Positions 1 to 64,000 of a stretch of 64,000 nucleotides of DNA are shown piece by piece. Origin of the DNA: Thermoplasma volcanium GSS1 (GTDB taxonomy: Archaea; Thermoplasmatota; Thermoplasmata; Thermoplasmatales; Thermoplasmataceae); assembly GCF_000011185.1 (NCBI RefSeq), contig NC_002689.2, positions 1,488,001-1,552,000 on the forward strand, written 5' to 3'. Made by a program: the position numbers and the translations under genes. Position 1 is the stretch's first letter; the number at the start of each line of letters is the position of its first letter. The notes under the pieces are model-generated. The model had not been told where the DNA came from, made no database searches, and saw nothing but the letters and a program-made list of their open reading frames with translations.

Positions 1-31
1 AAGAAATTTAAGACAAACACATTTAATTGGA

Positions 32-832
32 ATGGTACAAATGTCGCAACCAGTTTACTCTAAACAAGAGCTTATTGAGAGGTTAAAAGAAATAAGGGAT
101 AAAGGATGGATTCAAAATAGAAGAAAGGGCAATACAGGCGGTATAGGCAATACACTTGAAGATCTTCTCGAAATAAAGGAAAACAATCTACCTATACCAA
201 ACTCAGCTGAGTGGGAACTTAAGACACATAGAAAAAACAATGGATCGTTAACCACACTTTTTCATTCAGAGCCGTCTCCAAGATCCTTGAAAATAGTGCC
301 TTCAATATTACTACCATATTATGGCTGGAAACACGAAAAGGCTGGAACAAAATACCCTGACTCGGAAATGAGTTTCAGACAAACTATAAATGCCGTTACC
401 AGAACAGATAGAGGTTTCTGTATAGTTATTGATTATGACGAAGAAAAAATACTAATATCGTTCGATCCAGGAAAGGTATCTCCAAAGCACAAAGAATGGC
501 TTACGAGTGTAGAAGAGAGAGTTGGGCATATTGGAGAACTTGATATACAACCATACTGGGGTTTTGACGATCTTTTTCACACAGCAGGGTCCAAACTATT
601 AAATTGTTTCTATATAGATGCTGAAGTAAAAAAAGAAGGTGATCAAGAATATTACCTTTACAAAGATATATACATGCTCAGAAAATTCAGCAAACAGAAA
701 TTTATAAAAGCAATTCAAAATGGTATTGTTTTGATAGATTTTGATGCAAGAACAGGGCATAATCATGGTACGAAATTTAGGATCAGAGAGGATAAAATAC
801 CAATTTTATATGAAGAAGTATCAATGTTCTAA
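32..832 (+). CDS. MvaI/BcnI-family type II restriction endonuclease
   Basis: Predicted restriction endonuclease of the MvaI/BcnI family, whose members cleave short sequences as monomers. The 266-residue length is right for the family. The family-defining front block is present: RRKGNTGGIGNTLEDLL (about residues 30-46) followed by EWELKTHR (60-67), which carries the acidic/lysine catalytic core. The C-terminal GHNHGTKFRI block, also shared with MvaI, is near residue 245. An alternative ATG lies three codons in. No methyltransferase gene follows directly; the next gene downstream is a different endonuclease, so the partner would have to lie before the window or be the methylase at 2552-3781. 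The gene is AT-rich compared with the backbone, which fits transfer. Family assignment is strong; specificity is unknown. Confidence 0.88.
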   Translation: MVQMSQPVYSKQELIERLKEIRDKGWIQNRRKGNTGGIGNTLEDLLEIKENNLPIPNSAEWELKTHRKNNGSLTTLFHSEPSPRSLKIVPSILLPYYGWKHEKAGTKYPDSEMSFRQTINAVTRTDRGFCIVIDYDEEKILISFDPGKVSPKHKEWLTSVEERVGHIGELDIQPYWGFDDLFHTAGSKLLNCFYIDAEVKKEGDQEYYLYKDIYMLRKFSKQKFIKAIQNGIVLIDFDARTGHNHGTKFRIREDKIPILYEEVSMF

Positions 833-1442
833 TTTGGTTGGCATTGTCAATGGTTTATTTTACTATTTTACCATTTTTTCTTGCACAATTTATTCCGAAC
901 TTATGATTATGGGATAATAAACACAATTACGAATAGATAGATATATCTTAATTACTTTTTGTATTTTAAAGACAAGTATCTCTGTGAGAATTTATGAAAA
1001 CGTTTGAATATATCTAGAATGTGTTATATAAGCTATTATAAGCAATATTACGTTAAATTATTACACTCAACATAGTTTATGAATCAAACCAATTTATCAG
1101 TAAAAATCACATTTACGTGGGACATGGAGCGAGTGAGCCGAGCTCCTACCAGCTTTGCCATAGTGATAAACCCGATCGCCCATACTAACTGGTGCTTGTA
1201 AGCACCATCACTTGCAACAGCAAGCACTGATATTTAAAGTTTTTATTCAGGGAAACGTAAAGACCGGCAAATAGGAAACGATAATGATCCTTTAAAATAC
1301 TAATTCCATATTAAAATCCTGTCAGGATCGGTTTAGCCTTAATATTTAAACACTGGTTCCCGGCGCATTAGTGGGCTATTCCTTTTTGCCGGTATCTCGG
1401 GTTCCATTATTCCACGTGAGTTACGCTCGATAACTCATATAT
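833..1442. other. Gene-free stretch with small hairpins
   Basis: No convincing ORF. The part around 1118-1240 is richer in GC than its surroundings. It has a perfect hairpin at 1191-1206 (GGTGCTT/AAGCACC) and a second at 1211-1224 (CTTGC/GCAAG). These could be part of a small RNA or the scar of a mobile element. Nothing else recognised. Confidence 0.4.
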
Positions 1443-1634
1443 GTGAGTTTCTTGCCGGAACTCACAGTTTTCATACCGAACAGGTTATTTAAGGTGCGGG
1501 AGGCGGGGCCTGACTTCGGGAATTTAAACAAATTATTCGGCGGAGACGCTATAGACCTCGAGGAAAAGGAGAGACAAGCTAACAAAATACGTTATAAAGT
1601 CAGAATCGGCAATATAGAAGTCAAGAGTCTTTAA
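1443..1634 (+). pseudogene. Small hypothetical ORF, probably an element relic
   Basis: A 63-residue ORF starting at GTG, without a recognised domain. Its middle (GPDFGNLNKLFGGDAIDL, about residues 22-39) matches a second fragment at 3996-4130 that reads PDFGNINKLLGRGSIDL. The two are diverged copies of one ancestral coding sequence lying on both sides of the restriction genes. The upstream half does not resemble the second copy. It could be a truncated gene of an old integrated element, or a genuine small gene. Confidence 0.35.
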
Positions 1635-1868
1635 ATGCAACGATCAAATAAAGGAAATGTTCAATAATAGGTATCCATTGTATAATACACAAAATTCTGG
1701 ACACAATCTTTCAACACGCGAATAGAAAGGGTTATATTTAGTGAGGTTAAATTTCTATTCTCTATGGAAATAAAAGATCATCACATCTTCACCGCTATCC
1801 ATCTAACTCTCACGATTGAAAGAAACTTTTAATTATCAACTTCCAATATATAATTATAGTGAAACTAA

Positions 1869-2552
1869 ATGGACATAAACCAATTTATTGAAAAATTTAA
1901 ACAAATAGAAACGAAAGGCTTTGTAAAATCTATGAGAAGAGGCCCTACTGGAATCGGAATGACATTGGAGTCATTGCTTGGAATAAAAGAAAATAATATA
2001 AGCTTGCCAGATCTCGATGGAATCGAATTAAAAGCACATAGGGATAATTCTATGAATTTGATTACATTGTTTACCTTTAATAGGGGTGCGTGGATAATGA
2101 ATCCTCTGGAAGCAGTAAGGAAATATGGAACTTTAGATAAAAACGGTAGATTAGGTTTATATTTCACGATGAATTTTACACCAAACAGTGCAGGGTTATA
2201 TTTATTTGCAGACAATGAAGCAGTTTCTGTTAGGCATATCAATGGCGATGTTTTAGTAAAGTGGAATTTTAATGATTTGGAAGATCAATTCAAAAGGAAA
2301 GTGCCGGCATTAATTATAGCATATGCAAGAACAGAATACAGAGGAAATGATGAATATTTCCAATTTTATAAAGCTGTATTGTTAAAAGGAACAACAAAAG
2401 ATATAATAAGGGAAAGCATTAAGAATAATATTATATTAATTGATTTAAGATTGCATGACAAAGGCACAATGGCAAGAAACCATGGAACAGGATTTAGGAT
2501 ATATGAAAAGAATCTACCATTGGTATTTTCAAATACAGAGGTGATAGCATAA
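1869..2552 (+). CDS. Second MvaI/BcnI-family restriction endonuclease
   Basis: A 227-residue paralogue of the endonuclease at 32-832. It carries the same blocks: RRGPTGIGMTLESLLGIKENN (23-43), GIELKAHR (51-58) with the catalytic E and K, and ARNHGTGFRIYE near the C-terminus. The stop codon overlaps or abuts the likely start of the methyltransferase, so the two form a tight restriction-modification operon. Divergence from the first enzyme suggests a different specificity rather than a recent duplication. A TATA-like AT-rich stretch (about 1835-1860) lies close to the ATG, consistent with a leaderless message. Confidence 0.88.
   Translation: MDINQFIEKFKQIETKGFVKSMRRGPTGIGMTLESLLGIKENNISLPDLDGIELKAHRDNSMNLITLFTFNRGAWIMNPLEAVRKYGTLDKNGRLGLYFTMNFTPNSAGLYLFADNEAVSVRHINGDVLVKWNFNDLEDQFKRKVPALIIAYARTEYRGNDEYFQFYKAVLLKGTTKDIIRESIKNNIILIDLRLHDKGTMARNHGTGFRIYEKNLPLVFSNTEVIA
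2538..2545 (+). promoter_or_regulatory. Strong ribosome-binding site before a non-AUG start
   Basis: GAGGTGAT complements the 3' end of the 16S rRNA in this window (which ends GGATCACCTCC). It lies inside the end of the endonuclease gene. The codons at the proper distance in the methyltransferase frame are ATA (2549 and 2552); the GTG inside the motif is out of frame. Confidence 0.6.
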
Positions 2553-3781
2553 TAACAGAATTAGATGACTGGACATTCAATAAATCCTATACGAGGGAAT
2601 ACACACATATTTACCATGATTACCCTGCAAGGATGATACCTCAAGTTGCAAGAAAACTTCTATATTTATATGGATCCAATGCTAAAACAGTATTCGATCC
2701 ATACTGTGGCACAGGCACTTCATTAGTCGAGGCCATGTTGCTTGGCATAAATGGAATAGGCACAGACCTAAATCCATTGGCACAGTTAATTGCAAAAGCG
2801 AAAACCAATGCATATATTGATTATAAAAGTGTGATCTCGGAGATAGAAAAATTTAATGAAAATGCCGACAAATTAGATCCTATAGTACCGAATATTAAAA
2901 ACATCGATTTCTGGTTCAGCAAAAATGTATCTATTAAATTAGGAAAGATAAAGGCATACATCGAATCAATAGAAGACGAAAATATAAAGCAATTCTTCAT
3001 GGTAGCATTTAGCGAGACAGTAAGGGAAAGCTCAAATGCAAGAAAAGATGAGTTCAAGCTTGTTCGGTATAAGGAATATAAGCTTAAAAATTGGAATCCA
3101 GACCCATTTGAAATAATAAATATAAAACTAAATAGAAACCTTAAAGGCTTAATAGATTTTAAAAAGAAAATAGCGAGTCTTAATGAAATTCCATACGTAA
3201 AAATATATAATTACAATTCTGTAAATGAAATACCAAATAATGACATACCAGAAGATTTTGCTGATATCGTCGTGACGTCACCTCCATACGGTGACTCGCA
3301 TACTACTGTAGCATACGGCCAATATTCGAGATTATCATCTGAATGGCTATCATTAATAGGCAATGAAAATATTGACAATAAATTAATGGGCGGTAGCAAA
3401 TCACCGATTATAGAAGATTTTCCTTCTTTGCCATTAAATGAAGCAATACAAGCGATAGAAAAAAAGAACAAGAAACGTGCCATTGAAGTGTCATCATTCT
3501 ACCGTGATTTGCAAATGTCAATAAAAAACGTTGGCAGGGTATTAAAAAGCAACGGATACGCATGCTATGTAGTTGCTAATAGAACAGTAAATTCTGTTAT
3601 ACTTCCAACATCCTATGCTATAAAGGATATATTCGAATACTACGGCTTCGAATACATAAAAACATATATTAGAGATATACCTAACAAAAGGATGCCATCA
3701 GTGAATAGCCCTACCAATGTAGCTGGGGAGACATCTAAAACTATGCTGAAAGAACATATAGTAGTAATGAAAAAAATGTGA
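2552..3781 (+). CDS. DNA methyltransferase of N4-cytosine type
   Basis: Modification partner of the upstream endonuclease. The AdoMet-binding motif VFDPYCGTGTS is followed about 190 residues later by the catalytic motif VTSPPYGDS; TSPPY is typical of N4-cytosine methyltransferases. The first ATG is at 2633, but the reading frame stays open before it and encodes DDWTFN...YTHIYHDYPARMIPQ, a block normally conserved at the front of this family. The real start is therefore probably upstream. The only well-placed candidates are ATA codons at 2549 or 2552, just after GAGGTGAT (2538-2545), a strong match to the 16S tail. The start is given as 2552 on that basis; translation may use a non-AUG codon or the start may be mutated. 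Confidence 0.8.
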   Translation: MTELDDWTFNKSYTREYTHIYHDYPARMIPQVARKLLYLYGSNAKTVFDPYCGTGTSLVEAMLLGINGIGTDLNPLAQLIAKAKTNAYIDYKSVISEIEKFNENADKLDPIVPNIKNIDFWFSKNVSIKLGKIKAYIESIEDENIKQFFMVAFSETVRESSNARKDEFKLVRYKEYKLKNWNPDPFEIINIKLNRNLKGLIDFKKKIASLNEIPYVKIYNYNSVNEIPNNDIPEDFADIVVTSPPYGDSHTTVAYGQYSRLSSEWLSLIGNENIDNKLMGGSKSPIIEDFPSLPLNEAIQAIEKKNKKRAIEVSSFYRDLQMSIKNVGRVLKSNGYACYVVANRTVNSVILPTSYAIKDIFEYYGFEYIKTYIRDIPNKRMPSVNSPTNVAGETSKTMLKEHIVVMKKM

Positions 3782-4371
3782 TACAATTACTATAGATTTG
3801 GGACTTTATGATCCTTAAAAATTACATTGAATTTTTCATATCGCAATATCATTTAATTTCGCCTTTTGTTAGTTTAATTTTATCATAATTGCTTACCTAA
3901 ACTTATTCCATAGGAGCTGTAATGAATAACTCCAAAATAAGAGTTATTGCTGCAACTCCTGTTCATCATGGCCTACATGGCGATCTAACGCACGACCTGA
4001 TTTCGGGAATATCAACAAGCTGCTTGGCAGGGGTTCTATCGACCTCTGGAATAAGGGGAAACAAGCAGGGCCTCAGCCTGGCGATCCATACAAAGACCGC
4101 ATTTTCACCTATCTTAGCCCGAACACATAACAAAAGAATGAGCGCATCCATGCAAGAAAACTTATCCGGATGAGGCACACCTTAGAAAAGATTCCATCCA
4201 GTCAAAGGGCTATATCCAGAAGGCGCACCACCCAGAATAGGCAATATCCATAAAAGCGGCCATTCAGCAACGAAATCGTTACGATTTTGCCTTCAAGCGA
4301 GGTGTTCAGTGCATCGGTATTCGTGTATTTCTTTATGCCATTCTCAGGCTGCTTCTTTTCTCGATCCTGTA
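3782..4371. other. Start of decayed element, no intact gene
   Basis: 3782-3920 is AT-rich spacer. From about 3940 the GC content rises. Fragments of coding sequence are seen, including the relic at 3996-4130. On the minus strand a frame at 4202-4370 reads LNTSLEGKIVTISLLNGRFYGY but is out of frame with the gene at 4372-4569. I see no complete gene here. Confidence 0.4.
3996..4130 (+). pseudogene. Coding relic related to 1443-1634
   Basis: An open frame without a start codon encodes PDFGNINKLLGRGSIDLWNK followed by KQAGPQPGDPYKDRIFTYLSPNT and a stop. The first 18 residues match the middle of the 1443-1634 ORF at about two of three positions. Both are likely remains of a gene carried by the same kind of mobile element. 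Function not recognised. Confidence 0.4.
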
Positions 4372-4569
4372 TCATGGGAATGCCTCCGCTGCCTTCATGA
4401 GCCATGCAAAAAACGCCGGATCGAACATCAAAACAGCCGAGATGGCGATCGTTATTGTTGCTATGGCCGCGATTCTGCCGATCTTGATTTTTGCCTTCTT
4501 CGCTACCATCTGAATCGACGTTAAAAATTCGCCGCGATTCCATATACTCCTTTCCATTTCTCCTTTCAT
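4372..4569 (-). CDS. Small single-span membrane protein of the integrated element
   Basis: A 65-residue protein with a charged front half, one hydrophobic helix (about residues 33-48, IAAIATITIAISAVLM) and a short tail. The start is well supported: AAGGAGGATC, complementary to the 16S tail, lies about six bases before the ATG. A second ATG follows at codon 5. It belongs to the minus-strand gene series of the decayed element. Function not recognised. Confidence 0.5.
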   Translation of the reverse strand: MKGEMERSIWNRGEFLTSIQMVAKKAKIKIGRIAAIATITIAISAVLMFDPAFFAWLMKAAEAFP

Positions 4570-4699
4570 ACCGATCCTCCTTTTTTTCTCAATTATTTTG
4601 TTTGAAAAATGAAACGCTATTATTCGGCAATCGCTTAAAAAAAGGTTTTAGCCATGGCTATTCGCCCATGCGTACCAGAATGTGTTTTTTGAATGTTTT

Positions 4700-5097
4700 T
4701 CATGGTCCATCGCTTCCCCCATAGATGAGTTCTTTCGCAAGCTCTTCAAAAAACATGCTCCTACTGACTTCGGGCATGGTGGCAGGGAAGTGCCTGGAAT
4801 CGGCCTTCAGCATGTTTTCGTCAATACTGAGGATGACCCATACCAGCGACTCCACATTTCTGTATCTTCATCCAGTTTCAGCGCCTTCCTGAGTTCTGGC
4901 GTCTTCTTCGCAAGAACCAGTGTTCGTGGTTGGATCATTATTAGCTCGAAGTCTGCGTTTTTATTGGTTCCCGGCGTGTAAACAGTGTACTCAAGCCTCA
5001 TGATTGCGTTGTGATCCCCGGATACGACTATCTACCCGCTGAAAAGCCTCTCGAGTGTCCTGAGATAGGTTTCCTCAGCGTCCTTGAGTTCGATCAT
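4700..5097 (-). pseudogene. Broken element gene with in-frame TAG and frameshift
   Basis: The frame starts at ATG 5097, overlapping the stop of the upstream gene as ATGA. It reads MIELKDAEETYLRTLERLFSG, then TAG at 5032-5034, then continues in the same frame as IVVSGDHNAIMRLEYTVYTP. Near 4850 the coding sense moves to another frame, which continues SLVWVILSIDENMLKADSRH and ends FFEELAKELIYGGSDGP at 4700. The pieces form one protein of about 130 residues broken by one stop and one frameshift. Family not recognised. The short ORF starting at 4.99 kb is an internal piece of this gene. Confidence 0.5.
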
Positions 5098-5393
5098 GGA
5101 GACCACCCTTTGCCGATTGCGATTTTCTTCTGGGGCTCATCTGCCATGGCCTTGAATTCACGTTCACTGACCTCACTGCTAAAGTTGTAAGCCTTGATTT
5201 GCCGAGCCTCTGAAATCGTCATGGCAACGTACATGCCGGGTTTGTATTTGCTCGGAACGGGATTATGCCTTTTATCGTCAGTGATGATCTTTCGAAAGGT
5301 AAGCTGATTTTCCGTTTTCTCTGTTTTTTCGTCCTGGATAGCGGTATTTTTAGGTTCGTCTTGCGAATTCGTTTCGTCGATACCCCGGACCAT
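5094..5393 (-). CDS. Hypothetical protein of the integrated element
   Basis: About 99 residues, rich in charged and polar residues at the front (DETNSQDEPKNTAIQDEKTE) and likely disordered there. A more ordered C-terminal half follows (PGMYVAMTISEARQIKAYNF). The start at ATG 5393 is preferred over GTG 5402 because AGGTGA sits five bases before the ATG. It is translationally coupled (ATGA) to the broken gene that follows. No domain recognised. Confidence 0.45.
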   Translation of the reverse strand: MVRGIDETNSQDEPKNTAIQDEKTEKTENQLTFRKIITDDKRHNPVPSKYKPGMYVAMTISEARQIKAYNFSSEVSEREFKAMADEPQKKIAIGKGWSP

Positions 5394-5561
5394 GCGATTC
5401 ACCTTTCCGTTTTGATCGCAAGTTGTGGGGGGGTTGAATCACCGCCAGACGCTGAAAAAAGGGGTTTCTGTGATAAATCTGCTTCCTGCCCTATTTGCAT
5501 GGGCAACTCTTTTACATGTACGCGTGTATTATCATGACCATCATGAGTATCTGGCCGGCCA

Positions 5562-6407
5562 TTAATTAGCCGTCGTAGGATTCGGTGTGGGGTTTTCTCT
5601 CGACCCAGAGTTTTCAATGTCCCCAGCAATATCTTTTTTCTCGTATCCCACATTTTCCCGCATGTAGGTTTCGAACGAGGAAGCCGTATTATCAGAGGTC
5701 TCCGAGTCAAAAAATGACCGAAATCCCACAAAACGGAAGAAAGCATTGAGAGTCATTTCGAGACGATCTTCGTCTTTTTCGGGTGCGTTTTTTACTCTGG
5801 AACCTGTATTATGCGGGTTTTTCTGTTCGTTTCTCTGATTCTCCAGATTATACTTTCTTAAATGTAGGTTTTTGTTATTATTTTTATTTATTATACTAGA
5901 GAATACTGGGTCTACATAAAATCCCACATGTGGGATTTTATGGGATTCTTCATTTTCTAAGTTATCGCCAATAAAGGAATTTATCCTCTCCGTAAGTGAT
6001 CCCACATCGTCAAAATGCAGGCAAACATGTCTGCTGCCAGGTTCCGCCTGCCCAATGAAATCGGTCAGGAACGCCTTCAGTAGCCCTGCGAATCTTTTAG
6101 AATCTTGCAATAGGTCTGCGATGTCCTTGGAAGGCCTCCTCCAGTACCGCGTCCCTTGCTGCCCCGTATCCGACTGAAATTCGATACCCAGTGCATTCGA
6201 CAGGACATTTTTGAGTTGTGCGAGTCGAATATATTTTTCACCATCCTTCCGGATTTTTAGCCATTTGGAACTGAGCTCATTGCCAACGAAATCAGGATTG
6301 CGCCAAAGAGCAGTTTCGTTATGTCGCCTTCCAACTTGGCTATGTTGAGAGTTTCGTGTTTTTTCTCCGCCTTGGCCAAGAGAGAACCAGTTACGTCGAT
6401 CCTTACT
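5562..6407 (-). pseudogene. N-terminally truncated element protein
   Basis: The frame is open from a stop at 6408-6410 down to 5562. The stretch before the first usable start (TTG 6110) is clearly coding in character: NPDFVGNELSSKWLKIRKDG, then RLAQLKNVLSNALGIEFQSD and GTRYWRRPSKDIADLLQDSK. This is followed by a folded-looking segment and a long low-complexity asparagine/serine-rich tail. The start is missing, so the gene appears cut at its 5' end, close to the tRNA gene. It may be the C-terminal part of a replication protein of the element, but I do not recognise the family. Another minus frame (5399-5746) overlaps the tail and may hold a frameshifted continuation. Confidence 0.4.
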
Positions 6408-6658
6408 TTATAGTTCGTGGCATCACAGCCAATCGTCGGTTTGGTCTGTTTAGCAGGGAAGTCTCTTCGCCTGAACGTGTCCTGTTCAACTATATAATGG
6501 AGCTACGTTCCATTGAAGCATACAATATTGAGGACCTGGAGCGGGTTCATAATGCGCTAATCAAGGCGACGAAGGGGAAGGTTCCGTTGGGTTATGAGGT
6601 CGTTCGGCAAAATGAGAACTGGATCATTCTGGGGTCTACCGGCAAATATGATCTCTAA
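6356..6658 (+). CDS. Hypothetical ORF next to the tRNA gene
   Basis: A 100-residue ORF starting with GTG. The C-terminal half looks protein-like (LRSIEAYNIEDLERVHNALI, then GYEVVRQNENWIILGSTGKY). It overlaps the opposite-strand truncated gene by about 50 bases. Its place directly beside the 3' end of tRNA-Ala suggests the remains of an integrase or a bordering gene, but no catalytic residues can be recognised. Confidence 0.3.
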   Translation: MFFLRLGQERTSYVDPYFIVRGITANRRFGLFSREVSSPERVLFNYIMELRSIEAYNIEDLERVHNALIKATKGKVPLGYEVVRQNENWIILGSTGKYDL

Positions 6659-6754
6659 CTGGCTTTTTAGAACAAATTCGATTAATATATGATTAAAGGC
6701 ACAAAAATAGGCTCTTCTTCTTAAATATAAAAATGGATTAAACTCAGTATCATA

Positions 6755-6826
6755 TGGACCGGATGGGATTTGAACCCATGGCCTCTTCCATGCCAAGGAA
6801 GCGATCTACCTCTGATCTACCGGCCC
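6755..6826 (-). tRNA. tRNA-Ala (anticodon GGC)
   Basis: The minus strand folds into a full cloverleaf. The 7-bp acceptor is GGGCCGG/CCGGTCC with one G-U pair. The anticodon arm CTTCC-TTGGCAT-GGAAG gives anticodon GGC. The T arm is ATGGG-TTCAAAT-CCCAT and the discriminator base is A. CCA is not encoded. The 3' end faces the decayed element at 3.9-6.66 kb, the usual arrangement for integration into a tRNA gene. Confidence 0.95.
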
Positions 6827-6891
6827 TTCAAACCTTAATTACAATCCGCTATAAATCTTTTTGATTTCCATAAGAATAGTATTGCCTTTAA

Positions 6892-8037
6892 TCAATCCTT
6901 GAACCAGTGGTATTTATAGTATAGCAACAAATCATAAAGGATCTTTACACCACCTGCCACAAAGAGTAACGATGGAGGCCCAGCCTCTATAAGATAACCA
7001 CCTATAGCTGGCCCAGGCCCATGCCCAAGTGTTCTTACAGTGGTAAAGACAGAGTTTGTCTTTATCCTATCCCCGGGAGGAATTATTGTATTTGTAAAGC
7101 TGTCCCTTGCCGGTACGTCCATTTGGCTAGTAGTCTGCCTCAAGTATAGAAAGAGTTCAGCTGCGTAAAGATTTGGCACAAGGGGCATAAGTATAAGGAA
7201 AAAGTTGCTTACTATGTGGGTGAAAACCATAGTCTTTATTAGGCCAATTTTTCCTGATATTTTTGAGGAGACGAGAATCGAGAGTGCAGTAAGCACATTT
7301 ACTATTATGAATATGAAACCGGCTTCAGAAAGTGAGATGTGGTATACTGCCTTGAACCAGAGAGTTAGCATTGATACTGTAACGAAGCCGCCACCAAAAG
7401 CATCTATTGCAAAAAGATATGAGAGTGTATTAACGTGAGCCTTCACATTTTTTGGAAGGCGCAAATTTACTGATTCTCTCTTATAATCCGGAAGCTTTAC
7501 GAATATGTATAGGATCAGCTGTAGTATTGAGAGTACCAAAAGTATCTCGAATATTTCTTGAAATGAATAACGTAAATCAAGATAAAGGAAGGCAGAAGCT
7601 ATAGCTGCACTTCCATATGAACCAAAGTTGTAGACTGAAAAGGCTTCATTTTTATCCTTCTGAATAGTTTCGAAACTGCTTATGGCGAACTTCTCTATTG
7701 GCGGGTATGCTGAAAAGTCTCTGCCTGCGAGCGATATACCACCTATAAAGACTGCCACTACAAATATTACAACATTCCTAACGAAAACTAGAACGGTTAG
7801 GGCCGCTACCATAAGAACTGATAGCAACAAGACTCTGTTTTTCGCTGAAAATGGAACTCGGGAATAGAGAAGTATAAAAACTGAACCAGACACTAAACTA
7901 ATAAATATTATTATACCTACATATAAAGCGGATATGTGCATACTTTGAAGATAATAAGGTGTGATAATAGCCATCATTGAGAATATGAACGACCTAGCTG
8001 CCTTGGAGATCGAGATGAGCAAACTGGCTGGCTTCAT
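6892..8037 (-). CDS. MFS transporter
   Basis: A 381-residue polytopic membrane protein with about 11-12 hydrophobic segments arranged in two halves, as in the major facilitator superfamily. A basic loop (LPDYKRESVNLRLPKNVKAH, about residues 208-227) lies between the halves. The segment ARDFSAYPPIEKFAIS early in the protein and DVPARDSFTNTIIPPGDR late in it are alike, which fits an internal duplication with an MFS drug-efflux-like theme. Substrate cannot be told. It stands alone between the tRNA and an esterase gene. Confidence 0.75.
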   Translation of the reverse strand: MKPASLLISISKAARSFIFSMMAIITPYYLQSMHISALYVGIIIFISLVSGSVFILLYSRVPFSAKNRVLLLSVLMVAALTVLVFVRNVVIFVVAVFIGGISLAGRDFSAYPPIEKFAISSFETIQKDKNEAFSVYNFGSYGSAAIASAFLYLDLRYSFQEIFEILLVLSILQLILYIFVKLPDYKRESVNLRLPKNVKAHVNTLSYLFAIDAFGGGFVTVSMLTLWFKAVYHISLSEAGFIFIIVNVLTALSILVSSKISGKIGLIKTMVFTHIVSNFFLILMPLVPNLYAAELFLYLRQTTSQMDVPARDSFTNTIIPPGDRIKTNSVFTTVRTLGHGPGPAIGGYLIEAGPPSLLFVAGGVKILYDLLLYYKYHWFKD

Positions 8038-8157
8038 ACTTGGTAAAGCAATGAAATGGTATAAGAATTGCTTACCTTCACTTCATACTTATTTTTCTTA
8101 AGCATATGCCTGAGAGCAGGCCATTTGAATCGAACTCGTCGATTCTTAAATGACGAT

Positions 8158-9099
8158 CTATGCCGTGTCATTTAATTTTCTGTAAAGGAAAGGCAGAGAA
8201 TACAGGTATCTTTCAGAGTTCCCAAAGTGTCCTCCGTTGAATTCTTCATAGTAATGATCGATGTTAGCTAAACCTAGTTTCTTATGAAGTGCCCTAGTAC
8301 CTATATACAGCTTATATTCATCATTTGTTCCTACATCCAGGTAAATAGCCTTCATCTTTTTTAAAGCCCCAGAATATTTTAGTACATTCTTTGCAGGATC
8401 AAACTGAACCCATCTCTGCCATACGTCCTCTATTAGTTCTCCTGTGTCTTCATCAAACGGCAAGTCGAAGCCGTTAACATCATTCATATCAGGAGAATAA
8501 AACGCAGAGCTTCCTATAACGTTTAGAACTTTCATCTCATCATCGCTGGGCATGTGAGATGTGAGCATCTTTACGCTCTCAGATTTACCATGACGTTGGA
8601 TGTATCTAAAGGCCGCTGCCATATCATCAGCGTAGAGATAAAAGAAGCAGCTGTCTCCAAAGTGGTCAGCAAAACCATCTATTATGTCTGGGTGCCTGGC
8701 GGCGAGTGTATACGAGCCGAAGCCTCCGGAGGATTTTCCGAAAAGCGCTGTATGATCCGTGCCATATTTATCCTTGAAATATGGTATTAATTCTTTGACG
8801 ATGAAATCTTCGTAACTGCCGACGGCTGGTGAATTCAAGTATTGGTTCATATTATATCTTGTGGAAAAATTAGGGTTTAAGACTACAGCTTTTAAACCAG
8901 ATGAGAATAATTTTTCAATTATTAATGAGAATTTGTTGTGCGTCCTTGGCCTCCAGTTTGTGCCTGCAAGCTCTATAAAAAGTGGCAGGCCGCCCTCTGC
9001 ATCGTCAGGCCTGTAAACTAATATTTGCCTCTTCCAGTCATCTTTAAGGAAGTTATCTTTCAAGCACTCGCTTTCTATCTCCACGATCTCAGTTTTCAT
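8158..9099 (-). CDS. Alpha/beta-hydrolase esterase (esterase D-like)
   Basis: A 313-residue soluble hydrolase. The nucleophile elbow is GKSSGGFGS (G-x-S-x-G, about residues 141-149). A preceding oxyanion-loop-like LFIELAGTNWRPRT, an aspartate in IYLDVGTNDEYKL and a C-terminal histidine in FNGGHFGNS complete a plausible Ser-Asp-His triad. This layout is that of the esterase D/putative S-formylglutathione hydrolase-like group. No signal peptide is seen, so it acts in the cytoplasm. Substrate is not predictable. Confidence 0.75.
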   Translation of the reverse strand: MKTEIVEIESECLKDNFLKDDWKRQILVYRPDDAEGGLPLFIELAGTNWRPRTHNKFSLIIEKLFSSGLKAVVLNPNFSTRYNMNQYLNSPAVGSYEDFIVKELIPYFKDKYGTDHTALFGKSSGGFGSYTLAARHPDIIDGFADHFGDSCFFYLYADDMAAAFRYIQRHGKSESVKMLTSHMPSDDEMKVLNVIGSSAFYSPDMNDVNGFDLPFDEDTGELIEDVWQRWVQFDPAKNVLKYSGALKKMKAIYLDVGTNDEYKLYIGTRALHKKLGLANIDHYYEEFNGGHFGNSERYLYSLPFLYRKLNDTA

Positions 9100-9151
9100 A
9101 TGTTGCCTATCATTGCATTATTCTATATATTGCATTTAGTATGTCATATAC

Positions 9152-9634
9152 ATGAGGATTCTCATCTTTACAGATAGGCCCTTGGACCTTGAATGTGGCA
9201 ATAGAAAGGTGATAATCAGGAAGCACACCAACATGCTTGAGATGGATGCGGATCTATCGTCACTAGACGTCCTTGAAGGGCTTGAATACAAAGAGGCTAG
9301 GATAATCGGAGATAGAGAGCCTTCATTTGCCTTTGCACCATATTCATCTAAGAATGTCGAGATCTTAAGCAGGGAGGAAAGATACTGGGAGGCCCATGAG
9401 GTCGTGGAGGATATGTGGAGATCATTAAATCACCCATCAGGCCTGCAAAAACTCATTTTGCTCTTGGCCTCGCAGATACACTGCCAGATGGGGGATTGCG
9501 CTCACGCTGAGGATCTTTTTATCCGCTACAAAGATTTTCTCGAACAAGTTGGTGTAGAACCCGTTGCAAGCACTTTTACCTATCCCATCACAATACTTTC
9601 ATCGCATGTGGATCTCCTGTCCTTGATTGGTTAA
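9152..9634 (+). CDS. DUF309-domain protein
   Basis: A 160-residue protein. The C-terminal half carries the DUF309 signature ERYWEAHEVVEDMWRSLNHP followed by LILLLASQIHCQMG, a helical domain with a conserved E-A-H-E motif. The front 60 residues are not part of that domain. The molecular function of the family is unknown. It is divergent from the esterase gene with a gap of about 50 bases, which must hold both promoters. Confidence 0.7.
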   Translation: MRILIFTDRPLDLECGNRKVIIRKHTNMLEMDADLSSLDVLEGLEYKEARIIGDREPSFAFAPYSSKNVEILSREERYWEAHEVVEDMWRSLNHPSGLQKLILLLASQIHCQMGDCAHAEDLFIRYKDFLEQVGVEPVASTFTYPITILSSHVDLLSLIG

Positions 9635-9807
9635 TTTGGATCATTGATCGCATACGTTTATTTACAATAACCATTGTAATACTACGTTAATGTCAAGATC
9701 AGCATATCTGTAATATCGTAACTGATCAATGTATGCCAGAAAATATAAGGATTATTCAAACATCAAAGCGAGGTGTCTGAAACGAAAAGAGATACATGGC
9801 TGTAATA

Positions 9808-10425
9808 TTAGTCAAAAGGCTTTTTCCTCAGAATGAATTTGCAGGAGTATGCTCCATCAACCTGCCTATGAGTGTATTCTACGTCAAACCCAGTAGTGTT
9901 TTCAAAAAGCTTTCTTTCAAGTTCGCAAGCGTATCCATCCTTCTGCGCTATCCGAAATATAGGGCAGTTGTATTCTGTGATCTCGTAAATGCCATCTCGC
10001 ACAGAATACTCAGGGAAATAACAGTCATCATACCTCAATTTTACTAGCGTAAGAAACTTCTGATCACTATCTTCTCCACTCATCTGTTTTCTATACTCGA
10101 TTATCTGCTGCGAATACCGCCATTCAAGAAAATTGTCAAGAATCTTTTCGTGTCCATTCTCTGAAAGGAATGAGATTAAGTCCAATAGGATCTTTCCATC
10201 GGAGTTAGTTATTTGTGATGCTCCTATTTCCTTAATTGAGAACTTAAAATATGGCCTTCCCTGCTTTCCCTTGAAGGTCCTGCGTTCAACCACTCCAGTT
10301 GCCTCCAACTTCTCCATATGCCTTAAAACGGCCATGTTTGAAATGCCTAACTCTTTAGCAAGTTCGTCGAGTCGCTTTGGGCCATCTTTTTTTAGCAGGA
10401 TAATTATCTCATTTTCAGTTGACAT
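9808..10425 (-). CDS. SufR-like transcriptional regulator with cysteine-containing sensor domain
   Basis: A 205-residue regulator. The front winged helix (PKRLDELAKELGISNMAVLR, residues 15-34, plus the wing RRTFKGKQGRPYFKFSI) is of the ArsR/DeoR-like type grouped as COG2345. The C-terminal domain holds four cysteines (YDDCY, YNCPI, YACEL, YSCKF) and the segment FENTTGFDVEYTHRQVDG, matching the Fe-S-binding sensor half of SufR-like repressors. I infer an iron-sulfur or redox switch. It faces away from the permease gene at 10611, and its AT-rich upstream region (10430-10500) could be autoregulated. Confidence 0.75.
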   Translation of the reverse strand: MSTENEIIILLKKDGPKRLDELAKELGISNMAVLRHMEKLEATGVVERRTFKGKQGRPYFKFSIKEIGASQITNSDGKILLDLISFLSENGHEKILDNFLEWRYSQQIIEYRKQMSGEDSDQKFLTLVKLRYDDCYFPEYSVRDGIYEITEYNCPIFRIAQKDGYACELERKLFENTTGFDVEYTHRQVDGAYSCKFILRKKPFD

Positions 10426-10610
10426 TTTTTATCATAGATAAAACATATTTAATAGATTTGTAGTTTATAAACTTTATAAATAAGAATATTTAATAAAAAT
10501 CTGCAATTTAGAAACTTATGATTATAATAGAGAAAAAACTGCGCAGAAAAAAGATATTGATAGATGTTGCTAGGACTGATTGCAGGAGTTTTACGGGTTC
10601 TATTTCATTC

Positions 10611-12035
10611 TCATGCATTTTGCACTGAACTCTTTCCCCGATCCTTCATTCTTTCTAACATTGCAATCACTAAGGCTGGCATCACTAAAGAGATAAAAAT
10701 GGCGGAATATCTGAGCTCAGAATATACCCAAGAACATATCATGGCTGTGAAGGAAACAAATGTGAGGACAGAGACTATGAGGTAAAGCTTGCGAAATTCA
10801 AGATCTTTATTCCTGAGAAAAAGCACTATTCCGGTAAGTGAATCCATAGAGAACTCAGCCATAAGAAATACACCTGAAAATGAAAGAAGCACAGAGAAGA
10901 AGCCTTCTATGGATCTTGAGAATATCATAAGGAAATTAACTAATTCGGCCAATGCGGATATTAGGATCAGCCCCACGTAGGGCACAAGCCTTGTTTTACT
11001 TAGGTATCCAAGATAAGACGGCAGCAGGCCCTCTCTGGACATAGCATACCAGGCCCTGCTGAGAATATAGGTCGTCAGCCATAGAGAGCTTGCAGTTGAA
11101 GCTATGACAGCTAGATCCATTACGATTGCATATTTTGGGGCCACGAACATGCCCCACGCATAAAGAGGGTCGACGCTAGATGAAAGGACCTTTATAGGGA
11201 CTTCTGACTGCATCAGCGTCATAGTTACAACGTATATCGTAAAGACTAGGACGAGGCCGATTACTCCTGTCGTTCCGGGCCACCTCTCCCTGTTAACCGA
11301 TTCCTCCGATGCGTACGAATCTATTTCCCATCCATCTAGAACCGTGGCTATTATGGGGAGTGAAGAAAGAAGGTTTACGTATTCATTTCTGGAGGCAATA
11401 GGCGGTATGAACCAACTGATTGACGGCCTGTTAACGACGCTGTCATGAAGAGACATAACTGCAATTACTACGAACATGGCTATAACGGATACCTCAACAG
11501 CCAAGAATAATTCTGTGAGTTTCGCGGTTGGCCTTGCCCCTAAAAGCGATGCTACAAGCGTAACAAAAACCCAGAATGTACCTAATGAGAATATTTCAAC
11601 TGGGTTTGAAAGAGCCGTTTGAGGTATGGCTCCAATGCTGTAAAGCAGATCCCCGGTGTATTCACCGGCCGGAATGACGATTGGCGGAATCGACAGCAGG
11701 TATGCGAGCGTTATTATCCAAGACTGGCCGGAACCATAAACCTTTGATACTGCAATATTTCCCCAGTGGTAGGAGGCACCTGCGTTCGGGTACAGCCTGT
11801 TAAACTTCCGAAAGATAAAGGAGGAGGCAAGCCAGACAGGAAAAACCAAAATTATTGCGGAAATAGAGTGAAATCCAAGGTACATGGCTATTACACCATA
11901 GGACGCTGCTATGCTGAAGGCTGGAGCCACACTTGAGGTGGAGAGGGCGAAGAGGTCAACAAAGCCATGTACGTTAGACTTCAACGTGCCTATTTTGCTC
12001 TCTTTGAAGTGTGAGTTGTTCCTCATTTCTATCAC
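10611..12035 (-). CDS. APC-family amino acid permease
   Basis: A 474-residue membrane protein with about 12 hydrophobic segments. The front half carries the APC superfamily signatures: a broken first helix (VAPAFSIAASYGVIAMYLGF) and NRLYPNAGASYHWG, a GAxYxW-like block typical of amino acid/polyamine/organocation transporters. It likely imports amino acids, fitting the heterotrophic peptide-consuming lifestyle suggested by the neighbouring peptide-binding protein. An alternative start lies three codons in. The gene is divergent from the peptide-binding gene at 12171. Confidence 0.85.
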   Translation of the reverse strand: MIEMRNNSHFKESKIGTLKSNVHGFVDLFALSTSSVAPAFSIAASYGVIAMYLGFHSISAIILVFPVWLASSFIFRKFNRLYPNAGASYHWGNIAVSKVYGSGQSWIITLAYLLSIPPIVIPAGEYTGDLLYSIGAIPQTALSNPVEIFSLGTFWVFVTLVASLLGARPTAKLTELFLAVEVSVIAMFVVIAVMSLHDSVVNRPSISWFIPPIASRNEYVNLLSSLPIIATVLDGWEIDSYASEESVNRERWPGTTGVIGLVLVFTIYVVTMTLMQSEVPIKVLSSSVDPLYAWGMFVAPKYAIVMDLAVIASTASSLWLTTYILSRAWYAMSREGLLPSYLGYLSKTRLVPYVGLILISALAELVNFLMIFSRSIEGFFSVLLSFSGVFLMAEFSMDSLTGIVLFLRNKDLEFRKLYLIVSVLTFVSFTAMICSWVYSELRYSAIFISLVMPALVIAMLERMKDRGKSSVQNA

Positions 12036-12170
12036 TGTTAAATAAACTTCAGTTTAGTAAAGTTAACTTCATATTTAATCCTTGGCTGCAACGTAGCATC
12101 AAAATGTTCTTTCAATGAGGCCATTAAATATGGCGCCGAGAATGAATGCTATGATAAATCATCCCATGCT

Positions 12171-14957
12171 ATGAACAATTTGACAAATGCAATAACGCAA
12201 CATTTTTCAGACGTAATAACACTCCGCACGACGATTAAGATGATTGGCAATTCTCAGCAAAGTGGAGGCAGAAAAAAACTTTTCGCATTAATCACAGCTC
12301 TTGTTATAGTTATTGTCGTACTTGCCGTGCTAGATTTCTATCATCCTGCACCTGCCAGCGCCTCTGCAACTTCTCCCTCGTTCTCCAGCCAAGCTAAAGT
12401 ATGGTCACCGTTTAATATTACAATCAAAACATCGACCGCTTTTTCTAAAATCAACGTGTTTTTCGGGGATGGCACTGAATCCACCATCGACTATAACGGA
12501 TCCAACATAGTCAAAATCGAACACATTTACGAAAGCCCTGGCATAGCCTTTGTATTTTATACAGTAGACTTCCCAGACGGATACATTTATTCTTCTACAG
12601 ATTCTTTGATAAAAGTAACTGTACTGCCCTCTCCTTCCTACATAAACAGCAGAGAATCCCTTGGTGTTATATCTTATAATACCTCCCTGTCATCAAAACC
12701 CGAGGTTCCAGGCGAAGCCATATTCTCACCTGGTTCTCATGTTGCAATAGCTGCAGGTTACCAGAATGAACCAATGAACTCTTCGTACATGATAGTAAAG
12801 CAGGTCGTTGATATAGCCTACGGCCAATTTAAGCCTATTACTATAAATTATCTGTGGAATTCATCGGCTTCTGCTTACGAGGAACCGGTCTATTACTATA
12901 ACGTTACGTTTAATTCACCAGGTCTGTATCCTGTGATCCTGTATACATACACAGCTAAGGTTAATTCAACCACAGGCATTGTATCTGGAAGTTATCAAGT
13001 TTCATCTGTATTCTACGACATAGCCGTATTTTCAAGGGCATCCATAGAGCAATCTTCAACAGTATTTGTATATCTATCGGCTGCAGTTGGAGGGCCAACT
13101 TCGCTTGATCCGGATGTAGACTATGGTGTAAACGGATACCAGATAACACTAAATACACTTCAGACCTTAGTAACATGGAACGGATCATCTTCAACTACAT
13201 TCGTCCCGCAGCTCGCTTCTCAGCTCCCATCAACAACTAACGGCGGCATAAATACGAATTACAAGAATTACACTGTGCACGCCCCATGGGGAATTAGCTA
13301 CACAGTTCACATAAAGCCCTATGAAAACTACACTTTCCACATAAGGTCTAACGCTACATGGCAGAACGGGCAGCCTGTAACAGCATGGGATGTTGAGTAT
13401 TCAATAGCCAGGTCGCTGCTATTTGTAGATGGATCGCCAAGTACTCCCGGATGGATAAGGGCCCAGTACCTGCTTCCTGGAAACTATTATACCTCTAACA
13501 CGTTCTGGAACATAACCCAGAACATTACTGTAAATAATGCAACTAACAATATAACGTTCCACTTCCAGGAACCATTGAGCCCGGTTCTTGTATTCAATAT
13601 ATTCGCTGCTATAGGAGGTGAAATACTTGATCCGCAGTGGCTACAGGAGCATGGTGCTGGGATACCTTGGTCACCGGAGGGTTTCAAAGAGTATCAGACT
13701 GAGGGGAACGCTGGTTCTTACGATGAATACGTTGAGCATAACGTCTTTGCAGACGGGCCGTACGAAATAGCTTACCAAGTTCCAAGCAGTACTATAGTGC
13801 TAATTAAAAATCCATACTTTAGCCCACCTGGGCCATGGTATCCAGCTCCAAAGATAGGGGAAATAATCATAGAATATATATCGAGTACTTCTACACGCGT
13901 ACTTGCGATGAAATCGCAGCACGCGTCTGCAATATCGATACCAACCTCCTATTGGTCCGAGGTCGAATCACTTGAAAAACAAGGGATTGCGAAAGTCTAT
14001 CCATTTAATATGCTCGGGATCTATTATTACGCTTTTAATTTCAACATAAACTCATCAATATTGGATATATATTACCACGGTGCAAATGTCCCTGAATATC
14101 TCTTCACAAGCCTCAACGCAAGGAGGGCCTTTGCCTATGCATACCCATACCAGCAGTACCTGGACTACGATGTAGGCAATGCAATATACAACATTACATT
14201 TGGCGAAAGGTATGCCGGTGTGCTCGCAAAAGGCATGTTGGGCTATCAATCAATAGGTGAATTAAACAATACAACTACAGGAGTGCCATACTTTAGCCTT
14301 TCCATCGCAGCAAGGTATTGGTCTCACGTTAACCTGTCTAAGTACGGTATTACCGAAAGTAGTGGAAAATATTTATTTGACGGCAAGCCGCTCGTAATAC
14401 CAATATTCGTATTTGCTGGTGATAGCGTAGACCTGGCAGGAGCTACACTCTGGGGGCAATACCTTTCAGAAATTATCCAAGGAGCTTCATTCCCAGTTAT
14501 ACCAGTAAGTGACAGTGAATTTTCAGGCTTTCTTGTCAACGGCCAGAATCCTATGCCGATATATCTTGCTACTTGGTTCCCAGACTATCCGTATCCATCA
14601 GACTATTTATACTCGTTAGCATATCCTTCCAATGGTACATTTATACCTGGATCAAACTCATTCATACCTCAGACTTTCTTAACTACCGGACACATGAACC
14701 AATACAGAAACGTTACACTTATGGAGACGTACTATGAAGAAGCTTTCTCGGCCACTAACTTAACTATAGCGATAAACTACTACCATAAGATGAACGAAAT
14801 GCTAGTAAACATGACCGAATTGGTTTACGTACAACAGGTCAACGGGTTCTGGGTGGTCTCTCCGAACCTTAACTCAACTGCTATAACACGCTATCAAGAA
14901 AACGTAATGTTTGCAAGTGGCGGCGATTTACTTTTCAACTATCTTTATTTCTCATAA
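12171..14957 (+). CDS. Extracellular peptide-binding protein (SBP_bac_5) with PKD-like front domain
   Basis: A 928-residue secreted binding protein of the DppA/OppA type. A single hydrophobic anchor lies at about residues 37-54. A Ser/Ala linker and a PKD-like beta domain follow (KINVFFGDGTESTIDYNGSN...IVKIEHIYESPG, about 85-130). A long Thr/Asn/Tyr-rich solute-binding domain of SBP family 5 runs from about 300 onward (FHIRSNATWQNGQPVTAWDV is the diagnostic block). Many N-x-S/T sequons fit heavy surface glycosylation. The ATG at 12240 is an alternative start. A TATA-like TTAAATAT at 12125-12132 would suit a leaderless start at 12171. The ABC permease genes are not in the window. Anchored in the membrane and acting outside the cell in peptide uptake. 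Confidence 0.85.
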   Translation: MNNLTNAITQHFSDVITLRTTIKMIGNSQQSGGRKKLFALITALVIVIVVLAVLDFYHPAPASASATSPSFSSQAKVWSPFNITIKTSTAFSKINVFFGDGTESTIDYNGSNIVKIEHIYESPGIAFVFYTVDFPDGYIYSSTDSLIKVTVLPSPSYINSRESLGVISYNTSLSSKPEVPGEAIFSPGSHVAIAAGYQNEPMNSSYMIVKQVVDIAYGQFKPITINYLWNSSASAYEEPVYYYNVTFNSPGLYPVILYTYTAKVNSTTGIVSGSYQVSSVFYDIAVFSRASIEQSSTVFVYLSAAVGGPTSLDPDVDYGVNGYQITLNTLQTLVTWNGSSSTTFVPQLASQLPSTTNGGINTNYKNYTVHAPWGISYTVHIKPYENYTFHIRSNATWQNGQPVTAWDVEYSIARSLLFVDGSPSTPGWIRAQYLLPGNYYTSNTFWNITQNITVNNATNNITFHFQEPLSPVLVFNIFAAIGGEILDPQWLQEHGAGIPWSPEGFKEYQTEGNAGSYDEYVEHNVFADGPYEIAYQVPSSTIVLIKNPYFSPPGPWYPAPKIGEIIIEYISSTSTRVLAMKSQHASAISIPTSYWSEVESLEKQGIAKVYPFNMLGIYYYAFNFNINSSILDIYYHGANVPEYLFTSLNARRAFAYAYPYQQYLDYDVGNAIYNITFGERYAGVLAKGMLGYQSIGELNNTTTGVPYFSLSIAARYWSHVNLSKYGITESSGKYLFDGKPLVIPIFVFAGDSVDLAGATLWGQYLSEIIQGASFPVIPVSDSEFSGFLVNGQNPMPIYLATWFPDYPYPSDYLYSLAYPSNGTFIPGSNSFIPQTFLTTGHMNQYRNVTLMETYYEEAFSATNLTIAINYYHKMNEMLVNMTELVYVQQVNGFWVVSPNLNSTAITRYQENVMFASGGDLLFNYLYFS

Positions 14958-15013
14958 AATTAATTAAAAAAAGTATTATAATTTTTATATTAGTTACACG
15001 GAATTCACTCGTT

Positions 15014-16393
15014 TTACTCTACATTTTCATTCGAAGGGGCAATTGCAGTCTTCTTTGTTCGTGCATAGGAAACAAGAGGTATCAATGCCAAAACCGAGAG
15101 TGATGCTACCATCATCAAATAGAAGGATGTTGCGCTGTATAGGTTTATCCCCGAAGCAGTTATTATAATAGAGGAAGACTTTACACTGGAAAAGGCCGAA
15201 ACGAATAGTGGAAAGATCGATATGCCAATTATCAGAGACATGTTCCTGAGTGTGAACAATGAGCTGTTTGCTATTCCTCTGAATTTTGGCCCAGCAGCAT
15301 CTACCACCATTGTTGTAGACGGGGCCCAAAACATAGACCCGCCGAATCCAGCTATGAACAGGTAGACAGGTATAAGCTTCATCGTGTAGGCAGCCATAAA
15401 TATTCCAAAAGCCTGCATGACCAAGCCTGCACCCAGCAAAAGAGGGCCACGCCCAGTACGGTCGTAGAGCATGCCGCTAAGCGGGTTGGAAATCATAGAT
15501 GCAAGCGGATACGTAAAGAGGAAAAGCGCAGCAGTCAGTGAGCTGTAATGCAGTGATATTTGAAGGTACATGCTTAGAGCGTATAGGACGCCAAAGAATG
15601 ATAAAGCCTGGAGGGTTGAAGCTATGGATATCCTAACATAGTTCTTGTTATGCAAGAGCTCTGAAGGTATGATTGAGGATCTTCTTTGTGTGATTATAAA
15701 TATTGGAAACATTATTGCAGCTGCAGCCAGGTAATAGAAGTTTATGAAAGATATGCCTATTGTCAAGGGGATCAGGAAGGCACTCAATCCTAAGAGCGGA
15801 ATTGGATTAAATCTCTTTGCACGTTCCTTCTGGTACTTTGGTATCCTTATTAAGCCAAGGGCGAATGCCACCACACCTATGGGCACGTTTATAAGGAACA
15901 CGTATCGCCAATCGTAGAGAACAAGGTATCCTCCTAATACTGGGCCAACCAAAGTCCCTATGGCCCAAGAAATTGAATTTATTCCCACTGCCTTCCCCCT
16001 TTCCTGAGGCGGAAAGGCATCCAAAAGGATTGGTATACCCACTGCACTTAGGAAACCCGCACCGATACCTTCAACAAAACGGAATATTATTGCAATAATT
16101 ATTGTCGGCGAAACAGCAATTATTAAAGAGGAAAAACCAAATATAAGGAAGCCTGCCAAATATAAAGCCTTCTTTCCTACCTTCCTCATTATGTCACTGC
16201 TGGGTATCATAAATACTGTTGACGATAATATGTAAGACACCACTATCCAGGATAGGGAGGAAACATTTGCAGAGAAATAGCTCCCCATGCTAGGAAGAGC
16301 CAGGAACACTATAGTCGAGTCTATAGCCGCCATTAGGGATCCCAGTGTTGTAATAGATAATACAAAATATTTTCTGTTGTAATTTTGAATCAT
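15014..16393 (-). CDS. MFS drug-efflux-type transporter (DHA2-like)
   Basis: A 459-residue membrane protein with about 14 hydrophobic stretches. Early motifs include AAIDSTIVFLALPSMGSYF, the D-x-T/I-V-x-x-A-L-P pattern of the DHA2 multidrug group. Then come RFVEGIGAGFLSAVGIPILL and SWAIGTLVGPVLGGYLV, which contains motif C (G-x-x-x-G-P-x-x-G-G) of drug/H+ antiporters. It probably exports organic compounds using the proton gradient. Convergent with the peptide-binding gene. Confidence 0.85.
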   Translation of the reverse strand: MIQNYNRKYFVLSITTLGSLMAAIDSTIVFLALPSMGSYFSANVSSLSWIVVSYILSSTVFMIPSSDIMRKVGKKALYLAGFLIFGFSSLIIAVSPTIIIAIIFRFVEGIGAGFLSAVGIPILLDAFPPQERGKAVGINSISWAIGTLVGPVLGGYLVLYDWRYVFLINVPIGVVAFALGLIRIPKYQKERAKRFNPIPLLGLSAFLIPLTIGISFINFYYLAAAAIMFPIFIITQRRSSIIPSELLHNKNYVRISIASTLQALSFFGVLYALSMYLQISLHYSSLTAALFLFTYPLASMISNPLSGMLYDRTGRGPLLLGAGLVMQAFGIFMAAYTMKLIPVYLFIAGFGGSMFWAPSTTMVVDAAGPKFRGIANSSLFTLRNMSLIIGISIFPLFVSAFSSVKSSSIIITASGINLYSATSFYLMMVASLSVLALIPLVSYARTKKTAIAPSNENVE

Positions 16394-16498
16394 TATAAAT
16401 TAGGTATTGCCTCTAAAGATATATATTTTACCTCTAAAGTTTATTCCGTGCTTGCAATAAAAAATAAGAGTGTACAAGATGCCCGTGCTTTTTCTATC

Positions 16499-17227
16499 TC
16501 ACTGTACCTCTATAGATTTAGTCGTAAATGAAGTAGGTGCAGTGAACTGTATTATTGCCGGAGTTCCTGTTTCCGGCGTTACCTGCCCCGAGACTACTGA
16601 ATCCTGTGTTATGTTCGATCCAAAGGTGTTCGTTACGTTAATTATTATGGCAGCTGAATCGCCAACCGACAGCACAGGGTAATGCCTGGTAAGTGAATGT
16701 GATGGGTCAAAGTTAACTATAACTCCAAAGCTGGTCGGATTCCTATTCTTCGCTGAAAGTTCAGACCACACTGGAAGCGAGAACAGATTCGCTGAACCTG
16801 AACCCGCTATGTCCGCAAATACGCTTGAATTGTAAACTAATACCGCCGTAACGCCTCCTACTGTAAGCGTTACGGTTGTGTTGGCAAGGTCGACCGGCGT
16901 ACCACCAGAGCTTATTGACACGAAGATAGCGAGATACGATATCCCACCGCTCTCTGGCGGAGATGCATTGTCATAGCCTATTATCTGATTTATAATAACG
17001 CCGGTCGACACCTGCTGTATGGTAGTAGTTCCGGTGCTAGATGCTTTCTGCTGCAGGATCCCTGCTGTGTGTATGAGCACGGACGCAGCAACAGCAGCAA
17101 CTAAAATCATCGCGATAAAGACGATTAATACGCCTATACCTGATTCGGCTTTCGAATCATCCGTCTTGAATATTCTCTTTATGCTATTTAGTAATTTTAG
17201 TATGGGCATCTTCTTCACTATATACAT
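16499..17227 (-). CDS. flaB: Archaellin (archaeal flagellin)
   Basis: Structural subunit of the archaellum filament. After a short basic leader the mature N-terminus reads AESGIGVLIVFIAMILVAAV followed by AASVLIHTAGILQQKA, almost the canonical archaellin helix. The class III signal peptide is expected to be cut after the lysine in DDSK. The rest is a beta-rich, Thr/Ser-rich outer domain with N-glycosylation sequons. Candidate starts are 17239, 17227 and 17209. I prefer 17227, because a TATA-like TTAAATAC (17249-17256) places transcription initiation there. No other archaellum gene is nearby, so this is a detached filament gene. Confidence 0.9.
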   Translation of the reverse strand: MYIVKKMPILKLLNSIKRIFKTDDSKAESGIGVLIVFIAMILVAAVAASVLIHTAGILQQKASSTGTTTIQQVSTGVIINQIIGYDNASPPESGGISYLAIFVSISSGGTPVDLANTTVTLTVGGVTAVLVYNSSVFADIAGSGSANLFSLPVWSELSAKNRNPTSFGVIVNFDPSHSLTRHYPVLSVGDSAAIIINVTNTFGSNITQDSVVSGQVTPETGTPAIIQFTAPTSFTTKSIEVQ

Positions 17228-17248
17228 ATGTATGTTCATCGATCTGTA

Positions 17249-17256
17249 TTTAATGA
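17249..17256 (-). promoter_or_regulatory. TATA-like element of the archaellin gene
   Basis: TTAAATAC on the minus strand, centred about 25 bases before the ATG at 17227, predicts a leaderless archaellin message. Confidence 0.5.
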
Positions 17257-17359
17257 TTCACGATTGGATTGCGAAATTTAACGAAGCCCACCTGTTGATA
17301 CCCTGATTCCTACATAACATCGTGCGAAAAACCAGCTTATCTAGATTTCGGTTGGATTT

Positions 17360-18196
17360 ATGATAGTAATGCTAAACAGCGAGGATAGGAAGTTCATAAT
17401 TGATAGTGTGAAAAGGGGATACAAGGTGTCTGAACTTGCAAAAATGTTTAACGTTACACCAAGGAGGATACAGCAGATACTTCACGAAAGCGCTAGCCCA
17501 GATAGCGAAAAAGACTCTGAACTTACAGAAGACGAAAAACGTTTCATAGATGAACTCTGGGACAAGTACAAGATCGGATCGAGGACTATATACTACCTTC
17601 TGAGGAGCAAGGGCATGAACGTCTCCTATTATAGGATCTACAACTATATGAAGTTCAAGAGGATGGTGCATATGAAAGCGGATGCACTAATCATAAACGG
17701 CAAAGAAGCGGACCCACCGCTTACTACCGTGCTGATGGATTACCACCAAAAGAACCTTAACGATCCATACGCAATTTTTTGCGTAGACATGACGACAAAA
17801 AAAATACTTTCATATGCGGAATCACTTAAGATCACAAGCGATGTCGTGAGCAAAGTTATCGATAACCTCTACACGGGCAATGTAAAGATTAAGCATCTTA
17901 TGATAAGGAGCGGCGTGTTGAGCTTGATATACAATACCAGCTATGTGTCATATCGAATAAGGAGAAAAGGTATACAGGATGTTGTAACGGATAAGAACGG
18001 ATCCAAGGTACACCTGTCACTATCGAAACTCTGGCAGAATTATGATAGATATAGATGGACTTTTCAAAGCATAGATGATTTCGTTCATTGGTACAATGAG
18101 AGGCCCGTTACAAGGTTCGAAGACAGGATAGCATCTCCAGGACAGATATTCGAAGAATATATCAGAAAGTTTGAGATGCAAAGAGGAGAAGATTGA
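17360..18196 (+). CDS. Domesticated DDE transposase-like protein, active site broken
   Basis: A 278-residue protein with the layout of an IS481/IS3-type integrase: a front helix-turn-helix (YKVSELAKMFNVTPRRIQQI, about residues 20-39), a second DNA-binding helix set (about 57-105), then an RNase H-like core. The core keeps DYHQ and FCVDMTTKKI, and ends with FVHWYNERPVTRFEDRIASP as in active enzymes. The block that should read like DNGxEF is replaced by MIRSGVLSLIYNTS, so a metal-binding aspartate is missing. The frame is intact, has no visible inverted repeats around it, and is coupled by a 4-base overlap to the next gene. I infer a host protein, perhaps a DNA-binding regulator. An alternative ATG lies three codons in. 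Confidence 0.65.
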   Translation: MIVMLNSEDRKFIIDSVKRGYKVSELAKMFNVTPRRIQQILHESASPDSEKDSELTEDEKRFIDELWDKYKIGSRTIYYLLRSKGMNVSYYRIYNYMKFKRMVHMKADALIINGKEADPPLTTVLMDYHQKNLNDPYAIFCVDMTTKKILSYAESLKITSDVVSKVIDNLYTGNVKIKHLMIRSGVLSLIYNTSYVSYRIRRKGIQDVVTDKNGSKVHLSLSKLWQNYDRYRWTFQSIDDFVHWYNERPVTRFEDRIASPGQIFEEYIRKFEMQRGED

Positions 18197-18684
18197 AATG
18201 CCTAATAATGGCTGGCGGGCTTGGCACAAGGTTCGGTGAGCCGGAAAAGGCCCTTGTGAAGGCATCTGGAAAACCTTTGATCGGTCGGCTGATAGATGAA
18301 GCGAGAAATATTTGTGATGAGATTTTCGTTTCTATAGATCCTTCGATGGTGAATATTAAAAATTTCCTTGGGACCGTTGGCGTAAACATTATTGCAAAAA
18401 ATAGGGAAGGGTACGTAATAGACCTAAATTTTTCCTTAAATTCAATAAATACCTATCCTATCTTAGTCCTCTCAGCGGATCTTTACTTTAAAGATCCCTC
18501 CATATTAAGAAAATTCACGGATATGGCTATGGGAAGGACAGAAGATATCATCACGTTTACACTGCACGGAAATCCTATTGGCATTTCGTTGTTCAAGAAG
18601 CCGGAAGGCGATTTTACCAACATAGATTTTGATGATGGCGTCGTAAACGTGAATACGATTGATGACCTTAAGAAGATTCAATAA
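18193..18684 (+). CDS. cobY: GTP:adenosylcobinamide-phosphate guanylyltransferase-like (CobY/MobA type)
   Basis: A 163-residue nucleotidyltransferase. The front motif KCLIMAGGLGTRFGEPEKAL is the nucleotide-binding loop of the MobA/CobY family, followed by LSADLYF, a likely metal-binding aspartate site. The size (about 160-200) suits archaeal CobY, which transfers GMP to adenosylcobinamide phosphate in cobamide salvage; MobA-type molybdopterin guanylyltransferase is the alternative. The start is TTG in an overlapping TTGA, preceded by AGAGGAG. The convergent neighbour is a FecE/BtuD-like ABC ATPase, which gives weak support to a cobamide role. Confidence 0.6.
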   Translation: MKCLIMAGGLGTRFGEPEKALVKASGKPLIGRLIDEARNICDEIFVSIDPSMVNIKNFLGTVGVNIIAKNREGYVIDLNFSLNSINTYPILVLSADLYFKDPSILRKFTDMAMGRTEDIITFTLHGNPIGISLFKKPEGDFTNIDFDDGVVNVNTIDDLKKIQ

Positions 18685-19411
18685 CTGGGTAAAAACGTGT
18701 TCCTTCTGCTGATTCGTATCTGTTGAATTCCACGTTAAAAACCTGCTTCAGCACATCTGGTGTAAATATCTCTTGTGGTTTTCCTTGGGCCGCAATGCCT
18801 CCGCTCTTCATCAATATAACGTAGTCACAGAAGTTGTAAAGGAAATTTATGTCATGGGACACCACGATTATGGTCTTTCCCATCCGCTTCATTTGCCGTA
18901 TTAACGACATCACCGTTACAGTTTTGTCTATGTCCAAAAAAGTCATGGGCTCATCAAGAAGGACGTATTTCGTATTCTGGTAAAGCGCAGCAGCGAACAT
19001 AACAATTCTCTTTTCGCCGCCGCTCAGCGTCGAGAACTCTCTGTTCTTGAGCTGCAGTATTCCGCACAGCGAAAGGCATTCATCTACAGAAATACTTGCA
19101 TCTTTTCTGCTATAACCGGAAAGCGAAACTACATCGTTGACTGTAAAGTTCATAGGTATCGGCTGTTCTTGCTGTACTACGGATACTTTTGACGCTATCT
19201 CCTTTATAGGCATACTTTCAACTGATTTTCCGTCTATAAGTATTGTACCGCCTTCAGGTTTGAGGAAGCCGTACAAATTCTTCACGAGAGTTGTTTTGCC
19301 TGAGCCGTTAAGCCCCCCTATCCCATTTATGCTGCCCTCTGTTATGGTAAAATTTAGACCGTTGAGGCTGAAGTTTCTCCTGATGTATTCAAGCCCAGTA
19401 ACTTCTATCAT
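18668..19411 (-). CDS. ABC transporter ATP-binding protein (FecE/BtuD-like)
   Basis: A 247-residue ATPase with Walker A GGLNGSGKTT (about residues 32-41), a Q-loop in VVQQEQ, signature LSGGEKR, Walker B YVLLDEP, and the switch histidine in VVSHD. Its closest type by layout is the iron-siderophore/cobamide importer ATPase (FecE, BtuD). No permease or binding protein is beside it. It overlaps the OsmC gene by 4 bases as a two-gene operon, and its end overlaps cobY by 17 bases tail to tail. It could serve a remote permease or act in Fe-S/sulfur handling. Confidence 0.8.
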   Translation of the reverse strand: MIEVTGLEYIRRNFSLNGLNFTITEGSINGIGGLNGSGKTTLVKNLYGFLKPEGGTILIDGKSVESMPIKEIASKVSVVQQEQPIPMNFTVNDVVSLSGYSRKDASISVDECLSLCGILQLKNREFSTLSGGEKRIVMFAAALYQNTKYVLLDEPMTFLDIDKTVTVMSLIRQMKRMGKTIIVVSHDINFLYNFCDYVILMKSGGIAAQGKPQEIFTPDVLKQVFNVEFNRYESAEGTRFYPVIESS

Positions 19412-19869
19412 TTCGTTTCCTCTAGCTCTCCAATGTCTTCTACAGATACGCGATCGTCAATTGGCTTTCCGTTCAAGACCAGAGAGTATGAAACAGATAC
19501 ACCGCCCCTTTCAGCCATTATTGATACCGAACAATATTTCTTTAGCGAAAGGTGTATGGCCCGCCTCGCCTTATCTGGATCGACATCACCATTTATTATA
19601 TACGAAACATTTGCGAACTTCAAGATTCTGGGATGCTCGCTTCTCTTCTCCCCTTCCACTACACACCTGTAGGATTTAACATCCTGCCTCATCTTGTGCA
19701 GGATAGAGAGCACATCGTCGCTGGTACAGCCGCCAATAGCAAGGAGTAGCAGTTCGGTTGGCGAATGCCTATTTGGGTCACCGCCCTGAGAATACGTGAT
19801 CTTTACTGTTTCCTTTCCATCGTCTGAATCAAAACCCTCTCCATCCTTATAGACAAAAGAAACTTGCAT
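19408..19869 (-). CDS. OsmC-family protein
   Basis: A 153-residue OsmC/Ohr superfamily protein. The glutamate and cysteine region SPTELLLLAIGGCTSDDVLS (about residues 36-55) carries the reactive cysteine of this fold. The second cysteine typical of Ohr peroxidases is seen as LKKYCSVS near residue 113. It may reduce organic hydroperoxides or handle sulfur species. A sulfur-related role is attractive because it sits beside the DUF1641-SQR-TusA-DsrE genes on the same strand, about 30 bases after DUF1641. Confidence 0.8.
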   Translation of the reverse strand: MQVSFVYKDGEGFDSDDGKETVKITYSQGGDPNRHSPTELLLLAIGGCTSDDVLSILHKMRQDVKSYRCVVEGEKRSEHPRILKFANVSYIINGDVDPDKARRAIHLSLKKYCSVSIMAERGGVSVSYSLVLNGKPIDDRVSVEDIGELEETK

Positions 19870-19899
19870 CGTATCGATAAAATTTGAAAATATAAAAGA

Positions 19900-20394
19900 T
19901 TATTGGACTTTTTTGATGGAAGAAACTAGAACCTTGGCTGCGTTAACCAGGCCTGTGATCAGTGCCGAGATATCCGGGTCCTTGAGCAGTGCCATCAGCT
20001 TCAGAGCAGAGAAAGACTGTGGATTCTTGATGCCGTCTACCAATCCGTCAGTTACTCCCTGCAGGTTGAATGACACAGCCTTAATTACGTCTGAAGTCCT
20101 CTCCCCTGCAAGCCCATAGAGCAGGCCCATCATAGAGTTGCCTACCTTCAGCAAAGCTTCTGTAAGCTCCCTTTCAGTGAAGAATTTTGCGAGGAACTCC
20201 ACATCCGTAGGAGTGTAGTCCTTGGCTATACTCATGAATACATCGATAATCCCTGCCTCCTTCATTTTCTCAAGGAGATCCATCAGGGAAACGATTGTAT
20301 CTTTGTTTTCGACTACCTTATTCAGCAGCACTTCCAGGTCATCCTGATCTTCTTGGGGAACCTGGGCTTGCTGTTCCTGCTTTTGTTCTACCAT
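19900..20394 (-). CDS. DUF1641 protein
   Basis: About 164 residues. A glutamine-rich front (EQKQEQQAQVPQEDQDD) is followed by an all-helical DUF1641 domain, with GLAGERTSDVIKAVSFNLQG and LKLMALLKDPDISALITGLV as typical blocks. The family occurs next to, or fused to, sulfide:quinone oxidoreductase-like proteins and formate dehydrogenases. Here it follows an SQR-like gene with overlap. The start is placed at ATG 20394 because GAGGTGGT lies just before it; an earlier GTG is possible. Probably an accessory or docking subunit of the flavoprotein. Confidence 0.78.
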   Translation of the reverse strand: MVEQKQEQQAQVPQEDQDDLEVLLNKVVENKDTIVSLMDLLEKMKEAGIIDVFMSIAKDYTPTDVEFLAKFFTERELTEALLKVGNSMMGLLYGLAGERTSDVIKAVSFNLQGVTDGLVDGIKNPQSFSALKLMALLKDPDISALITGLVNAAKVLVSSIKKVQ

Positions 20395-20404
20395 TTTTAC
20401 CACC

Positions 20405-21547
20405 TCACGCAACTCCCCTAACCATGCTGCTGAAGAATGTATCAGCAGACTGCCACTTCAAGAAGTAGTCAAGCTTGCTGTCGAATTTGGCCTTCGGCGG
20501 CTTGTTGTAGTTGAAATAGAGAGTGACTCCTTTCTCATATCCAGTCACAGTTGTACAAGCAACGTCTCCTTCATACAGTTCGTTATAAATATTTCCGGAT
20601 GTTTCAGAAGCTATCCTATTTGACAGGTACATAGACTGGAAGTGTGCCGTTGCACCGGCCTTTGATACTGGAAGGTTCGTCGCATCCCCAATGGCAAAAA
20701 CATTGTCGTAGTCTTTGTAATTAAGTTTGTATTTGTCGACGTCTATGTAGCCGCTGTCGTCGGCAAGTCCGGAATCAGTTATTACCTTCTGGCCTCTGTG
20801 CGGAGGTATAAGTACCAATAGATCATAGTTTATGCTCTCTCCTTCAAGAGATTGTATCTTTTTGTTCTTAGGATCAACGGATTCAACATTGAATAACGTG
20901 TGGGTTATTATACCGCGCTCCTCCATCCTCTTCGCTACAAAGTCCGAAACGTTGGGTATGGTGAATACCCTGTTGAGTGGGTATATGTAGTGAATCTCGG
21001 TTTTGTCTTTAAGCCCGTGGAAGTTCAGGTACTCCTCCAACAGGAAGGTAAATTCGTAAGGTGCAGGCGGGCACATAATGGGTATGCTGGCCTGTCCAAT
21101 CACGATCTTCCCGCCTTTGAATGATTTTATCTCCTTCTGGAGCTCCAGGGCATGCGGAAGATCATAAAAGTGCTTCGCGTCTGTTTCGTATCCAGGGATA
21201 TCCTCAGGCGTAAAGCGGTCGCCTGTAGCTATTATAAGGTAATCATAGTCGAGGTTTCTGCCGCTCTTTGTAGAAACAGTCTTGTCAGCTACGTCTATCC
21301 TAGTGACTTCATCGCGTACGTAGTTGACTCCGTAGTTGAAGAGAAACTCCGTGGGCTTAACGCTCCTCTTGTAATCGATCATGCTGAATGATATGTGCAC
21401 TCCGTCCGGCTTGAAATAATGTTCTTTCGAATTCCCTACTACAGTTATCTCGACGTCCTTGATGTCGGTATGGAACCTCAGTTTATTTGCCATTATTGTA
21501 CCGGCATCTCCATCTCCTACTATGAGTACTTTTGATGCCATACTCAT
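20405..21547 (-). CDS. Sulfide:quinone oxidoreductase-like flavoprotein
   Basis: About 380 residues, two-dinucleotide-binding-domain flavoprotein. The front FAD loop is KVLIVGDGDAGTIMANKLRF; the second is GGKIVIGQASIPIMCPPAPY; the C-terminal FAD segment is NVFAIGDATNLPVSKAGATA. Cysteines in IMCPPAPYE (about residue 160) and VACTTVTGYEKG (about 340) correspond to the redox-active pair of SQR-type enzymes. It likely oxidises sulfide or a sulfane-sulfur carrier and passes electrons to membrane quinone. The start overlaps the tusA stop as TGATG. Context with DsrE, TusA and DUF1641 supports sulfur trafficking; a different acceptor is possible. Confidence 0.8.
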   Translation of the reverse strand: MSMASKVLIVGDGDAGTIMANKLRFHTDIKDVEITVVGNSKEHYFKPDGVHISFSMIDYKRSVKPTEFLFNYGVNYVRDEVTRIDVADKTVSTKSGRNLDYDYLIIATGDRFTPEDIPGYETDAKHFYDLPHALELQKEIKSFKGGKIVIGQASIPIMCPPAPYEFTFLLEEYLNFHGLKDKTEIHYIYPLNRVFTIPNVSDFVAKRMEERGIITHTLFNVESVDPKNKKIQSLEGESINYDLLVLIPPHRGQKVITDSGLADDSGYIDVDKYKLNYKDYDNVFAIGDATNLPVSKAGATAHFQSMYLSNRIASETSGNIYNELYEGDVACTTVTGYEKGVTLYFNYNKPPKAKFDSKLDYFLKWQSADTFFSSMVRGVA

Positions 21548-21783
21548 CACTTAACCTTCTTCATGACTATTTCGTAGTAGCCGTTCCGGTCGAATACACC
21601 AACGAGCTCCTGCCCAGACTTTGATATCCATGCAGGGGCATCCTTCTTTGTGCCTGCATCCGTAGAATAAACGGATATGATTTCGCCAACCTTGGCCTGC
21701 TTGTAAGCCTTTATAAGCTCCATCAATGGACCTGGGCAGTAGCTGCCCCTTGCATCAATAACCCTATCTGGTTTTACATCCAT
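21547..21783 (-). CDS. tusA: TusA-family sulfur carrier
   Basis: A 78-residue TusA/SirA protein. The hallmark is [20 protein letters not shown], where the cysteine of the CPxP motif carries persulfide sulfur. The C-terminal half has the usual strand-helix-strand pattern ([20 protein letters not shown]). The start at ATG 21783 is chosen because GAGGTGAT lies six bases before it. It sits between the DsrE-like gene and the SQR-like gene and is expected to pass sulfur between them. Confidence 0.9.
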
Positions 21784-21793
21784 TGCTATCACC

Positions 21794-22207
21794 TCATATA
21801 AACAGCGTAGTGTAAGAAGATTCCGTCATTGATACGAACTCACCTACACCTATTATGTCCTCGACCATATCATCCAGATCGTCTTTGGATATGCCCATCA
21901 CATCGGCCATAAGCGCACATCCGTAGACATGAACGTTTCCGACCTCCTTTGCATTCCTTATCATCTCTATGCCGCTCTGTATCTTCTTTTCATTCATCTT
22001 CGACAGGACGAGATCGCTTATCTCAGAGCCATCGTAGCTGAGCTTGTTCACAGTATTGTCGTTCTTCCTAAACTTCATGAGCGCCCAGAATGTGACGAAT
22101 ATGTTGACATCGATGCCGTTTGCGACTGCTCCAGACGTTATAACACCTGCAGCTGCTATCTTGTCTATCGTGCCCGATGCGAGCACAATGGAGAGTGTCT
22201 TTGACAT
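21794..22207 (-). CDS. DsrE-family (DsrE2-like) sulfur-transfer protein
   Basis: A 137-residue protein of the DsrE/DsrF superfamily. The DsrE2-type features are [20 protein letters not shown], an [12 protein letters not shown] strand-turn, and the conserved cysteine in [16 protein letters not shown] (about residue 97), which would bind sulfur. First gene of the minus-strand sulfur cluster DsrE-TusA-SQR-DUF1641. No obvious membrane segment. The shared upstream region with rpoL contains a palindrome around a TATA box at 22356-22379. Confidence 0.8.
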
Positions 22208-22355
22208 AACTATCGAAAAGATATACTAAAAAGATTAATAAAACTTTGGCAATAATTTATAACATTTATTAGATATTGATAATCGTTAAGAATAGTATGT
22301 ATTCAAAATAAAAAAGAGCGTTTTCGACATAATAATAGAACAAAAAATCGTAAAA

Positions 22356-22379
22356 ACAATGATTATAAAATATCATTGT
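22356..22379. promoter_or_regulatory. Palindromic operator around a TATA box
   Basis: ACAATGAT at 22356-22363 and ATCATTGT at 22372-22379 are perfect inverted repeats. They enclose TATAAAAT (22364-22371), which reads as a TATA box on the plus strand and a weaker one on the minus strand. A protein bound to the palindrome would cover the promoter. It lies in the gap of about 280 bases between the divergent sulfur cluster and rpoL; which side it controls cannot be told. Confidence 0.5.
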
Positions 22380-22488
22380 AAAACTATCGACGAATACACT
22401 CTAAATATGATTATCAACGCCACAACAAGACCCATTAAATTAAAATTGGGATACCAAGAAAATAAATAGTTAAAAATAATGCGTGTGT

Positions 22489-22824
22489 ATGCAAAGGGAG
22501 AGGACAAACGAGACTTCCCTCCGTGTTGTCTCAAAGGAAAAAGACTCGATTATTGTTGAAATGATAAACTACGATAATACACTCCTACGAACGTTGGTCG
22601 AAGAGATACTCAAAGACGACCAGGTAATAGAAGCTCGTTATTATATAAAGCATCCGATCATAGATAATCCGCAAATATATGTAAAGGTAAAATCAGGAAA
22701 GCCGCAGGCCGCAATAAAGAGATCGATAAGGAAATTATCGAAGCTCTATGAAGATTTAGGCGCCCAGGTAGAAAAGGAGATAGAAAAATACCGAAGCAAC
22801 CACATAATAAAAACCACTGAATGA
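22489..22824 (+). CDS. rpoL: RNA polymerase subunit Rpo11 (RpoL)
   Basis: About 111 residues. The core INYDNTLLRTLVEEILKDDQ then EARYYIKHPIIDNPQIYVKV and KSGKPQAAIKRSIRKLSKLY is the RpoL/RPB11 assembly fold that pairs with RpoD (Rpo3). The protein has about 10 extra residues at its front compared with typical RpoL, so the true start might be slightly later than ATG 22489. It overlaps the next gene by 4 bases (ATGA), an operon with a tRNA-modification enzyme. Confidence 0.9.
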   Translation: MQRERTNETSLRVVSKEKDSIIVEMINYDNTLLRTLVEEILKDDQVIEARYYIKHPIIDNPQIYVKVKSGKPQAAIKRSIRKLSKLYEDLGAQVEKEIEKYRSNHIIKTTE

Positions 22825-23783
22825 GCGATACATACCTTCTTGAACTTAGCCTTGAAAGGGATGATGCAAGGAAAGTTGAGATTTTATCGATCCAGGAAAC
22901 CTATGAAGATTTCAAGATAGAGTATATAGACGATTTTATAGCGGTAATTTCAGGGAATTGGAAGAGGATCGAAAGGGCAGCATTTGTAAACACTGTCGGC
23001 TTAATACTATCTAAAGGCGAAAAACCTGAAGACCTCAAGATCGATATCCCAGACGGCTTCTTTTACATAAGATACCGCGATATTGATAGGGACTGGCCTG
23101 TCTCCGAGGCTGCTTTAGGAGATCTATTAAACGCAAAAGGCAGAATATCGTTCACCCATCCTAACTTTGTCCTTAGGGTAGTGCATCATAAAGTGTTCTA
23201 CCTCACTATGATTATGTATGAGAGGGACAAAAAATCCTTTGAAATTAGGAAAGCACCGAAGAGGCCTTTTTTCTCTCCAGTTTCAATGCATCCAAAGTAC
23301 GCTAGATTTCTTGTAAACTGTGCACACGTCAGGGAAAACGAGACAATACTCGATCCATTCTGCGGTACAGGCGGTATACTTATAGAAGCAGCACTGATGG
23401 GTATACGGGTAGTCGGCAACGACGTATCTCTGGCTATGGCAGTAGGCGCCAGAACCAACCTGAGCTATTTTCATGTTGAAAACTTTCGAGTATACAATAA
23501 AGATGTAAGAGAACTTGACTTAGAAGGCGTAGACGGCATTGCTACAGACATGCCTTACGGGAGAAATTCATACCACACAGACGAAATAACTGAACTCTAT
23601 GAAGTATCCTTCCAAAAGTTCTCAGATATGCTTAAACCAGGAGGCTATGCTGCATTCGCAGTATCACAGCAAGAACATGTGGAAATTGCAAAGAAGTATT
23701 TTGAAGTCCGTTACGTAGTCCCTGTTTATCAGCACAGATCACTGACTAGGTACTTCGTAACTGCAAGGAACAAGATCAAATAG
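22821..23783 (+). CDS. tRNA (guanine-10 N2)-methyltransferase (TrmG10/Trm11-like)
   Basis: A 320-residue protein with a front RNA-binding THUMP-like region (about 1-150), the linker RRPFFSP-type block (KAPKRPFFSPVSMHPKYARF), and a Rossmann methyltransferase. The AdoMet motif is ILDPFCGTGGILIEAALMGI and the catalytic motif is IATDMPYGRNS, a D-x-P-Y motif used for N2-methylation of guanine. This is the archaeal enzyme that methylates G10 of tRNA. Coupled to rpoL, and followed 22 bases later by the rqcH gene. Confidence 0.85.
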   Translation: MSDTYLLELSLERDDARKVEILSIQETYEDFKIEYIDDFIAVISGNWKRIERAAFVNTVGLILSKGEKPEDLKIDIPDGFFYIRYRDIDRDWPVSEAALGDLLNAKGRISFTHPNFVLRVVHHKVFYLTMIMYERDKKSFEIRKAPKRPFFSPVSMHPKYARFLVNCAHVRENETILDPFCGTGGILIEAALMGIRVVGNDVSLAMAVGARTNLSYFHVENFRVYNKDVRELDLEGVDGIATDMPYGRNSYHTDEITELYEVSFQKFSDMLKPGGYAAFAVSQQEHVEIAKKYFEVRYVVPVYQHRSLTRYFVTARNKIK

Positions 23784-23804
23784 TATATCTCAATTGTGGT
23801 GTAG

Positions 23805-25619
23805 ATGAAAGATAAAGAAAGCTCCCTAGACTTCTATGCGTTTACTGGCATATATAGGGAGAGGCTTGTCGGAAGCTTCGTGAAGAAGGTATATCAAACT
23901 GGGCCAGACGATTTCCTAATACAGCTTTACAGGTCGGATCTAAAGAGGTTCGACATGCTCGTCTCATTGAAGAAGGGCATATTTTTCAAGAGCGAAGAAA
24001 CCCCTGATACGGCGAGCCAAACAGCTATGGTTCTCAGGAAAACAATTTCCGACAGAAGGATAGTATCAGTAGAGCAGGTTAACTTTGACAGAGTGGTTAA
24101 GTTCGTATTCCACACAGGCCAGGCCCTGATACTCGAACTGTTCAGGGACGGAAATTTAATAGCAACAGACGGCGACAAAATAACCTTCGTACTGAAGCCA
24201 AGAAGATGGCGAAATAGAGACCTTGAGGTTGGCGCCATCTATATCCCGCCTTCATCTTCGGATCCAACGAAGATGACGGATGAGGAGTTCGTAAATACGG
24301 TTCGGCAAAGCAAGGCTAATGCAGTCCAGACGCTAGCGACGAGGTTCAATCTGGGCGGCGACCTTGCCGAAGAAGTGCTTTTCAGAATAGGCTTGCCAAA
24401 AGATGGGGCTGTTGATGACCTTGAGAATCGTGCGAATGATGTAAGAAGATCACTTGCTGAGATACTTCAGGAATCACTCTTAAACAGTGCATACTACTAT
24501 GAGGATCAAGGGACAGTTTCACCTGTACCTATGAAGCATTTCGGGGAATATACTAGGAAATTTGACGACTTCAATGAAGGTCTCGTATTCCTTCTGTCAA
24601 TGTCACCTCAAGAAGAAGAGTCGGAAGATCCTATACAGCGTAGGATAAACTCACAGATGAAGAGCATAGAAGAATTCGGCAAGATAGCTGAAAAATACAG
24701 GAGCTACGGATCACAAATAATGCAGAACCTGCAGACAGTTGAAATGGCCATTAAAGATGCGAGATCCGGCAATTACCCTAGCGATAAGATGAATAAGGCA
24801 ACAAAACATATATCGTTGAAGCTGGGGGAGGAGGATATAGACATTGACTATACGAAGAGCGCTGGAGAAAATGCCAACAGGTACTTCGACCTTTCAAAAG
24901 ATTACAGGAAAAAAATTGAGGGGGCAAAAAAAGCGATAGAAGAGGCAGAACAAGAAAGGATAAAGCTACAGGAGAAAAAGGTAAAATCCGTCAATCGTAG
25001 GATTTTCTGGTTTGAGACATACCACTGGTTCATATCTAGTGAAGGGTATCTAGTCATAGCAGGACGAGACGCAAAGAGCAATGAAAAAATCGTCAAGAAA
25101 CACCTAAAAGAAGGAGATTTGTACGTACATGCGGACATGTACGGGGCCCCGAGCACAATCATAAAATCAGAGGGGAAGCCGATGCCAGGGGAAGATACAA
25201 TAAGGCAAGCCGCAGCTTTTGCCATCTGTTTTTCCAGAGCTTGGCCTGCAGGCATAGCCTCAGGAACGGCCTACTGGGTATATCCGAGCCAGGTAAGCAA
25301 GACTCCAGAATCTGGTGAATATGTGTCGACTGGATCTTGGATAATAAGAGGGAAAAGGAATTATGTTACGAACTTGAAGCTGGAACTTTGCATAGGATTG
25401 CGTGAAATAGAGGGCGTTTCTCTACCTATGATAGGGCCACCAGAGGTTTTTGGAGAGAACGAAAAATGCATTCATATTATACCTGGAGACGTTAGAAGAT
25501 CCGAAATTGCAAAGCAGATTGCAGAATATCTCAATGTCTCTAAGGAAGAAGTTGAGAAGATACTTCCTCCAGGAAACTCAAGGATAGTCCCTCTCAAGCC
25601 TGTACAGAATGCGAGTTAA
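23805..25619 (+). CDS. NEMF/RqcH-family ribosome quality-control protein
   Basis: A 604-residue archaeal Rqc2/NEMF/RqcH homologue (FbpA-type NFACT protein). The order is as in the family: NFACT-N domain (about 1-200, including DDFLIQLYRSDLKRFDMLVS), helix-hairpin-helix, a coiled coil (about 290-400, with KKIEGAKKAIEEAEQERIKL), and the NFACT-R domain (GDLYVHADMYGAPSTIIKSE, then WVYPSQVSKTPESGEYVSTG). It binds split large ribosomal subunits carrying stalled peptides and recruits tRNA for C-terminal tailing. Length matches archaeal members. Confidence 0.9.
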   Translation: MKDKESSLDFYAFTGIYRERLVGSFVKKVYQTGPDDFLIQLYRSDLKRFDMLVSLKKGIFFKSEETPDTASQTAMVLRKTISDRRIVSVEQVNFDRVVKFVFHTGQALILELFRDGNLIATDGDKITFVLKPRRWRNRDLEVGAIYIPPSSSDPTKMTDEEFVNTVRQSKANAVQTLATRFNLGGDLAEEVLFRIGLPKDGAVDDLENRANDVRRSLAEILQESLLNSAYYYEDQGTVSPVPMKHFGEYTRKFDDFNEGLVFLLSMSPQEEESEDPIQRRINSQMKSIEEFGKIAEKYRSYGSQIMQNLQTVEMAIKDARSGNYPSDKMNKATKHISLKLGEEDIDIDYTKSAGENANRYFDLSKDYRKKIEGAKKAIEEAEQERIKLQEKKVKSVNRRIFWFETYHWFISSEGYLVIAGRDAKSNEKIVKKHLKEGDLYVHADMYGAPSTIIKSEGKPMPGEDTIRQAAAFAICFSRAWPAGIASGTAYWVYPSQVSKTPESGEYVSTGSWIIRGKRNYVTNLKLELCIGLREIEGVSLPMIGPPEVFGENEKCIHIIPGDVRRSEIAKQIAEYLNVSKEEVEKILPPGNSRIVPLKPVQNAS

Positions 25620-25715
25620 CGCAGATTTGCCAATAGGCATATTCGCATAACATACGTAAATGCCTAGATTTCCACAAGCAAATAAGCGTAAATATGATTG
25701 TGGCATACAAAAATT

Positions 25716-26630
25716 ATGCAATTTTCAGAAGAGTTGCTTACACTTAAGGATCAGGTGAGGTTTGACAAGTCCTTTAAAGTTGGCAAATACGACAAGATAG
25801 TCATAGCAGGCATGGGAGGCTCTGGCATAGCCGGTAGGATATTTTCTGAAATATACGATGAAAAGCCAGTGTTCTTAGTGGATGATTACGACATACCTTC
25901 CTTTGTGGATGACAAAACTGAGTTTATAGCAATAAGTTATTCTGGGAACACGGAAGAGACCATTAGTGCGTCGGAAGAAGCTGCTAAGAAACACGCAAAT
26001 GTGCATGCGATAACGTCCGGCGGTTCTCTCTCTAAAATGGGCTTCGACACGATCATAATACCATCTGGGCTTCAGCCGAGATCCTCCATTGGATACCTCC
26101 TTATGCCTTTGGTAAATACGTTCATTAAGCCTAAAATAGGGGACGTTGATGAAGCTTATAGATTGCTTTCTGAGACAGATAAAGACAATGAGGAGGAGAA
26201 AAGTATCGCTTCTGAGATATATAACGGAGAGCATATACCAGTTATATATGGTAGTAGGCCTTTCAGGGCAATAGCCTATAGGTGGAAGACGCAGTTCAAC
26301 GAAAATGCAAAGGTACTAGCATATTCGAACTATTTTTCTGAGCTGAATCATAACGATACAATGCCTTTGAAAGACACTTACAGAAAGGATGAATTTTACT
26401 TTCTTGTATTCCGATCTGACGATAGCCGCTTTTCCAAGAGGATCACGGTGACCGAGAAGATCACAGGAAACAGCTTCAGGATGGTAGACGTAAGGGGAAG
26501 TTCACTTCTGGCTAAGCTCTTCTACCTCATACATTTCGGAGATTACTTGACATATCACCTCGCTGAGCTGAGAGGAGTGGATCCTCAGGACGTATCGCTC
26601 ATAGAGAAGCTGAAAAAGGAAATAGCCTGA
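25716..26630 (+). CDS. Bifunctional phosphoglucose/phosphomannose isomerase
   Basis: About 304 residues, the archaeal PGI/PMI family. The SIS-domain sugar-phosphate sites are seen: IVIAGMGGSGIAGRIFSEIY, then FIAISYSGNTEETISASEEA, where serines bind the phosphate, and LNHNDTMPLK with the catalytic histidine region. It interconverts glucose-6-P or mannose-6-P with fructose-6-P. The start at ATG 25716 is preferred over TTG 25698, since a TATA-like element near 25687 gives a leaderless start there and the extra residues are not conserved in character. Confidence 0.9.
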   Translation: MQFSEELLTLKDQVRFDKSFKVGKYDKIVIAGMGGSGIAGRIFSEIYDEKPVFLVDDYDIPSFVDDKTEFIAISYSGNTEETISASEEAAKKHANVHAITSGGSLSKMGFDTIIIPSGLQPRSSIGYLLMPLVNTFIKPKIGDVDEAYRLLSETDKDNEEEKSIASEIYNGEHIPVIYGSRPFRAIAYRWKTQFNENAKVLAYSNYFSELNHNDTMPLKDTYRKDEFYFLVFRSDDSRFSKRITVTEKITGNSFRMVDVRGSSLLAKLFYLIHFGDYLTYHLAELRGVDPQDVSLIEKLKKEIA

Positions 26631-26646
26631 AATTATCTTTAAGAGA

Positions 26647-27408
26647 TCAGGCTTCCCTTGCTAATAGCATACCAAAATATCCTGCTACATAATAGTAATC
26701 TACATGCATTTTTCTTCTCGATATTTCCAAGAGCCTAGCCGTGACGATCATGTTCTGGTAGCTGTCTGGCTTCGCCCTCTCCACTATAGATTTGTCTATA
26801 TTTATTAGGGCATGGAAGTCATTATTATTTATGCTGTCTATAACTATCTTGTCGTAAAGATCAGCGTCTTCAGAGAAACCGTATGGGCCGTCTTTCGAAT
26901 GTGTATGCGCCTGGTCTGCACTTATTATTAAGCTTATCTTCCTTTCGAACTTCGACATTGCTGAGTAAAGATCATCTGCAAAGCCAACGATTGCGCTATA
27001 GTCTAAGAGCCTTGGCTCACCCATTGCAACTACACGCTTCCTCTTGAAAAACTGGAGCGGTATAAGTGTGCCGAAGTCTAAGGGGCATGGAACGTTCCCC
27101 GATAATGTAATACACCTAAGGTGCTGCGCATGCTGCGAACGTGCTATGCTGTCTGCAAGTTCCAGATCATTGTCGTAAGTTTTCCTTATGTAATGGTGCT
27201 TTGTCCTGTAGGCCCCGCTAAGCTTTGATGAATATATTACACCGACATCCCTGTCGAGCACTATTCCATGCGGGCTTATCACAACTAGCGTCTCTGAATC
27301 GTCATTCTCACTATACTTTTTTATGGCTTCGTGCATTTTCCTGTCTTCATCCGTGTCCATGTCTATTAATTCGTCTCCATGCGGTATAATATAGATCCTG
27401 TTTAGCAT
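26647..27408 (-). CDS. LigB-superfamily (class III extradiol dioxygenase-like) protein
   Basis: A 253-residue protein with the fold pattern of the catalytic LigB subunit. IYIIPHGDELIDMD at the front and ETLVVISPHGIVLD carry the histidines that usually bind iron. SLIISADQAHTHSKDGPYGF supplies the second histidine pair. Archaeal members close to the AMMECR1/MEMO neighbourhood have no proven substrate. It may be a dioxygenase, or a metal-binding protein of another function. It ends tail to tail with the pgi/pmi gene. Confidence 0.65.
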   Translation of the reverse strand: MLNRIYIIPHGDELIDMDTDEDRKMHEAIKKYSENDDSETLVVISPHGIVLDRDVGVIYSSKLSGAYRTKHHYIRKTYDNDLELADSIARSQHAQHLRCITLSGNVPCPLDFGTLIPLQFFKRKRVVAMGEPRLLDYSAIVGFADDLYSAMSKFERKISLIISADQAHTHSKDGPYGFSEDADLYDKIVIDSINNNDFHALINIDKSIVERAKPDSYQNMIVTARLLEISRRKMHVDYYYVAGYFGMLLAREA

Positions 27409-27491
27409 ATTTAGAGTAACGAATTGCCATAAAAAATATTGCTGAAATCATAAAATCTAAGTTAAAATAGGATTTTAACATATTAGGAACG

Positions 27492-27776
27492 ATGAAGCCG
27501 CACATAGAATTTAGCAAACTGCAGCGTTACGTACAGGCAAACGGGTCGTACAGCCTTGTCAAACGTGGAGATTCGATCGAAGTTCATTTCTCACCTAACT
27601 TTCCTGAGGCGATACCTCACCTCCCAAACAACCTTCCAGTTGAACATATAATGTATGGCGACCTTGTCGACGGAATAGTTTACTTCTACAAGTTTGAGAC
27701 TGTAAGCAGCTTTGGGACCACTGAAAACCTGCTTACAGATGATGATCCAATAATGGAGTGGCTTAAGTATATTTAG
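27492..27776 (+). CDS. Hypothetical protein
   Basis: A 94-residue acidic protein, no recognised domain. It is rich in aromatic residues and beta-like segments (YSLVKRGDSIEVHFSPNFPE, then IVYFYKFETVSSFG). It is divergent from the LigB-like gene; its 3' end lies within 6 bases of the convergent PUA gene. Proper codon pattern and an AT-rich promoter region (27450-27490) support a real gene. Confidence 0.6.
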   Translation: MKPHIEFSKLQRYVQANGSYSLVKRGDSIEVHFSPNFPEAIPHLPNNLPVEHIMYGDLVDGIVYFYKFETVSSFGTTENLLTDDDPIMEWLKYI

Positions 27777-27781
27777 AATTG

Positions 27782-28243
27782 TCAGGAGAATGCCTTCATT
27801 AAATCATCATCTGGATGGTGTATAAGGCGCACTGCAAGCCCTTTCTTTTCATTCATGATCTCTTCTGCGTTTCTTTCGGCTATTCCAACACCTATAAAAT
27901 ATCCTTTTTCGCTCTTTATAAATACTATGTCTCCCTTTTTTATGCTGCTGTCGATTGATAGTATGCCCTGTGCAAATACATTGCTACCGTTTATTATATG
28001 CGGCTCTGCCCCTGCATCGACAACTACAGCTCTTTTCTCAGGATTCTTGTAGTTTAAAAGGTATACAGAAGGGATCAAGCGATCTGTCTGGAATGCCATC
28101 GGCTTCCCTTTTATGTAATAGCAAGATACTTTGTGGGAGGAAGAGACCTCTACCTCTTCTCCTGAAAGATCTATGCCTATCTCAGCAGCCGATGATACGA
28201 GCACCTTCAGTTCCCTTTTTGAGAGAAAATGCTTCTGCGTCAT
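27782..28243 (-). CDS. PUA-domain RNA-binding protein
   Basis: A 153-residue protein. The C-terminal half is a PUA domain (AVVVDAGAEPHIINGSNVFA, then GDIVFIKSEKGYFIGVGIAE). The front half resembles the pre-PUA domain of MCT-1-like and archaeal tRNA-binding proteins. It likely binds structured RNA in translation or modification. Last gene of the minus-strand secE-spt5 operon, overlapping the preceding gene by 4 bases. Confidence 0.8.
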   Translation of the reverse strand: MTQKHFLSKRELKVLVSSAAEIGIDLSGEEVEVSSSHKVSCYYIKGKPMAFQTDRLIPSVYLLNYKNPEKRAVVVDAGAEPHIINGSNVFAQGILSIDSSIKKGDIVFIKSEKGYFIGVGIAERNAEEIMNEKKGLAVRLIHHPDDDLMKAFS

Positions 28244-29583
28244 GGAATATAAGCCCTCAACTTTTTTAAGTTTTCTTCAACCGATTCTCCCTTTACGATC
28301 AATTCTATAATACCTTTGACCTCGTTTCCAAGAACGACGTCATCATCTGAGAAGACATACCCTATTGTGGGACCACCGGCTATAATGTTAAAGGCGTAAA
28401 GTATGGCCTTTTGCACATGCGTACGAGCCATATCCTTGAACTGGAGGATAGCATTGTTTACTCCCTGCTCCTGCGATTGCTTTATTAGATCTGCCAAAAA
28501 TGCAGAATCAGGCGACCATGGTTCAAACGTAACTTTTCCTTTCCTTGATTCTCGCATAAGATATGATTGCATGTCCTGGAAACTTTTGAAATCCATGCCA
28601 GCTTTATCCCTAGATATTTCTTCACCGATTTCAGGCCAAAGAAGATCCATGAGCTTACCCAGGGCTGGGGCCTCAAGGTATATACCTTTAGAATACCTTT
28701 TTAAGTAAGGTGCGTAATCCATGGCCCCTGGAATATTCGATATAAAAGAATCGATACTATCGAAGCATTTCTGATCTATTCCATAAAGCCCGTTCTTTAC
28801 AATATAGGATTGCCTTTCCTGTATTACCTTAGAAAGAAAGTATTTGTCATCGTATTCTCCAGCGAGGTATCTCCTTACATCTCCGGAAATGTCCGGCTGG
28901 CTGCATTCCTCAAGGAATGTGCTGCCCACCCTTATCTCTTTGTACGGATCATTAATTAGCATGTGCTTAAGGATCGAATATCCAGTCTTGTATCTTGATT
29001 CACGATGTACGATTATTGTTATTGATCCGAATAATTTCATATAGAAAGACGGATCTTCCTGGCCAATCTCGATCTCGTCTTGGCCTGAATACTTTATGCC
29101 TTCCTCTTCAAGTACGTCCTTAAAAAATTCCATAGGAGGCGGCGTGTTTTTACAGGATGCAAGGAAATAGTTCTTCGACGAGTATATCTTTACATTTTTC
29201 GTTAAGACAACGTTTGAAAATGCAAGCATCCTCCAAACATCATTATCGTAGTTCTGTATCCCGGCTAGTAATTTTTCATCTGCATTACCCCTTTTGCCGT
29301 AGTGGACAGTACCGTACGGAGTCTTTATGAGCCCGAGTATAGGGGTATCTGTCGACATAAGTTTGAATGTTTCGGATACTGCACTAAGGAAGCCGTCAGA
29401 ACCAGAATAAGAAAAATCATTTTTTGCCCTCATCTTTTCAAGCTTTTTGGCATAACCAGTTATAGGGCAAAATAGGGAAGAGTCTAGCATCTGGGGAATT
29501 ATAGAAAGAGGGTTAGAAAAGAAATCTTCAAGCTTTTTCTTAAATTTGACCTGTTCTTCCTTTGAAATACTTTTAAGCTTCAT
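28240..29583 (-). CDS. Unknown 447-residue protein in the secE-spt5 operon
   Basis: A soluble protein without a domain I recognise. It begins with charged helices (EEQVKFKKKLEDFFSNPLSI) and has mixed alpha/beta segments (SITIIVHRESRYKTGYSILK) and a helical tail. It is sandwiched between spt5 (4-base gap) and the PUA gene (4-base overlap), so it is co-transcribed with transcription and translocation factors. It may be restricted to Thermoplasmatales. Function unknown. Confidence 0.7.
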   Translation of the reverse strand: MKLKSISKEEQVKFKKKLEDFFSNPLSIIPQMLDSSLFCPITGYAKKLEKMRAKNDFSYSGSDGFLSAVSETFKLMSTDTPILGLIKTPYGTVHYGKRGNADEKLLAGIQNYDNDVWRMLAFSNVVLTKNVKIYSSKNYFLASCKNTPPPMEFFKDVLEEEGIKYSGQDEIEIGQEDPSFYMKLFGSITIIVHRESRYKTGYSILKHMLINDPYKEIRVGSTFLEECSQPDISGDVRRYLAGEYDDKYFLSKVIQERQSYIVKNGLYGIDQKCFDSIDSFISNIPGAMDYAPYLKRYSKGIYLEAPALGKLMDLLWPEIGEEISRDKAGMDFKSFQDMQSYLMRESRKGKVTFEPWSPDSAFLADLIKQSQEQGVNNAILQFKDMARTHVQKAILYAFNIIAGGPTIGYVFSDDDVVLGNEVKGIIELIVKGESVEENLKKLRAYIP

Positions 29584-29587
29584 CTAA

Positions 29588-30454
29588 TCATTTCAAGAGC
29601 CTAATGGATTCTGCTTTAACAGTAACCGGTATAGGAACCATGCTCTCTACAAGCTGCACAGTTACCTCCTCCTTTACAGAGTCTATAGATATTATTTTAG
29701 CTTTCTCACCTTTGAATGGCCCTTCCACCAGTTCGACCAACGATCCGAGTTCCAGACCGGATACAGCTGGCTTTGGAGTAAGATAATGCGCAATTTCTTC
29801 GAGATCTATCTTTCCGGATACCATGCCTTTGTAACCCCTTATATCTTTCGCAAGATAGGATATCCTGTCAGGGTGCATCGTTTCCACAAATATGTAACCC
29901 TTAATTTCGTATGGGGCCATTATGGCGAAGACCTCACTTGGCTGTTTCTCTCCGCCTTGGCTTCTTTCATCCCTGTCCCTCTCCGCTTTATTGTTAAGGT
30001 CAGTAGCTACCTGCACTTCAGAGCCTACTGTAGTCTTTAATGCGACTATGACAGGCTTCAGTACAATCTTCACATCCTTAGTGAAGTGGTGTACATTGTC
30101 CTCTGATTCAATCTCAATATTTAGATCCAAGGTATCGTTTGCAGATGCACCCTTCGGAGCGTATACAGTCAAACCTATGACTTTTTCTTTATTCCCTTCA
30201 ATATCAAAGTCATCTGAATATTCGCCATCCCCCATCATTGATATATCTTCACTCTTGTTTATCGTAACTACTGCTTTCCAGTCTACGGTAGGATCTTTTT
30301 CCATTATATGATATACAATCCCAAAAGAGAATTTCCTTTTCACGTTTTGTATATTCTTTATCCTTAGGGGAAAATCGATCTTCTCTCCACTGCTCCTCTC
30401 CATCAACGAATCTGCATTGAAAGTTATCCACTCATATTCTTTGCCGCTTTCCAT
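29588..30454 (-). CDS. spt5: Transcription elongation factor Spt5 (NusG) with extra N-terminal domain
   Basis: A 288-residue protein; archaeal Spt5 is normally about 150. The C-terminal 150 residues are the standard factor: an NGN domain from about residue 136 (IVALKTTVGSEVQVATDLNN, later YEIKGYIFVETMHPDRISYL) and a KOW domain (GLELGSLVELVEGPFKGEKA). It binds the RNA polymerase clamp with Spt4. The first 135 residues form an added beta-sandwich-like domain (FPLRIKNIQNVKRKFSFGIV, KVIGLTVYAPKGASANDTLD) of unknown role. A charged linker with DRDERSQGGEKQ lies inside the NGN part. Co-transcribed with secE. Confidence 0.88.
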   Translation of the reverse strand: MESGKEYEWITFNADSLMERSSGEKIDFPLRIKNIQNVKRKFSFGIVYHIMEKDPTVDWKAVVTINKSEDISMMGDGEYSDDFDIEGNKEKVIGLTVYAPKGASANDTLDLNIEIESEDNVHHFTKDVKIVLKPVIVALKTTVGSEVQVATDLNNKAERDRDERSQGGEKQPSEVFAIMAPYEIKGYIFVETMHPDRISYLAKDIRGYKGMVSGKIDLEEIAHYLTPKPAVSGLELGSLVELVEGPFKGEKAKIISIDSVKEEVTVQLVESMVPIPVTVKAESIRLLK

Positions 30455-30471
30455 CCATTCACCTTCTCAGA

Positions 30472-30714
30472 TCATGGCAACTTGAAGTACACATCCATAA
30501 GGAGGTATATTATAAAGCCGACACCCCCAATAATAAGAAGGCCAATAGCCGTTATAAGCAATACCTTGATGTATTCATCCCTCGTTGGCTTTCTAGCCAT
30601 CCTCAAGATCCTGGCATACTTTCCCTTGCCAATGCTCGAAAATTTCCGCTCGATATTGCGCTGAATCTCCTCAGCCTTATCTTCAATTGCCACCGAATCA
30701 CCGAAACAAGACAT
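30472..30714 (-). CDS. secE: Preprotein translocase subunit SecE
   Basis: An 80-residue SecE/Sec61-gamma protein with one C-terminal membrane helix ([20 protein letters not shown]). The amphipathic helix before it is [18 protein letters not shown], the conserved block that clamps SecY. A longer frame extends into the 16S region but is not used. ATG 30714 is given; a GTG at 30693 preceded by GGTGAT is possible. First gene of the secE-spt5-unknown-PUA operon; its promoter lies directly after the 16S processing stem. Confidence 0.85.
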
Positions 30715-30716
30715 TA

Positions 30717-30737
30717 TAAAAAAAGGAAATTTAAAGG
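30717..30737 (-). promoter_or_regulatory. secE promoter and 16S transcript T-tract
   Basis: The minus strand reads CCTTTAAATTTCC (a TATA-like element, 30725-30737) followed by seven T residues (30718-30724). The T-tract could end the 16S transcript while the TATA drives secE, so termination and initiation signals overlap. Confidence 0.5.
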
Positions 30738-30743
30738 TATGGT

Positions 30744-30760
30744 ATAGGTAGACGCCAGCC
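30744..30760 (-). other. 16S processing stem, 3' strand
   Basis: GGCTGGCGTCTACC on the minus strand pairs with GGTAGATGCCAGCC of the 5' flank (32269-32286) with a single G-U pair. This long stem encloses the 16S and is the expected substrate for archaeal pre-rRNA excision. Confidence 0.75.
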
Positions 30761-30773
30761 TGTGTTCTAACTT

Positions 30774-32243
<1,470 letters not shown>

Positions 32244-32268
32244 TAAAACACTACTTATCAGAATTAGC

Positions 32269-32286
32269 GGCTGGCATCTACCTGTC
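32269..32286 (-). other. 16S processing stem, 5' strand
   Basis: GACAGGTAGATGCCAGCC on the minus strand; partner of 30744-30760. It lies about 26 bases before the mature 5' end. Confidence 0.75.
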
Positions 32287-32427
32287 AGAAGTGAGCATTA
32301 TAAACTCACTACCCCATATTTACCAACCCTGGAACAAGAGATTCATCCCCACGAATTTCGTGTGTCATCTCTTTCGTAGGTAGGTTGGTATCCATACCTG
32401 TTATGTGCAAAGTAACGAATGGCAATT

Positions 32428-32440
32428 CCATATATAACCC
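32428..32440 (-). promoter_or_regulatory. 16S rRNA promoter (TATA box)
   Basis: The minus strand reads GGGTTATATATGG with a purine-rich BRE-like stretch (CGAAAG) in front. Transcription would start near 32405, leaving a leader of about 160 bases with hairpins such as the one at 32353-32365 (CACGAA/TTCGTG). Confidence 0.6.
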
Positions 32441-32543
32441 TTTCGAAGATGATGTTGTATTTTCTAAGAAAAATCAAAATAATTATGGCGGAAATTATAC
32501 ATTAAAATATAAAAGAAATTAATTTTTATATAAGAATAATTAA

Positions 32544-33671
32544 TTACTTCGCTACTTCTTGCTTTTCTATATCAACGAATCTATTCTTAAGTTTTTCAAC
32601 TACCGCTGGAAGCGTCGTGTACTCCATCTCCTGATCTGGCAGCCTGTGAGGTTCAAACGGCCCCATCCTCCTAATGTGGTCTGTAAGTTCGCCTGCAACC
32701 CTTCTAGCGTAGTCAAAAGCGGGATCATCGAACATGTCGACAGGCCCTTCCAGCTTTCCACCTTTAAGGACGTATCCAAGGGCAACAACACGCGGCGGAC
32801 CGTCAAACCTAGTCATCTTTGCATCTTTCATTGACACAGGCATAATTGGGCCATTAAACGAACCCCTCATCCAGCCTGACACAAAATAAGGAAAAGCGAA
32901 TGCTTCCAGTGATTCGCCAGCAGCTGGAAGCCCAGACTGAAGCCTCACTACGGCTGCAGGATCATCTTTGCCAACATACTTGCCTGCTATCAGGGAGAGT
33001 TTATCAGTAGAAATTACCGCAACATTCTCATCAGGCAATTTTTTGTGCGCAGGCTTTGTGTAGACTCGTTTTATGACATACCTTGATTTAGAACCTATCA
33101 TGGCAAGTATATCGTAAAGATCCGATGGCGCCTCCAGCATAATTGCTTTATGTTCGATCACATCCCATATTTCAAAACGGAAACCTTCGTGCATAGTTTC
33201 GTCTATTACAAGGCCAGGGGTGTTAAACGGATCTGCAAACATCTTGTATATTGGGAGATTAAACGCTCCGGGTTCAGTCTTGTCCATCATATAAACTATA
33301 AACGGTTCAGATGGTCGTTCTGTTATCTCCATTTCAGCTACTCCGGGGCCCATGCCTTTCAAGTTTCCTGAGAACGAATCCTTAAGAAGGTCTTGGCCTG
33401 CTCCGTATAACCCAAGCTTCTTTGCTACTTCAGTACCGGCTTTAAAAGCATTCCATGCAAGCTCGTGTACCTCTTCACTGTCGACGCCTTTAGTATGCAC
33501 CATAGTTATTTGGGCATCGTCACCAACATGCGCCATCCTAAAATCAGATACCAGATTTTTACCATGGTCTTCTATATATTCTCTTATTCTCTCCATAACC
33601 TTCTCGTCCACTAACGAATGTCCTGGAAGACTACCTATATCAGCTTTTATGTGCGAAATAGTTACTTTCAT
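32544..33671 (-). CDS. fbp: Fructose-1,6-bisphosphate aldolase/phosphatase
   Basis: About 375 residues, the archaeal bifunctional FBP aldolase/phosphatase (type V FBPase). The front MKVTISHIKADIGSLPGHSL has the acidic and histidine metal ligands of the family. Typical later blocks are FRMAHVGDDAQITMVHTKGV, GMGPGVAEMEITERPSEPFI, and PEPGAFNLP-like DKTEPGAFNLPIYKMFADPF. It makes fructose-6-phosphate from triose phosphates in gluconeogenesis. The start at ATG 33671 is chosen over TTG 33686 because the protein then begins exactly like its relatives. Confidence 0.93.
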   Translation of the reverse strand: MKVTISHIKADIGSLPGHSLVDEKVMERIREYIEDHGKNLVSDFRMAHVGDDAQITMVHTKGVDSEEVHELAWNAFKAGTEVAKKLGLYGAGQDLLKDSFSGNLKGMGPGVAEMEITERPSEPFIVYMMDKTEPGAFNLPIYKMFADPFNTPGLVIDETMHEGFRFEIWDVIEHKAIMLEAPSDLYDILAMIGSKSRYVIKRVYTKPAHKKLPDENVAVISTDKLSLIAGKYVGKDDPAAVVRLQSGLPAAGESLEAFAFPYFVSGWMRGSFNGPIMPVSMKDAKMTRFDGPPRVVALGYVLKGGKLEGPVDMFDDPAFDYARRVAGELTDHIRRMGPFEPHRLPDQEMEYTTLPAVVEKLKNRFVDIEKQEVAK

Positions 33672-33721
33672 CAATTCTTTAACCAATCAGCAATAAAAAG
33701 ATTTGCGGTAATAATGCTATG

Positions 33722-33804
33722 CGTCGGGGGGGAGATTTGAACTCCCGAGCTACGAGAGCAGTAGATCTCGAGTCTACCGCCTTACCGGGCTAGGCTACCC
33801 CGAC
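33722..33804 (-). tRNA. tRNA-Ser (anticodon CGA)
   Basis: The minus strand starts GTCGGGG and ends CCCCGAC plus discriminator G. The anticodon arm GTAGA-CTCGAGA-TCTAC gives anticodon CGA, reading UCG serine codons. A long variable arm (GCTCTCGTAGC) is present as expected for serine. CCA is not encoded. Standalone, between thyX-like and fbp genes. Confidence 0.95.
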
Positions 33805-33947
33805 ATAGGAAATAAGCCACTCCGTACGATAAAGATTATTATAAAGTCAGATATAAACATTGCACAGGTAAAAGCGATACCTATATAATGAAATTAAATA
33901 TCGAAGATTGTTATTTTGAATGATAACAAAATAATTATAAAACGCTT

Positions 33948-35495
33948 TTAAATACCGGCCTTCTTCGATTCCTTCCTAAACTCAGCAGATAACCTGCCAA
34001 GCGGATAATCTGCAGTATCAACAAATTTTATGATTCTGGACAGAGTTGGGTGCACTTTCGAGACTTCCCTGTACATGCTTACCGCTATGTCTCTTAGATC
34101 GAAATGGGCCTGCGCAGTACTCCTGAGTTCTACAAAATACGTTACTTCAGAGAGATTCGTGGAAAACGTGATCGGGTATTTAAAAGCGAACGGAACAACA
34201 TACTGTGATATCCAGGGCCCATACTTTTCCCTTAGCCTTTGGTAAAAGGAAGAAGAATTCGCCATCAACTCATCATACTGCGTTTTCAATTCATCTATAG
34301 CAGAGATCACTGGAGGAGTGTCGTATCCGTATGCTGCCGTAAGCGGTTTCCTAATTATACCAAGAAAGCGGTGTCTTTGTAGATCACGGAATGAGCCGTA
34401 GTTTAAGTTTAGCTCAAAAACATAATTTACTGATTCGAATGCCCTTCCTGGTTTCATCCTCCTGTTTGCCCTCAACGACCTTATCGACTCTATGAGCTCT
34501 TTCATATATTTTACGTAGGATTCAGAGCTGCGGGAGTAAAGTGAAGCCGCGTCCCCATGGAATGGATATTCGATGAGGGATGCCACCTTCCTGAGCTCTT
34601 TATCCTCTTCGCCATATGAGAGTAGGCGAATTCTTTCAAAATTGCCAGTGAGATCATAGGGAAACAAGCCCATGAGATTCTTCTTAAAATTTATGATCTC
34701 AAGGCCGTGGCCAGATAGTGCATCATCTATAAGCTGTGGCAATTCTGGCTTTAGTTCATCGTATATGTCCTTTGCAAGCTTTGTAGTTTCTGGGATTTCA
34801 TATTCCATTAACTTCTGTATAAGATGGATTAGGGCCCTTCCGTTGCCGCTAATACCGATGTTCGTCAGCGTCGATGCTGGCAAAATATACCTTACATCAT
34901 CCAGCGCACGTGACCTAACTGCATTGATATAGGATCTTTCTGCTATTTTTTTCTCGTTTTGATCCATTTCGGTTAGAGTCTTTCCACCAGCATTTTGGAA
35001 TACCAACTTGTCTTGGGGAAACTTATGCCTAAGGTAATCTTCTACCTGAGGCAATGCCTTGGAATAGAATTCGAAGAGATTGTCGCATAGTTGCACGTAA
35101 TCCTTAGCATCATCCCCCGATATTCCTATCCTCTCTGGTGAAATGTAAAGGTATCTGCCATCAACCTTTTTGTCGTAACGTACATATCTTGTCGATTTTT
35201 CAAGATAAGAAAGGCCGATCCTTATCTCCTCAATTATCTTGGATGCTACGTTTGAAACGTTCTGTATGCCCATCTGTGCAGTTGTAAGTTCGGCAATCGA
35301 TTCATCGCCATATTCAAGGAAAATCCTCCTGTAAAACTCTTCGCCGCTCTTCGCCCCTGTTTTGAACTCTTTTTCATAAACGGATCGTATATCAGGATCA
35401 GATGCCCTACTGTAACGGGACATCAGGGCACCTCTGTCTATCATTTTCTCTATTTTTATTAAGAATACATCTCTCTCGGCGTTCGAAAACTCCAT
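33948..35495 (-). CDS. Tandem ThyX-like protein
   Basis: A 515-residue protein made of two ThyX-like halves; single ThyX proteins are about 220-250 residues. ThyX enzymes methylate dUMP with FAD. In the first half the signature is IRIGLSYLEKSTRYV (near residue 93): the S-Y-x-E-x-S-x-R-Y part is kept but RHR is lost. The follow-on block ALDDVRYILPASTLTNIGIS with GRALIHLIQKL is also intact. In the second half RHR is kept (FRDLQRHRFLG, near residue 377), but the S-x-x-E-x-S-x-R part is gone. A composite active site is possible, or a different role. Family assignment is good; thymidylate synthase activity is uncertain. Confidence 0.75.
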   Translation of the reverse strand: MEFSNAERDVFLIKIEKMIDRGALMSRYSRASDPDIRSVYEKEFKTGAKSGEEFYRRIFLEYGDESIAELTTAQMGIQNVSNVASKIIEEIRIGLSYLEKSTRYVRYDKKVDGRYLYISPERIGISGDDAKDYVQLCDNLFEFYSKALPQVEDYLRHKFPQDKLVFQNAGGKTLTEMDQNEKKIAERSYINAVRSRALDDVRYILPASTLTNIGISGNGRALIHLIQKLMEYEIPETTKLAKDIYDELKPELPQLIDDALSGHGLEIINFKKNLMGLFPYDLTGNFERIRLLSYGEEDKELRKVASLIEYPFHGDAASLYSRSSESYVKYMKELIESIRSLRANRRMKPGRAFESVNYVFELNLNYGSFRDLQRHRFLGIIRKPLTAAYGYDTPPVISAIDELKTQYDELMANSSSFYQRLREKYGPWISQYVVPFAFKYPITFSTNLSEVTYFVELRSTAQAHFDLRDIAVSMYREVSKVHPTLSRIIKFVDTADYPLGRLSAEFRKESKKAGI

Positions 35496-35649
35496 AAATA
35501 AATAATGTAGACTTTACCTTAAAACTATGTTTTCTATTCGAGATCGTTCTAAGCTAGTTCTTGAATGATCATAGTTTGTAAATTAGTCTCTGTAATTTTT
35601 AAAAATGATAGATATATATATTAATATGCTATACGCAACAAGTGATATT

Positions 35650-35868
35650 ATGGCTGATGAATTAAGCGATAATGCAAAGAAAATTTACGATGCTATGAAG
35701 AAGCTTGGAGCTACCTCTGAGGAAAAGCTGAAGACTGCTGACGATATTATGAAGGCAGCTGCACTCGGAAAATCTATTGTAAATGCAGCTCTTCAGGAAC
35801 TTCAGAAGAAGGGCTACGTTAAAAGAGTGGCTAGGCAGAAGAGTGCTGGATATTTCGTGGTAAAATAA
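35650..35868 (+). CDS. Small winged-helix DNA-binding protein
   Basis: A 72-residue protein, MADELSDNAKKIYDAMKKLG onward, forming a compact winged helix: AADIMKAAALGKSIVNAALQ-like recognition helix (about 32-50) and a basic wing KGYVKRVARQKSAGYFVVK. The start is set at ATG 35650, not the earlier in-frame ATGs, because a TATA-like ATATATATTA stretch (35615-35625) gives a leaderless transcript there. Strong promoter, small size and basic charge suggest an abundant chromatin or regulatory protein; this is inference. Confidence 0.7.
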   Translation: MADELSDNAKKIYDAMKKLGATSEEKLKTADDIMKAAALGKSIVNAALQELQKKGYVKRVARQKSAGYFVVK

Positions 35869-35978
35869 CCTAATTTAAACTTGGATCACTTTTTGTGTAT
35901 ATATATTTTTTCGGCAATTGCCTGAGAATACCTTTAAATAGACGACTTGATTAATAAAATCATGCTCTGAGGCAGCTT

Positions 35979-37115
35979 ATGACAACATTGATAATAAACG
36001 TAGATAGAGACAACGATTTTGGCGACAAGGCTGGGGTTAATGGGCCTGTTGTCGGTTACACAGAGTGTTATAACGCTGCCCTTAAGCTAATAACAGCTGA
36101 TCCAGAAGATTCTGATTCAAATGCCCTTTTCGGCGCCCTAAAGGTTTATGAAGATCTGAAAAAAAAGGGAGAAGACGTAGAAATAGCCTTGCTGACAGGG
36201 GACAACGATGTGGGAGAAAAATCAGATGAGATCCTCTCTAAGCAGGTAGCTGAGGTTACAGCCGGCGGAGAATACAGCGATGCTATACTCGTATCAGATG
36301 GGGCTGAGGATGACTATATCGTTCCCGTTATACTTTCCTACATAAAGATAAGGTACGTCAAGCACATAATAGTACGGCACAATGAAAACATAGAGAGCAT
36401 TTATTATTACATAGTAAAAGCCCTCAAGGACAAAAAGATAGTGAATAAGTTTATCATACCTCTAGGCCTCGTATTCCTAACTTACGGCCTCGTATCGCTT
36501 GTTTTCATACTTTATTCTGCCTATGCTACCGGAGTTAAAGTCATCGATCCTACCGTAGGAGCGATTACATTTGTTACTCTGGTTCTAGGAGTATACCTAC
36601 TTGAACGTGGCTTCGATCTAATAAAAGTTGTATCGAAGTTCATAAGAGAGGTGCACGAATACGCCCAGGACACAAGGATACTCTTCTTTACGTATATAAT
36701 TGCAGGTCTCCTTGTTCTCGTCGGCATTGCCTCAAGTTATACTATAGCTGTCCGCACGTCCAAAAATGATCTTGATGCTTTTCTTATATTCCTCTCCCTA
36801 TTTACTTGGTGGGTATATGGCGCTATATTCACTAGCGAAGTAGGCAGAGTCACAGAACTGGCTGTTGGAAGGAAGGTCGGCATTCTCAAGATATGGTACG
36901 GCTTAATATTCTCTCTTTCAATAGCATTTGTCGTTTATGGTATGTTCAATTATATCAGGTACATACTGGGCTTTATATCGTTGAAGTCTGGGCTTGTGAG
37001 CATATTCTTCCTAATACTTGGCCTCATTATAGCGATAATATCGTCGATGGTTCACCGCTATTTTAACGAAAACCCAGAAATACAAACAGAGCTTCCAGGG
37101 CTTGAACAAAAATGA
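35979..37115 (+). CDS. DUF373 membrane protein
   Basis: A 378-residue archaeal DUF373 protein. The cytosolic front domain (about 1-145) has Rossmann-like signatures (LIINVDRDNDFGDKAGVNGP, EIALLTGDNDVGEKSDEIL, DAILVSDGAEDDYIVPVILS). Six or so membrane helices follow (about 153-365). GAGG precedes the ATG. The gene overlaps mptE by 4 bases. The DUF373 function is unknown; the coupling with a pterin enzyme may be lineage-specific. Confidence 0.8.
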   Translation: MTTLIINVDRDNDFGDKAGVNGPVVGYTECYNAALKLITADPEDSDSNALFGALKVYEDLKKKGEDVEIALLTGDNDVGEKSDEILSKQVAEVTAGGEYSDAILVSDGAEDDYIVPVILSYIKIRYVKHIIVRHNENIESIYYYIVKALKDKKIVNKFIIPLGLVFLTYGLVSLVFILYSAYATGVKVIDPTVGAITFVTLVLGVYLLERGFDLIKVVSKFIREVHEYAQDTRILFFTYIIAGLLVLVGIASSYTIAVRTSKNDLDAFLIFLSLFTWWVYGAIFTSEVGRVTELAVGRKVGILKIWYGLIFSLSIAFVVYGMFNYIRYILGFISLKSGLVSIFFLILGLIIAIISSMVHRYFNENPEIQTELPGLEQK

Positions 37116-37771
37116 ACCTGTTCAGGTGGATGGATATATATCGCGCGATCTGTGACGATTTTAATATTAATCCCAGCAGCGATTATATTTCTGCTGTCAT
37201 ACTTTCATCTTTATCAGGAGAATTTAAGCTACCGCATAGAAGTAATGAAATAAACGTAGTCGGGAACGGACCGGAACTTAAAGATATACTTACAACGGTA
37301 ACGAAAAGGTTTGCTATAGTCGCTGATTCAGCGATATCAATTTACTACGAAGAGCTTGGTTGCCCTGACATAATAGTGACGGATCTTGATGGCGATCTTT
37401 CTAAAATATGGAATTGCAAAGGCCAAGGAACATTAATAGTAGTTCACGCACATGGAGATAACATAAAAAGGATAATCGCAAATAAAGAGCATATAGATAG
37501 AAGAGTTGCTGGGACTACACAAAACCTGCCGTATAGGCAGATAAAGAACTTTTATGGCTTCTCTGACGGTGATAGGGCGGCTTACTTGGCGGATTACTTA
37601 GGCGCACAAAAGATATTCCTCATTGGATTCGACTTTTTGAAACCGTCGGCAAAGCCTGGAAGTAACCTACTTATAAAAATGAAGAAATTAAAATGGGCTA
37701 GATATTTGATAGCAGAACTGGCAAAATCCAGGAGATCTTCGTTTAATGAGGGGGAAGTGTCAGAGATATAA
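37112..37771 (+). CDS. mptE: 6-hydroxymethylpterin diphosphokinase (MptE-like, DUF115)
   Basis: A 219-residue archaeal MptE-family protein, which attaches pyrophosphate to 6-hydroxymethyl-7,8-dihydropterin on the way to tetrahydrofolate-like C1 carriers. Signatures are CPDIIVTDLDGDLSKIWNCK (acidic metal-binding block), LIVVHAHGDNIKRII, and FYGFSDGDRAAYLADYLGAQ followed by GFDF. All key acidic residues appear intact. Translationally coupled to the DUF373 gene (ATGA overlap). Confidence 0.85.
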   Translation: MNLFRWMDIYRAICDDFNINPSSDYISAVILSSLSGEFKLPHRSNEINVVGNGPELKDILTTVTKRFAIVADSAISIYYEELGCPDIIVTDLDGDLSKIWNCKGQGTLIVVHAHGDNIKRIIANKEHIDRRVAGTTQNLPYRQIKNFYGFSDGDRAAYLADYLGAQKIFLIGFDFLKPSAKPGSNLLIKMKKLKWARYLIAELAKSRRSSFNEGEVSEI

Positions 37772-38025
37772 TATTTCATTCGCAATCTAAACCTGCTTAT
37801 ATTATTGCGGCTATAGCATTCTTTTAATATTATTGCCAGCACTTTCCATACATTATTAGCTTATATTCGACTTAATCTGATAGATATTTTTAGAAGGCAG
37901 AAGAAATTATACTTAAGCAATTCATATTAAAGTTCATTGGGCGGTTAGCCTATGATCATCTTTAGTGAGAATAATTTTATAGAAGAAAGTATGCATACGT
38001 TTAAACTAGGTTTGAATTGATCTGT
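37772..38025. other. AT-rich spacer with promoter
   Basis: No gene seen. A TATA-like TTTAAAC at 38000-38006 lies about 25 bases before ATG 38026, giving a leaderless start for the aldolase gene. Confidence 0.5.
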
Positions 38026-38682
38026 ATGTACGAGAAGGAAAAGGAACAGGTTGTCGAAGCCTGCCGCAGGATTGCCCAGGATGGATTGACTGTTGGTTCA
38101 TGGGGGAATATAAGCGTAAGGGCAGATGATGGAAAAATTGCGATTACTCCAAGCGGAAAAAATTACAACAAGACGGAAAAGGAGGATATCGTTATAACGT
38201 CTATAGATGGAGATATCCTGGAAGGCCATCTCACCCCTTCCAGCGAGAGACTTATGCACTATGAGATCTACAGAAAAAGGAGTGACGTAAAAGCAATAGT
38301 CCACACGCATTCTGTATATTCTTCAATACTTTCTGTTGTAGACGATGATCTTCCTGCTATAACGGAAGACGTCATAATGATCCTCGGGCGGAGTGTAAGA
38401 GTGGCAAAGTATGCCATGACTGGCACAGTTGATCTAGCAAAAAACGTGGTAGAGGCTCTCGGCGATTCAAACGCAACTATAATGAAAAACCATGGGGCAG
38501 TTGCAGTCGGCAAGGACATCGATCGTGCCATGGCAGCTGCCTATGTGCTCGAAAAATCAGCCAAAATATATGTGATGGCAAAACTGCTTGGGAAAGTTTC
38601 AGCCGTTCCAGATGATGATGTAGACAAGCTAATCGGAATCAGCGAAGCCTATTTAAAACAGTGGGACCGCTGGAAAAAATGA
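38026..38682 (+). CDS. Class II aldolase (fuculose-phosphate aldolase-like)
   Basis: A 218-residue zinc-dependent class II aldolase/adducin-fold enzyme. The front GLTVGSWGNISVRADDGKIA is the phosphate-binding loop and ITPSGKNY follows. The zinc ligands are the histidines of AIVHTHSVYSSILSV and IMKNHGAVAVGKD. The catalytic acid is the glutamate of AITEDVIMILG. Members cleave fuculose-, rhamnulose- or ribulose-phosphates; the exact substrate is unknown. ATG 38026 is preferred over TTG 38017. Confidence 0.85.
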   Translation: MYEKEKEQVVEACRRIAQDGLTVGSWGNISVRADDGKIAITPSGKNYNKTEKEDIVITSIDGDILEGHLTPSSERLMHYEIYRKRSDVKAIVHTHSVYSSILSVVDDDLPAITEDVIMILGRSVRVAKYAMTGTVDLAKNVVEALGDSNATIMKNHGAVAVGKDIDRAMAAAYVLEKSAKIYVMAKLLGKVSAVPDDDVDKLIGISEAYLKQWDRWKK

Positions 38683-38794
38683 GATACATAGTGTGAAAAG
38701 GCTATGGGATAAAGCTGAAAATTGTACTGTATTAGTTTTTGGAATGAATTATCAAATATATTTATAAGTAAAAATGTAATTTAATATCTGGTGA

Positions 38795-39064
38795 TATCCT
38801 ACGAATCTTGATGAGTTTTATAACGCTTGGAATAGATGCGGCCAGAGAACATCTTACATCCCGAAAGATACGCCAGAAATAACCAGACATATTAGGTTAG
38901 ATAATGGCGACTTAATTTATGCTAATTTAAAGGACGTTGTCACAAGACAAGACGAAAAAGATAGAGAAACAGAGAAAAAAATGATTGCGTTGAGGTACGA
39001 TGTTGGAAACAGAGTCATAGATGTAGCCCTTGTCGACGTAAGGCATATTGCCGAGGTTTACTGA
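38795..39064 (+). CDS. Start-less conserved-looking small ORF
   Basis: An open frame of 89 codons between TGA (38792-38794) and TGA (39062-39064). It reads protein-like throughout: NLDEFYNAWNRCGQRTSYIP, then LDNGDLIYANLKDVVTRQDE and VGNRVIDVALVDVRHIAEVY. It contains no ATG, GTG or TTG before ATG 38972, about residue 60. CTGGTGAT (38789-38796) just upstream is a good ribosome-binding site; the nearest near-cognate codon is ACG 38801. It is either a gene with a non-canonical start or one that has recently lost its start. Family not recognised. Confidence 0.45.
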   Translation, partial: YPTNLDEFYNAWNRCGQRTSYIPKDTPEITRHIRLDNGDLIYANLKDVVTRQDEKDRETEKKMIALRYDVGNRVIDVALVDVRHIAEVY

Positions 39065-39254
39065 CAGATATTCTTAATTATACGAATTTGTGCAGAATAA
39101 TGGCGTAGGGATATGCCGAAACATTATTCTCAGTTTCTTAAACAACACAATGCCGATTAAAGTACATTTTTCATTTTTTAAAAAGCATTTCGGATTTTGC
39201 CATTGAAATGCATTTCAGATAGCAGTTAATAGCTCTTTCACCGTACAGATAATT

Positions 39255-39611
39255 ATGGACAAAAAGGTTGAAAACTTTGCATGGCTCCTGATAGGCATAA
39301 TTGCCTTGATAGCTGTAGTAGTGTTCGTGTATTCGATTTTCGCAGGCGGCACATTTTATAGCTTTGGCTATGGGCCGCGTGTTATAGTCGGCGGGCTTTT
39401 CGGATGGTGGCTTATTATGCCAATATTCGCCTTCTTCGTGATGATTTTCTTTGTAATAATGATGTTTAGCTCACATGGCCACGACCACTGGCACAACAAT
39501 CGCATGGATTTCAAGAGATCTAGGGCAGAAGATATAGCACGTGAACGGTTTGCTAAGGGGGAGATAACAGAGGATCAGTATAACAGGATAATAAATGAGA
39601 TCAGGAGGTAG
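39255..39611 (+). CDS. Membrane protein with C-terminal SHOCT domain
   Basis: A 118-residue protein with two membrane helices (about 10-30 and 48-75) and a histidine-rich turn (SSHGHDHWHNN) that could bind metal. A short C-terminal SHOCT motif follows (IARERFAKGEITEDQYNRII). SHOCT motifs act as small oligomerisation or tethering helices. The gene is followed by a copper protein 8 bases later; the last codons AGG AGG TAG double as its ribosome-binding site. Confidence 0.75.
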   Translation: MDKKVENFAWLLIGIIALIAVVVFVYSIFAGGTFYSFGYGPRVIVGGLFGWWLIMPIFAFFVMIFFVIMMFSSHGHDHWHNNRMDFKRSRAEDIARERFAKGEITEDQYNRIINEIRR

Positions 39612-39619
39612 GTATTATT

Positions 39620-40192
39620 ATGGATAAATACAAGTTGTTTGCTCTCGTTTCCCTTGGAATATTAATTTCAGTGGCTGCATTCTATGGTGCCCGTGAGTTG
39701 GCTAGCAGGGAGATCGGGTCAAGCGGTGGCTATATTACAAATTCGGAGCTCAACTCATTAAACATCACGCCACCTGGCGTTCAGGTATCATCGAACCAAT
39801 CTGCAATATACATAAACAACTCCACCACTTTGCCAGTTTTGATGGGGCCAATGTATGCACCAAGCATGTATAGCTTTGAAATACTCAGACTCATAAATCC
39901 AACTATAGTGGTAAAAGAAGGGGTGAGCGTGCATTTCATAGTTATCAACGTGGACACTGATTCTTACCACAACTTTGCAATAAGCAATCGCGGACCACCA
40001 TACCCATACATGGTTGGCATGATGGGTTTAGGATTTGAATACAAGGCGCCTTATTTACCACCTGTCCACTCAGATCTCTACGCTTACTCAGAGTTCAATT
40101 ACACTTTTTCCAGTATTGGGGATTACTGGTACCTTTGCACGTATCCTGGCCACGCAGAGAATGGGATGTATGGAGAAATAATTGTACGCTAG
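39620..40192 (+). CDS. Blue copper protein (sulfocyanin/rusticyanin-like)
   Basis: A 190-residue exported cupredoxin. A hydrophobic anchor lies at about residues 7-22. The type 1 copper ligands are visible: histidine 117 in DSYHNFAIS and the C-terminal loop YLCTYPGHAENGMYG with Cys173, His178 and Met183. The same spacing is seen in sulfocyanin and rusticyanin. It probably carries electrons on the outer membrane face towards a terminal oxidase. Several N-x-S/T sequons suit an acid-exposed protein. GGAGGT precedes the ATG. Confidence 0.88.
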   Translation: MDKYKLFALVSLGILISVAAFYGARELASREIGSSGGYITNSELNSLNITPPGVQVSSNQSAIYINNSTTLPVLMGPMYAPSMYSFEILRLINPTIVVKEGVSVHFIVINVDTDSYHNFAISNRGPPYPYMVGMMGLGFEYKAPYLPPVHSDLYAYSEFNYTFSSIGDYWYLCTYPGHAENGMYGEIIVR

Positions 40193-40435
40193 ACTTTAAC
40201 CGGCGCAAGTAAAAATATTGACTTATTTTTTAGATTTATTTATCAATTCACGAATCAGTAAGAATTGATAGCTATTAAATTAGTAATAGATGAATAAATA
40301 AGCAAAAATAGAAACATGGGTATTTTTATATGTTTAATATAAAGGCAAATTGCCATTTTCCGTGAGCAGTTTGGAGAAAAAGATGGATATATTCTGGCTT
40401 AAAATATATTTCAAATAGTCAGAAAAATGCTGGAT

Positions 40436-40547
40436 AAATTTAAATAAATCTTAAAAATACACTAACACCCGTGGAATGGCGTTTCCACTCGTACAAACCG
40501 CCAGCTCCAGCTGACTGATGACGCCTGATTGAAACTGGTGGCTTGAT
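40436..40547 (+). promoter_or_regulatory. Promoter and structured leader of the hydrogenase-like operon
   Basis: A TATA-like AAATTTAAATAAATC (about 40436-40450) predicts transcription from about 40468, giving a leader of about 80 bases, unusual where many messages are leaderless. It can fold into two hairpins: GTGGAA (40471-40476) with TTCCAC (40483-40488), and CCGCCAG (40498-40504) with CTGGTGG (40535-40541). The second arm contains the GGTGG ribosome-binding site of the first gene, so folding would hide it. This may be a riboswitch-like or protein-controlled element; no known class is recognised. Confidence 0.5.
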
Positions 40548-41492
40548 ATGGGCGCCATAACATTAATAGAGACCTTAATGCAGTATTTCTTCGTTGTTCT
40601 TACTGCTCCACTATACACCGGCATTTTAGAGAAGCTTAAGGCGATGGTTGAATCGCGTAAAGGGCCAAGCATATTTCAACCATACTATGATCTCTGGAAG
40701 CTTTCCCGGAAAATTACCGTAATACCTGCCGGCTCTGGTATATTCTTCAGGTATATCCCCTATGTGCTTTTTGGGATTTATTCCCTCATCGCATTAATAA
40801 TACCAGTAGTGATACCAGTTCCTATATACTTTACCGCCTCTGCTGATTTCCTTGGCGGCGCTATCCTTTTCTCATTAGCAGCTTTTATGAAGGCTGCTGC
40901 AGCTATGAACTCTGGAAGCAACTATGTAGCGCTTGGCGTCTCCAGATCAATGTCTTTCAACTTCCTTTCAGAAGGCACGCTAATAACAGTTTTCATAGCA
41001 GTATCTCTGCTCACTGCAACAAATAATCCGTACATAACCAATGCGTTCCTCGCCTCTCATCCACTAGCGAACCTATCCCTGGCCCATATATTCTCAACAC
41101 TGGCCTTCTTTATGCTCTTTTTTTATGAAACCGGGAAAATTCCACTGGAGAGCTCAGGTGTGCAGGAGCTTGGCATGATAGATGAAGGCCTCAACTATGA
41201 GTATAGCGGTAAACTTCTGGCCATAAATAAATGGTCATCTTATATCAAACAGTACTTGCTCGGATCTGTTCTCCTCAACGTTTTTCTTTTCCCGTGGGGC
41301 TTATTTTCGACATACCCATACTTCTTCATTGATGTTCCAGTCATGATGGCCAAATGGCTCCTCCTTATATTGATCGTACTTGTTGTTGAAACAACTCTGG
41401 CCAAACTCAGGCTGTTCAGAGTAATGGATTATCTTGCCACTGCCTTTACTTTTTCAATACTTTTCCTCATTTTTGCTGAGGTGATACCGTGA
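40548..41492 (+). CDS. Membrane subunit, HyfC/NuoH type
   Basis: A 314-residue protein with about eight membrane helices, homologous to HycD/HyfC and NuoH, the subunit that links the redox arm to the membrane arm. Typical blocks are LEKLKAMVESRKGPSIFQPY (K/R-G-P-S/N), YYDLWKLSRK, FLGGAILFSLAAFMKAAAAM, and FYETGKIPLESSGVQELGMI. It would sit next to the small and large subunits and carry part of the proton path. First gene of a six-gene operon, overlapping the next by 4 bases (GTGA). Confidence 0.9.
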   Translation: MGAITLIETLMQYFFVVLTAPLYTGILEKLKAMVESRKGPSIFQPYYDLWKLSRKITVIPAGSGIFFRYIPYVLFGIYSLIALIIPVVIPVPIYFTASADFLGGAILFSLAAFMKAAAAMNSGSNYVALGVSRSMSFNFLSEGTLITVFIAVSLLTATNNPYITNAFLASHPLANLSLAHIFSTLAFFMLFFYETGKIPLESSGVQELGMIDEGLNYEYSGKLLAINKWSSYIKQYLLGSVLLNVFLFPWGLFSTYPYFFIDVPVMMAKWLLLILIVLVVETTLAKLRLFRVMDYLATAFTFSILFLIFAEVIP

Positions 41493-42142
41493 ACAACATC
41501 GATACCGTAGTTTATCTTATATCAAGCCTGATTGCGATTTCGGCGTTTTATATTCAGGGCCAAGAATTTATAGCTTCCATGATCAGAGGGCAGTCTGTAC
41601 AGTCTGTTCTCATAGCTGTTGTTGCATTCATAATAGGGTGGCAGGAAAGGTCCTATGATTTTTTTATCCTTGGGATACTCATCATAATATTAAGGGCATT
41701 TCTTGTCAATTATTTCCTTCAAAAGAGGATCCCAAAACAAAAAGTTTACCTGTATGAGAGAAAGGTAAGCCTTTCTTATTTGTTTTTACTTGACCTAATA
41801 TTTATCGTAATATCAGTGTTCATAATCTACTCTATAGCATTTTCTGGAATTGTATTGCATTCTTTTTTGGGAAATGGCGGGAACTCCTCAGTCCTCGTTT
41901 TTCCTCTTACACTTTTCTTCCAAGGACTCTTTCTCATAGCTTCCCGACGGACGACCTTCACCCACGTAATAGGCTATGTCGAAGAGGAAAATTCCCTTGT
42001 TTTATTCGCGATGTTCCTTCTCCCTATACCCATAATAATTGAGGCAAGCGTGTTTCTTGACGTGCTTGCGCTTGTCGTGATATCCTCAATAGTTGTCCTT
42101 GAGAAATTTACACACGAACCCATGGAGGAGTTGATTGGATGA
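41489..42142 (+). CDS. Membrane subunit, HyfE type
   Basis: A 217-residue protein with about six to seven membrane helices, in the place and size of HyfE of hydrogenase-4, a NuoK-like fusion protein. FYIQGQEFIASMIRGQSVQS and RTTFTHVIGYVEEENSLVLF match that subunit type (the G-x-x-E-E-N-S block is characteristic). It starts with GTG overlapping the previous stop and ends in an ATGA overlap with the next gene. Confidence 0.8.
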   Translation: MNNIDTVVYLISSLIAISAFYIQGQEFIASMIRGQSVQSVLIAVVAFIIGWQERSYDFFILGILIIILRAFLVNYFLQKRIPKQKVYLYERKVSLSYLFLLDLIFIVISVFIIYSIAFSGIVLHSFLGNGGNSSVLVFPLTLFFQGLFLIASRRTTFTHVIGYVEEENSLVLFAMFLLPIPIIIEASVFLDVLALVVISSIVVLEKFTHEPMEELIG

Positions 42143-43482
42143 TTCCAGGAGAAATTCTTGCAGTACTGGTCGTTGTCATACCTGGCGTTGTTAACATTAC
42201 GTACCGATTGGGCATTAAGAAGGCTACGATAGTTGGAGCATCTGCGGATCTCGTAGTAGCTGGCTTAATGTATTTCCTTCGCCCGCAAACTGGGTTTTTC
42301 TACATCCAGGATTCGACTATGCTCTTCATAATAATGGTGTTGTCAGTGTATCTTTTATCAGCCATATATTCGACAAGATACCTAAAAGGCATAGAAGTTA
42401 TGGGAATTAGGGAGCCAACTTACTACCTTCTCTTAAATTTGTTCACTGCTTCAATGCTTTTTTCACTAGAGGTAAACAACTACGGGCTAATGTGGGTAGG
42501 AATTGAGGCTACAACCATATCATCAGCTCTCCTTCTTATCACTGAAAAGTCAGAAACGTCGCTTGAGGCAACGTGGAGATATATTATAATAGTTTCAGCA
42601 GGGGTAACATTCGCCTTTATATCCATAATACTAATATATTACACGCTCGGCACACTCTCAGTTTCAACTGCTATAGGATCTCATGTGCATTCTAGGATAA
42701 TGGTGCTTGCCGTATCTCTGGCGCTAATAGGCTTCGGCACAAAGGTAGGTGTATTCCCTGTGCATACATGGCTTCCAGACGCCCACAGCGAAGCACCATC
42801 TCCCGTCAGCGCTATGTTTTCAGGAGTACTTCTTCCCACAGCACTCTATGTCCTTTACAGGGTTTATGAGATAGAGCCTGTTAGGGGGCTTTACGTATGG
42901 TTTGCCGTAGTTTCGATAGTTGCAGCATCCATATTCATGGGATATCAGGCCAGATATAAGAGAATGTTCGCTTATTCGACCATGGAGAATATGAATCTTG
43001 CACTTCTGGGAATTGCAGTTGGTGGTTCGCTCGGCTTTACTGGAGCGCTTCTACTTCTGCTTTCGCATAGTTTCGGAAAGGCTGGCGCTTTCTACTCTTC
43101 AGGGAATATACTCAGGTTTACTGGAAAGAAAGAAATTGCTGAGATAAACGGCATGCATACGTCCATGCCATACACATCCACCTCACTACTGATGTCGTCT
43201 CTTGCAGTTACAGGAGCACCACCCTTTGGAACATTCTTTGGTGAATTTTTGATCCTCTCAGGCGTACTTTCACTACACATGTACGTCCAGTTCATAATAG
43301 TAATAGTATTCCTTGCTGCGGCATTCATATCAATGAATTATAATGTGACCGGAATGATATTCAATGGAAATTGTCCCAATATCGAGAAAGATCGATTGAT
43401 GCCTGCTCTCTCTATATTTTCTTCAGTGATCCCCCTTTTTATTGGAATTTTCTTTCTGGTGGTTTATAATGAAATATTATAG
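42139..43482 (+). CDS. Antiporter-like membrane subunit, HyfF/NuoN type
   Basis: A 447-residue proton-translocating subunit with about 13-14 helices. The conserved glutamate of the transport path is in MWVGIEATTISSALLL (helix 5). The broken helix carries KVGVFPVHTWLPDAHSEAPS, and the later lysine region FAYSTMENMNLALLGI is present. It belongs to the Mrp/NuoL-M-N antiporter family and would pump ions when the redox arm turns over. It overlaps the large-subunit gene by 14 bases. Confidence 0.9.
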   Translation: MIPGEILAVLVVVIPGVVNITYRLGIKKATIVGASADLVVAGLMYFLRPQTGFFYIQDSTMLFIIMVLSVYLLSAIYSTRYLKGIEVMGIREPTYYLLLNLFTASMLFSLEVNNYGLMWVGIEATTISSALLLITEKSETSLEATWRYIIIVSAGVTFAFISIILIYYTLGTLSVSTAIGSHVHSRIMVLAVSLALIGFGTKVGVFPVHTWLPDAHSEAPSPVSAMFSGVLLPTALYVLYRVYEIEPVRGLYVWFAVVSIVAASIFMGYQARYKRMFAYSTMENMNLALLGIAVGGSLGFTGALLLLLSHSFGKAGAFYSSGNILRFTGKKEIAEINGMHTSMPYTSTSLLMSSLAVTGAPPFGTFFGEFLILSGVLSLHMYVQFIIVIVFLAAAFISMNYNVTGMIFNGNCPNIEKDRLMPALSIFSSVIPLFIGIFFLVVYNEIL

Positions 43483-44638
43483 GTTTGGAAAACCTGAAGG
43501 CAGATTCGTTGGTAATACTGAGAAGTACTCTGTATACGAGCACATTTTATCTGATCAGCGCCGTGAAATTCCCTCTGAATCATACCGCAATTTACCTGGA
43601 GAGTTTACCTTCAATTATGGCCCTGCAACAGGAGGCTTGATTGAATCTGTTGCCTTTGACTTCCACACCCCCGGTGAACTGATCAAGCATGTCGATGTAT
43701 ATCCATACATAAAGACAAGGAAGATTAAGGTAAGGGGCCTATCTCCAGAAGATGCCCTACTCCTAGTAGAGAGGATCAATGGATTTCATGCTGCATCCCA
43801 TGCCGTAGCATTCGAGATGGCAGTGGAAGACGCATTAAATATCGATGTTCCTGAAGAGGTACAGTATTCAAGGATCATAATGCTTGAACTGGAGAGAATG
43901 AGGAGCAACCTTGAGGTCGTAAAGAGGCTATGCGAACCTGCTGGTTTTGGTGTTCCGCAGAACCAGATCGCATACCTAAGGGAGAATATTGCAAGAATAA
44001 TAACATCGTTCGCAGGGCACAGGTATTTCTTTTCATCTTCGTACGTGGGCGGATGCCAGTTCAACGGATTGGTCTTAGAAAGTGTGATCGAAGATGTGAA
44101 GGAAGAATTTGAGGGAATTTTTAACGATTTGCTGCAATCCAAAATATTCTTAAATAGGCTTCAGAACAATGGGAAGATTAGCAGCAGCGATATGCTTGGT
44201 CCCGCTGCAAGGGCCGCCGGCATTGAAGTGGACGCTAGGATTGATGAAAAAAGGCTTCCGTATAGTAAACTTGGCTTCAAGCCAATTGTGTTCGATGAGC
44301 CAGATGCGTTCGGCCGGTTTTATGTGAGAAGCAAGGAGATCCTTTCTTCTGCGGATTTGATCTCTAAAGCGATACGTTTCAGCGGAAACTCTCCGCCAGC
44401 AAAAATCGAAAAGACTAATGGTGAAGGTGCTGCAAGGGTCGAAAGCCCGCAAGGGGATCTTTTCTATTATGTAAAAATCAACGACGGGAAGATTTCCGAC
44501 GTCCAGATATCTTCGCCGTCACTGTTAAACATTGAGGCCTTTAAGAAATCAATGATAGGCAATATATTCACAGATTACCACTTCAACTGGGAGAGTTTTG
44601 GCATATGGGTATCTGAGCTCGCGGTGGTGATACAATGA
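43469..44638 (+). CDS. Hydrogenase large-subunit homologue without nickel ligands
   Basis: A 389-residue homologue of the NiFe-hydrogenase-4 large subunit/NuoD. In true hydrogenases two CxxC motifs hold the NiFe centre. Here the first is replaced by LVERINGFHAASHAVAFEMA (about residues 98-117), and the protein ends FGIWVSELAVVIQ with no cysteine. NuoD-like structural blocks such as EYSRIIMLELERMRSNLEVV remain. It therefore cannot be a hydrogenase and more likely forms a quinone- or other-donor site as in complex I or the Ehr complexes. The start is put at ATG 43469 with GGTGG before it. Confidence 0.88.
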   Translation: MKYYRFGKPEGRFVGNTEKYSVYEHILSDQRREIPSESYRNLPGEFTFNYGPATGGLIESVAFDFHTPGELIKHVDVYPYIKTRKIKVRGLSPEDALLLVERINGFHAASHAVAFEMAVEDALNIDVPEEVQYSRIIMLELERMRSNLEVVKRLCEPAGFGVPQNQIAYLRENIARIITSFAGHRYFFSSSYVGGCQFNGLVLESVIEDVKEEFEGIFNDLLQSKIFLNRLQNNGKISSSDMLGPAARAAGIEVDARIDEKRLPYSKLGFKPIVFDEPDAFGRFYVRSKEILSSADLISKAIRFSGNSPPAKIEKTNGEGAARVESPQGDLFYYVKINDGKISDVQISSPSLLNIEAFKKSMIGNIFTDYHFNWESFGIWVSELAVVIQ

Positions 44639-45303
44639 GCAGTATTTGGTTTCTTAATGGGGTGAAAAAAGGAATAAAGACAGAAAGATATCCTTATGCA
44701 GAGCCCGTTTCAGCGCCACAGTGGCCATCACGCCTGTCCGGGCATGATGGGGGCAATTGCCCTGTAGATGCAATAACGCCTGATGGATGGGTTATGGAAA
44801 AATGCATATTCTGCCGGAGATGCCTGCCAGATTATAAGCCGACGGGTGATCAACGCATTTTCACCATCAAGAAGACTGAAGATACGTTCAGGAGATCGTT
44901 TCATGTCTTCCCCATTGATTCCGGGGCTTGTGGCGCCTGCAACATGGAATTTCTAAGCATATTTTCTCCACAGTACGATGCAAACAGGTTAGGAATATTT
45001 ATGGTTAATACACCGCGCTATGCGGACGCTTTAATAGTAATGGGGGTGATGACTCCTGGAATGAAGGAGGCCCTAGACAGAGCCTATGAGGCAATGCCAG
45101 AGCCAAAGCTTGTCATTGCTATGGGAGCATGCGCTGTTACAGGCGGCATTATGGGTGAGAACCCTCTAGACAGAGAAAAGTACAATGTGGAAATTGCGGG
45201 ATGCCCGCCTTCGCCGTACACATTGATTGCTGCACTCAACGCTGCGATGAAAGATAAGAGAAAAGCTGATTATTTTGAATCGAAAAGACAAGAGGTGCAC
45301 TGA
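44635..45303 (+). CDS. NuoB-like small subunit fused to a short ferredoxin module
   Basis: A 222-residue protein. The back half is the NuoB/HycG small subunit with all four N2 cluster cysteines: DSGACGACNMEF (Cys99, Cys102), MGACAVTGG (Cys166) and AGCPPSP (Cys190). The front has a one-cluster ferredoxin-like module, NCPVDAITPD (Cys42) then KCIFCRRCLPD (Cys57, 60, 63), enough for one more 4Fe-4S cluster. This gives a two-cluster electron wire in one chain, standing in for the separate NuoI/HycF protein. Coupled by ATGA to the large subunit. Confidence 0.88.
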   Translation: MSSIWFLNGVKKGIKTERYPYAEPVSAPQWPSRLSGHDGGNCPVDAITPDGWVMEKCIFCRRCLPDYKPTGDQRIFTIKKTEDTFRRSFHVFPIDSGACGACNMEFLSIFSPQYDANRLGIFMVNTPRYADALIVMGVMTPGMKEALDRAYEAMPEPKLVIAMGACAVTGGIMGENPLDREKYNVEIAGCPPSPYTLIAALNAAMKDKRKADYFESKRQEVH

Positions 45304-45305
45304 TT

Positions 45306-47075
45306 ATGCTTCCTTATATTGGGCCAGTTTTATTCGGCGTCGCATCCCTACTCGGCCTATTCAACAGGAAAATATCCTATCTTATGTTGTCTTTATCATC
45401 GGTTGTATTTGCAGCTACGCAGTTCGCGTATGGCAATTACCTTTCCTATTACTCGGTCATAGCGGCAATTGTATGGGTATTTGCCGGTGTGTATTCGCTA
45501 TCATACGGCGAAAGGTACGGAAAATGGCTAGCATCACTTATGTCGCTCACAGTGCTTGGAATGTCTATAATATTGGTTGGAGACAACTATCTTGTCCTTA
45601 TAGCAGGCTGGGAGATAATGTCTGTGCCCTCTTATGCCATAGTCGCCCTTAACAAATCGCAGAAAAGCCCTGCATTCACTTTTATGACGTTCAGTGAATT
45701 CAGCACAGTCCTAATAATCGCTGGATCAATATCATCATTTGTTGCCTCAAAAGATAGTTCGTTCAGCTTTATACATCTAACAACGTTCGCTCCGCTTCTT
45801 CTAATTTCCTTCGGTTCACTCATCAAAATGGGGATGTCGCCCTTCATGATAAGTGAGTGGCTGCCTATAGCCCACGGCAATGCACCAGCAAACGCATCTG
45901 CTGTATTCAGCGCAACGATGACTCTGATGGGCGTCTTCCTTATAACAAAGATGATATTTTTAACTTCTGATAGCCCTGCACTTCTTTACATAGGAATTCT
46001 CTTGCTGATCATCGGGAGCATATCCATTTTGTTTGCATCTATCTATGCTTATGTATCCGAGAATATGAAGATGCTTGGTGGATTCAGCACTATAGAAAAT
46101 CAAGCGGCAATTCTTTCCGCATTCGGGCTTTATCTTGTGACTAGCAATAGCACCCTTCGTGAGTTTGTTCTTGCTACGATAATTATCTTTTCGTTATCTC
46201 ATGCCGTTTCTAAGACAGGCCTATTCCTCTCAATCGGCAGCACGAGGGGAGAGTATTTTGGAGAAGCTAGGGCACCTGAAGACAGGTGGATGCGCCTCGG
46301 GACACTTCTTTCTACGCTGTCTCTATCTGGTTTGTTTCCTGCCATTGGTGGACTGGCAGTGTGGATGCTCCTTGAATCCTTCTTCATGCAGGCTTATTTG
46401 GGCGGATATATTGGAATTCTGGCAATAATAGTAGGATCAATTGTTGCAATCTCGGAAGGCATGGTAACTGGATCTATGATGAAAATACTGTCATTTTCAG
46501 CTCTATTCAGGGCTAAGAAGGGACATGCCAGCAGGGTGGAAACCGTAACTGTATTCAGTGTTGGATTAACTATACTCATATTCTTTGTTATTTCCATAAA
46601 ACTTATTCCATCGGCTTTTCTTGGAGGCATACCATCCGTTCTTGTATTCAAAGGCTTCACCATAGAATCAAGGTTTAATATAGCGGATTTCGGGCTGGTT
46701 TCGCCGGATTACGTAATAGCACTCATAACAGCATTTTCACTTGCATCATATGCCGTCTTTAGAAAACCAAGAACTCGAACAGCAGAAGTCTGGAACAGTG
46801 GCAGATCCCTTTCAAGCGAATATACTTCATTTGCCTATGCTAATAACATAAGGCTCATGCTCCGTAGAATCCTCAGAACAAGGATGGGCAATGGCAACCA
46901 GCCAATATCCATAATAGATGTTTTTTGGTTTGCAATGAACTCTATCGGAAGAGGCTATAGGTGGATGTGCAAGAATGCAACACAGAAATTTATGAACAGT
47001 TCACTCGCTTGGTACATGATTTACATGATAGTTGCATTTATGGTGGTAATCATAATGGCTGTTGTTATTTATTAA
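45306..47075 (+). CDS. Antiporter-like membrane subunit, HyfB/NuoL type
   Basis: A 589-residue protein with about 14-16 helices. It has the helix-5 glutamate (LVLIAGWEIMSVPSYAIVAL) and the broken-helix lysine region (SLIKMGMSPFMISEWLPIAH followed by GNAPANASAVFSATMTLM). A basic stretch near the end (MLRRILRTRMGNGNQ) precedes a final membrane helix, as in HyfB. Third ion-translocating subunit and last gene of the operon; GAGGTG before its ATG lies inside the previous gene. Confidence 0.88.
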   Translation: MLPYIGPVLFGVASLLGLFNRKISYLMLSLSSVVFAATQFAYGNYLSYYSVIAAIVWVFAGVYSLSYGERYGKWLASLMSLTVLGMSIILVGDNYLVLIAGWEIMSVPSYAIVALNKSQKSPAFTFMTFSEFSTVLIIAGSISSFVASKDSSFSFIHLTTFAPLLLISFGSLIKMGMSPFMISEWLPIAHGNAPANASAVFSATMTLMGVFLITKMIFLTSDSPALLYIGILLLIIGSISILFASIYAYVSENMKMLGGFSTIENQAAILSAFGLYLVTSNSTLREFVLATIIIFSLSHAVSKTGLFLSIGSTRGEYFGEARAPEDRWMRLGTLLSTLSLSGLFPAIGGLAVWMLLESFFMQAYLGGYIGILAIIVGSIVAISEGMVTGSMMKILSFSALFRAKKGHASRVETVTVFSVGLTILIFFVISIKLIPSAFLGGIPSVLVFKGFTIESRFNIADFGLVSPDYVIALITAFSLASYAVFRKPRTRTAEVWNSGRSLSSEYTSFAYANNIRLMLRRILRTRMGNGNQPISIIDVFWFAMNSIGRGYRWMCKNATQKFMNSSLAWYMIYMIVAFMVVIIMAVVIY

Positions 47076-48122
47076 GCAGATATTTTATTCGTCTTATCTT
47101 CGCTACCTCACAAAATTAGCCAGTGACACTTGACCTTTATCCGTTGTTTAGAAATCCAACGATCTGTTGTGTTAATTTCACATATATCGTATTTGCCTTC
47201 GTTAGAATAAGGTTAAAGAATATAAAATGAGAGGCAACAAAGCTGTCTATCAATTTTCTTCAATAAATAAAGTTCAGTTTATTATAGAATAGATTTTGAT
47301 GCTAACCCATAGTTAGTTTGATTATGCCTTCGCTTTTTATCAACATTTTATTATCATTTGAAACTTTTAGACCAGACTCTGAACAGGCAAATAAATATAT
47401 GAAGATGGGAATTTAGTTTAACTGGATAGGGTATTTTCGAATATACGGCAATTCAGGTATACCATTCATCATTCTTTCTTGACTTTCTTTAGGTGTAATT
47501 AAAGAGCAGCAAATCGCTATTTGAAACAGACAAGAATGTATTTTATATTTTTGTGCTAGCTTTGTGTGATTACACAACATCTTGGCAGGCAAAATCGACT
47601 TGAATCTTATAACTAGAATCGATTATGGACCGGTCTGGATTTAATTAAAGTTTTAATCGAATACTTCAGGAAAGTTTCTATTTGCCTTGGAACAAACTTT
47701 TTCTAATGTGGGTTTGCAGAGATGGATAAAGAACATAATCTGAAATTATAATAAAACCGTGATGATCTATTAAAGAGGTTCATCTGACTTTCATGTGGAT
47801 CCTCACAGATTGGATAACAAGGAAAGGCAGTTTTCAGGGGGTTTTAGAAGTTACAGGATGTCCTGGGAATATATTTTCAGAGGGATCAATGAGGAATCCT
47901 TATAAATACACATTCTCAGGTATTTATCGCTCTAATTTACCCACACGAAAGTGTGAAGAACCAAATTTCTAAAATATTCCACCACAATACAAAAAGGAAG
48001 TGTAAACGTGTGGAGTTGAATTGGATATTAACACAAGGCTGGCCTGTCATATGTCGCGCGAACCACTCAGTGCACACACTTGACCGGTTAGGATTTGGTT
48101 AGGATTCAAAGCTGGTACCTTA
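47076..48122. other. Gene-poor stretch of about 1 kb after the hydrogenase-like operon
   Basis: No full gene seen. Features are the tRNA-3'-end-like repeat at 47625-47664, a hairpin CACAC-GAAA-GTGTG near 47942-47955, and a short frame around 47803-47903 (DPHRLDNKERQFSGGFRSYR) that may be a broken gene. It looks like eroded DNA at the edge of the accessory island. Confidence 0.45.
47625..47664. repeat. tRNA-3'-end-like repeat, copy 1
   Basis: ATGGACCGGTCTGGATTTAA followed by TTAAAGTTTTAATCGAATAC. It matches copy 2 (49157-49196) at about 34 of 40 bases. The first 20 bases resemble the complement of a tRNA T-arm and acceptor end. Confidence 0.7.
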
Positions 48123-49058
48123 TCAAATATAAAGATTCAGGATGAAAAGAAAAAATAACCCGAATACAGCAGAAATTAGTGAACTCACAGTCCAGTTAAG
48201 CAGTATTGAACGGAATATCATGGGAGTCACCACGTGAGATTTCATAGATCGTTTTGCACCATAAATGGACATGATTATTGTCTGGTTAATTGATGCGTTG
48301 TATCCAACAAGATTCCCTGATATTATAACTATAGCCTCAGTAAGTTGAGCAGCTGCTGCAAGAGGGGCATTTGTCTTTACAACCTCGGTTCCAACCCTGC
48401 GAATCAGCCTCTGGCCCCATGTTATCAGTCCCAGCCCAATGAAGAATCCTCCAAAGACATAGGGCACTATTCCAGTCAGAATTCCAACTTTTACCAGAGG
48501 GGAAATAGCGCTGCTTACGTCATTTGATCCCAGTGTAAAAGAGCTAAAAACACTGCTGCCTATGATTATGATCTTGAGTTTTCGGCTATCATCAGCTAAC
48601 TTTGATACCAGTTTGGGCGCAAGCAGATAAGACAACAGCATTGCAGCCAGTGGCATTAAAATCCACATAGAGAGGACGATCTCTATTCCGCCATACATCA
48701 ATTTGATATTTGAGGCCAATCCAACAAATAAAAGGGAAAAGGTGTATACCTGAATAGTCGAAGCAGGCAGTTTCAGTATTGTCGATATTAGAATAGCGAC
48801 AGAAGCTCCTAACAAGGCTGCCGTCAATTGCCTAATCGTTGTAGTCCCAACAAGGGAGAAAGCATATGTATGCACAACGCCCGAGCTTGCAGTTATAGTT
48901 CCGAGAAAGGCAAATGTGGCAGCTATCACGGTTGCCTGCCTTATTGTGAGTGACTTTGAACCATAGGCCATCCCCATTACTGCACCGGAGTAGTGGCTCC
49001 CCATATTCCAAGCGAAGAGTGCACTTGCAAAAAGCAGAATGTAAGATAACACCAGCAT
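48123..49058 (-). CDS. PiT-family inorganic phosphate (or sulfate) transporter
   Basis: A 311-residue membrane protein with about ten helices and the two inverted PiT repeats. The first signature is ALFAWNMGSHYSGAVMGMAY, which carries changes relative to the usual G-A-N-D. The second, FTLGSNDVSSAISPLVKVG, keeps G-x-N-D. It would use the proton or sodium gradient to import phosphate. The altered first repeat may change coupling or substrate. It lies alone between two tRNA-like repeats, so it may have arrived as one insertion. Confidence 0.8.
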   Translation of the reverse strand: MLVLSYILLFASALFAWNMGSHYSGAVMGMAYGSKSLTIRQATVIAATFAFLGTITASSGVVHTYAFSLVGTTTIRQLTAALLGASVAILISTILKLPASTIQVYTFSLLFVGLASNIKLMYGGIEIVLSMWILMPLAAMLLSYLLAPKLVSKLADDSRKLKIIIIGSSVFSSFTLGSNDVSSAISPLVKVGILTGIVPYVFGGFFIGLGLITWGQRLIRRVGTEVVKTNAPLAAAAQLTEAIVIISGNLVGYNASINQTIIMSIYGAKRSMKSHVVTPMIFRSILLNWTVSSLISAVFGLFFLFILNLYI

Positions 49059-49156
49059 TGTACTTAAAGCAATTCAATACTTAAAAACCAATAGGATTAA
49101 TATGATTAGCACCTAGCATCTCTTGAAAAAAAGGGCTAGAATATCCTGCATAAAAA

Positions 49157-49196
49157 ATGGACCGGTCGGGATTTGATTAAAGTTTTAAGGGAATAC
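49157..49196. repeat. tRNA-3'-end-like repeat, copy 2
   Basis: ATGGACCGGTCGGGATTTGA followed by TTAAAGTTTTAAGGGAATAC. The first 20 bases match 6754-6773, the 3' end of tRNA-Ala(GGC), at 18 of 20 positions, including the discriminator base. It lies between the PiT gene and the two-gene module. Confidence 0.75.
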
Positions 49197-49197
49197 C

Positions 49198-49737
49198 CTA
49201 GAATTCGCGAGAAAACAAGGTATGGGTTCTCTTTAGTATCATTAAAAGAGTAACTATGAAAACAAACAGAAGGTAATAGACAATAAAGCCTAAGAATAAG
49301 TCAAGATAAAGTTCTTTTGGGAGTAGAACATATAGAATAATTGCTATTAATGCGTATATACATAATAGGACAGAAAATTTAACGTTATAGTAAGTTTCTT
49401 TGAGTAACCTAATTCTGACATTGTTCTCGACTGAACGCTCGTTATCATTTTGTGGTGAACCTGCATTGACGCCACTTTGCAGCCTCCTACTAAGTATAGA
49501 ATACATCAGAAAAAGTAAGTTTAGAAGCAACGAGATGAATATGGAAAGTACGGTAATCAACACAGTAATTATTGAGGGTATCAAGAAATTATGAAAATAC
49601 AGAAAAGTTAATGCGAAGACAAATGGGAGAATGAAATTAATAATAACCGATATTATGTCTACGCCTCCGTTATTATAAAGTTTCAAGGTCCTAACATGAT
49701 CCTTTACAATCTGAAGATTGGAAAACTTAGTGCTCAT
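49198..49737 (-). CDS. Four-helix membrane protein of a two-gene module
   Basis: About 179 residues with two hydrophobic hairpins: about residues 30-85 (IINFILPFVFALTFLYFHNF and the following helix) and 120-170. A polar loop between them contains GSPQNDNERSVENN. The start at ATG 49737 overlaps the stop of the soluble partner by 11 bases. Pairing of a soluble protein with a small multi-span protein in a defence-rich island suggests a sensor/membrane-effector pair, but this is inference only. Confidence 0.6.
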   Translation of the reverse strand: MSTKFSNLQIVKDHVRTLKLYNNGGVDIISVIINFILPFVFALTFLYFHNFLIPSIITVLITVLSIFISLLLNLLFLMYSILSRRLQSGVNAGSPQNDNERSVENNVRIRLLKETYYNVKFSVLLCIYALIAIILYVLLPKELYLDLFLGFIVYYLLFVFIVTLLMILKRTHTLFSREF

Positions 49738-50689
49738 TACGTCCACGTAAGTGCGATTTTAAAATCTCCAGATACTTAAGAGCTTCTCGATTAACGCTCT
49801 CCTGCGTTGGGAATCCGTCATTACCATACGATACTTTTTTAGAAATATCTATTCCAGGAGTTATTTCAGATCCTTCTTCCTTGAGTGTGAAAGTTTTTTG
49901 CGTACCTTTTATTTCAACTTCCGTTTTGATCTCATCAGGAGACATCCATTCAGATTCGATGATTTTACTTATGGGCATTTCATGTTTTACAATTTTTATG
50001 AAGTTGTCAATAAATTTACCATGAAATCTCCCTTTTTCAAACCCTAATATTACCCTACCTCTTTTGTCGTCTTCTGTGGAATAATAGTCGGCGAGATCAC
50101 TAGTAAGTGAATGAGATATTAACTGAACGCTTTTGATGACTCCATTCTTGAAGGCATCTAGAACTTCGTCAGGTGTAATGGGAATCATCTCTAGGATGTA
50201 ATCGGGAAAACGCTCCTCAAAAAAATTTTGAAAGTGGGATTGAAAAACTCCTTTTAAGCCACTTTTCCTGAACCTTTGGAATATGGCTATGCCCATTTTC
50301 TCGATCGGGATATCGCCCTTCTTTGGAATATATAACAAAAATCAAAGAGGGACTAATTCTGTATCTTCTATATTTCTGGTATAAGAGAGTTTACGACTTT
50401 TGCGGTTGACTATTGGAGTAATATAGCCATAGTCTCCAATTCTAATTAAACCCTGTATTAGCCTTCCATTGATCTGCACAGGATCGATTGACATCGTCTT
50501 ATTATCTGTTTCAGGGACGTCTTCTACAGGATATATGGCATTTGAACTGCTGTTAGAGTACTTGCTGAAGTATTGACTAAAGACAGAAAATAAATCATTA
50601 GTCCCATCAAACGAATATAAATCTGCATATTCTTTTGATCTTGTTTTCCTTACCCTTATTGAGTAGCCTATTAGAGATACTTTAGCCAT
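49727..50689 (-). pseudogene. Soluble partner gene interrupted by an in-frame TGA
   Basis: Two frames in the same register: 50689-50345 (115 residues, ending DTELVPL) and, after TGA 50342-50344, FLLYIPKKGDIPIEKMGIAI onward to 49727. Together they make one protein of about 320 residues. The joint VPL-stop-FLLYIPKKGD reads as one hydrophobic strand, so the stop replaces a tryptophan- or tyrosine-like residue. Downstream features include GIAIFQRFRKSGLKGVFQSH and a coiled, charged end. Function not recognised; probably part of a phage-defence type module. It may be a recent nonsense mutation, readthrough, or a sequence error. Confidence 0.55.
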
Positions 50690-50789
50690 ACTGCTTACTT
50701 CCTTGCTTATATATTAATGATTGTCTTATAATTTCTTTTATTTTCGCCATTAACTAGTTAAGAAATGCCACTTAACGCTATCTAGTCAT

Positions 50790-50975
50790 GTTATTCCGTA
50801 CTGAGTGGAGGGGGATTGTGCGGTCAATTATTCCTCTCCCCCTGTTCCCCTCAAATTGCACTCTGCAAGAGAGAATAATGTGTCCGAAGCGAGCCGGAAG
50901 TCGTGCTACGCAAGACCGAGTGGCGTAAGCGTTAGCGGTGGGTGGTATGGAACACCAAGCGAAGCGTAGGTGTGT
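50790..50975. repeat. Long direct repeat, left copy
   Basis: GC-rich sequence starting TTATTCCGTACTGAGTGG, containing GTGCGGTCAA and AAGCGAGCCGGAAGTC, then GTAAGCGTTAGCGGTGGGTGG. A second copy lies at 63837-64000 in the same direction at about 80% identity. No protein-coding pattern; ORFs across it are not convincing. It may mark the edges of an inserted segment or encode a structured RNA. Confidence 0.75.
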
Positions 50976-51206
50976 AGCACCACCCATACACCACGAGCCG
51001 CGAGCACAGGAGACCACCCTGAATGAGCAGGGCGAAGGAGGGGCTAAGGGTGAATCTAGATTGCAGTCGAAGCATGGGGACCTCTGCTCGGCGTGAATGC
51101 GAGCGAAGGGCGCATAGTAATTGGCAGAGGCTCAAAGAGGGGCGGCCGTCAGGTCGGGGTGAATTTGAGCCGAAGACTACCAAAAGGTATTAAAATCTAA
51201 AAGTAT

Positions 51207-51392
51207 ATGAGTATAGTAATGACCACTACTAAATCTAGACTTGTGAGCATACCAAAATCTGATCTTGATAGCCTTGAGGCTACTATTGAAACTCTTGAGA
51301 ATGAGTATGTCATGGGTCAACTGGAAAGAAGTGGGCAGGACATACTAAAGGGTAAAGTAAGGACTATGAGAGAGTTTCTCGAGGAACTCTAA
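51207..51392 (+). CDS. RelB-like antitoxin
   Basis: A 61-residue protein. RLVSIPKSDLDSLEATIETL is the usual front of RelB/Phd-like antitoxins that cap RelE toxins, followed by a helical toxin-binding tail (KGKVRTMREFLEEL). The true start may be codon 5 (ATG 51219). The only toxin-like sequence nearby is on the opposite strand and broken, which is unusual because these genes normally run in the same direction. Confidence 0.6.
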   Translation: MSIVMTTTKSRLVSIPKSDLDSLEATIETLENEYVMGQLERSGQDILKGKVRTMREFLEEL

Positions 51393-51593
51393 TAGAACTT
51401 CTTGGCTTCATCCTTGTGAAGATGGCTCTGAGCGTTACTTTCTTCTCTTCCTCGTTTATCTCATACCAGACCCTGAAAGAGCCCATTCTCAGTTGCCACA
51501 ATCCATGAAGCTTTCCTCTCAATGGTTTACCTGACTGTGGTTCCTGGAAAACTACTTTTCGAATGCTTCCGTGGATTCAACGATGTAGGTCAT
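51364..51593 (-). pseudogene. RelE-like toxin remnant
   Basis: ATG 51593 begins MTYIVESTEAFEK and then hits TAG. In another frame the toxin core continues SGKPLRGKLHGLWQLRMGSF followed by RVWYEINEEEKKVTLRAIFT and RMKPRSS, the RelE fold ending. About 30 residues of the middle are missing. So the gene has a deletion and a frameshift. Its end overlaps the 3' end of the opposite-strand antitoxin. It follows the Type III restriction gene by 46 bases. Confidence 0.65.
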
Positions 51594-51638
51594 AATACCA
51601 ACAAGTTTTTCTTAGAGTTCCTTTTTGGAATCCTCCAC

Positions 51639-54170
51639 TCAAATCTTTTCGACGCTTTCGTACGACCTGATGATCTCTTCCAATTTTTTAAGAGTCTTGA
51701 CTTCACGATTGTTTTTGAAGACGCTCTCAGGAACCTTGAGGTAGGTCCATTTATTGCCAGTGAGTTTGGTTGCATCTTCACACCATTCTCTCGCTCTCTT
51801 GTCCTTGTTTTTTACTTCTACAGATTCCTCTCCCTTGGTCTCCAAGACATAATTTTCTGAATCGCAAATAACTATGAAATCTGGCAAATAATACGAAAGG
51901 CCCTTTTTCTCGTTAACATACTCTAAGTAGAAATTCAGGTTATCATTCTTTATGTACTTTCTGACATCTGAAGCATCATCTAGAAAATTGCAAAAGTCGT
52001 ATTCAAAGTCGTTGGCAACCGGAACCAAGTTAAGAATGCATTTCTTGGGTGTGTAGGTCTTCTTTCTTGTCAAGAAGGGCCTAATGTCCTTTACTTCTCT
52101 TGGTTCTGATTGGAGTTGTACCTCCGTTGAGAGGATGGTCAATTTGTTTATTACCTTTACAAATAGCTCAGTAAGGAAATCAACGACCTTTGGCTCACTC
52201 AATGCATGAAGGAACCTATAATCGTCTTTTATTTGTTGAGTCAAAACCGTTGAAAAGAGGCTGTTGGTAATATAAGAATCAAGTTTTCCTACAAGCTCGC
52301 TGTTTCGGGAGGGGATCTTACAAGCCCTGAGAATAATATTTGCTAAATAAGAGATAACGGATGGGTAATTTTCTGGTATCGGCTGTTCCCACCTATCCCT
52401 CCATCTCTCCTTCTCTGTTAGTGCATCCCTCCCTACTGCTGATTTGATATTGGTATATGTTTCCAGATCCAAGTCATACTTACCCTGCGGAAGTGTAGAA
52501 ATGTCAATTTCGTTAAATGATCTATTTTCTCTCTTATATTTCGGAGAAAGGACAGGTATCTGAAAGTTTAACTCTGATTTTCTTAGGATATCTGGAAAAA
52601 TATTTGTAACAGTCGGTAAATTCCTCTCTTTGTATCTCTTTATGTCAATTCCCTGTTTTTTCATTTCTTCGTCTATGTAGTCAACAAATGCCTTTGTACC
52701 GAAAACATCGACCGTCTCCTCGTACCCTGATTCTGGGCCAAACATCAATCTAAGCCCGCGTCCCAGAGCTTGTTCCGGTAGTATTTCAGCTTTCGAAGTG
52801 AACGGCCTTAAACCAACTATAACACAAACGTTCTTGACGTCCCATCCTTCTCTCAACATCAGGACGCTCACGATTGCTCTGTACTTGTGTGATTTGTCTA
52901 TCTCTCTGGTCTCCTGTTTGAGTTTTTGCCATTCTTTATCGCTAATGTCACCTTTGAGATTGGTATGAATAATCAGCGTTTTTCCTTTAAACTCATTCTT
53001 AGTCTGTAAGTAGTTATAAATGTCTTCAGCTTCAGATGTCTTAGTCGCCATGAAGAATATTATTGGATGCTTCCCAACCTTTTCCATGACGTTGTTGTAG
53101 TATGACCATCTTCTGCATCCAGCTTCTATATAATCTCTGTAAATGACATCCGCCCTGTCTGAAGGAGTTTCATGTGGATTTTCAACCTCGCCTATAATAG
53201 GTGATTTTACAACTCCACATCTTATTGCATCCGCTAATGGGAAATCAGTAATAACCCATTCAAACACACTACCCGTATCCTGCCTTTTCGGTGTCGCCGT
53301 AAAGTCTAGCTGAAATGACAACCCTTTATCTTTCTTCTTTAGCAGTTCGTTGCAAGTCAAAATAAATTGATTCCAGATAATATCTTTGTCCCATACATGA
53401 TGGGCTTCATCGTTGATTATGCCTAGACTGTTCAGAGACTTAATTTCTTCTATCATTTGATCGTAATATATTATAGAATCAGATGGTTTCTTGCCTACGA
53501 TCTTTTGTATGGGATTTACAGGCGCATTGTCTCTTTCATATAGCTTCTGAACATTAGTCAGATACAGTCTTCCCTTTGTGTTTCTGGTAGGGATATAATC
53601 TTCGGTTACTGCCTCGAACTCCCAGAGATGTTGAAATTCATCCGGTATCATCACTCCCGAGTTGAATATTCTGCAATCTGCAAAGTCCTCTTTTAATCTC
53701 TCATACACAGCAATGTTGGGTGCAATTATAAGGAAATTTCTGGGCATTTCTTCATTGTGTTCTACTATGTTGTTGAAATACGACCAAACAATTGCCAGCG
53801 CCATGACATAGGTTTTTCCAGAACCCGTGGCCATTTTAAAGCAATATTTGGGAAACAAATCTTCATGTGGATTGTATGCAATTTTCTTAGTGCTGTCGTA
53901 ATTCAGGATCAGGTCACTCATTTTCCTGAACTTCTTTATCTCATATATGTAGATCAGGGTTTCAATAGCCTCTTTCTGAGCGAAATAATACCTGAATTTC
54001 TCATTATCGATCTCATGCTCTTCGTCAAACCAGAATTGCAGCAATCGTCTGGTAGTTTCAGAAACGCCATTGTAACCAGAGTTTCTCCAGTTTGCAACTT
54101 CGTTTCGCAAAGCTTCTACAAGTGGTGCTGTTGTCTGCACCCTTGTTTCTGGTTCTTCGAACGGATTCAT
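51639..54170 (-). CDS. Type III restriction enzyme, Res subunit
   Basis: An 843-residue helicase-nuclease. Walker A is CFKMATGSGKTYVMALAIVW (about residues 113-132), the DEAH box is IINDEAHHVWDKD, and helicase motif VI is EQALGRGLRLM. The C-terminal PD-(D/E)xK nuclease is SYYLPDFIVICDSENYVLETKGEE, complete with D and E-x-K. It moves along DNA between two unmodified sites and cuts. The whole frame appears intact. It overlaps the mod gene by 4 bases. Confidence 0.9.
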   Translation of the reverse strand: MNPFEEPETRVQTTAPLVEALRNEVANWRNSGYNGVSETTRRLLQFWFDEEHEIDNEKFRYYFAQKEAIETLIYIYEIKKFRKMSDLILNYDSTKKIAYNPHEDLFPKYCFKMATGSGKTYVMALAIVWSYFNNIVEHNEEMPRNFLIIAPNIAVYERLKEDFADCRIFNSGVMIPDEFQHLWEFEAVTEDYIPTRNTKGRLYLTNVQKLYERDNAPVNPIQKIVGKKPSDSIIYYDQMIEEIKSLNSLGIINDEAHHVWDKDIIWNQFILTCNELLKKKDKGLSFQLDFTATPKRQDTGSVFEWVITDFPLADAIRCGVVKSPIIGEVENPHETPSDRADVIYRDYIEAGCRRWSYYNNVMEKVGKHPIIFFMATKTSEAEDIYNYLQTKNEFKGKTLIIHTNLKGDISDKEWQKLKQETREIDKSHKYRAIVSVLMLREGWDVKNVCVIVGLRPFTSKAEILPEQALGRGLRLMFGPESGYEETVDVFGTKAFVDYIDEEMKKQGIDIKRYKERNLPTVTNIFPDILRKSELNFQIPVLSPKYKRENRSFNEIDISTLPQGKYDLDLETYTNIKSAVGRDALTEKERWRDRWEQPIPENYPSVISYLANIILRACKIPSRNSELVGKLDSYITNSLFSTVLTQQIKDDYRFLHALSEPKVVDFLTELFVKVINKLTILSTEVQLQSEPREVKDIRPFLTRKKTYTPKKCILNLVPVANDFEYDFCNFLDDASDVRKYIKNDNLNFYLEYVNEKKGLSYYLPDFIVICDSENYVLETKGEESVEVKNKDKRAREWCEDATKLTGNKWTYLKVPESVFKNNREVKTLKKLEEIIRSYESVEKI

Positions 54171-56017
54171 ACCACAGTTACCTCTTTAATTGTAGTAGTA
54201 TCATTTCCAAACACGTCTATGACCTTGATCATTATCCTATAATTTCCAGGCTCATCGTAGTGATGTTCTATCGACTGCAACTGTAAATTCTTCTTCCTCT
54301 TTGTCCTGAACTCCTGCCATTCATTATGAAAGGTGTCTCCCCTATAATTCCAGTCTACGCTCCAATAATCTATAAAATCACTCCACTTCAGGATTTTATC
54401 TCTGAGTTCTTCCGGTATGGATTCTGGGTTTGGTATTATGAAATTCTCAAGACTAACCTTTACCTTCCTACCTGAATTTACAATTTTCGCCTCGAGGAAC
54501 GCTTGCTCATAGAAATTTACATCTCCTGCTTCTGCCGCTCTTTTATCCATCACCTCATTTGGTATGATTCTAAGTGAGACCTTAAGTTCATAGGATTCCC
54601 GTAATTCTCGTAGGATCCGGTCATTGAATTCCATTTCAAAGTCCCATCCTAGAACATCCAGAGCGTCAAACCCATTTTCCTTAGCTTCTTTCAGACATTC
54701 TTCAACCTCTGCTTTTGTAACAGGATAGTCTATTGGACCAACATGTACCGCTCTTTCAGAAACCATTCCGTGAATGGTTTTGTAGTCATAAATGGGTTTT
54801 GCTTTGTAAAGCTGTAATATGAAGTCAATATAGTCTCTATATACAGACCCTAATGTCTGATCCATCCAGTATTTTCTTTCATATTTTCCAAGATTCAGCA
54901 CCTCAAAAGGTTTACAATGAGGTATATCAAGTAGTCTCTTTCTTATTGTATGAACGGAAAATCTCCCAATATCTGCTCCAATCCACCTCCTCCCTAACTT
55001 TTCTGCTACTGCAACAGTAGTACCGGATCCGGAAAAGAAATCAGCTATAAGGTCTCCTTTTTCTGTTGCAGACAGTATTATTCTTTCAAGCAACTGCTCA
55101 GCATTTTCGGTTGGATAACCTGTACTAAAAGAATATCCGGGAATATCTGTCCAGTTAGAGTCCAGTATTTGTTCTTCAGTTTCTTCTAATTTGTATTCAG
55201 GTTTCCCAGTTTTAGGATTGAGTCTAATTCGACCTTCTGCTATCATTCTATCTATATTTTCTTGTCCAAAAGTCCAGTGTCTACCGGAAGGTGGATACAT
55301 TGTTTTCCCAAAAATCGTCCTCGGTCCACCCTGGCCTTGTGAGTCCATAGAGTGCCATCGTTCATTCTTAGTAATTTCTAGCTTTTTCTTTACATTTTTG
55401 AAAAAATAGTTGTCGGTCTTCGAATAGAAAAACAAAGAATCAGTTGCCGTATTGTACCTCTTAGCTCCAGAGTCGCTCTTCTTGATTCTGTTTATTATTA
55501 TTTCATTTCTAAAATTTTCATATCCAAAAATCTCATCCAATATGCCCTTGATATAATGGGAATAGTGATAGTCAGATCTCACCCAAATAGATCCGTCCTC
55601 AGAAAGTAAGTCTTTCATCAGCACAAATCGGTCATACATGTACTGTAGATATGAGCTTGGGCCTTCTTTCCACATGTTTCTATAGGCTATCTCTTCTATA
55701 GCCGAAGGCTCCTTAACTGCCTCTTCATCACCCACTTCAAGAGTTATATTCATATTCGTACCAGTAAAAAAAGGTGGATCAGCATAAATCATCTTTATTT
55801 TTCCACGAAACTCTGGCAACAAAGATGCCATAACATACTTGTTATCCCCCCAAATTAGCTTATTCTTCCACTCACTATTCTCAGGCTCCTTTCTGAACTG
55901 AGCCAGTGTCCCAATATTTGACCTTGGAAGATTAATCGTCTCTATTTTCTGGAATGGAAGTTCAACTCTCTCTACCTCTTCTTTCTTATTTTTCCAATAA
56001 ATTCCAAAGTCTCTCAT
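54167..56017 (-). CDS. Type III modification methyltransferase (Mod)
   Basis: About 616 residues. The catalytic motif IV MIYADPPFFTGTNMNI precedes the AdoMet motif LIADFFSGSGTTVAVAEKLG, the beta-class adenine methyltransferase order. The recognition region lies between and after them. The last 60 residues (IEHHYDEPGNYRIMIKVIDV, then TTTIKEVTVV) look like a PKD-type beta domain, an unusual addition. The start is placed at ATG 56017 because GGAGGT lies just before it; an ATG eight codons earlier is less likely. Partner of Res; the pair is probably functional. Confidence 0.88.
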   Translation of the reverse strand: MRDFGIYWKNKKEEVERVELPFQKIETINLPRSNIGTLAQFRKEPENSEWKNKLIWGDNKYVMASLLPEFRGKIKMIYADPPFFTGTNMNITLEVGDEEAVKEPSAIEEIAYRNMWKEGPSSYLQYMYDRFVLMKDLLSEDGSIWVRSDYHYSHYIKGILDEIFGYENFRNEIIINRIKKSDSGAKRYNTATDSLFFYSKTDNYFFKNVKKKLEITKNERWHSMDSQGQGGPRTIFGKTMYPPSGRHWTFGQENIDRMIAEGRIRLNPKTGKPEYKLEETEEQILDSNWTDIPGYSFSTGYPTENAEQLLERIILSATEKGDLIADFFSGSGTTVAVAEKLGRRWIGADIGRFSVHTIRKRLLDIPHCKPFEVLNLGKYERKYWMDQTLGSVYRDYIDFILQLYKAKPIYDYKTIHGMVSERAVHVGPIDYPVTKAEVEECLKEAKENGFDALDVLGWDFEMEFNDRILRELRESYELKVSLRIIPNEVMDKRAAEAGDVNFYEQAFLEAKIVNSGRKVKVSLENFIIPNPESIPEELRDKILKWSDFIDYWSVDWNYRGDTFHNEWQEFRTKRKKNLQLQSIEHHYDEPGNYRIMIKVIDVFGNDTTTIKEVTVV

Positions 56018-56339
56018 TTGACCTCCATATTTGCATTTCAAAGCTAATTCATTTTGAAGTGTGACATTCCATTAATTCCGTCTCTTTAGCTCTCCCGATA
56101 CCTTACCTGTTTCTAATATTTAAACCATAACATGCAGAATATTGCAGGAATCTCTTCAATACTTGCTACGTAGGCATGCCATTCTCTTTCCGGTATCGAT
56201 CAGATCCATTTTATGTAGGTCAAGCCTCCTTGAGAAAACACGGAAAAGTTTATTCTCAGGAGAATGGATCATGATATGCTCTTTAAATTAGGGAGTAAGT
56301 GCCTTCCCCTCAGGGGAGGATCAAGCAGTTCAATTCCGG

Positions 56340-56897
56340 CTATGCCTTGACGGAAGCTTTGCCTGCTTCGTTGATCCTCAGGGGCAGACTTATCCCATGC
56401 TTTGCAAGACTTATAATTTCCTGGATGCTCATCCTGCAAGAAAGCATGTCCTGAATCATCAGGACAATATACGCAATCATGGCGGTGAAGATCTGCACCA
56501 TAATACTATTTATCTTCCGGGATATGAGGTGATCGATCTTTAGGTACGTTTTCATGGTCCGGAAAAAGATATCGATGTTCCATCTCTGCGAGTATATAGT
56601 GAATATACATGTCAGGAATCTCCTGTATATACGGTAATTGTGTGCCATTATGTATGGGTACACGAGATCGTAGAATATCTCAACGAAGACCTGGTAAGGC
56701 CTCCCTGTATCAAGCTTCGATAGCTGTGCTCACATGGCTATCTATGGATATGTCTGTCAGATCCTTGGAGAGATGAGTGACTCTACAAGAAGAGCTGCAT
56801 GTTTTAGAAGATCTAACTTCTTTGAATACAGATCATCCGTAATGTCAGATACATTTTCACGCGACTCCTTCAGTATCTTTTCAAGAATATTGATCAT
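56340..56897 (-). pseudogene. IS4-like transposase remnant
   Basis: The C-terminal part reads TGRPYQVFVEIFYDLVYPYI and IYSQRWNIDIFFRTMKTYLK, the Y-x-x-R-W-x-I-E-like motif of IS4/IS1634-type transposases with D replacing the catalytic E. The front part (MINILEKILKESRENVSDIT) runs 56897-56760 and then stops. The middle with the first catalytic aspartates is missing. A small palindrome (CCCCTCAGGGG) lies at 56308-56318. Degenerate insertion sequence. Confidence 0.7.
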
Positions 56898-56945
56898 GAA
56901 CTATTGATTGCATCAAAGAATAAATATGACACTGCCAGAGAAAGG

Positions 56946-57912
56946 TTAAGTACTGGAAACTGGATTGGATACAATAGACTCGTCTGATAATAATATTTGC
57001 GATTCCATTGTGTTGTACTGATCAATCTTCTTCTTAATCAGCGTGATAAGACCAAGGTTCTGCAGGTAGTTGATGCTCCTAGAAGAACGTCGACTTGCTA
57101 ACTCCCCTGAGGAGTAAGTTACTGGACGCTGAAACTTCGGAATATGCTCTGTTCGTATCCTGGTTCTTGATCAATGCTGCAAGTATTAATAAGTCCCGGT
57201 CTCCAAGGTTCTTCAGCGTTTCGCCTTCCACTTCAACATAAGCCTGCTTCAGTGCCGTCCTGACAGAATCATCGTCCCATTCGTTCATTCTTCCTATGAT
57301 TTCGAGAGCTTTGATTCCAATCCTTGCGTCACTCCTGTAGTTCCGGACAAGCATCGCAGACAACAGCCCTAAAGAATCTGGGTCATACTTGTTAAGACCC
57401 TCATCAGCCCTCATCTTCAGTATTTCCCTGATCTCATCTGAACTGTATTCATAGAATACAATGTGGTCAGGCTGCAGCGAACTCTTCACGCTCTCGTCAT
57501 TCGTGTCCATGTACCAGTAAACCTTCTGGGTAAGTAGAATAAGGTTAGCTTTTGTATGCCTCGTTATATGATAGAGGACATCATAGTCCTGGAGAAAATC
57601 CACCTCATCTAGTATCACAATTGATTTTCCGTACAGGAACGAGTCAAATTTGTTCTTAACTTCATCGATGTCATTGTCTCTGTTAGATATCTTCGTCACA
57701 TATCTGTAAATCTTTATTGAGGTGGGGTTCTCTCTCACGTTTATGTAGTAATATGGCACATACTTGTTCTCTTTCAGGGCCTTAGCCAGGAACTCAGGTT
57801 CCGTAAGTCTATCAGGCTCAGAGGACAGTATCCTTGACAACTGATGGGAAGGGAATTTTCCAAGGAACCCTGTCTTCAGCTTAGAAATGTCTATCTTCTT
57901 GGCCTCTTTCAT
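56946..57912 (-). pseudogene. Broken Orc1/Cdc6-like initiator
   Basis: A frame of 277 residues (57912-57079) with the AAA+ features of Orc1/Cdc6: Walker B SIVILDEVDFLQDYDVLYHI, sensor ANLILLTQKVYW, and the lid region RNYRSDARIGIKALEIIGRM. The front lacks the P-loop: no G-x-x-G-x-G-K-T is present where it should be. The winged helix is cut at SKSTFF by TAG 57079-57081, but in another frame goes on SINYLQNLGLITLIKKKIDQ to 56946. So it is frameshifted and probably dead. It may be an initiator of a plasmid or virus that entered the island. Confidence 0.7.
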
Positions 57913-57945
57913 AAGTTATGAATGCTTCATTGGTTATACGTCGAT

Positions 57946-58113
57946 TTACGGGATATTACGAGGGTTGCCTGCAGCATCATGCAGTTTGGAGAATTCCTCC
58001 AGGGTTATGGGATCGTACATGTCGATCGCATTGGAATAGGCATATCCACAGTCGCAGTTGAATTCGATCTTGAGGTGTCTCAACAAAATATCGATGTAAA
58101 GTTCATCGCTCAC
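57946..58113 (-). CDS. Short ORF with CxCG motif
   Basis: A 55-residue frame starting GTG: SDELYIDILLRHLKIEFNCD and CGYAYSNAIDMYDPITLEEF. AAAGGTAC lies before it. It looks more protein-like than the opposite-strand ORF over the same bases. It could be a small gene or the front of a broken one. Function unknown. Confidence 0.3.
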   Translation of the reverse strand: MSDELYIDILLRHLKIEFNCDCGYAYSNAIDMYDPITLEEFSKLHDAAGNPRNIP

Positions 58114-58284
58114 CTTGTACCTTTAACCCTTGCTGCTGGAAATTGACAGAGAAAGGGGATGCCTCTTGAGGCACTTTTTGGCAGGTGACCTTGCCATTGG
58201 TTCCTCTAAACCTGATAATTAAGTAAAAGTATCATTATTGCAGCAGATTCCAGAAAAGCATAAGGTCCGACTCTATCATTCTGT

Positions 58285-58575
58285 TTAAATTTCCTCCGGC
58301 TTTGTTCTAAGCTCTATTCTTCTTCTGCCTGTGTTAACCAGAGGCCTGTAGATGAAATTTCTGCGTTTTAGCCTCTTGATACTATTGTCAATCCATTCAT
58401 GTTTTACGCTGTTTATGGATTTTATTTCCTTTTCCTGGAGGCTTGAAAAGTTCACATAAAGGTCCCTGGTATAGGTTGTCTGGAAATTTCGCTCTCTGAC
58501 CTGAATCGTCTTGAAAACTTTCTCTGCCCCGTCGTCTCCTGGAACGCTGTAATCAATGGGCGTGAACAAAAGCAC
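58285..58575 (-). CDS. Hypothetical protein
   Basis: A 96-residue basic protein with helical charged segments (FSSLQEKEIKSINSVKHEWI, then RRRIELRTKPEEI). No domain recognised. It lies between the broken initiator and the membrane-protein cluster. Confidence 0.45.
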   Translation of the reverse strand: MLLFTPIDYSVPGDDGAEKVFKTIQVRERNFQTTYTRDLYVNFSSLQEKEIKSINSVKHEWIDNSIKRLKRRNFIYRPLVNTGRRRIELRTKPEEI

Positions 58576-58860
58576 ACGTCTAAAACTGCATTTTCATAAT
58601 AGCCTTTCCGTTGGGCACCCTGCAATTTAATCGGGGGTTTCAGAAACCAAGGCTACTCCGATTTCTTTACATCCTCAATGCTGATGCCAGTTGATGAAAT
58701 GTATAGTGCAACGAGATGAGCACTGTTTCCTACTATGTAAACTATATCCAGCAAAAAGGATAAGACGTTACATCTCTGTAAACGAATGCTAATCAGTTTA
58801 TTGTAAGGATAACCAACGATAACTCGGTTATGAAGATAAAATGATAGTTGCCAACTTGGT

Positions 58861-59091
58861 TCATGATTTAGCTTTTCCCTTATTAGGGTCACTGTTTGGC
58901 TTGGATAACTGATCCCCGTGGTTTACCCTGTATCGTAACAGAAGGTAGACAAGTGACAAAGCTCCAGCGATCCAAGACACGATTGATGAGATCAAAGGTG
59001 CTAACGGGCTTTTTGGGAGCACAGCTACCAGATAATATGTTAAGGTTACAGCTGCGGAGATGAAAAAAATTGCAGTAACTAATGCTATCAA
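58861..59091 (-). CDS. Small two-span membrane protein (cluster C)
   Basis: A 76-residue protein: two helices (VTAIFFISAAVTLTYYLVAV and LISSIVSWIAGALSLVYLLL) and a charged tail (SKPNSDPNKGKAKS). Third of three genes in a row with the same direction. Its layout resembles the small genes following the cysteine-rich precursors at 61.1 and 62.9 kb. Candidate immunity or transport helper. Confidence 0.55.
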   Translation of the reverse strand: MIALVTAIFFISAAVTLTYYLVAVLPKSPLAPLISSIVSWIAGALSLVYLLLRYRVNHGDQLSKPNSDPNKGKAKS

Positions 59092-59120
59092 GAGGTATAT
59101 CTTGTTGGACTTATCTGAAC

Positions 59121-59369
59121 CTATTTTCCATTTTTGCGGAATATCTCATCGCCCCTTCTTTGCAATTTTCCGCTTCTGGCACCTAATATCGCCCCAACCG
59201 TCAGTAGTACAATGGATATTAGGAAGGCAAAGCCTCCGAAGAGGAAACTATCAGCTAAAACAGTTCCGTCTGTATGAAAGGCAGCTCCTATTGCTAAAAC
59301 GACCAAAGACGCAAAAAACGTGAATGTGCCAACGGTCATTGTCCGGTTTATTGGATGAAATTTAACCAT
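59121..59369 (-). CDS. Small two-span membrane protein (cluster C)
   Basis: An 82-residue protein with helices at about 13-32 and 43-65, a basic tail (RSGKLQRRGDEIFRKNGK), and GAGGTGAT placed ideally before its ATG. It follows the 59379 gene by 9 bases. Tail composition resembles the 62654 gene product, which ends SRQERMRELFENSKRK. Confidence 0.6.
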   Translation of the reverse strand: MVKFHPINRTMTVGTFTFFASLVVLAIGAAFHTDGTVLADSFLFGGFAFLISIVLLTVGAILGARSGKLQRRGDEIFRKNGK

Positions 59370-59378
59370 TTTATCACC

Positions 59379-59906
59379 TCATTTATAGTCATTTTTGAAT
59401 TTCTTAATAAATTCGAGCATTTGCTCCTCCTTCGCCCCATGCTTTCCGACGTAGTTGTAAAAGCCTTCCTCGTCTAATTCACCGCTAAGGTATTTATTCG
59501 CCGCTTCGTTAAGTTTTCTTGTATATTTTGTTGTTCCGTAGGGCTTCCTGATGAACAGATTACTGTATTCTACGGTCTTTCCATCAGGGGATTTTACCGC
59601 ACCTGGCAGATCAGAGAGAATATCGTGATCAGTTTTCCACATTCTGGTACCCTGAATCCTATTTTGTCTCACCACTCTTGTGAAGCCCCCTGAGCCGAGT
59701 ATTCCAATAACCGGATTTATTCCATAATCATGAACCCTAAAAACTCCATATAAAAGAAGTGAAAGGCCTATCCCAAAGGGTATAAAGAACCCAAAAAAAG
59801 AACCAAGATAACTGTAGATTAATATCCCTGGATACTTTAGAGAGATAACAATATCGACGATCATTATTGCGATACCAATACTCACGTATGCCAGCCTATA
59901 TCTCAT
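59379..59906 (-). CDS. Membrane protein with cytosolic C-terminal domain (cluster C)
   Basis: About 175 residues: two hydrophobic segments (about 5-25 and 35-58) then a soluble domain (TRVVRQNRIQGTRMWKTDHD, then SNLFIRKPYGTTKYTRKLNE) and a short motif YLSGELDEEGFYNYVGKHGA that resembles a SHOCT-type element. The start at ATG 59906 has GAGGTGA five bases before it. First gene of cluster C. Function unknown; possible immunity or sensor protein. Confidence 0.6.
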   Translation of the reverse strand: MRYRLAYVSIGIAIMIVDIVISLKYPGILIYSYLGSFFGFFIPFGIGLSLLLYGVFRVHDYGINPVIGILGSGGFTRVVRQNRIQGTRMWKTDHDILSDLPGAVKSPDGKTVEYSNLFIRKPYGTTKYTRKLNEAANKYLSGELDEEGFYNYVGKHGAKEEQMLEFIKKFKNDYK

Positions 59907-59944
59907 TGATTTCACCTCAAACTATATATGGGAATAATAGTTAT

Positions 59945-60132
59945 TTAATTTGATGAAGTTTCTCCTTCGATAATATACTTCCAGTTTAGGATTGTACTAG
60001 AGCCTTCATTAAATTGCACAACCGTAACTCCCTCGGTTACTTTATTACTCTTACCTTGTATGTCTCTGTGTGTGGCACGCTTATTTTAGTAATTTTTCTG
60101 CCCTTTGCATCAAAACAATTACTATGGGTCAT
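59945..60132 (-). pseudogene. Frameshifted small ORF upstream of cluster C
   Basis: ATG 60132 begins MTHSNCFDAKGRKITKISVP and stops after about 31 codons. In another frame the sense goes on VTEGVTVVQFNEGSSTILNW to 59945. The beta-like pattern loosely recalls the front domain of the cysteine-rich precursors, so it could be the remains of a third precursor. Weak evidence. Confidence 0.25.
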
Positions 60133-60173
60133 GATTTATGAATATAAATATGTTATAAAAATGTTGTTATAGA

Positions 60174-60359
60174 GTGAACAAGGAAATAAGACGAAGAATC
60201 AAGATAATTGATTCCCTGCCATCAGAGGAGAGCGCCATGAAGATCATCTATCTCAGGTCCACTGAGATAGATGAGAAATGGTCACAGAGATCACTGAGAG
60301 GATTCTATAAATGCAGGGACGAGATCATGGAGATGTTCCAGATGAGGTATCCTTTATAA
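60174..60359 (+). pseudogene. IS256-family transposase C-terminal fragment
   Basis: The 61 residues NKEIRRRIKIIDSLPSEESA and IYLRSTEIDEKWSQRSLRGF match the end of Mutator/IS256 transposases (RR-x-x-V-I-x-x-F-P-x-E). The catalytic core is absent; no upstream part is seen. Insertion-sequence scar. Confidence 0.65.
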
Positions 60360-60378
60360 ATACACAACTTTCGGGACG

Positions 60379-60519
60379 CTATGTCCCTGCGGCATATGTT
60401 AGATCAAATATGTAGAGATAATCAGAAACGTTCTTTGACCTGAATGCCATTATGTTGATCGCCAGAACAACAATGGATACAACTATAACAAGAATTAAGT
60501 GGTATACATAACGATTCAT
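60379..60519 (-). CDS. 46-residue single-span membrane peptide (cluster B)
   Basis: A short gene, MNRYVYHLILVIVVSIVVLA onward with the tail FRSKNVSDYLYIFDLTYAAG. Its ATG overlaps the stop of the 60516 gene as ATGA, so it is translationally coupled. It ends in a GGGAC/GTCCC hairpin. Easily missed because of its length. Part of the small membrane-protein set downstream of the 61136-62017 precursor. Confidence 0.5.
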   Translation of the reverse strand: MNRYVYHLILVIVVSIVVLAINIMAFRSKNVSDYLYIFDLTYAAGT

Positions 60520-60740
60520 GATTGTCTGGCACTCCTTTTAACTCTATTCTTCCTACTTATGTGAGCACTCAGAATAAAATATACTCCAGCGATAATGGAA
60601 ACTATGGAAATCAAAGTACCAAATGAATACAATATTTGAACATTAAATAAACCTAATAAACCCACAACACCTAAAGTTAGAAATATAATTCCAAATGTTG
60701 ATAGGAATGATGCCCTAATTCCTGCTTTTTCTGTATGCAC
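60516..60740 (-). CDS. Small two-span membrane protein (cluster B)
   Basis: A 74-residue protein with two helices (FLSTFGIIFLTLGVVGLLGL and YSFGTLISIVSIIAGVYFIL) and a basic tail RKNRVKRSARQS. It starts with GTG inside the end of the preceding gene (26-base overlap). Likely co-produced with the precursor; immunity or secretion helper by position. Confidence 0.6.
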   Translation of the reverse strand: MHTEKAGIRASFLSTFGIIFLTLGVVGLLGLFNVQILYSFGTLISIVSIIAGVYFILSAHISRKNRVKRSARQS

Positions 60741-61110
60741 TCAAACCACCCTGAATGAATAATCTAACCATCGCAGCGAAAATTAACATTATACCAATTA
60801 CAAATGAACCTGCCCATACTAAGGATTTTACTCCCAAGTAAAATGCTAGAACCCCGAACGAAAATAAAGTGATTCCACTAACTAAACTCATCATGCCAGT
60901 TCTGAAAAGCCAAGGGGAGTCTTTTTCCATTATAAAAATAACTGCCACCCCAATAGAGGCTATGGAAAAAACCAATGGCAAAACTATTGGCAATGCCGAT
61001 ATGAAATTTCCATTAAACTTTAGGTTGTTAGATAGAAATATTGACACATATAGAAGAGCTAAACCAACAATATAAAAAAGAAGGGACTTATAGATGTTCT
61101 CATATCGCAT
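60715..61110 (-). CDS. Four-span membrane protein (cluster B)
   Basis: A 131-residue protein with four helices at about 9-27, 37-60, 70-90 and 95-115. AAGGGAAG precedes its ATG. It follows the cysteine-rich precursor by 25 bases in the same direction. No known domain. By position the best candidate for an immunity protein of cluster B. Confidence 0.65.
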   Translation of the reverse strand: MRYENIYKSLLFYIVGLALLYVSIFLSNNLKFNGNFISALPIVLPLVFSIASIGVAVIFIMEKDSPWLFRTGMMSLVSGITLFSFGVLAFYLGVKSLVWAGSFVIGIMLIFAAMVRLFIQGGLSAYRKSRN

Positions 61111-61135
61111 ATTTACTTCCCTTTTCTCAATCTTA

Positions 61136-62017
61136 TTAAGCCCCAGTGCAACATTGAATTACATTATACGCATCCTCAGTGCACTCTCCTGCTTTATAAA
61201 TACAATAGGCACACGCAAGAACATCAAGACTAAAGCATATAAGGCAAGCAGGTAACGTTAAAAAATCAAAGCAAGCTGCAAGACAATCTGGTAAAACTAG
61301 ACACTCTGCGCATATCTCCTCAATGTCAGGAACACTAAGAACGCAATCCGTGAGACTCAATGCATTCTCCAGGCAACATGTAAAATTAAAATCCATTAAG
61401 GTCACCTTGTAAGATAGTTCCATCACATCAATTGCCTTCAATTTATTTCGATTGCTTTCATATGCTTCAGGAAATGCGCTCAGAAGAGACTCCATTTTAC
61501 TGTAAATCCACTTTCTCTTTTCTGAGGCACCATTATCTAATTTATTTATAACAAAACTTAAGTCCTTTGCAACCGATAAAAAGTCTCCGTTATAATTTAT
61601 GCTTATAGGTAAAGCGAAAAGGTCAACATGGGTTGGGTCCTTTGGTGAAACGTTGATAGATAGAAACAATGCACCTTTGTTGTTTTCAAGTGGAACTATA
61701 TTCCCTTCTAAGTATATTATGGCCTCATCATCGGCAATCTCAAAGTATAATGAATAAGCTTTTCCAGACTGAGATATTTTTTTCTCTGAAAGTTCATAAT
61801 CCATCTCTCGAAATGATAGGGTGTAATTTTGAGTTTTATCAGAAAAAATTAGAGAAATGTTTTTCACACCGCTATTAGCAAACGTTTGAGGCGTTTGAAT
61901 TTTTGGGGAGATCTTTCTAGGTTTCTTGTAAGTAATAACCTCAGTTTTTATTTCATCTTTATCCTTTGTCACTCGTACTACTTCTGACATTGTGAGTTCC
62001 TGCTTTCTGCTACCCAT
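61136..62017 (-). CDS. Halocin C8-like cysteine-rich precursor, 293 aa
   Basis: A two-part protein. Residues 1 to about 205 contain no cysteine and are beta-rich (SLIFSDKTQNYTLSFREMDY, then AIIYLEGNIVPLENNKGALF). The last 85 residues hold 14 cysteines in a hydrophobic, acidic context (FTCCLENALSLTDCVLSVPD, CAECLVLPDCLAAC, CLICFSLDVLACAYC, ending VIQCCTGA). The haloarchaeal halocin C8 precursor has the same plan: 283 residues, of which the first 207 give immunity and the last 76, with 10 cysteines, are the antibiotic. There is no Sec-type signal peptide. A TATA element directly upstream supports ATG 62017. Followed by three small membrane-protein genes. Confidence 0.65.
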   Translation of the reverse strand: MGSRKQELTMSEVVRVTKDKDEIKTEVITYKKPRKISPKIQTPQTFANSGVKNISLIFSDKTQNYTLSFREMDYELSEKKISQSGKAYSLYFEIADDEAIIYLEGNIVPLENNKGALFLSINVSPKDPTHVDLFALPISINYNGDFLSVAKDLSFVINKLDNGASEKRKWIYSKMESLLSAFPEAYESNRNKLKAIDVMELSYKVTLMDFNFTCCLENALSLTDCVLSVPDIEEICAECLVLPDCLAACFDFLTLPACLICFSLDVLACAYCIYKAGECTEDAYNVIQCCTGA

Positions 62018-62053
62018 AATAAAAGAAGCAAATCATCTTATATAAATATATTC
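62018..62053 (-). promoter_or_regulatory. Promoter of precursor B
   Basis: The minus strand reads GAATATATTTATATAAGATG then ATTTGCTTCTTTTATT before the ATG. The blocks GAATATAT and GATGATTTG are shared with the promoter of precursor A (63547-63582) at nearly the same distance from the start. Confidence 0.55.
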
Positions 62054-62105
62054 ACATTTATTAGTAAACCCTGTAGTTCAGGGCATTTTTTAATATATAG
62101 AAGAT

Positions 62106-62139
62106 GCGCCGGGATTTGATTAACGTTTTGAGGGGATAC
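62106..62139. repeat. tRNA-3'-end-like repeat, copy 3 (diverged)
   Basis: GCGCCGGGATTTGATTAACG followed by TTTTGAGGGGATAC, matching copy 2 at 49163-49196 in about 28 of 34 bases. It lies between cluster A and cluster B. Confidence 0.6.
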
Positions 62140-62256
62140 TTACCAAAATAGCACAATCTGCTCTGTAGCACATTAGTCACATTTCAAAGGTTATTACAGG
62201 TATTACTTGTTACAAGTGTAACATTTTGGGGGCAGTGTCTTTTAGTTTAATAGGAA

Positions 62257-62406
62257 TTACTGCTCTTCCAGAAGCTCCACCATCTGCTTATTGATTCCTT
62301 TCCTATCCTCCCGTTCATTTCGTGAGAAAACGTGAGACCGCTGTACTTCATTCCAATAGTCATAGTCTATTCTGCTATTCCTCCTTTCTTTTTTGATTAA
62401 TACCAT
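62257..62406 (-). CDS. 49-residue polar ORF (cluster A)
   Basis: MVLIKKERRNSRIDYDYWNE and SHVFSRNEREDRKGINKQMV, ending ELLEEQ. A charged, helical small protein 35 bases after the 62441 gene on the same strand. It may be the last gene of cluster A or a fragment. No family recognised. Confidence 0.3.
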   Translation of the reverse strand: MVLIKKERRNSRIDYDYWNEVQRSHVFSRNEREDRKGINKQMVELLEEQ

Positions 62407-62440
62407 CTATTTCCACAACCCCTCATACTTTTCTTTCAGG

Positions 62441-62650
62441 TTATTGAGTTCCTGTCCTCCGCTCAAATTTGATACTGTTTTCAAGATAGCGGTAAACAAA
62501 GGCAAGAGCAATCATTATCACTAATGAAGGCAACGCCGCATACAGTGCAAAGTCCCTGAAACTAAGATAGGCATTTGCTACAAGCACATAAACTATGAAA
62601 AATATGGCCATCCCACCTATGATATACCTGTGAACGTGTTTTGAAACCAT
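62441..62650 (-). CDS. Small two-span membrane protein (cluster A)
   Basis: A 69-residue protein with helices GGMAIFFIVYVLVANAYLSF and LYAALPSLVIMIALAFVYRY and a basic tail. GAGGAAGTG precedes its ATG, 4 bases after the previous stop. Sits in the place equivalent to the 60516 gene of cluster B. Confidence 0.6.
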   Translation of the reverse strand: MVSKHVHRYIIGGMAIFFIVYVLVANAYLSFRDFALYAALPSLVIMIALAFVYRYLENSIKFERRTGTQ

Positions 62651-62653
62651 TTT

Positions 62654-62905
62654 TCACTTCCTCTTTGAATTTTCAAAGAGTTCTCTCATTCTCTCTTGTC
62701 TTGAACCGCTTTTTAGGCTTTTTATATATCCGACTGTTCCCACAATTACGATTACCGGTAACAAACCCAGATCAATAAAGGCCAGAACATGTGAATGTAT
62801 GACCATTATCGCAATTGCTCCGATTAATAAAAACGCTATGAAGAGGAAACCTGCGATAAGACTCAAATAACTAACTGGTTTATGATATTTTACCACTATA
62901 ATCAT
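62654..62905 (-). CDS. Small two-span membrane protein (cluster A)
   Basis: An 83-residue protein with two helices (SLIAGFLFIAFLLIGAIAIM and FIDLGLLPVIVIVGTVGYIK) and a charged tail. It follows precursor A by 20 bases. Equivalent by position to the 60715 gene of cluster B; putative immunity or transport helper. Confidence 0.6.
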   Translation of the reverse strand: MIIVVKYHKPVSYLSLIAGFLFIAFLLIGAIAIMVIHSHVLAFIDLGLLPVIVIVGTVGYIKSLKSGSRQERMRELFENSKRK

Positions 62906-62925
62906 CCCACGTTAATGTAAACTAT

Positions 62926-63546
62926 CTAGCATACACCTACCTTTTGGCATATGTACTCGGCTCCCACGCTACAACCGTAATCTGTTATTTCCTCTATTGC
63001 CAGGGCGCAGAGAGAGGCACAAATTGATAGACAGATAAGGTAACCGATTAAGGTTTCAACAAATAATAAGCAAATATCTCCTGCTCCCGCAACACATACG
63101 TCCGCACATATCTCATCCGAAGGTATGCCGTCTGCCAATTCCTCGCATATTTCCTTAACTAATGCCTGACAAATGTCGCATTGAATAGATGGATCATTGC
63201 TTGAGTATGTTTTATTTGATACCACTAATGTTGTGTCTATCGGTTTACTATTCCCGCAACAAGCTTTTCCCTCACTAATTCCTACAATTTTTAGCTTTGA
63301 ATCATTTTTATTCTTTTCCATTGTATTTATGGAGTATGTTGCTTTCCCAATATTTTTTCCATCGAATATAGTATAGTTGATTGTGTGATTACCGTTTACA
63401 TCTCCTTTCAATACTTGAGTTCCTTGAATTAGTTTTGGTTTCTCTCCCTCAATCTCTATAAAGATAGAGGCTTGCTGGATTCTTGCTCCCTCTTCCGTGC
63501 TTTCATCAAAATGAAGCACCTTTACGCTCTTAATTTTCTTTGCCAT
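62926..63546 (-). CDS. Halocin C8-like cysteine-rich precursor, 206 aa
   Basis: The start is set at ATG 63546 (MAKKIKSVKVLHFDESTEEG), because a TATA box lies about 25 bases before it; a longer frame to 63627 is unlikely. A beta-rich front of about 90 residues has no cysteine. It is followed by KACCGN and a cysteine-rich tail with 12 cysteines: QCDICQALVKEICEELADGI, CADVCVAGAGDIC, LICLSICASLCALAIEE, ending YICQKVGVC. The central hydrophobic run and the final G-x-C resemble halocin C8, which ends in A-G-L-C. Probably processed to a disulfide-rich antibiotic peptide. Paralogue of the 61136-62017 protein in plan, with a shorter front. Confidence 0.65.
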   Translation of the reverse strand: MAKKIKSVKVLHFDESTEEGARIQQASIFIEIEGEKPKLIQGTQVLKGDVNGNHTINYTIFDGKNIGKATYSINTMEKNKNDSKLKIVGISEGKACCGNSKPIDTTLVVSNKTYSSNDPSIQCDICQALVKEICEELADGIPSDEICADVCVAGAGDICLLFVETLIGYLICLSICASLCALAIEEITDYGCSVGAEYICQKVGVC

Positions 63547-63582
63547 AAGGCTAATAATCAAATCATCATACATATATATTCC
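63547..63582 (-). promoter_or_regulatory. Promoter of precursor A
   Basis: The minus strand reads GGAATATATATGTATGATGA then TTTGATTATTAGCCTT before ATG 63546. GAATATAT plus GATGATTTG are shared with precursor B, suggesting a common regulator or common ancestry. Confidence 0.55.
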
Positions 63583-63836
63583 TATTTTGTATGCGGTCAG
63601 TCTTTTGTGACATACCATTATGTCCACTTCATACGGAGCCTTGAAATTAAAGGAAATAGTAACAAAATAGAAGATTTAGTTTTTGCTTAATTGAATTTTG
63701 CCCAATACATAACAAGAAAGTCGGTGAAATACAAGCTACACGTACGAAAATAGCAAATTCATTTCCACAATCCGCTGACCAGATACCTTTGAACAATAGA
63801 AAAGCAGCACGGCACGAGAACCCCCTCATATTCCTG
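63583..63836. other. AT-rich spacer
   Basis: No gene supported between the precursor A promoter and the right copy of the long direct repeat. ORFs here are shadows or random. Confidence 0.4.
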
Positions 63837-64000
63837 TAATTCCGCACTAAGCGGAGCGACATTGTGCGGTCAAAATTCCCCTCCCCTAAAATTGCCCCCT
63901 GCAAGGGTGAATAATGTGCCCGAAGCGAGCCGGAAGTCTTGCGTAGCAAGACCGAGTGGTGTAAGCGTTAGCGGTGGGTGGTGTGAACACCAAGCGTAGC
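63837..64000. repeat. Long direct repeat, right copy (runs off the window)
   Basis: Starts TAATTCCGCACTAAGCGG, then GTGCGGTCAA, AAGCGAGCCGGAAGTC and GTAAGCGTTAGCGGTGGGTGG in the same order as at 50790-50975. It continues past the window edge. Confidence 0.75.

Follow-up and report, generated by a model that had tools for sequence, protein, structure and literature searches.

A nickel-free relative of hydrogenase 4 in Thermoplasma volcanium assigned to the Ehr family, with a candidate role as a ferredoxin-dependent proton pump

Energy-converting hydrogenase-related (Ehr) complexes are found in Geobacter, Sulfobacillus, comammox Nitrospira and ammonia-oxidising archaea, and have in common a large subunit resembling that of group 4 hydrogenases but without the RxCGxC and DPCxxC motifs, together with membrane subunits resembling HyfB, HyfC, HyfE and HyfF. 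In Sulfobacillus, six syntenic genes lie near each catalytic subunit, the NiFe motifs are absent, and the function was given as unknown (PMC4378227). Ehr has been discussed in other phyla (PMC6349859; PMC10284858), with Lentisphaerae sequences named within an Ehr cluster (PMC6349859), and a group-4a-like Ehr has been described in ammonia-oxidising archaea (PMC10432482). Closer to the organism considered here, the available part of one study reports that both Ni-binding motifs are missing from the putative group 4 hydrogenases ('putative hydrogenase 4') of acid-mine Thermoplasmatales (PMC3750248), and that of another lists six consecutive loci of Ferroplasma acidiphilum, FAD_0579-0584, as Mrp/hydrogenase-related (PMC5473848). 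Both sets have the gene order described below, and the label Ehr is not used in those parts of the two papers. A literature search for Ehr combined with Thermoplasma or Mbx gave no match. This kind of complex is already published, as the Sulfobacillus Ehr and as the motif-less proteins of acid-mine Thermoplasmatales.

Better characterised relatives provide the terms of comparison. Hyf and Hyc of Escherichia coli are, with a WS1 hydrogenase, the nearest NiFe relatives of the T. volcanium complex in a tree of large subunits, and HycE is its best structural match, but they retain four NiFe cysteines and have, besides maturation genes, a separate Fe-S subunit (HyfH/HycF) and the additional Hyf subunits A and D. 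Pyrococcus MBH differs from the complex in having a NiFe site, Mrp small subunits and a separate 2x[4Fe-4S] subunit. Its structure (6cfw) nonetheless supplies, for each of the soluble subunits, the solved chain nearest in sequence, and the two complexes share a glutamate (E21/E58) and a four-cysteine proximal cluster. Pyrococcus MBS (6u8y) resembles the complex in having lost the NiFe site and in lacking H38/Y87, but has a three-cysteine proximal cluster, no E21, and Mrp subunits (PMC7684303). Respiratory complex I has the core fold and the antiporter-like pumps in common with it and is distinguished by a CC motif, H38/Y87 and the NuoA/C/I/J genes. The six-gene cassette of T. volcanium contains none of these complex I traits, and no genes for Mrp small subunits.

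The genome of T. volcanium GSS1 is a single contig of 1,584,804 bases, and the window (the whole stretch analysed, 64,000 nucleotides) covers positions 1488001-1552000; coordinates below are those of the window unless otherwise stated. Six open reading frames on the forward strand at 40548-47075, each overlapping or abutting the next, were identified from a list of open reading frames and profile searches, in the order HyfC-HyfE-HyfF-large-small-HyfB (Table 1). The profile matched by the HyfE-like protein is the 'hydrogenase 4 membrane subunit' and that matched by HyfC is NADHdh/NuoH. The C-terminal half of the HyfE-like subunit is NuoK-like, with GY(V/I)EEEN and EAS conserved in the alignment. 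For the large subunit, a start at ATG 43472 is more likely than one at TTG 43442. A separate, true NuoD within a Nuo cluster (complex I) is encoded elsewhere in the genome.

Table 1. Genes of the cassette and key positions in the large subunit (coordinates within the window)
Feature	Coordinates	Strand	Length and basis
HyfC/NuoH-like membrane anchor	40548..41492	+	314 aa; PF00146 E=1.1e-28; alignment with E. coli NuoH, HyfC, HycD
HyfE-like membrane subunit	41489..42142	+	217 aa; NF008556 E=2.9e-5, below cut-off; 4-bp overlap with each neighbour
HyfF antiporter-like subunit	42139..43482	+	447 aa; NF005042 'hydrogenase 4 subunit F', 710 bits (cut-off 437)
Large subunit, NuoD/HycE-like, without NuoC domain	43472..44638	+	388 aa from ATG; Complex1_49kDa and NiFeSe_Hases profiles
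E58, equivalent to the proton-relay glutamate E21 of MbhL and retained; NuoD has Gly	43643..43645	+	alignment
N103-G-F-H106, replacing first NiFe motif C-G-x-C	43778..43789	+	alignment
W379-V-S-E382, replacing second NiFe motif C-x-x-C	44606..44617	+	alignment
Small subunit, N-terminal single [4Fe-4S] motif fused to NuoB/MbhJ-like domain	44635..45303	+	222 aa; Oxidored_q6, PF01058 E=1.6e-24
HyfB antiporter-like subunit	45306..47075	+	589 aa; NF005046 'hydrogenase 4 subunit B', 809 bits (cut-off 460)

In the aligned large subunit, the positions of the four NiFe cysteines are occupied by N103, H106, W379 and E382. The stretches that read ERxCGxCxxxH and SxDPCxxC in hydrogenases are here ERINGFHAASH and ESFGIWVSE, so that neither the RxCGxCxxxH signature of group 4 [NiFe] hydrogenases nor DPCxxCxxH/R is present. 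None of 35 aligned Ehr-type large subunits has a cysteine at any of the four positions, and the loss is, therefore, not due to chance or to an error in a single gene. The protein terminates six residues past the second motif and has no cleavable tail. A 26-row alignment of homologues (A1) has 44 invariant residues, including E58, N103 and W379, whereas H106 and E382 are kept at 90% or more. E58, the counterpart of the glutamate identified in the MBS paper as the key proton-reduction residue of MbhL (PMC7684303), is present in every Ehr and hydrogenase row covering the position. At the positions of the complex I quinone residues NuoD H38 and Y87 stand I57 and G104, a difference that sets the protein apart from complex I. 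The AlphaFold model of the subunit (pLDDT 91.8) had as its best PDB match the formate hydrogenlyase subunit HycE (E=4.6e-22, TM 0.82), followed by the 49-kDa subunits of complex I. The large subunit is the least conserved of the Ehr subunits, with a mean identity of 48%, versus 65% for HyfC, which could mean that it is under little catalytic constraint. This contrasts, across the loci and genomes compared (L042-L056), with complex I, in which NuoD and NuoB rank among the best conserved subunits.

The ligands of the proximal cluster of the small subunit (C99xxC102, C166 and C190) were found in 15/15 homologues, as were the four cysteines (C42 and C57/C60/C63) of one extra [4Fe-4S] motif, making eight conserved cysteines in all and, therefore, a two-cluster electron wire. 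The six-gene set of the original prediction (HyfC-, HyfE-, HyfF- and HyfB-like proteins with a large and a small subunit) was thus recovered from reading frames and profile matches, and its two statements about cysteines, that they are missing from both nickel-binding CxxC motifs of the large subunit and that all those of N2 (the proximal cluster) are retained in the small one, agree with the alignments. The C99xxC102 loop aligns without gaps to MbhJ, the closest solved chain by sequence, with no shortening of the MBS type, and the tandem CC of NuoB is absent; the small subunit is, therefore, neither NuoB-like nor MBS-like.

Thermoplasma species respire sulfur, which would suit a sulfane-sulfur reductase resembling MBS, passing electrons from ferredoxin to polysulfide at an open-coordinated proximal cluster. 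Anaerobic respiration is mentioned for the order in the available part of one study (PMC3750248), and MBS, too, lacks both the NiFe site and the NuoD residues H38/Y87 (PMC7684303). Such a function is, however, distinctly unlikely for T. volcanium. The cluster loop of MBS is three residues shorter and carries three ligands; its E21 glutamate is absent, whereas E58 is invariant here; MbsL falls near NuoD in the tree, away from Ehr (a partial sequence at a weakly supported node); Mrp small subunits of the MBS type are lacking; a haem-copper oxidase is present in nearly all carriers of the complex, which is missing from the four other Thermoplasma genomes. MBS-like chemistry was rejected as contradicted by the length of the cluster loop and by E58.

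The residues associated with pumping are largely conserved in the membrane subunits. HyfF keeps E123 (the TM5 glutamate), K202 (the TM7 lysine), H310 and E369 (TM12) in the alignment, and HyfB keeps E103, K174, H299 and K303, including the TM5 glutamate and TM7 lysine of antiporter-like subunits; the charged TM12 position of HyfB is V352, and is V or T in the aligned type-A homologues. HyfC keeps D48, E142, E201 and E218, corresponding to NuoH D63, E157, D213 and E228, but has G204 and Q206 where E. coli NuoH, HyfC and HycD share the loop acids E216 and E218, according to a single alignment that is unsure in the loop. As judged from these residues, the complex probably pumps protons.

Fifty-two large subunits were compared in a maximum-likelihood tree with NuoD as the root, in which bacterial Ehr is represented by bacterial-type rows rather than by the published Geobacter and Sulfobacillus sequences. 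All 35 cysteine-less Ehr-type proteins fell in one clade (support 100/99), apart from NuoD. This clade includes a Lentisphaerae locus (L039), indicating common descent with bacterial Ehr. It groups with HycE/HyfG and a WS1 hydrogenase (97/98), and the NiFe enzymes around this group are paraphyletic. The topology is most simply explained by the NiFe site having been lost once, an explanation that hinges on the NuoD root. Types A-D, the archaeal rows, are united in a single clade (100/100), below which the bacterial-type rows, including those from Lentisphaerae and Elusimicrobia, join. The archaeal branch differs from other Ehr in a large subunit without a NuoC domain and in one extra [4Fe-4S] motif on the small subunit, rather than the two of the bacterial-type relatives L039 and L040; its N/H/W/E pocket contrasts with the C-terminal SFNLSYxG of the bacterial-type rows. 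Further archaeal types (C and D) occur in other Thermoplasmata families (L062, L063, L066-L069 and L079); some of them carry a large extension at the N-terminus and have other residues in the pocket. Four Thermoplasmata loci (L064, L065, L075 and L078) have a bacterial-type Ehr, with a longer large subunit and the SFNLSYxG C-terminus, and HypD is present in 3/4 of these cases.

With its group-4-like large subunit devoid of Ni/Fe ligands and its contiguous antiporter-like HyfB, HyfC, HyfE and HyfF, the complex is almost certainly an Ehr, not a hydrogenase. The HypD, HypA and HycI families were absent from the whole T. volcanium genome, in searches positive for the control genomes. The phylogeny suggested in the original prediction, among NuoD, group 4 and Ehr, places the sequence inside the Ehr clade, in keeping with the likeness to Ehr proposed there, and the further claim that the complex is no hydrogenase is upheld by the lost NiFe cysteines and by the absence from the genome of the maturation genes (HycI protease, HypA and HypD) that would have counted against it. 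Two membrane subunits score far above the cut-offs of hydrogenase-4 models and E58 is kept, as would be expected of a functional [NiFe] hydrogenase with unusual ligands; this is, nonetheless, extremely improbable, given the four cysteines missing from 35 Ehr-type proteins, a genome with no HypD, HypA or HycI, and the absence of HypD from 45 of the 46 type A/B carriers.

In a search of 300 genomes of the same class, with types A, B and C assigned from the match scores, most members of the family and two genomes from a second family of the order proved to have close relatives of full length. Matches in the four other Thermoplasma genomes were only at the level of NuoD. The six genes are in identical order in 20 Thermoplasmata loci, and no shared neighbour gene or dedicated redox partner was found beyond them in these 20 loci, with aconitase and dehydratase recurring in only a few. 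A rusticyanin gene (TIGR03095, 262 bits, cut-off 147) lies immediately upstream of the T. volcanium cassette, at 39620-40192. It was considered as a conserved partner and rejected, as it adjoins the cassette only in T. volcanium among the loci seen and its product should lie on the outer side of the membrane. Of the type A/B carriers, 43/46 have a haem-copper oxidase (subunit I), which links the complex to an aerobic chain; for types A, B and C together, HypD is absent from 64/66 and the oxidase present in 61/66. Both contrasts with the rest of the 300 genomes gave Fisher p < 1e-12, a descriptive value only, as the genomes are related. T. volcanium is itself among the carriers without the oxidase. 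With an oxidase in nearly all carriers, the family taken as a whole is unlikely to serve an obligately anaerobic role.

The favoured model, to which a probability of roughly 0.5 can be attached, is that of a nickel-free, hydrogenase-4-derived archaeal Ehr that would pass electrons from ferredoxin to an acceptor in the pocket and pump protons. It starts from features legible in the genes themselves (subunit make-up, loss of NiFe ligands, retention of Fe-S ligands and most pump residues, ancestry, missing maturation genes); the donor, the acceptor, the direction of electron flow and the pumping are what we infer. The original prediction, an ion-pumping redox complex with neither donor nor acceptor named, is narrowed accordingly. 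Reduced ferredoxin would be supplied by the 2-oxoacid:ferredoxin oxidoreductases of the cell and would dock on the small subunit, from which electrons would pass through the N-terminal and then the proximal [4Fe-4S] cluster to a small acceptor. A soluble donor fits the lack of a partner dehydrogenase in the 20 neighbourhoods, and ferredoxin is somewhat favoured as this donor because of that lack and because ferredoxin-dependent 2-oxoacid enzymes, along with a NuoEFG-less complex I, are known from a related genus (PMC5155288). An acceptor other than hydrogen very probably sits in the vacated NiFe pocket between the large subunit, the small subunit and HyfC, which would be lined by N103, H106, W379, E382 and the retained proton-relay E58. 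The likeliest candidate, put forward tentatively, is a membrane quinone bound in a mode unlike that of complex I, and the reaction would drive proton translocation via HyfC, HyfE, HyfF and HyfB. Counting against the model are the lack of the quinone-site residues known from complex I (I57 and G104 stand in their place), the low conservation of the large subunit, and the presence in the same genome of a complex I that could serve the same reaction.

Acidophiles maintain a very large proton gradient, which could, conversely, drive electrons uphill from quinol to ferredoxin and so supply the biosynthesis of acidophiles that oxidise iron or organic compounds with reductant. In the neighbourhoods inspected, the genes close to the complex, identified by eye, are of a metabolic or housekeeping nature (aconitase, sugar-acid dehydratase and chaperones), with no dedicated donor adjoining, as such a reverse-running pump would allow. 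The direction of flow is not readable from sequence, but the carriers are mostly heterotrophs, in which reduced ferredoxin is expected to come from 2-oxoacids, and reverse operation is, on this basis, unlikely. Ferredoxin-type wiring and the absence of quinone residues would also suit a ferredoxin:NAD(P)+ oxidoreductase, as once proposed for Mbx, which has been cited as a ferredoxin:NADP+ complex (PMC6349859). This is improbable, given that in profile searches none of the six proteins was a subunit binding flavin or NAD(P), and none is common to the neighbours in the 20 loci.

Beyond what was already published, the present analysis adds a gene order shared by 20 loci without a common partner, the retention of E58 with the absence of complex I and MBS traits, the single extra [4Fe-4S] motif, the oxidase-present/HypD-absent pattern of the carriers, and a probable horizontal acquisition by T. 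volcanium. Ehr complexes are widespread, and the archaeal form, with six genes and no partner, is the simplest seen here. As the proton residue is kept and all the metal ligands are lost, specific mutants and acceptor assays are possible, and the available part of one paper describes a carrier, Ferroplasma, as a cultivable acidophile (PMC5473848). Such work would reveal how the hydrogenase chassis has been re-used for non-H2 chemistry beyond complex I and MBS.

Between T. volcanium and genome G206, identity is 75-95% for the cassette, whereas it is about 53-71% for the membrane subunits of complex I. The antiporter-like subunits of complex I in G206 are closer to those of genome G122 (66% and 64%) than to those of T. 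volcanium (57% and 53%), whereas HyfF of its Ehr is closer to that of T. volcanium (86%) than to that of G122 (69%). Because of this conflict, and of the absence of the complex from four congeners, the cassette was probably acquired horizontally by the volcanium lineage. The flanking genes at 38017-38682 and 48123-49058 had no matches or only distant ones in the four other Thermoplasma genomes (in searches of which one lacked a positive control), and the cassette may lie in a species-specific island. An empty insertion site was not located in other Thermoplasma, since the flanking genes are themselves absent or distantly matched there. It is conceivable, though quite doubtful as a whole, that the archaeal Ehr is an aerobic-era ferredoxin:quinone pump with an Asn/His/Trp/Glu pocket in place of nickel ligands and the proton-relay glutamate kept, a third re-use of the hydrogenase chassis beside complex I and MBS, and that its horizontal acquisition here compensates for a complex I with a split nuoL. 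This nuoL, which lies outside the window, is interrupted by a frame-shifting tandem duplication of 97 bp, near-exact, at L089:3964-4157 (G000:C1:1160963-1161156); the gene is intact in the congener G075. The duplication is either an error of assembly or a genuine mutation that may be reversible.
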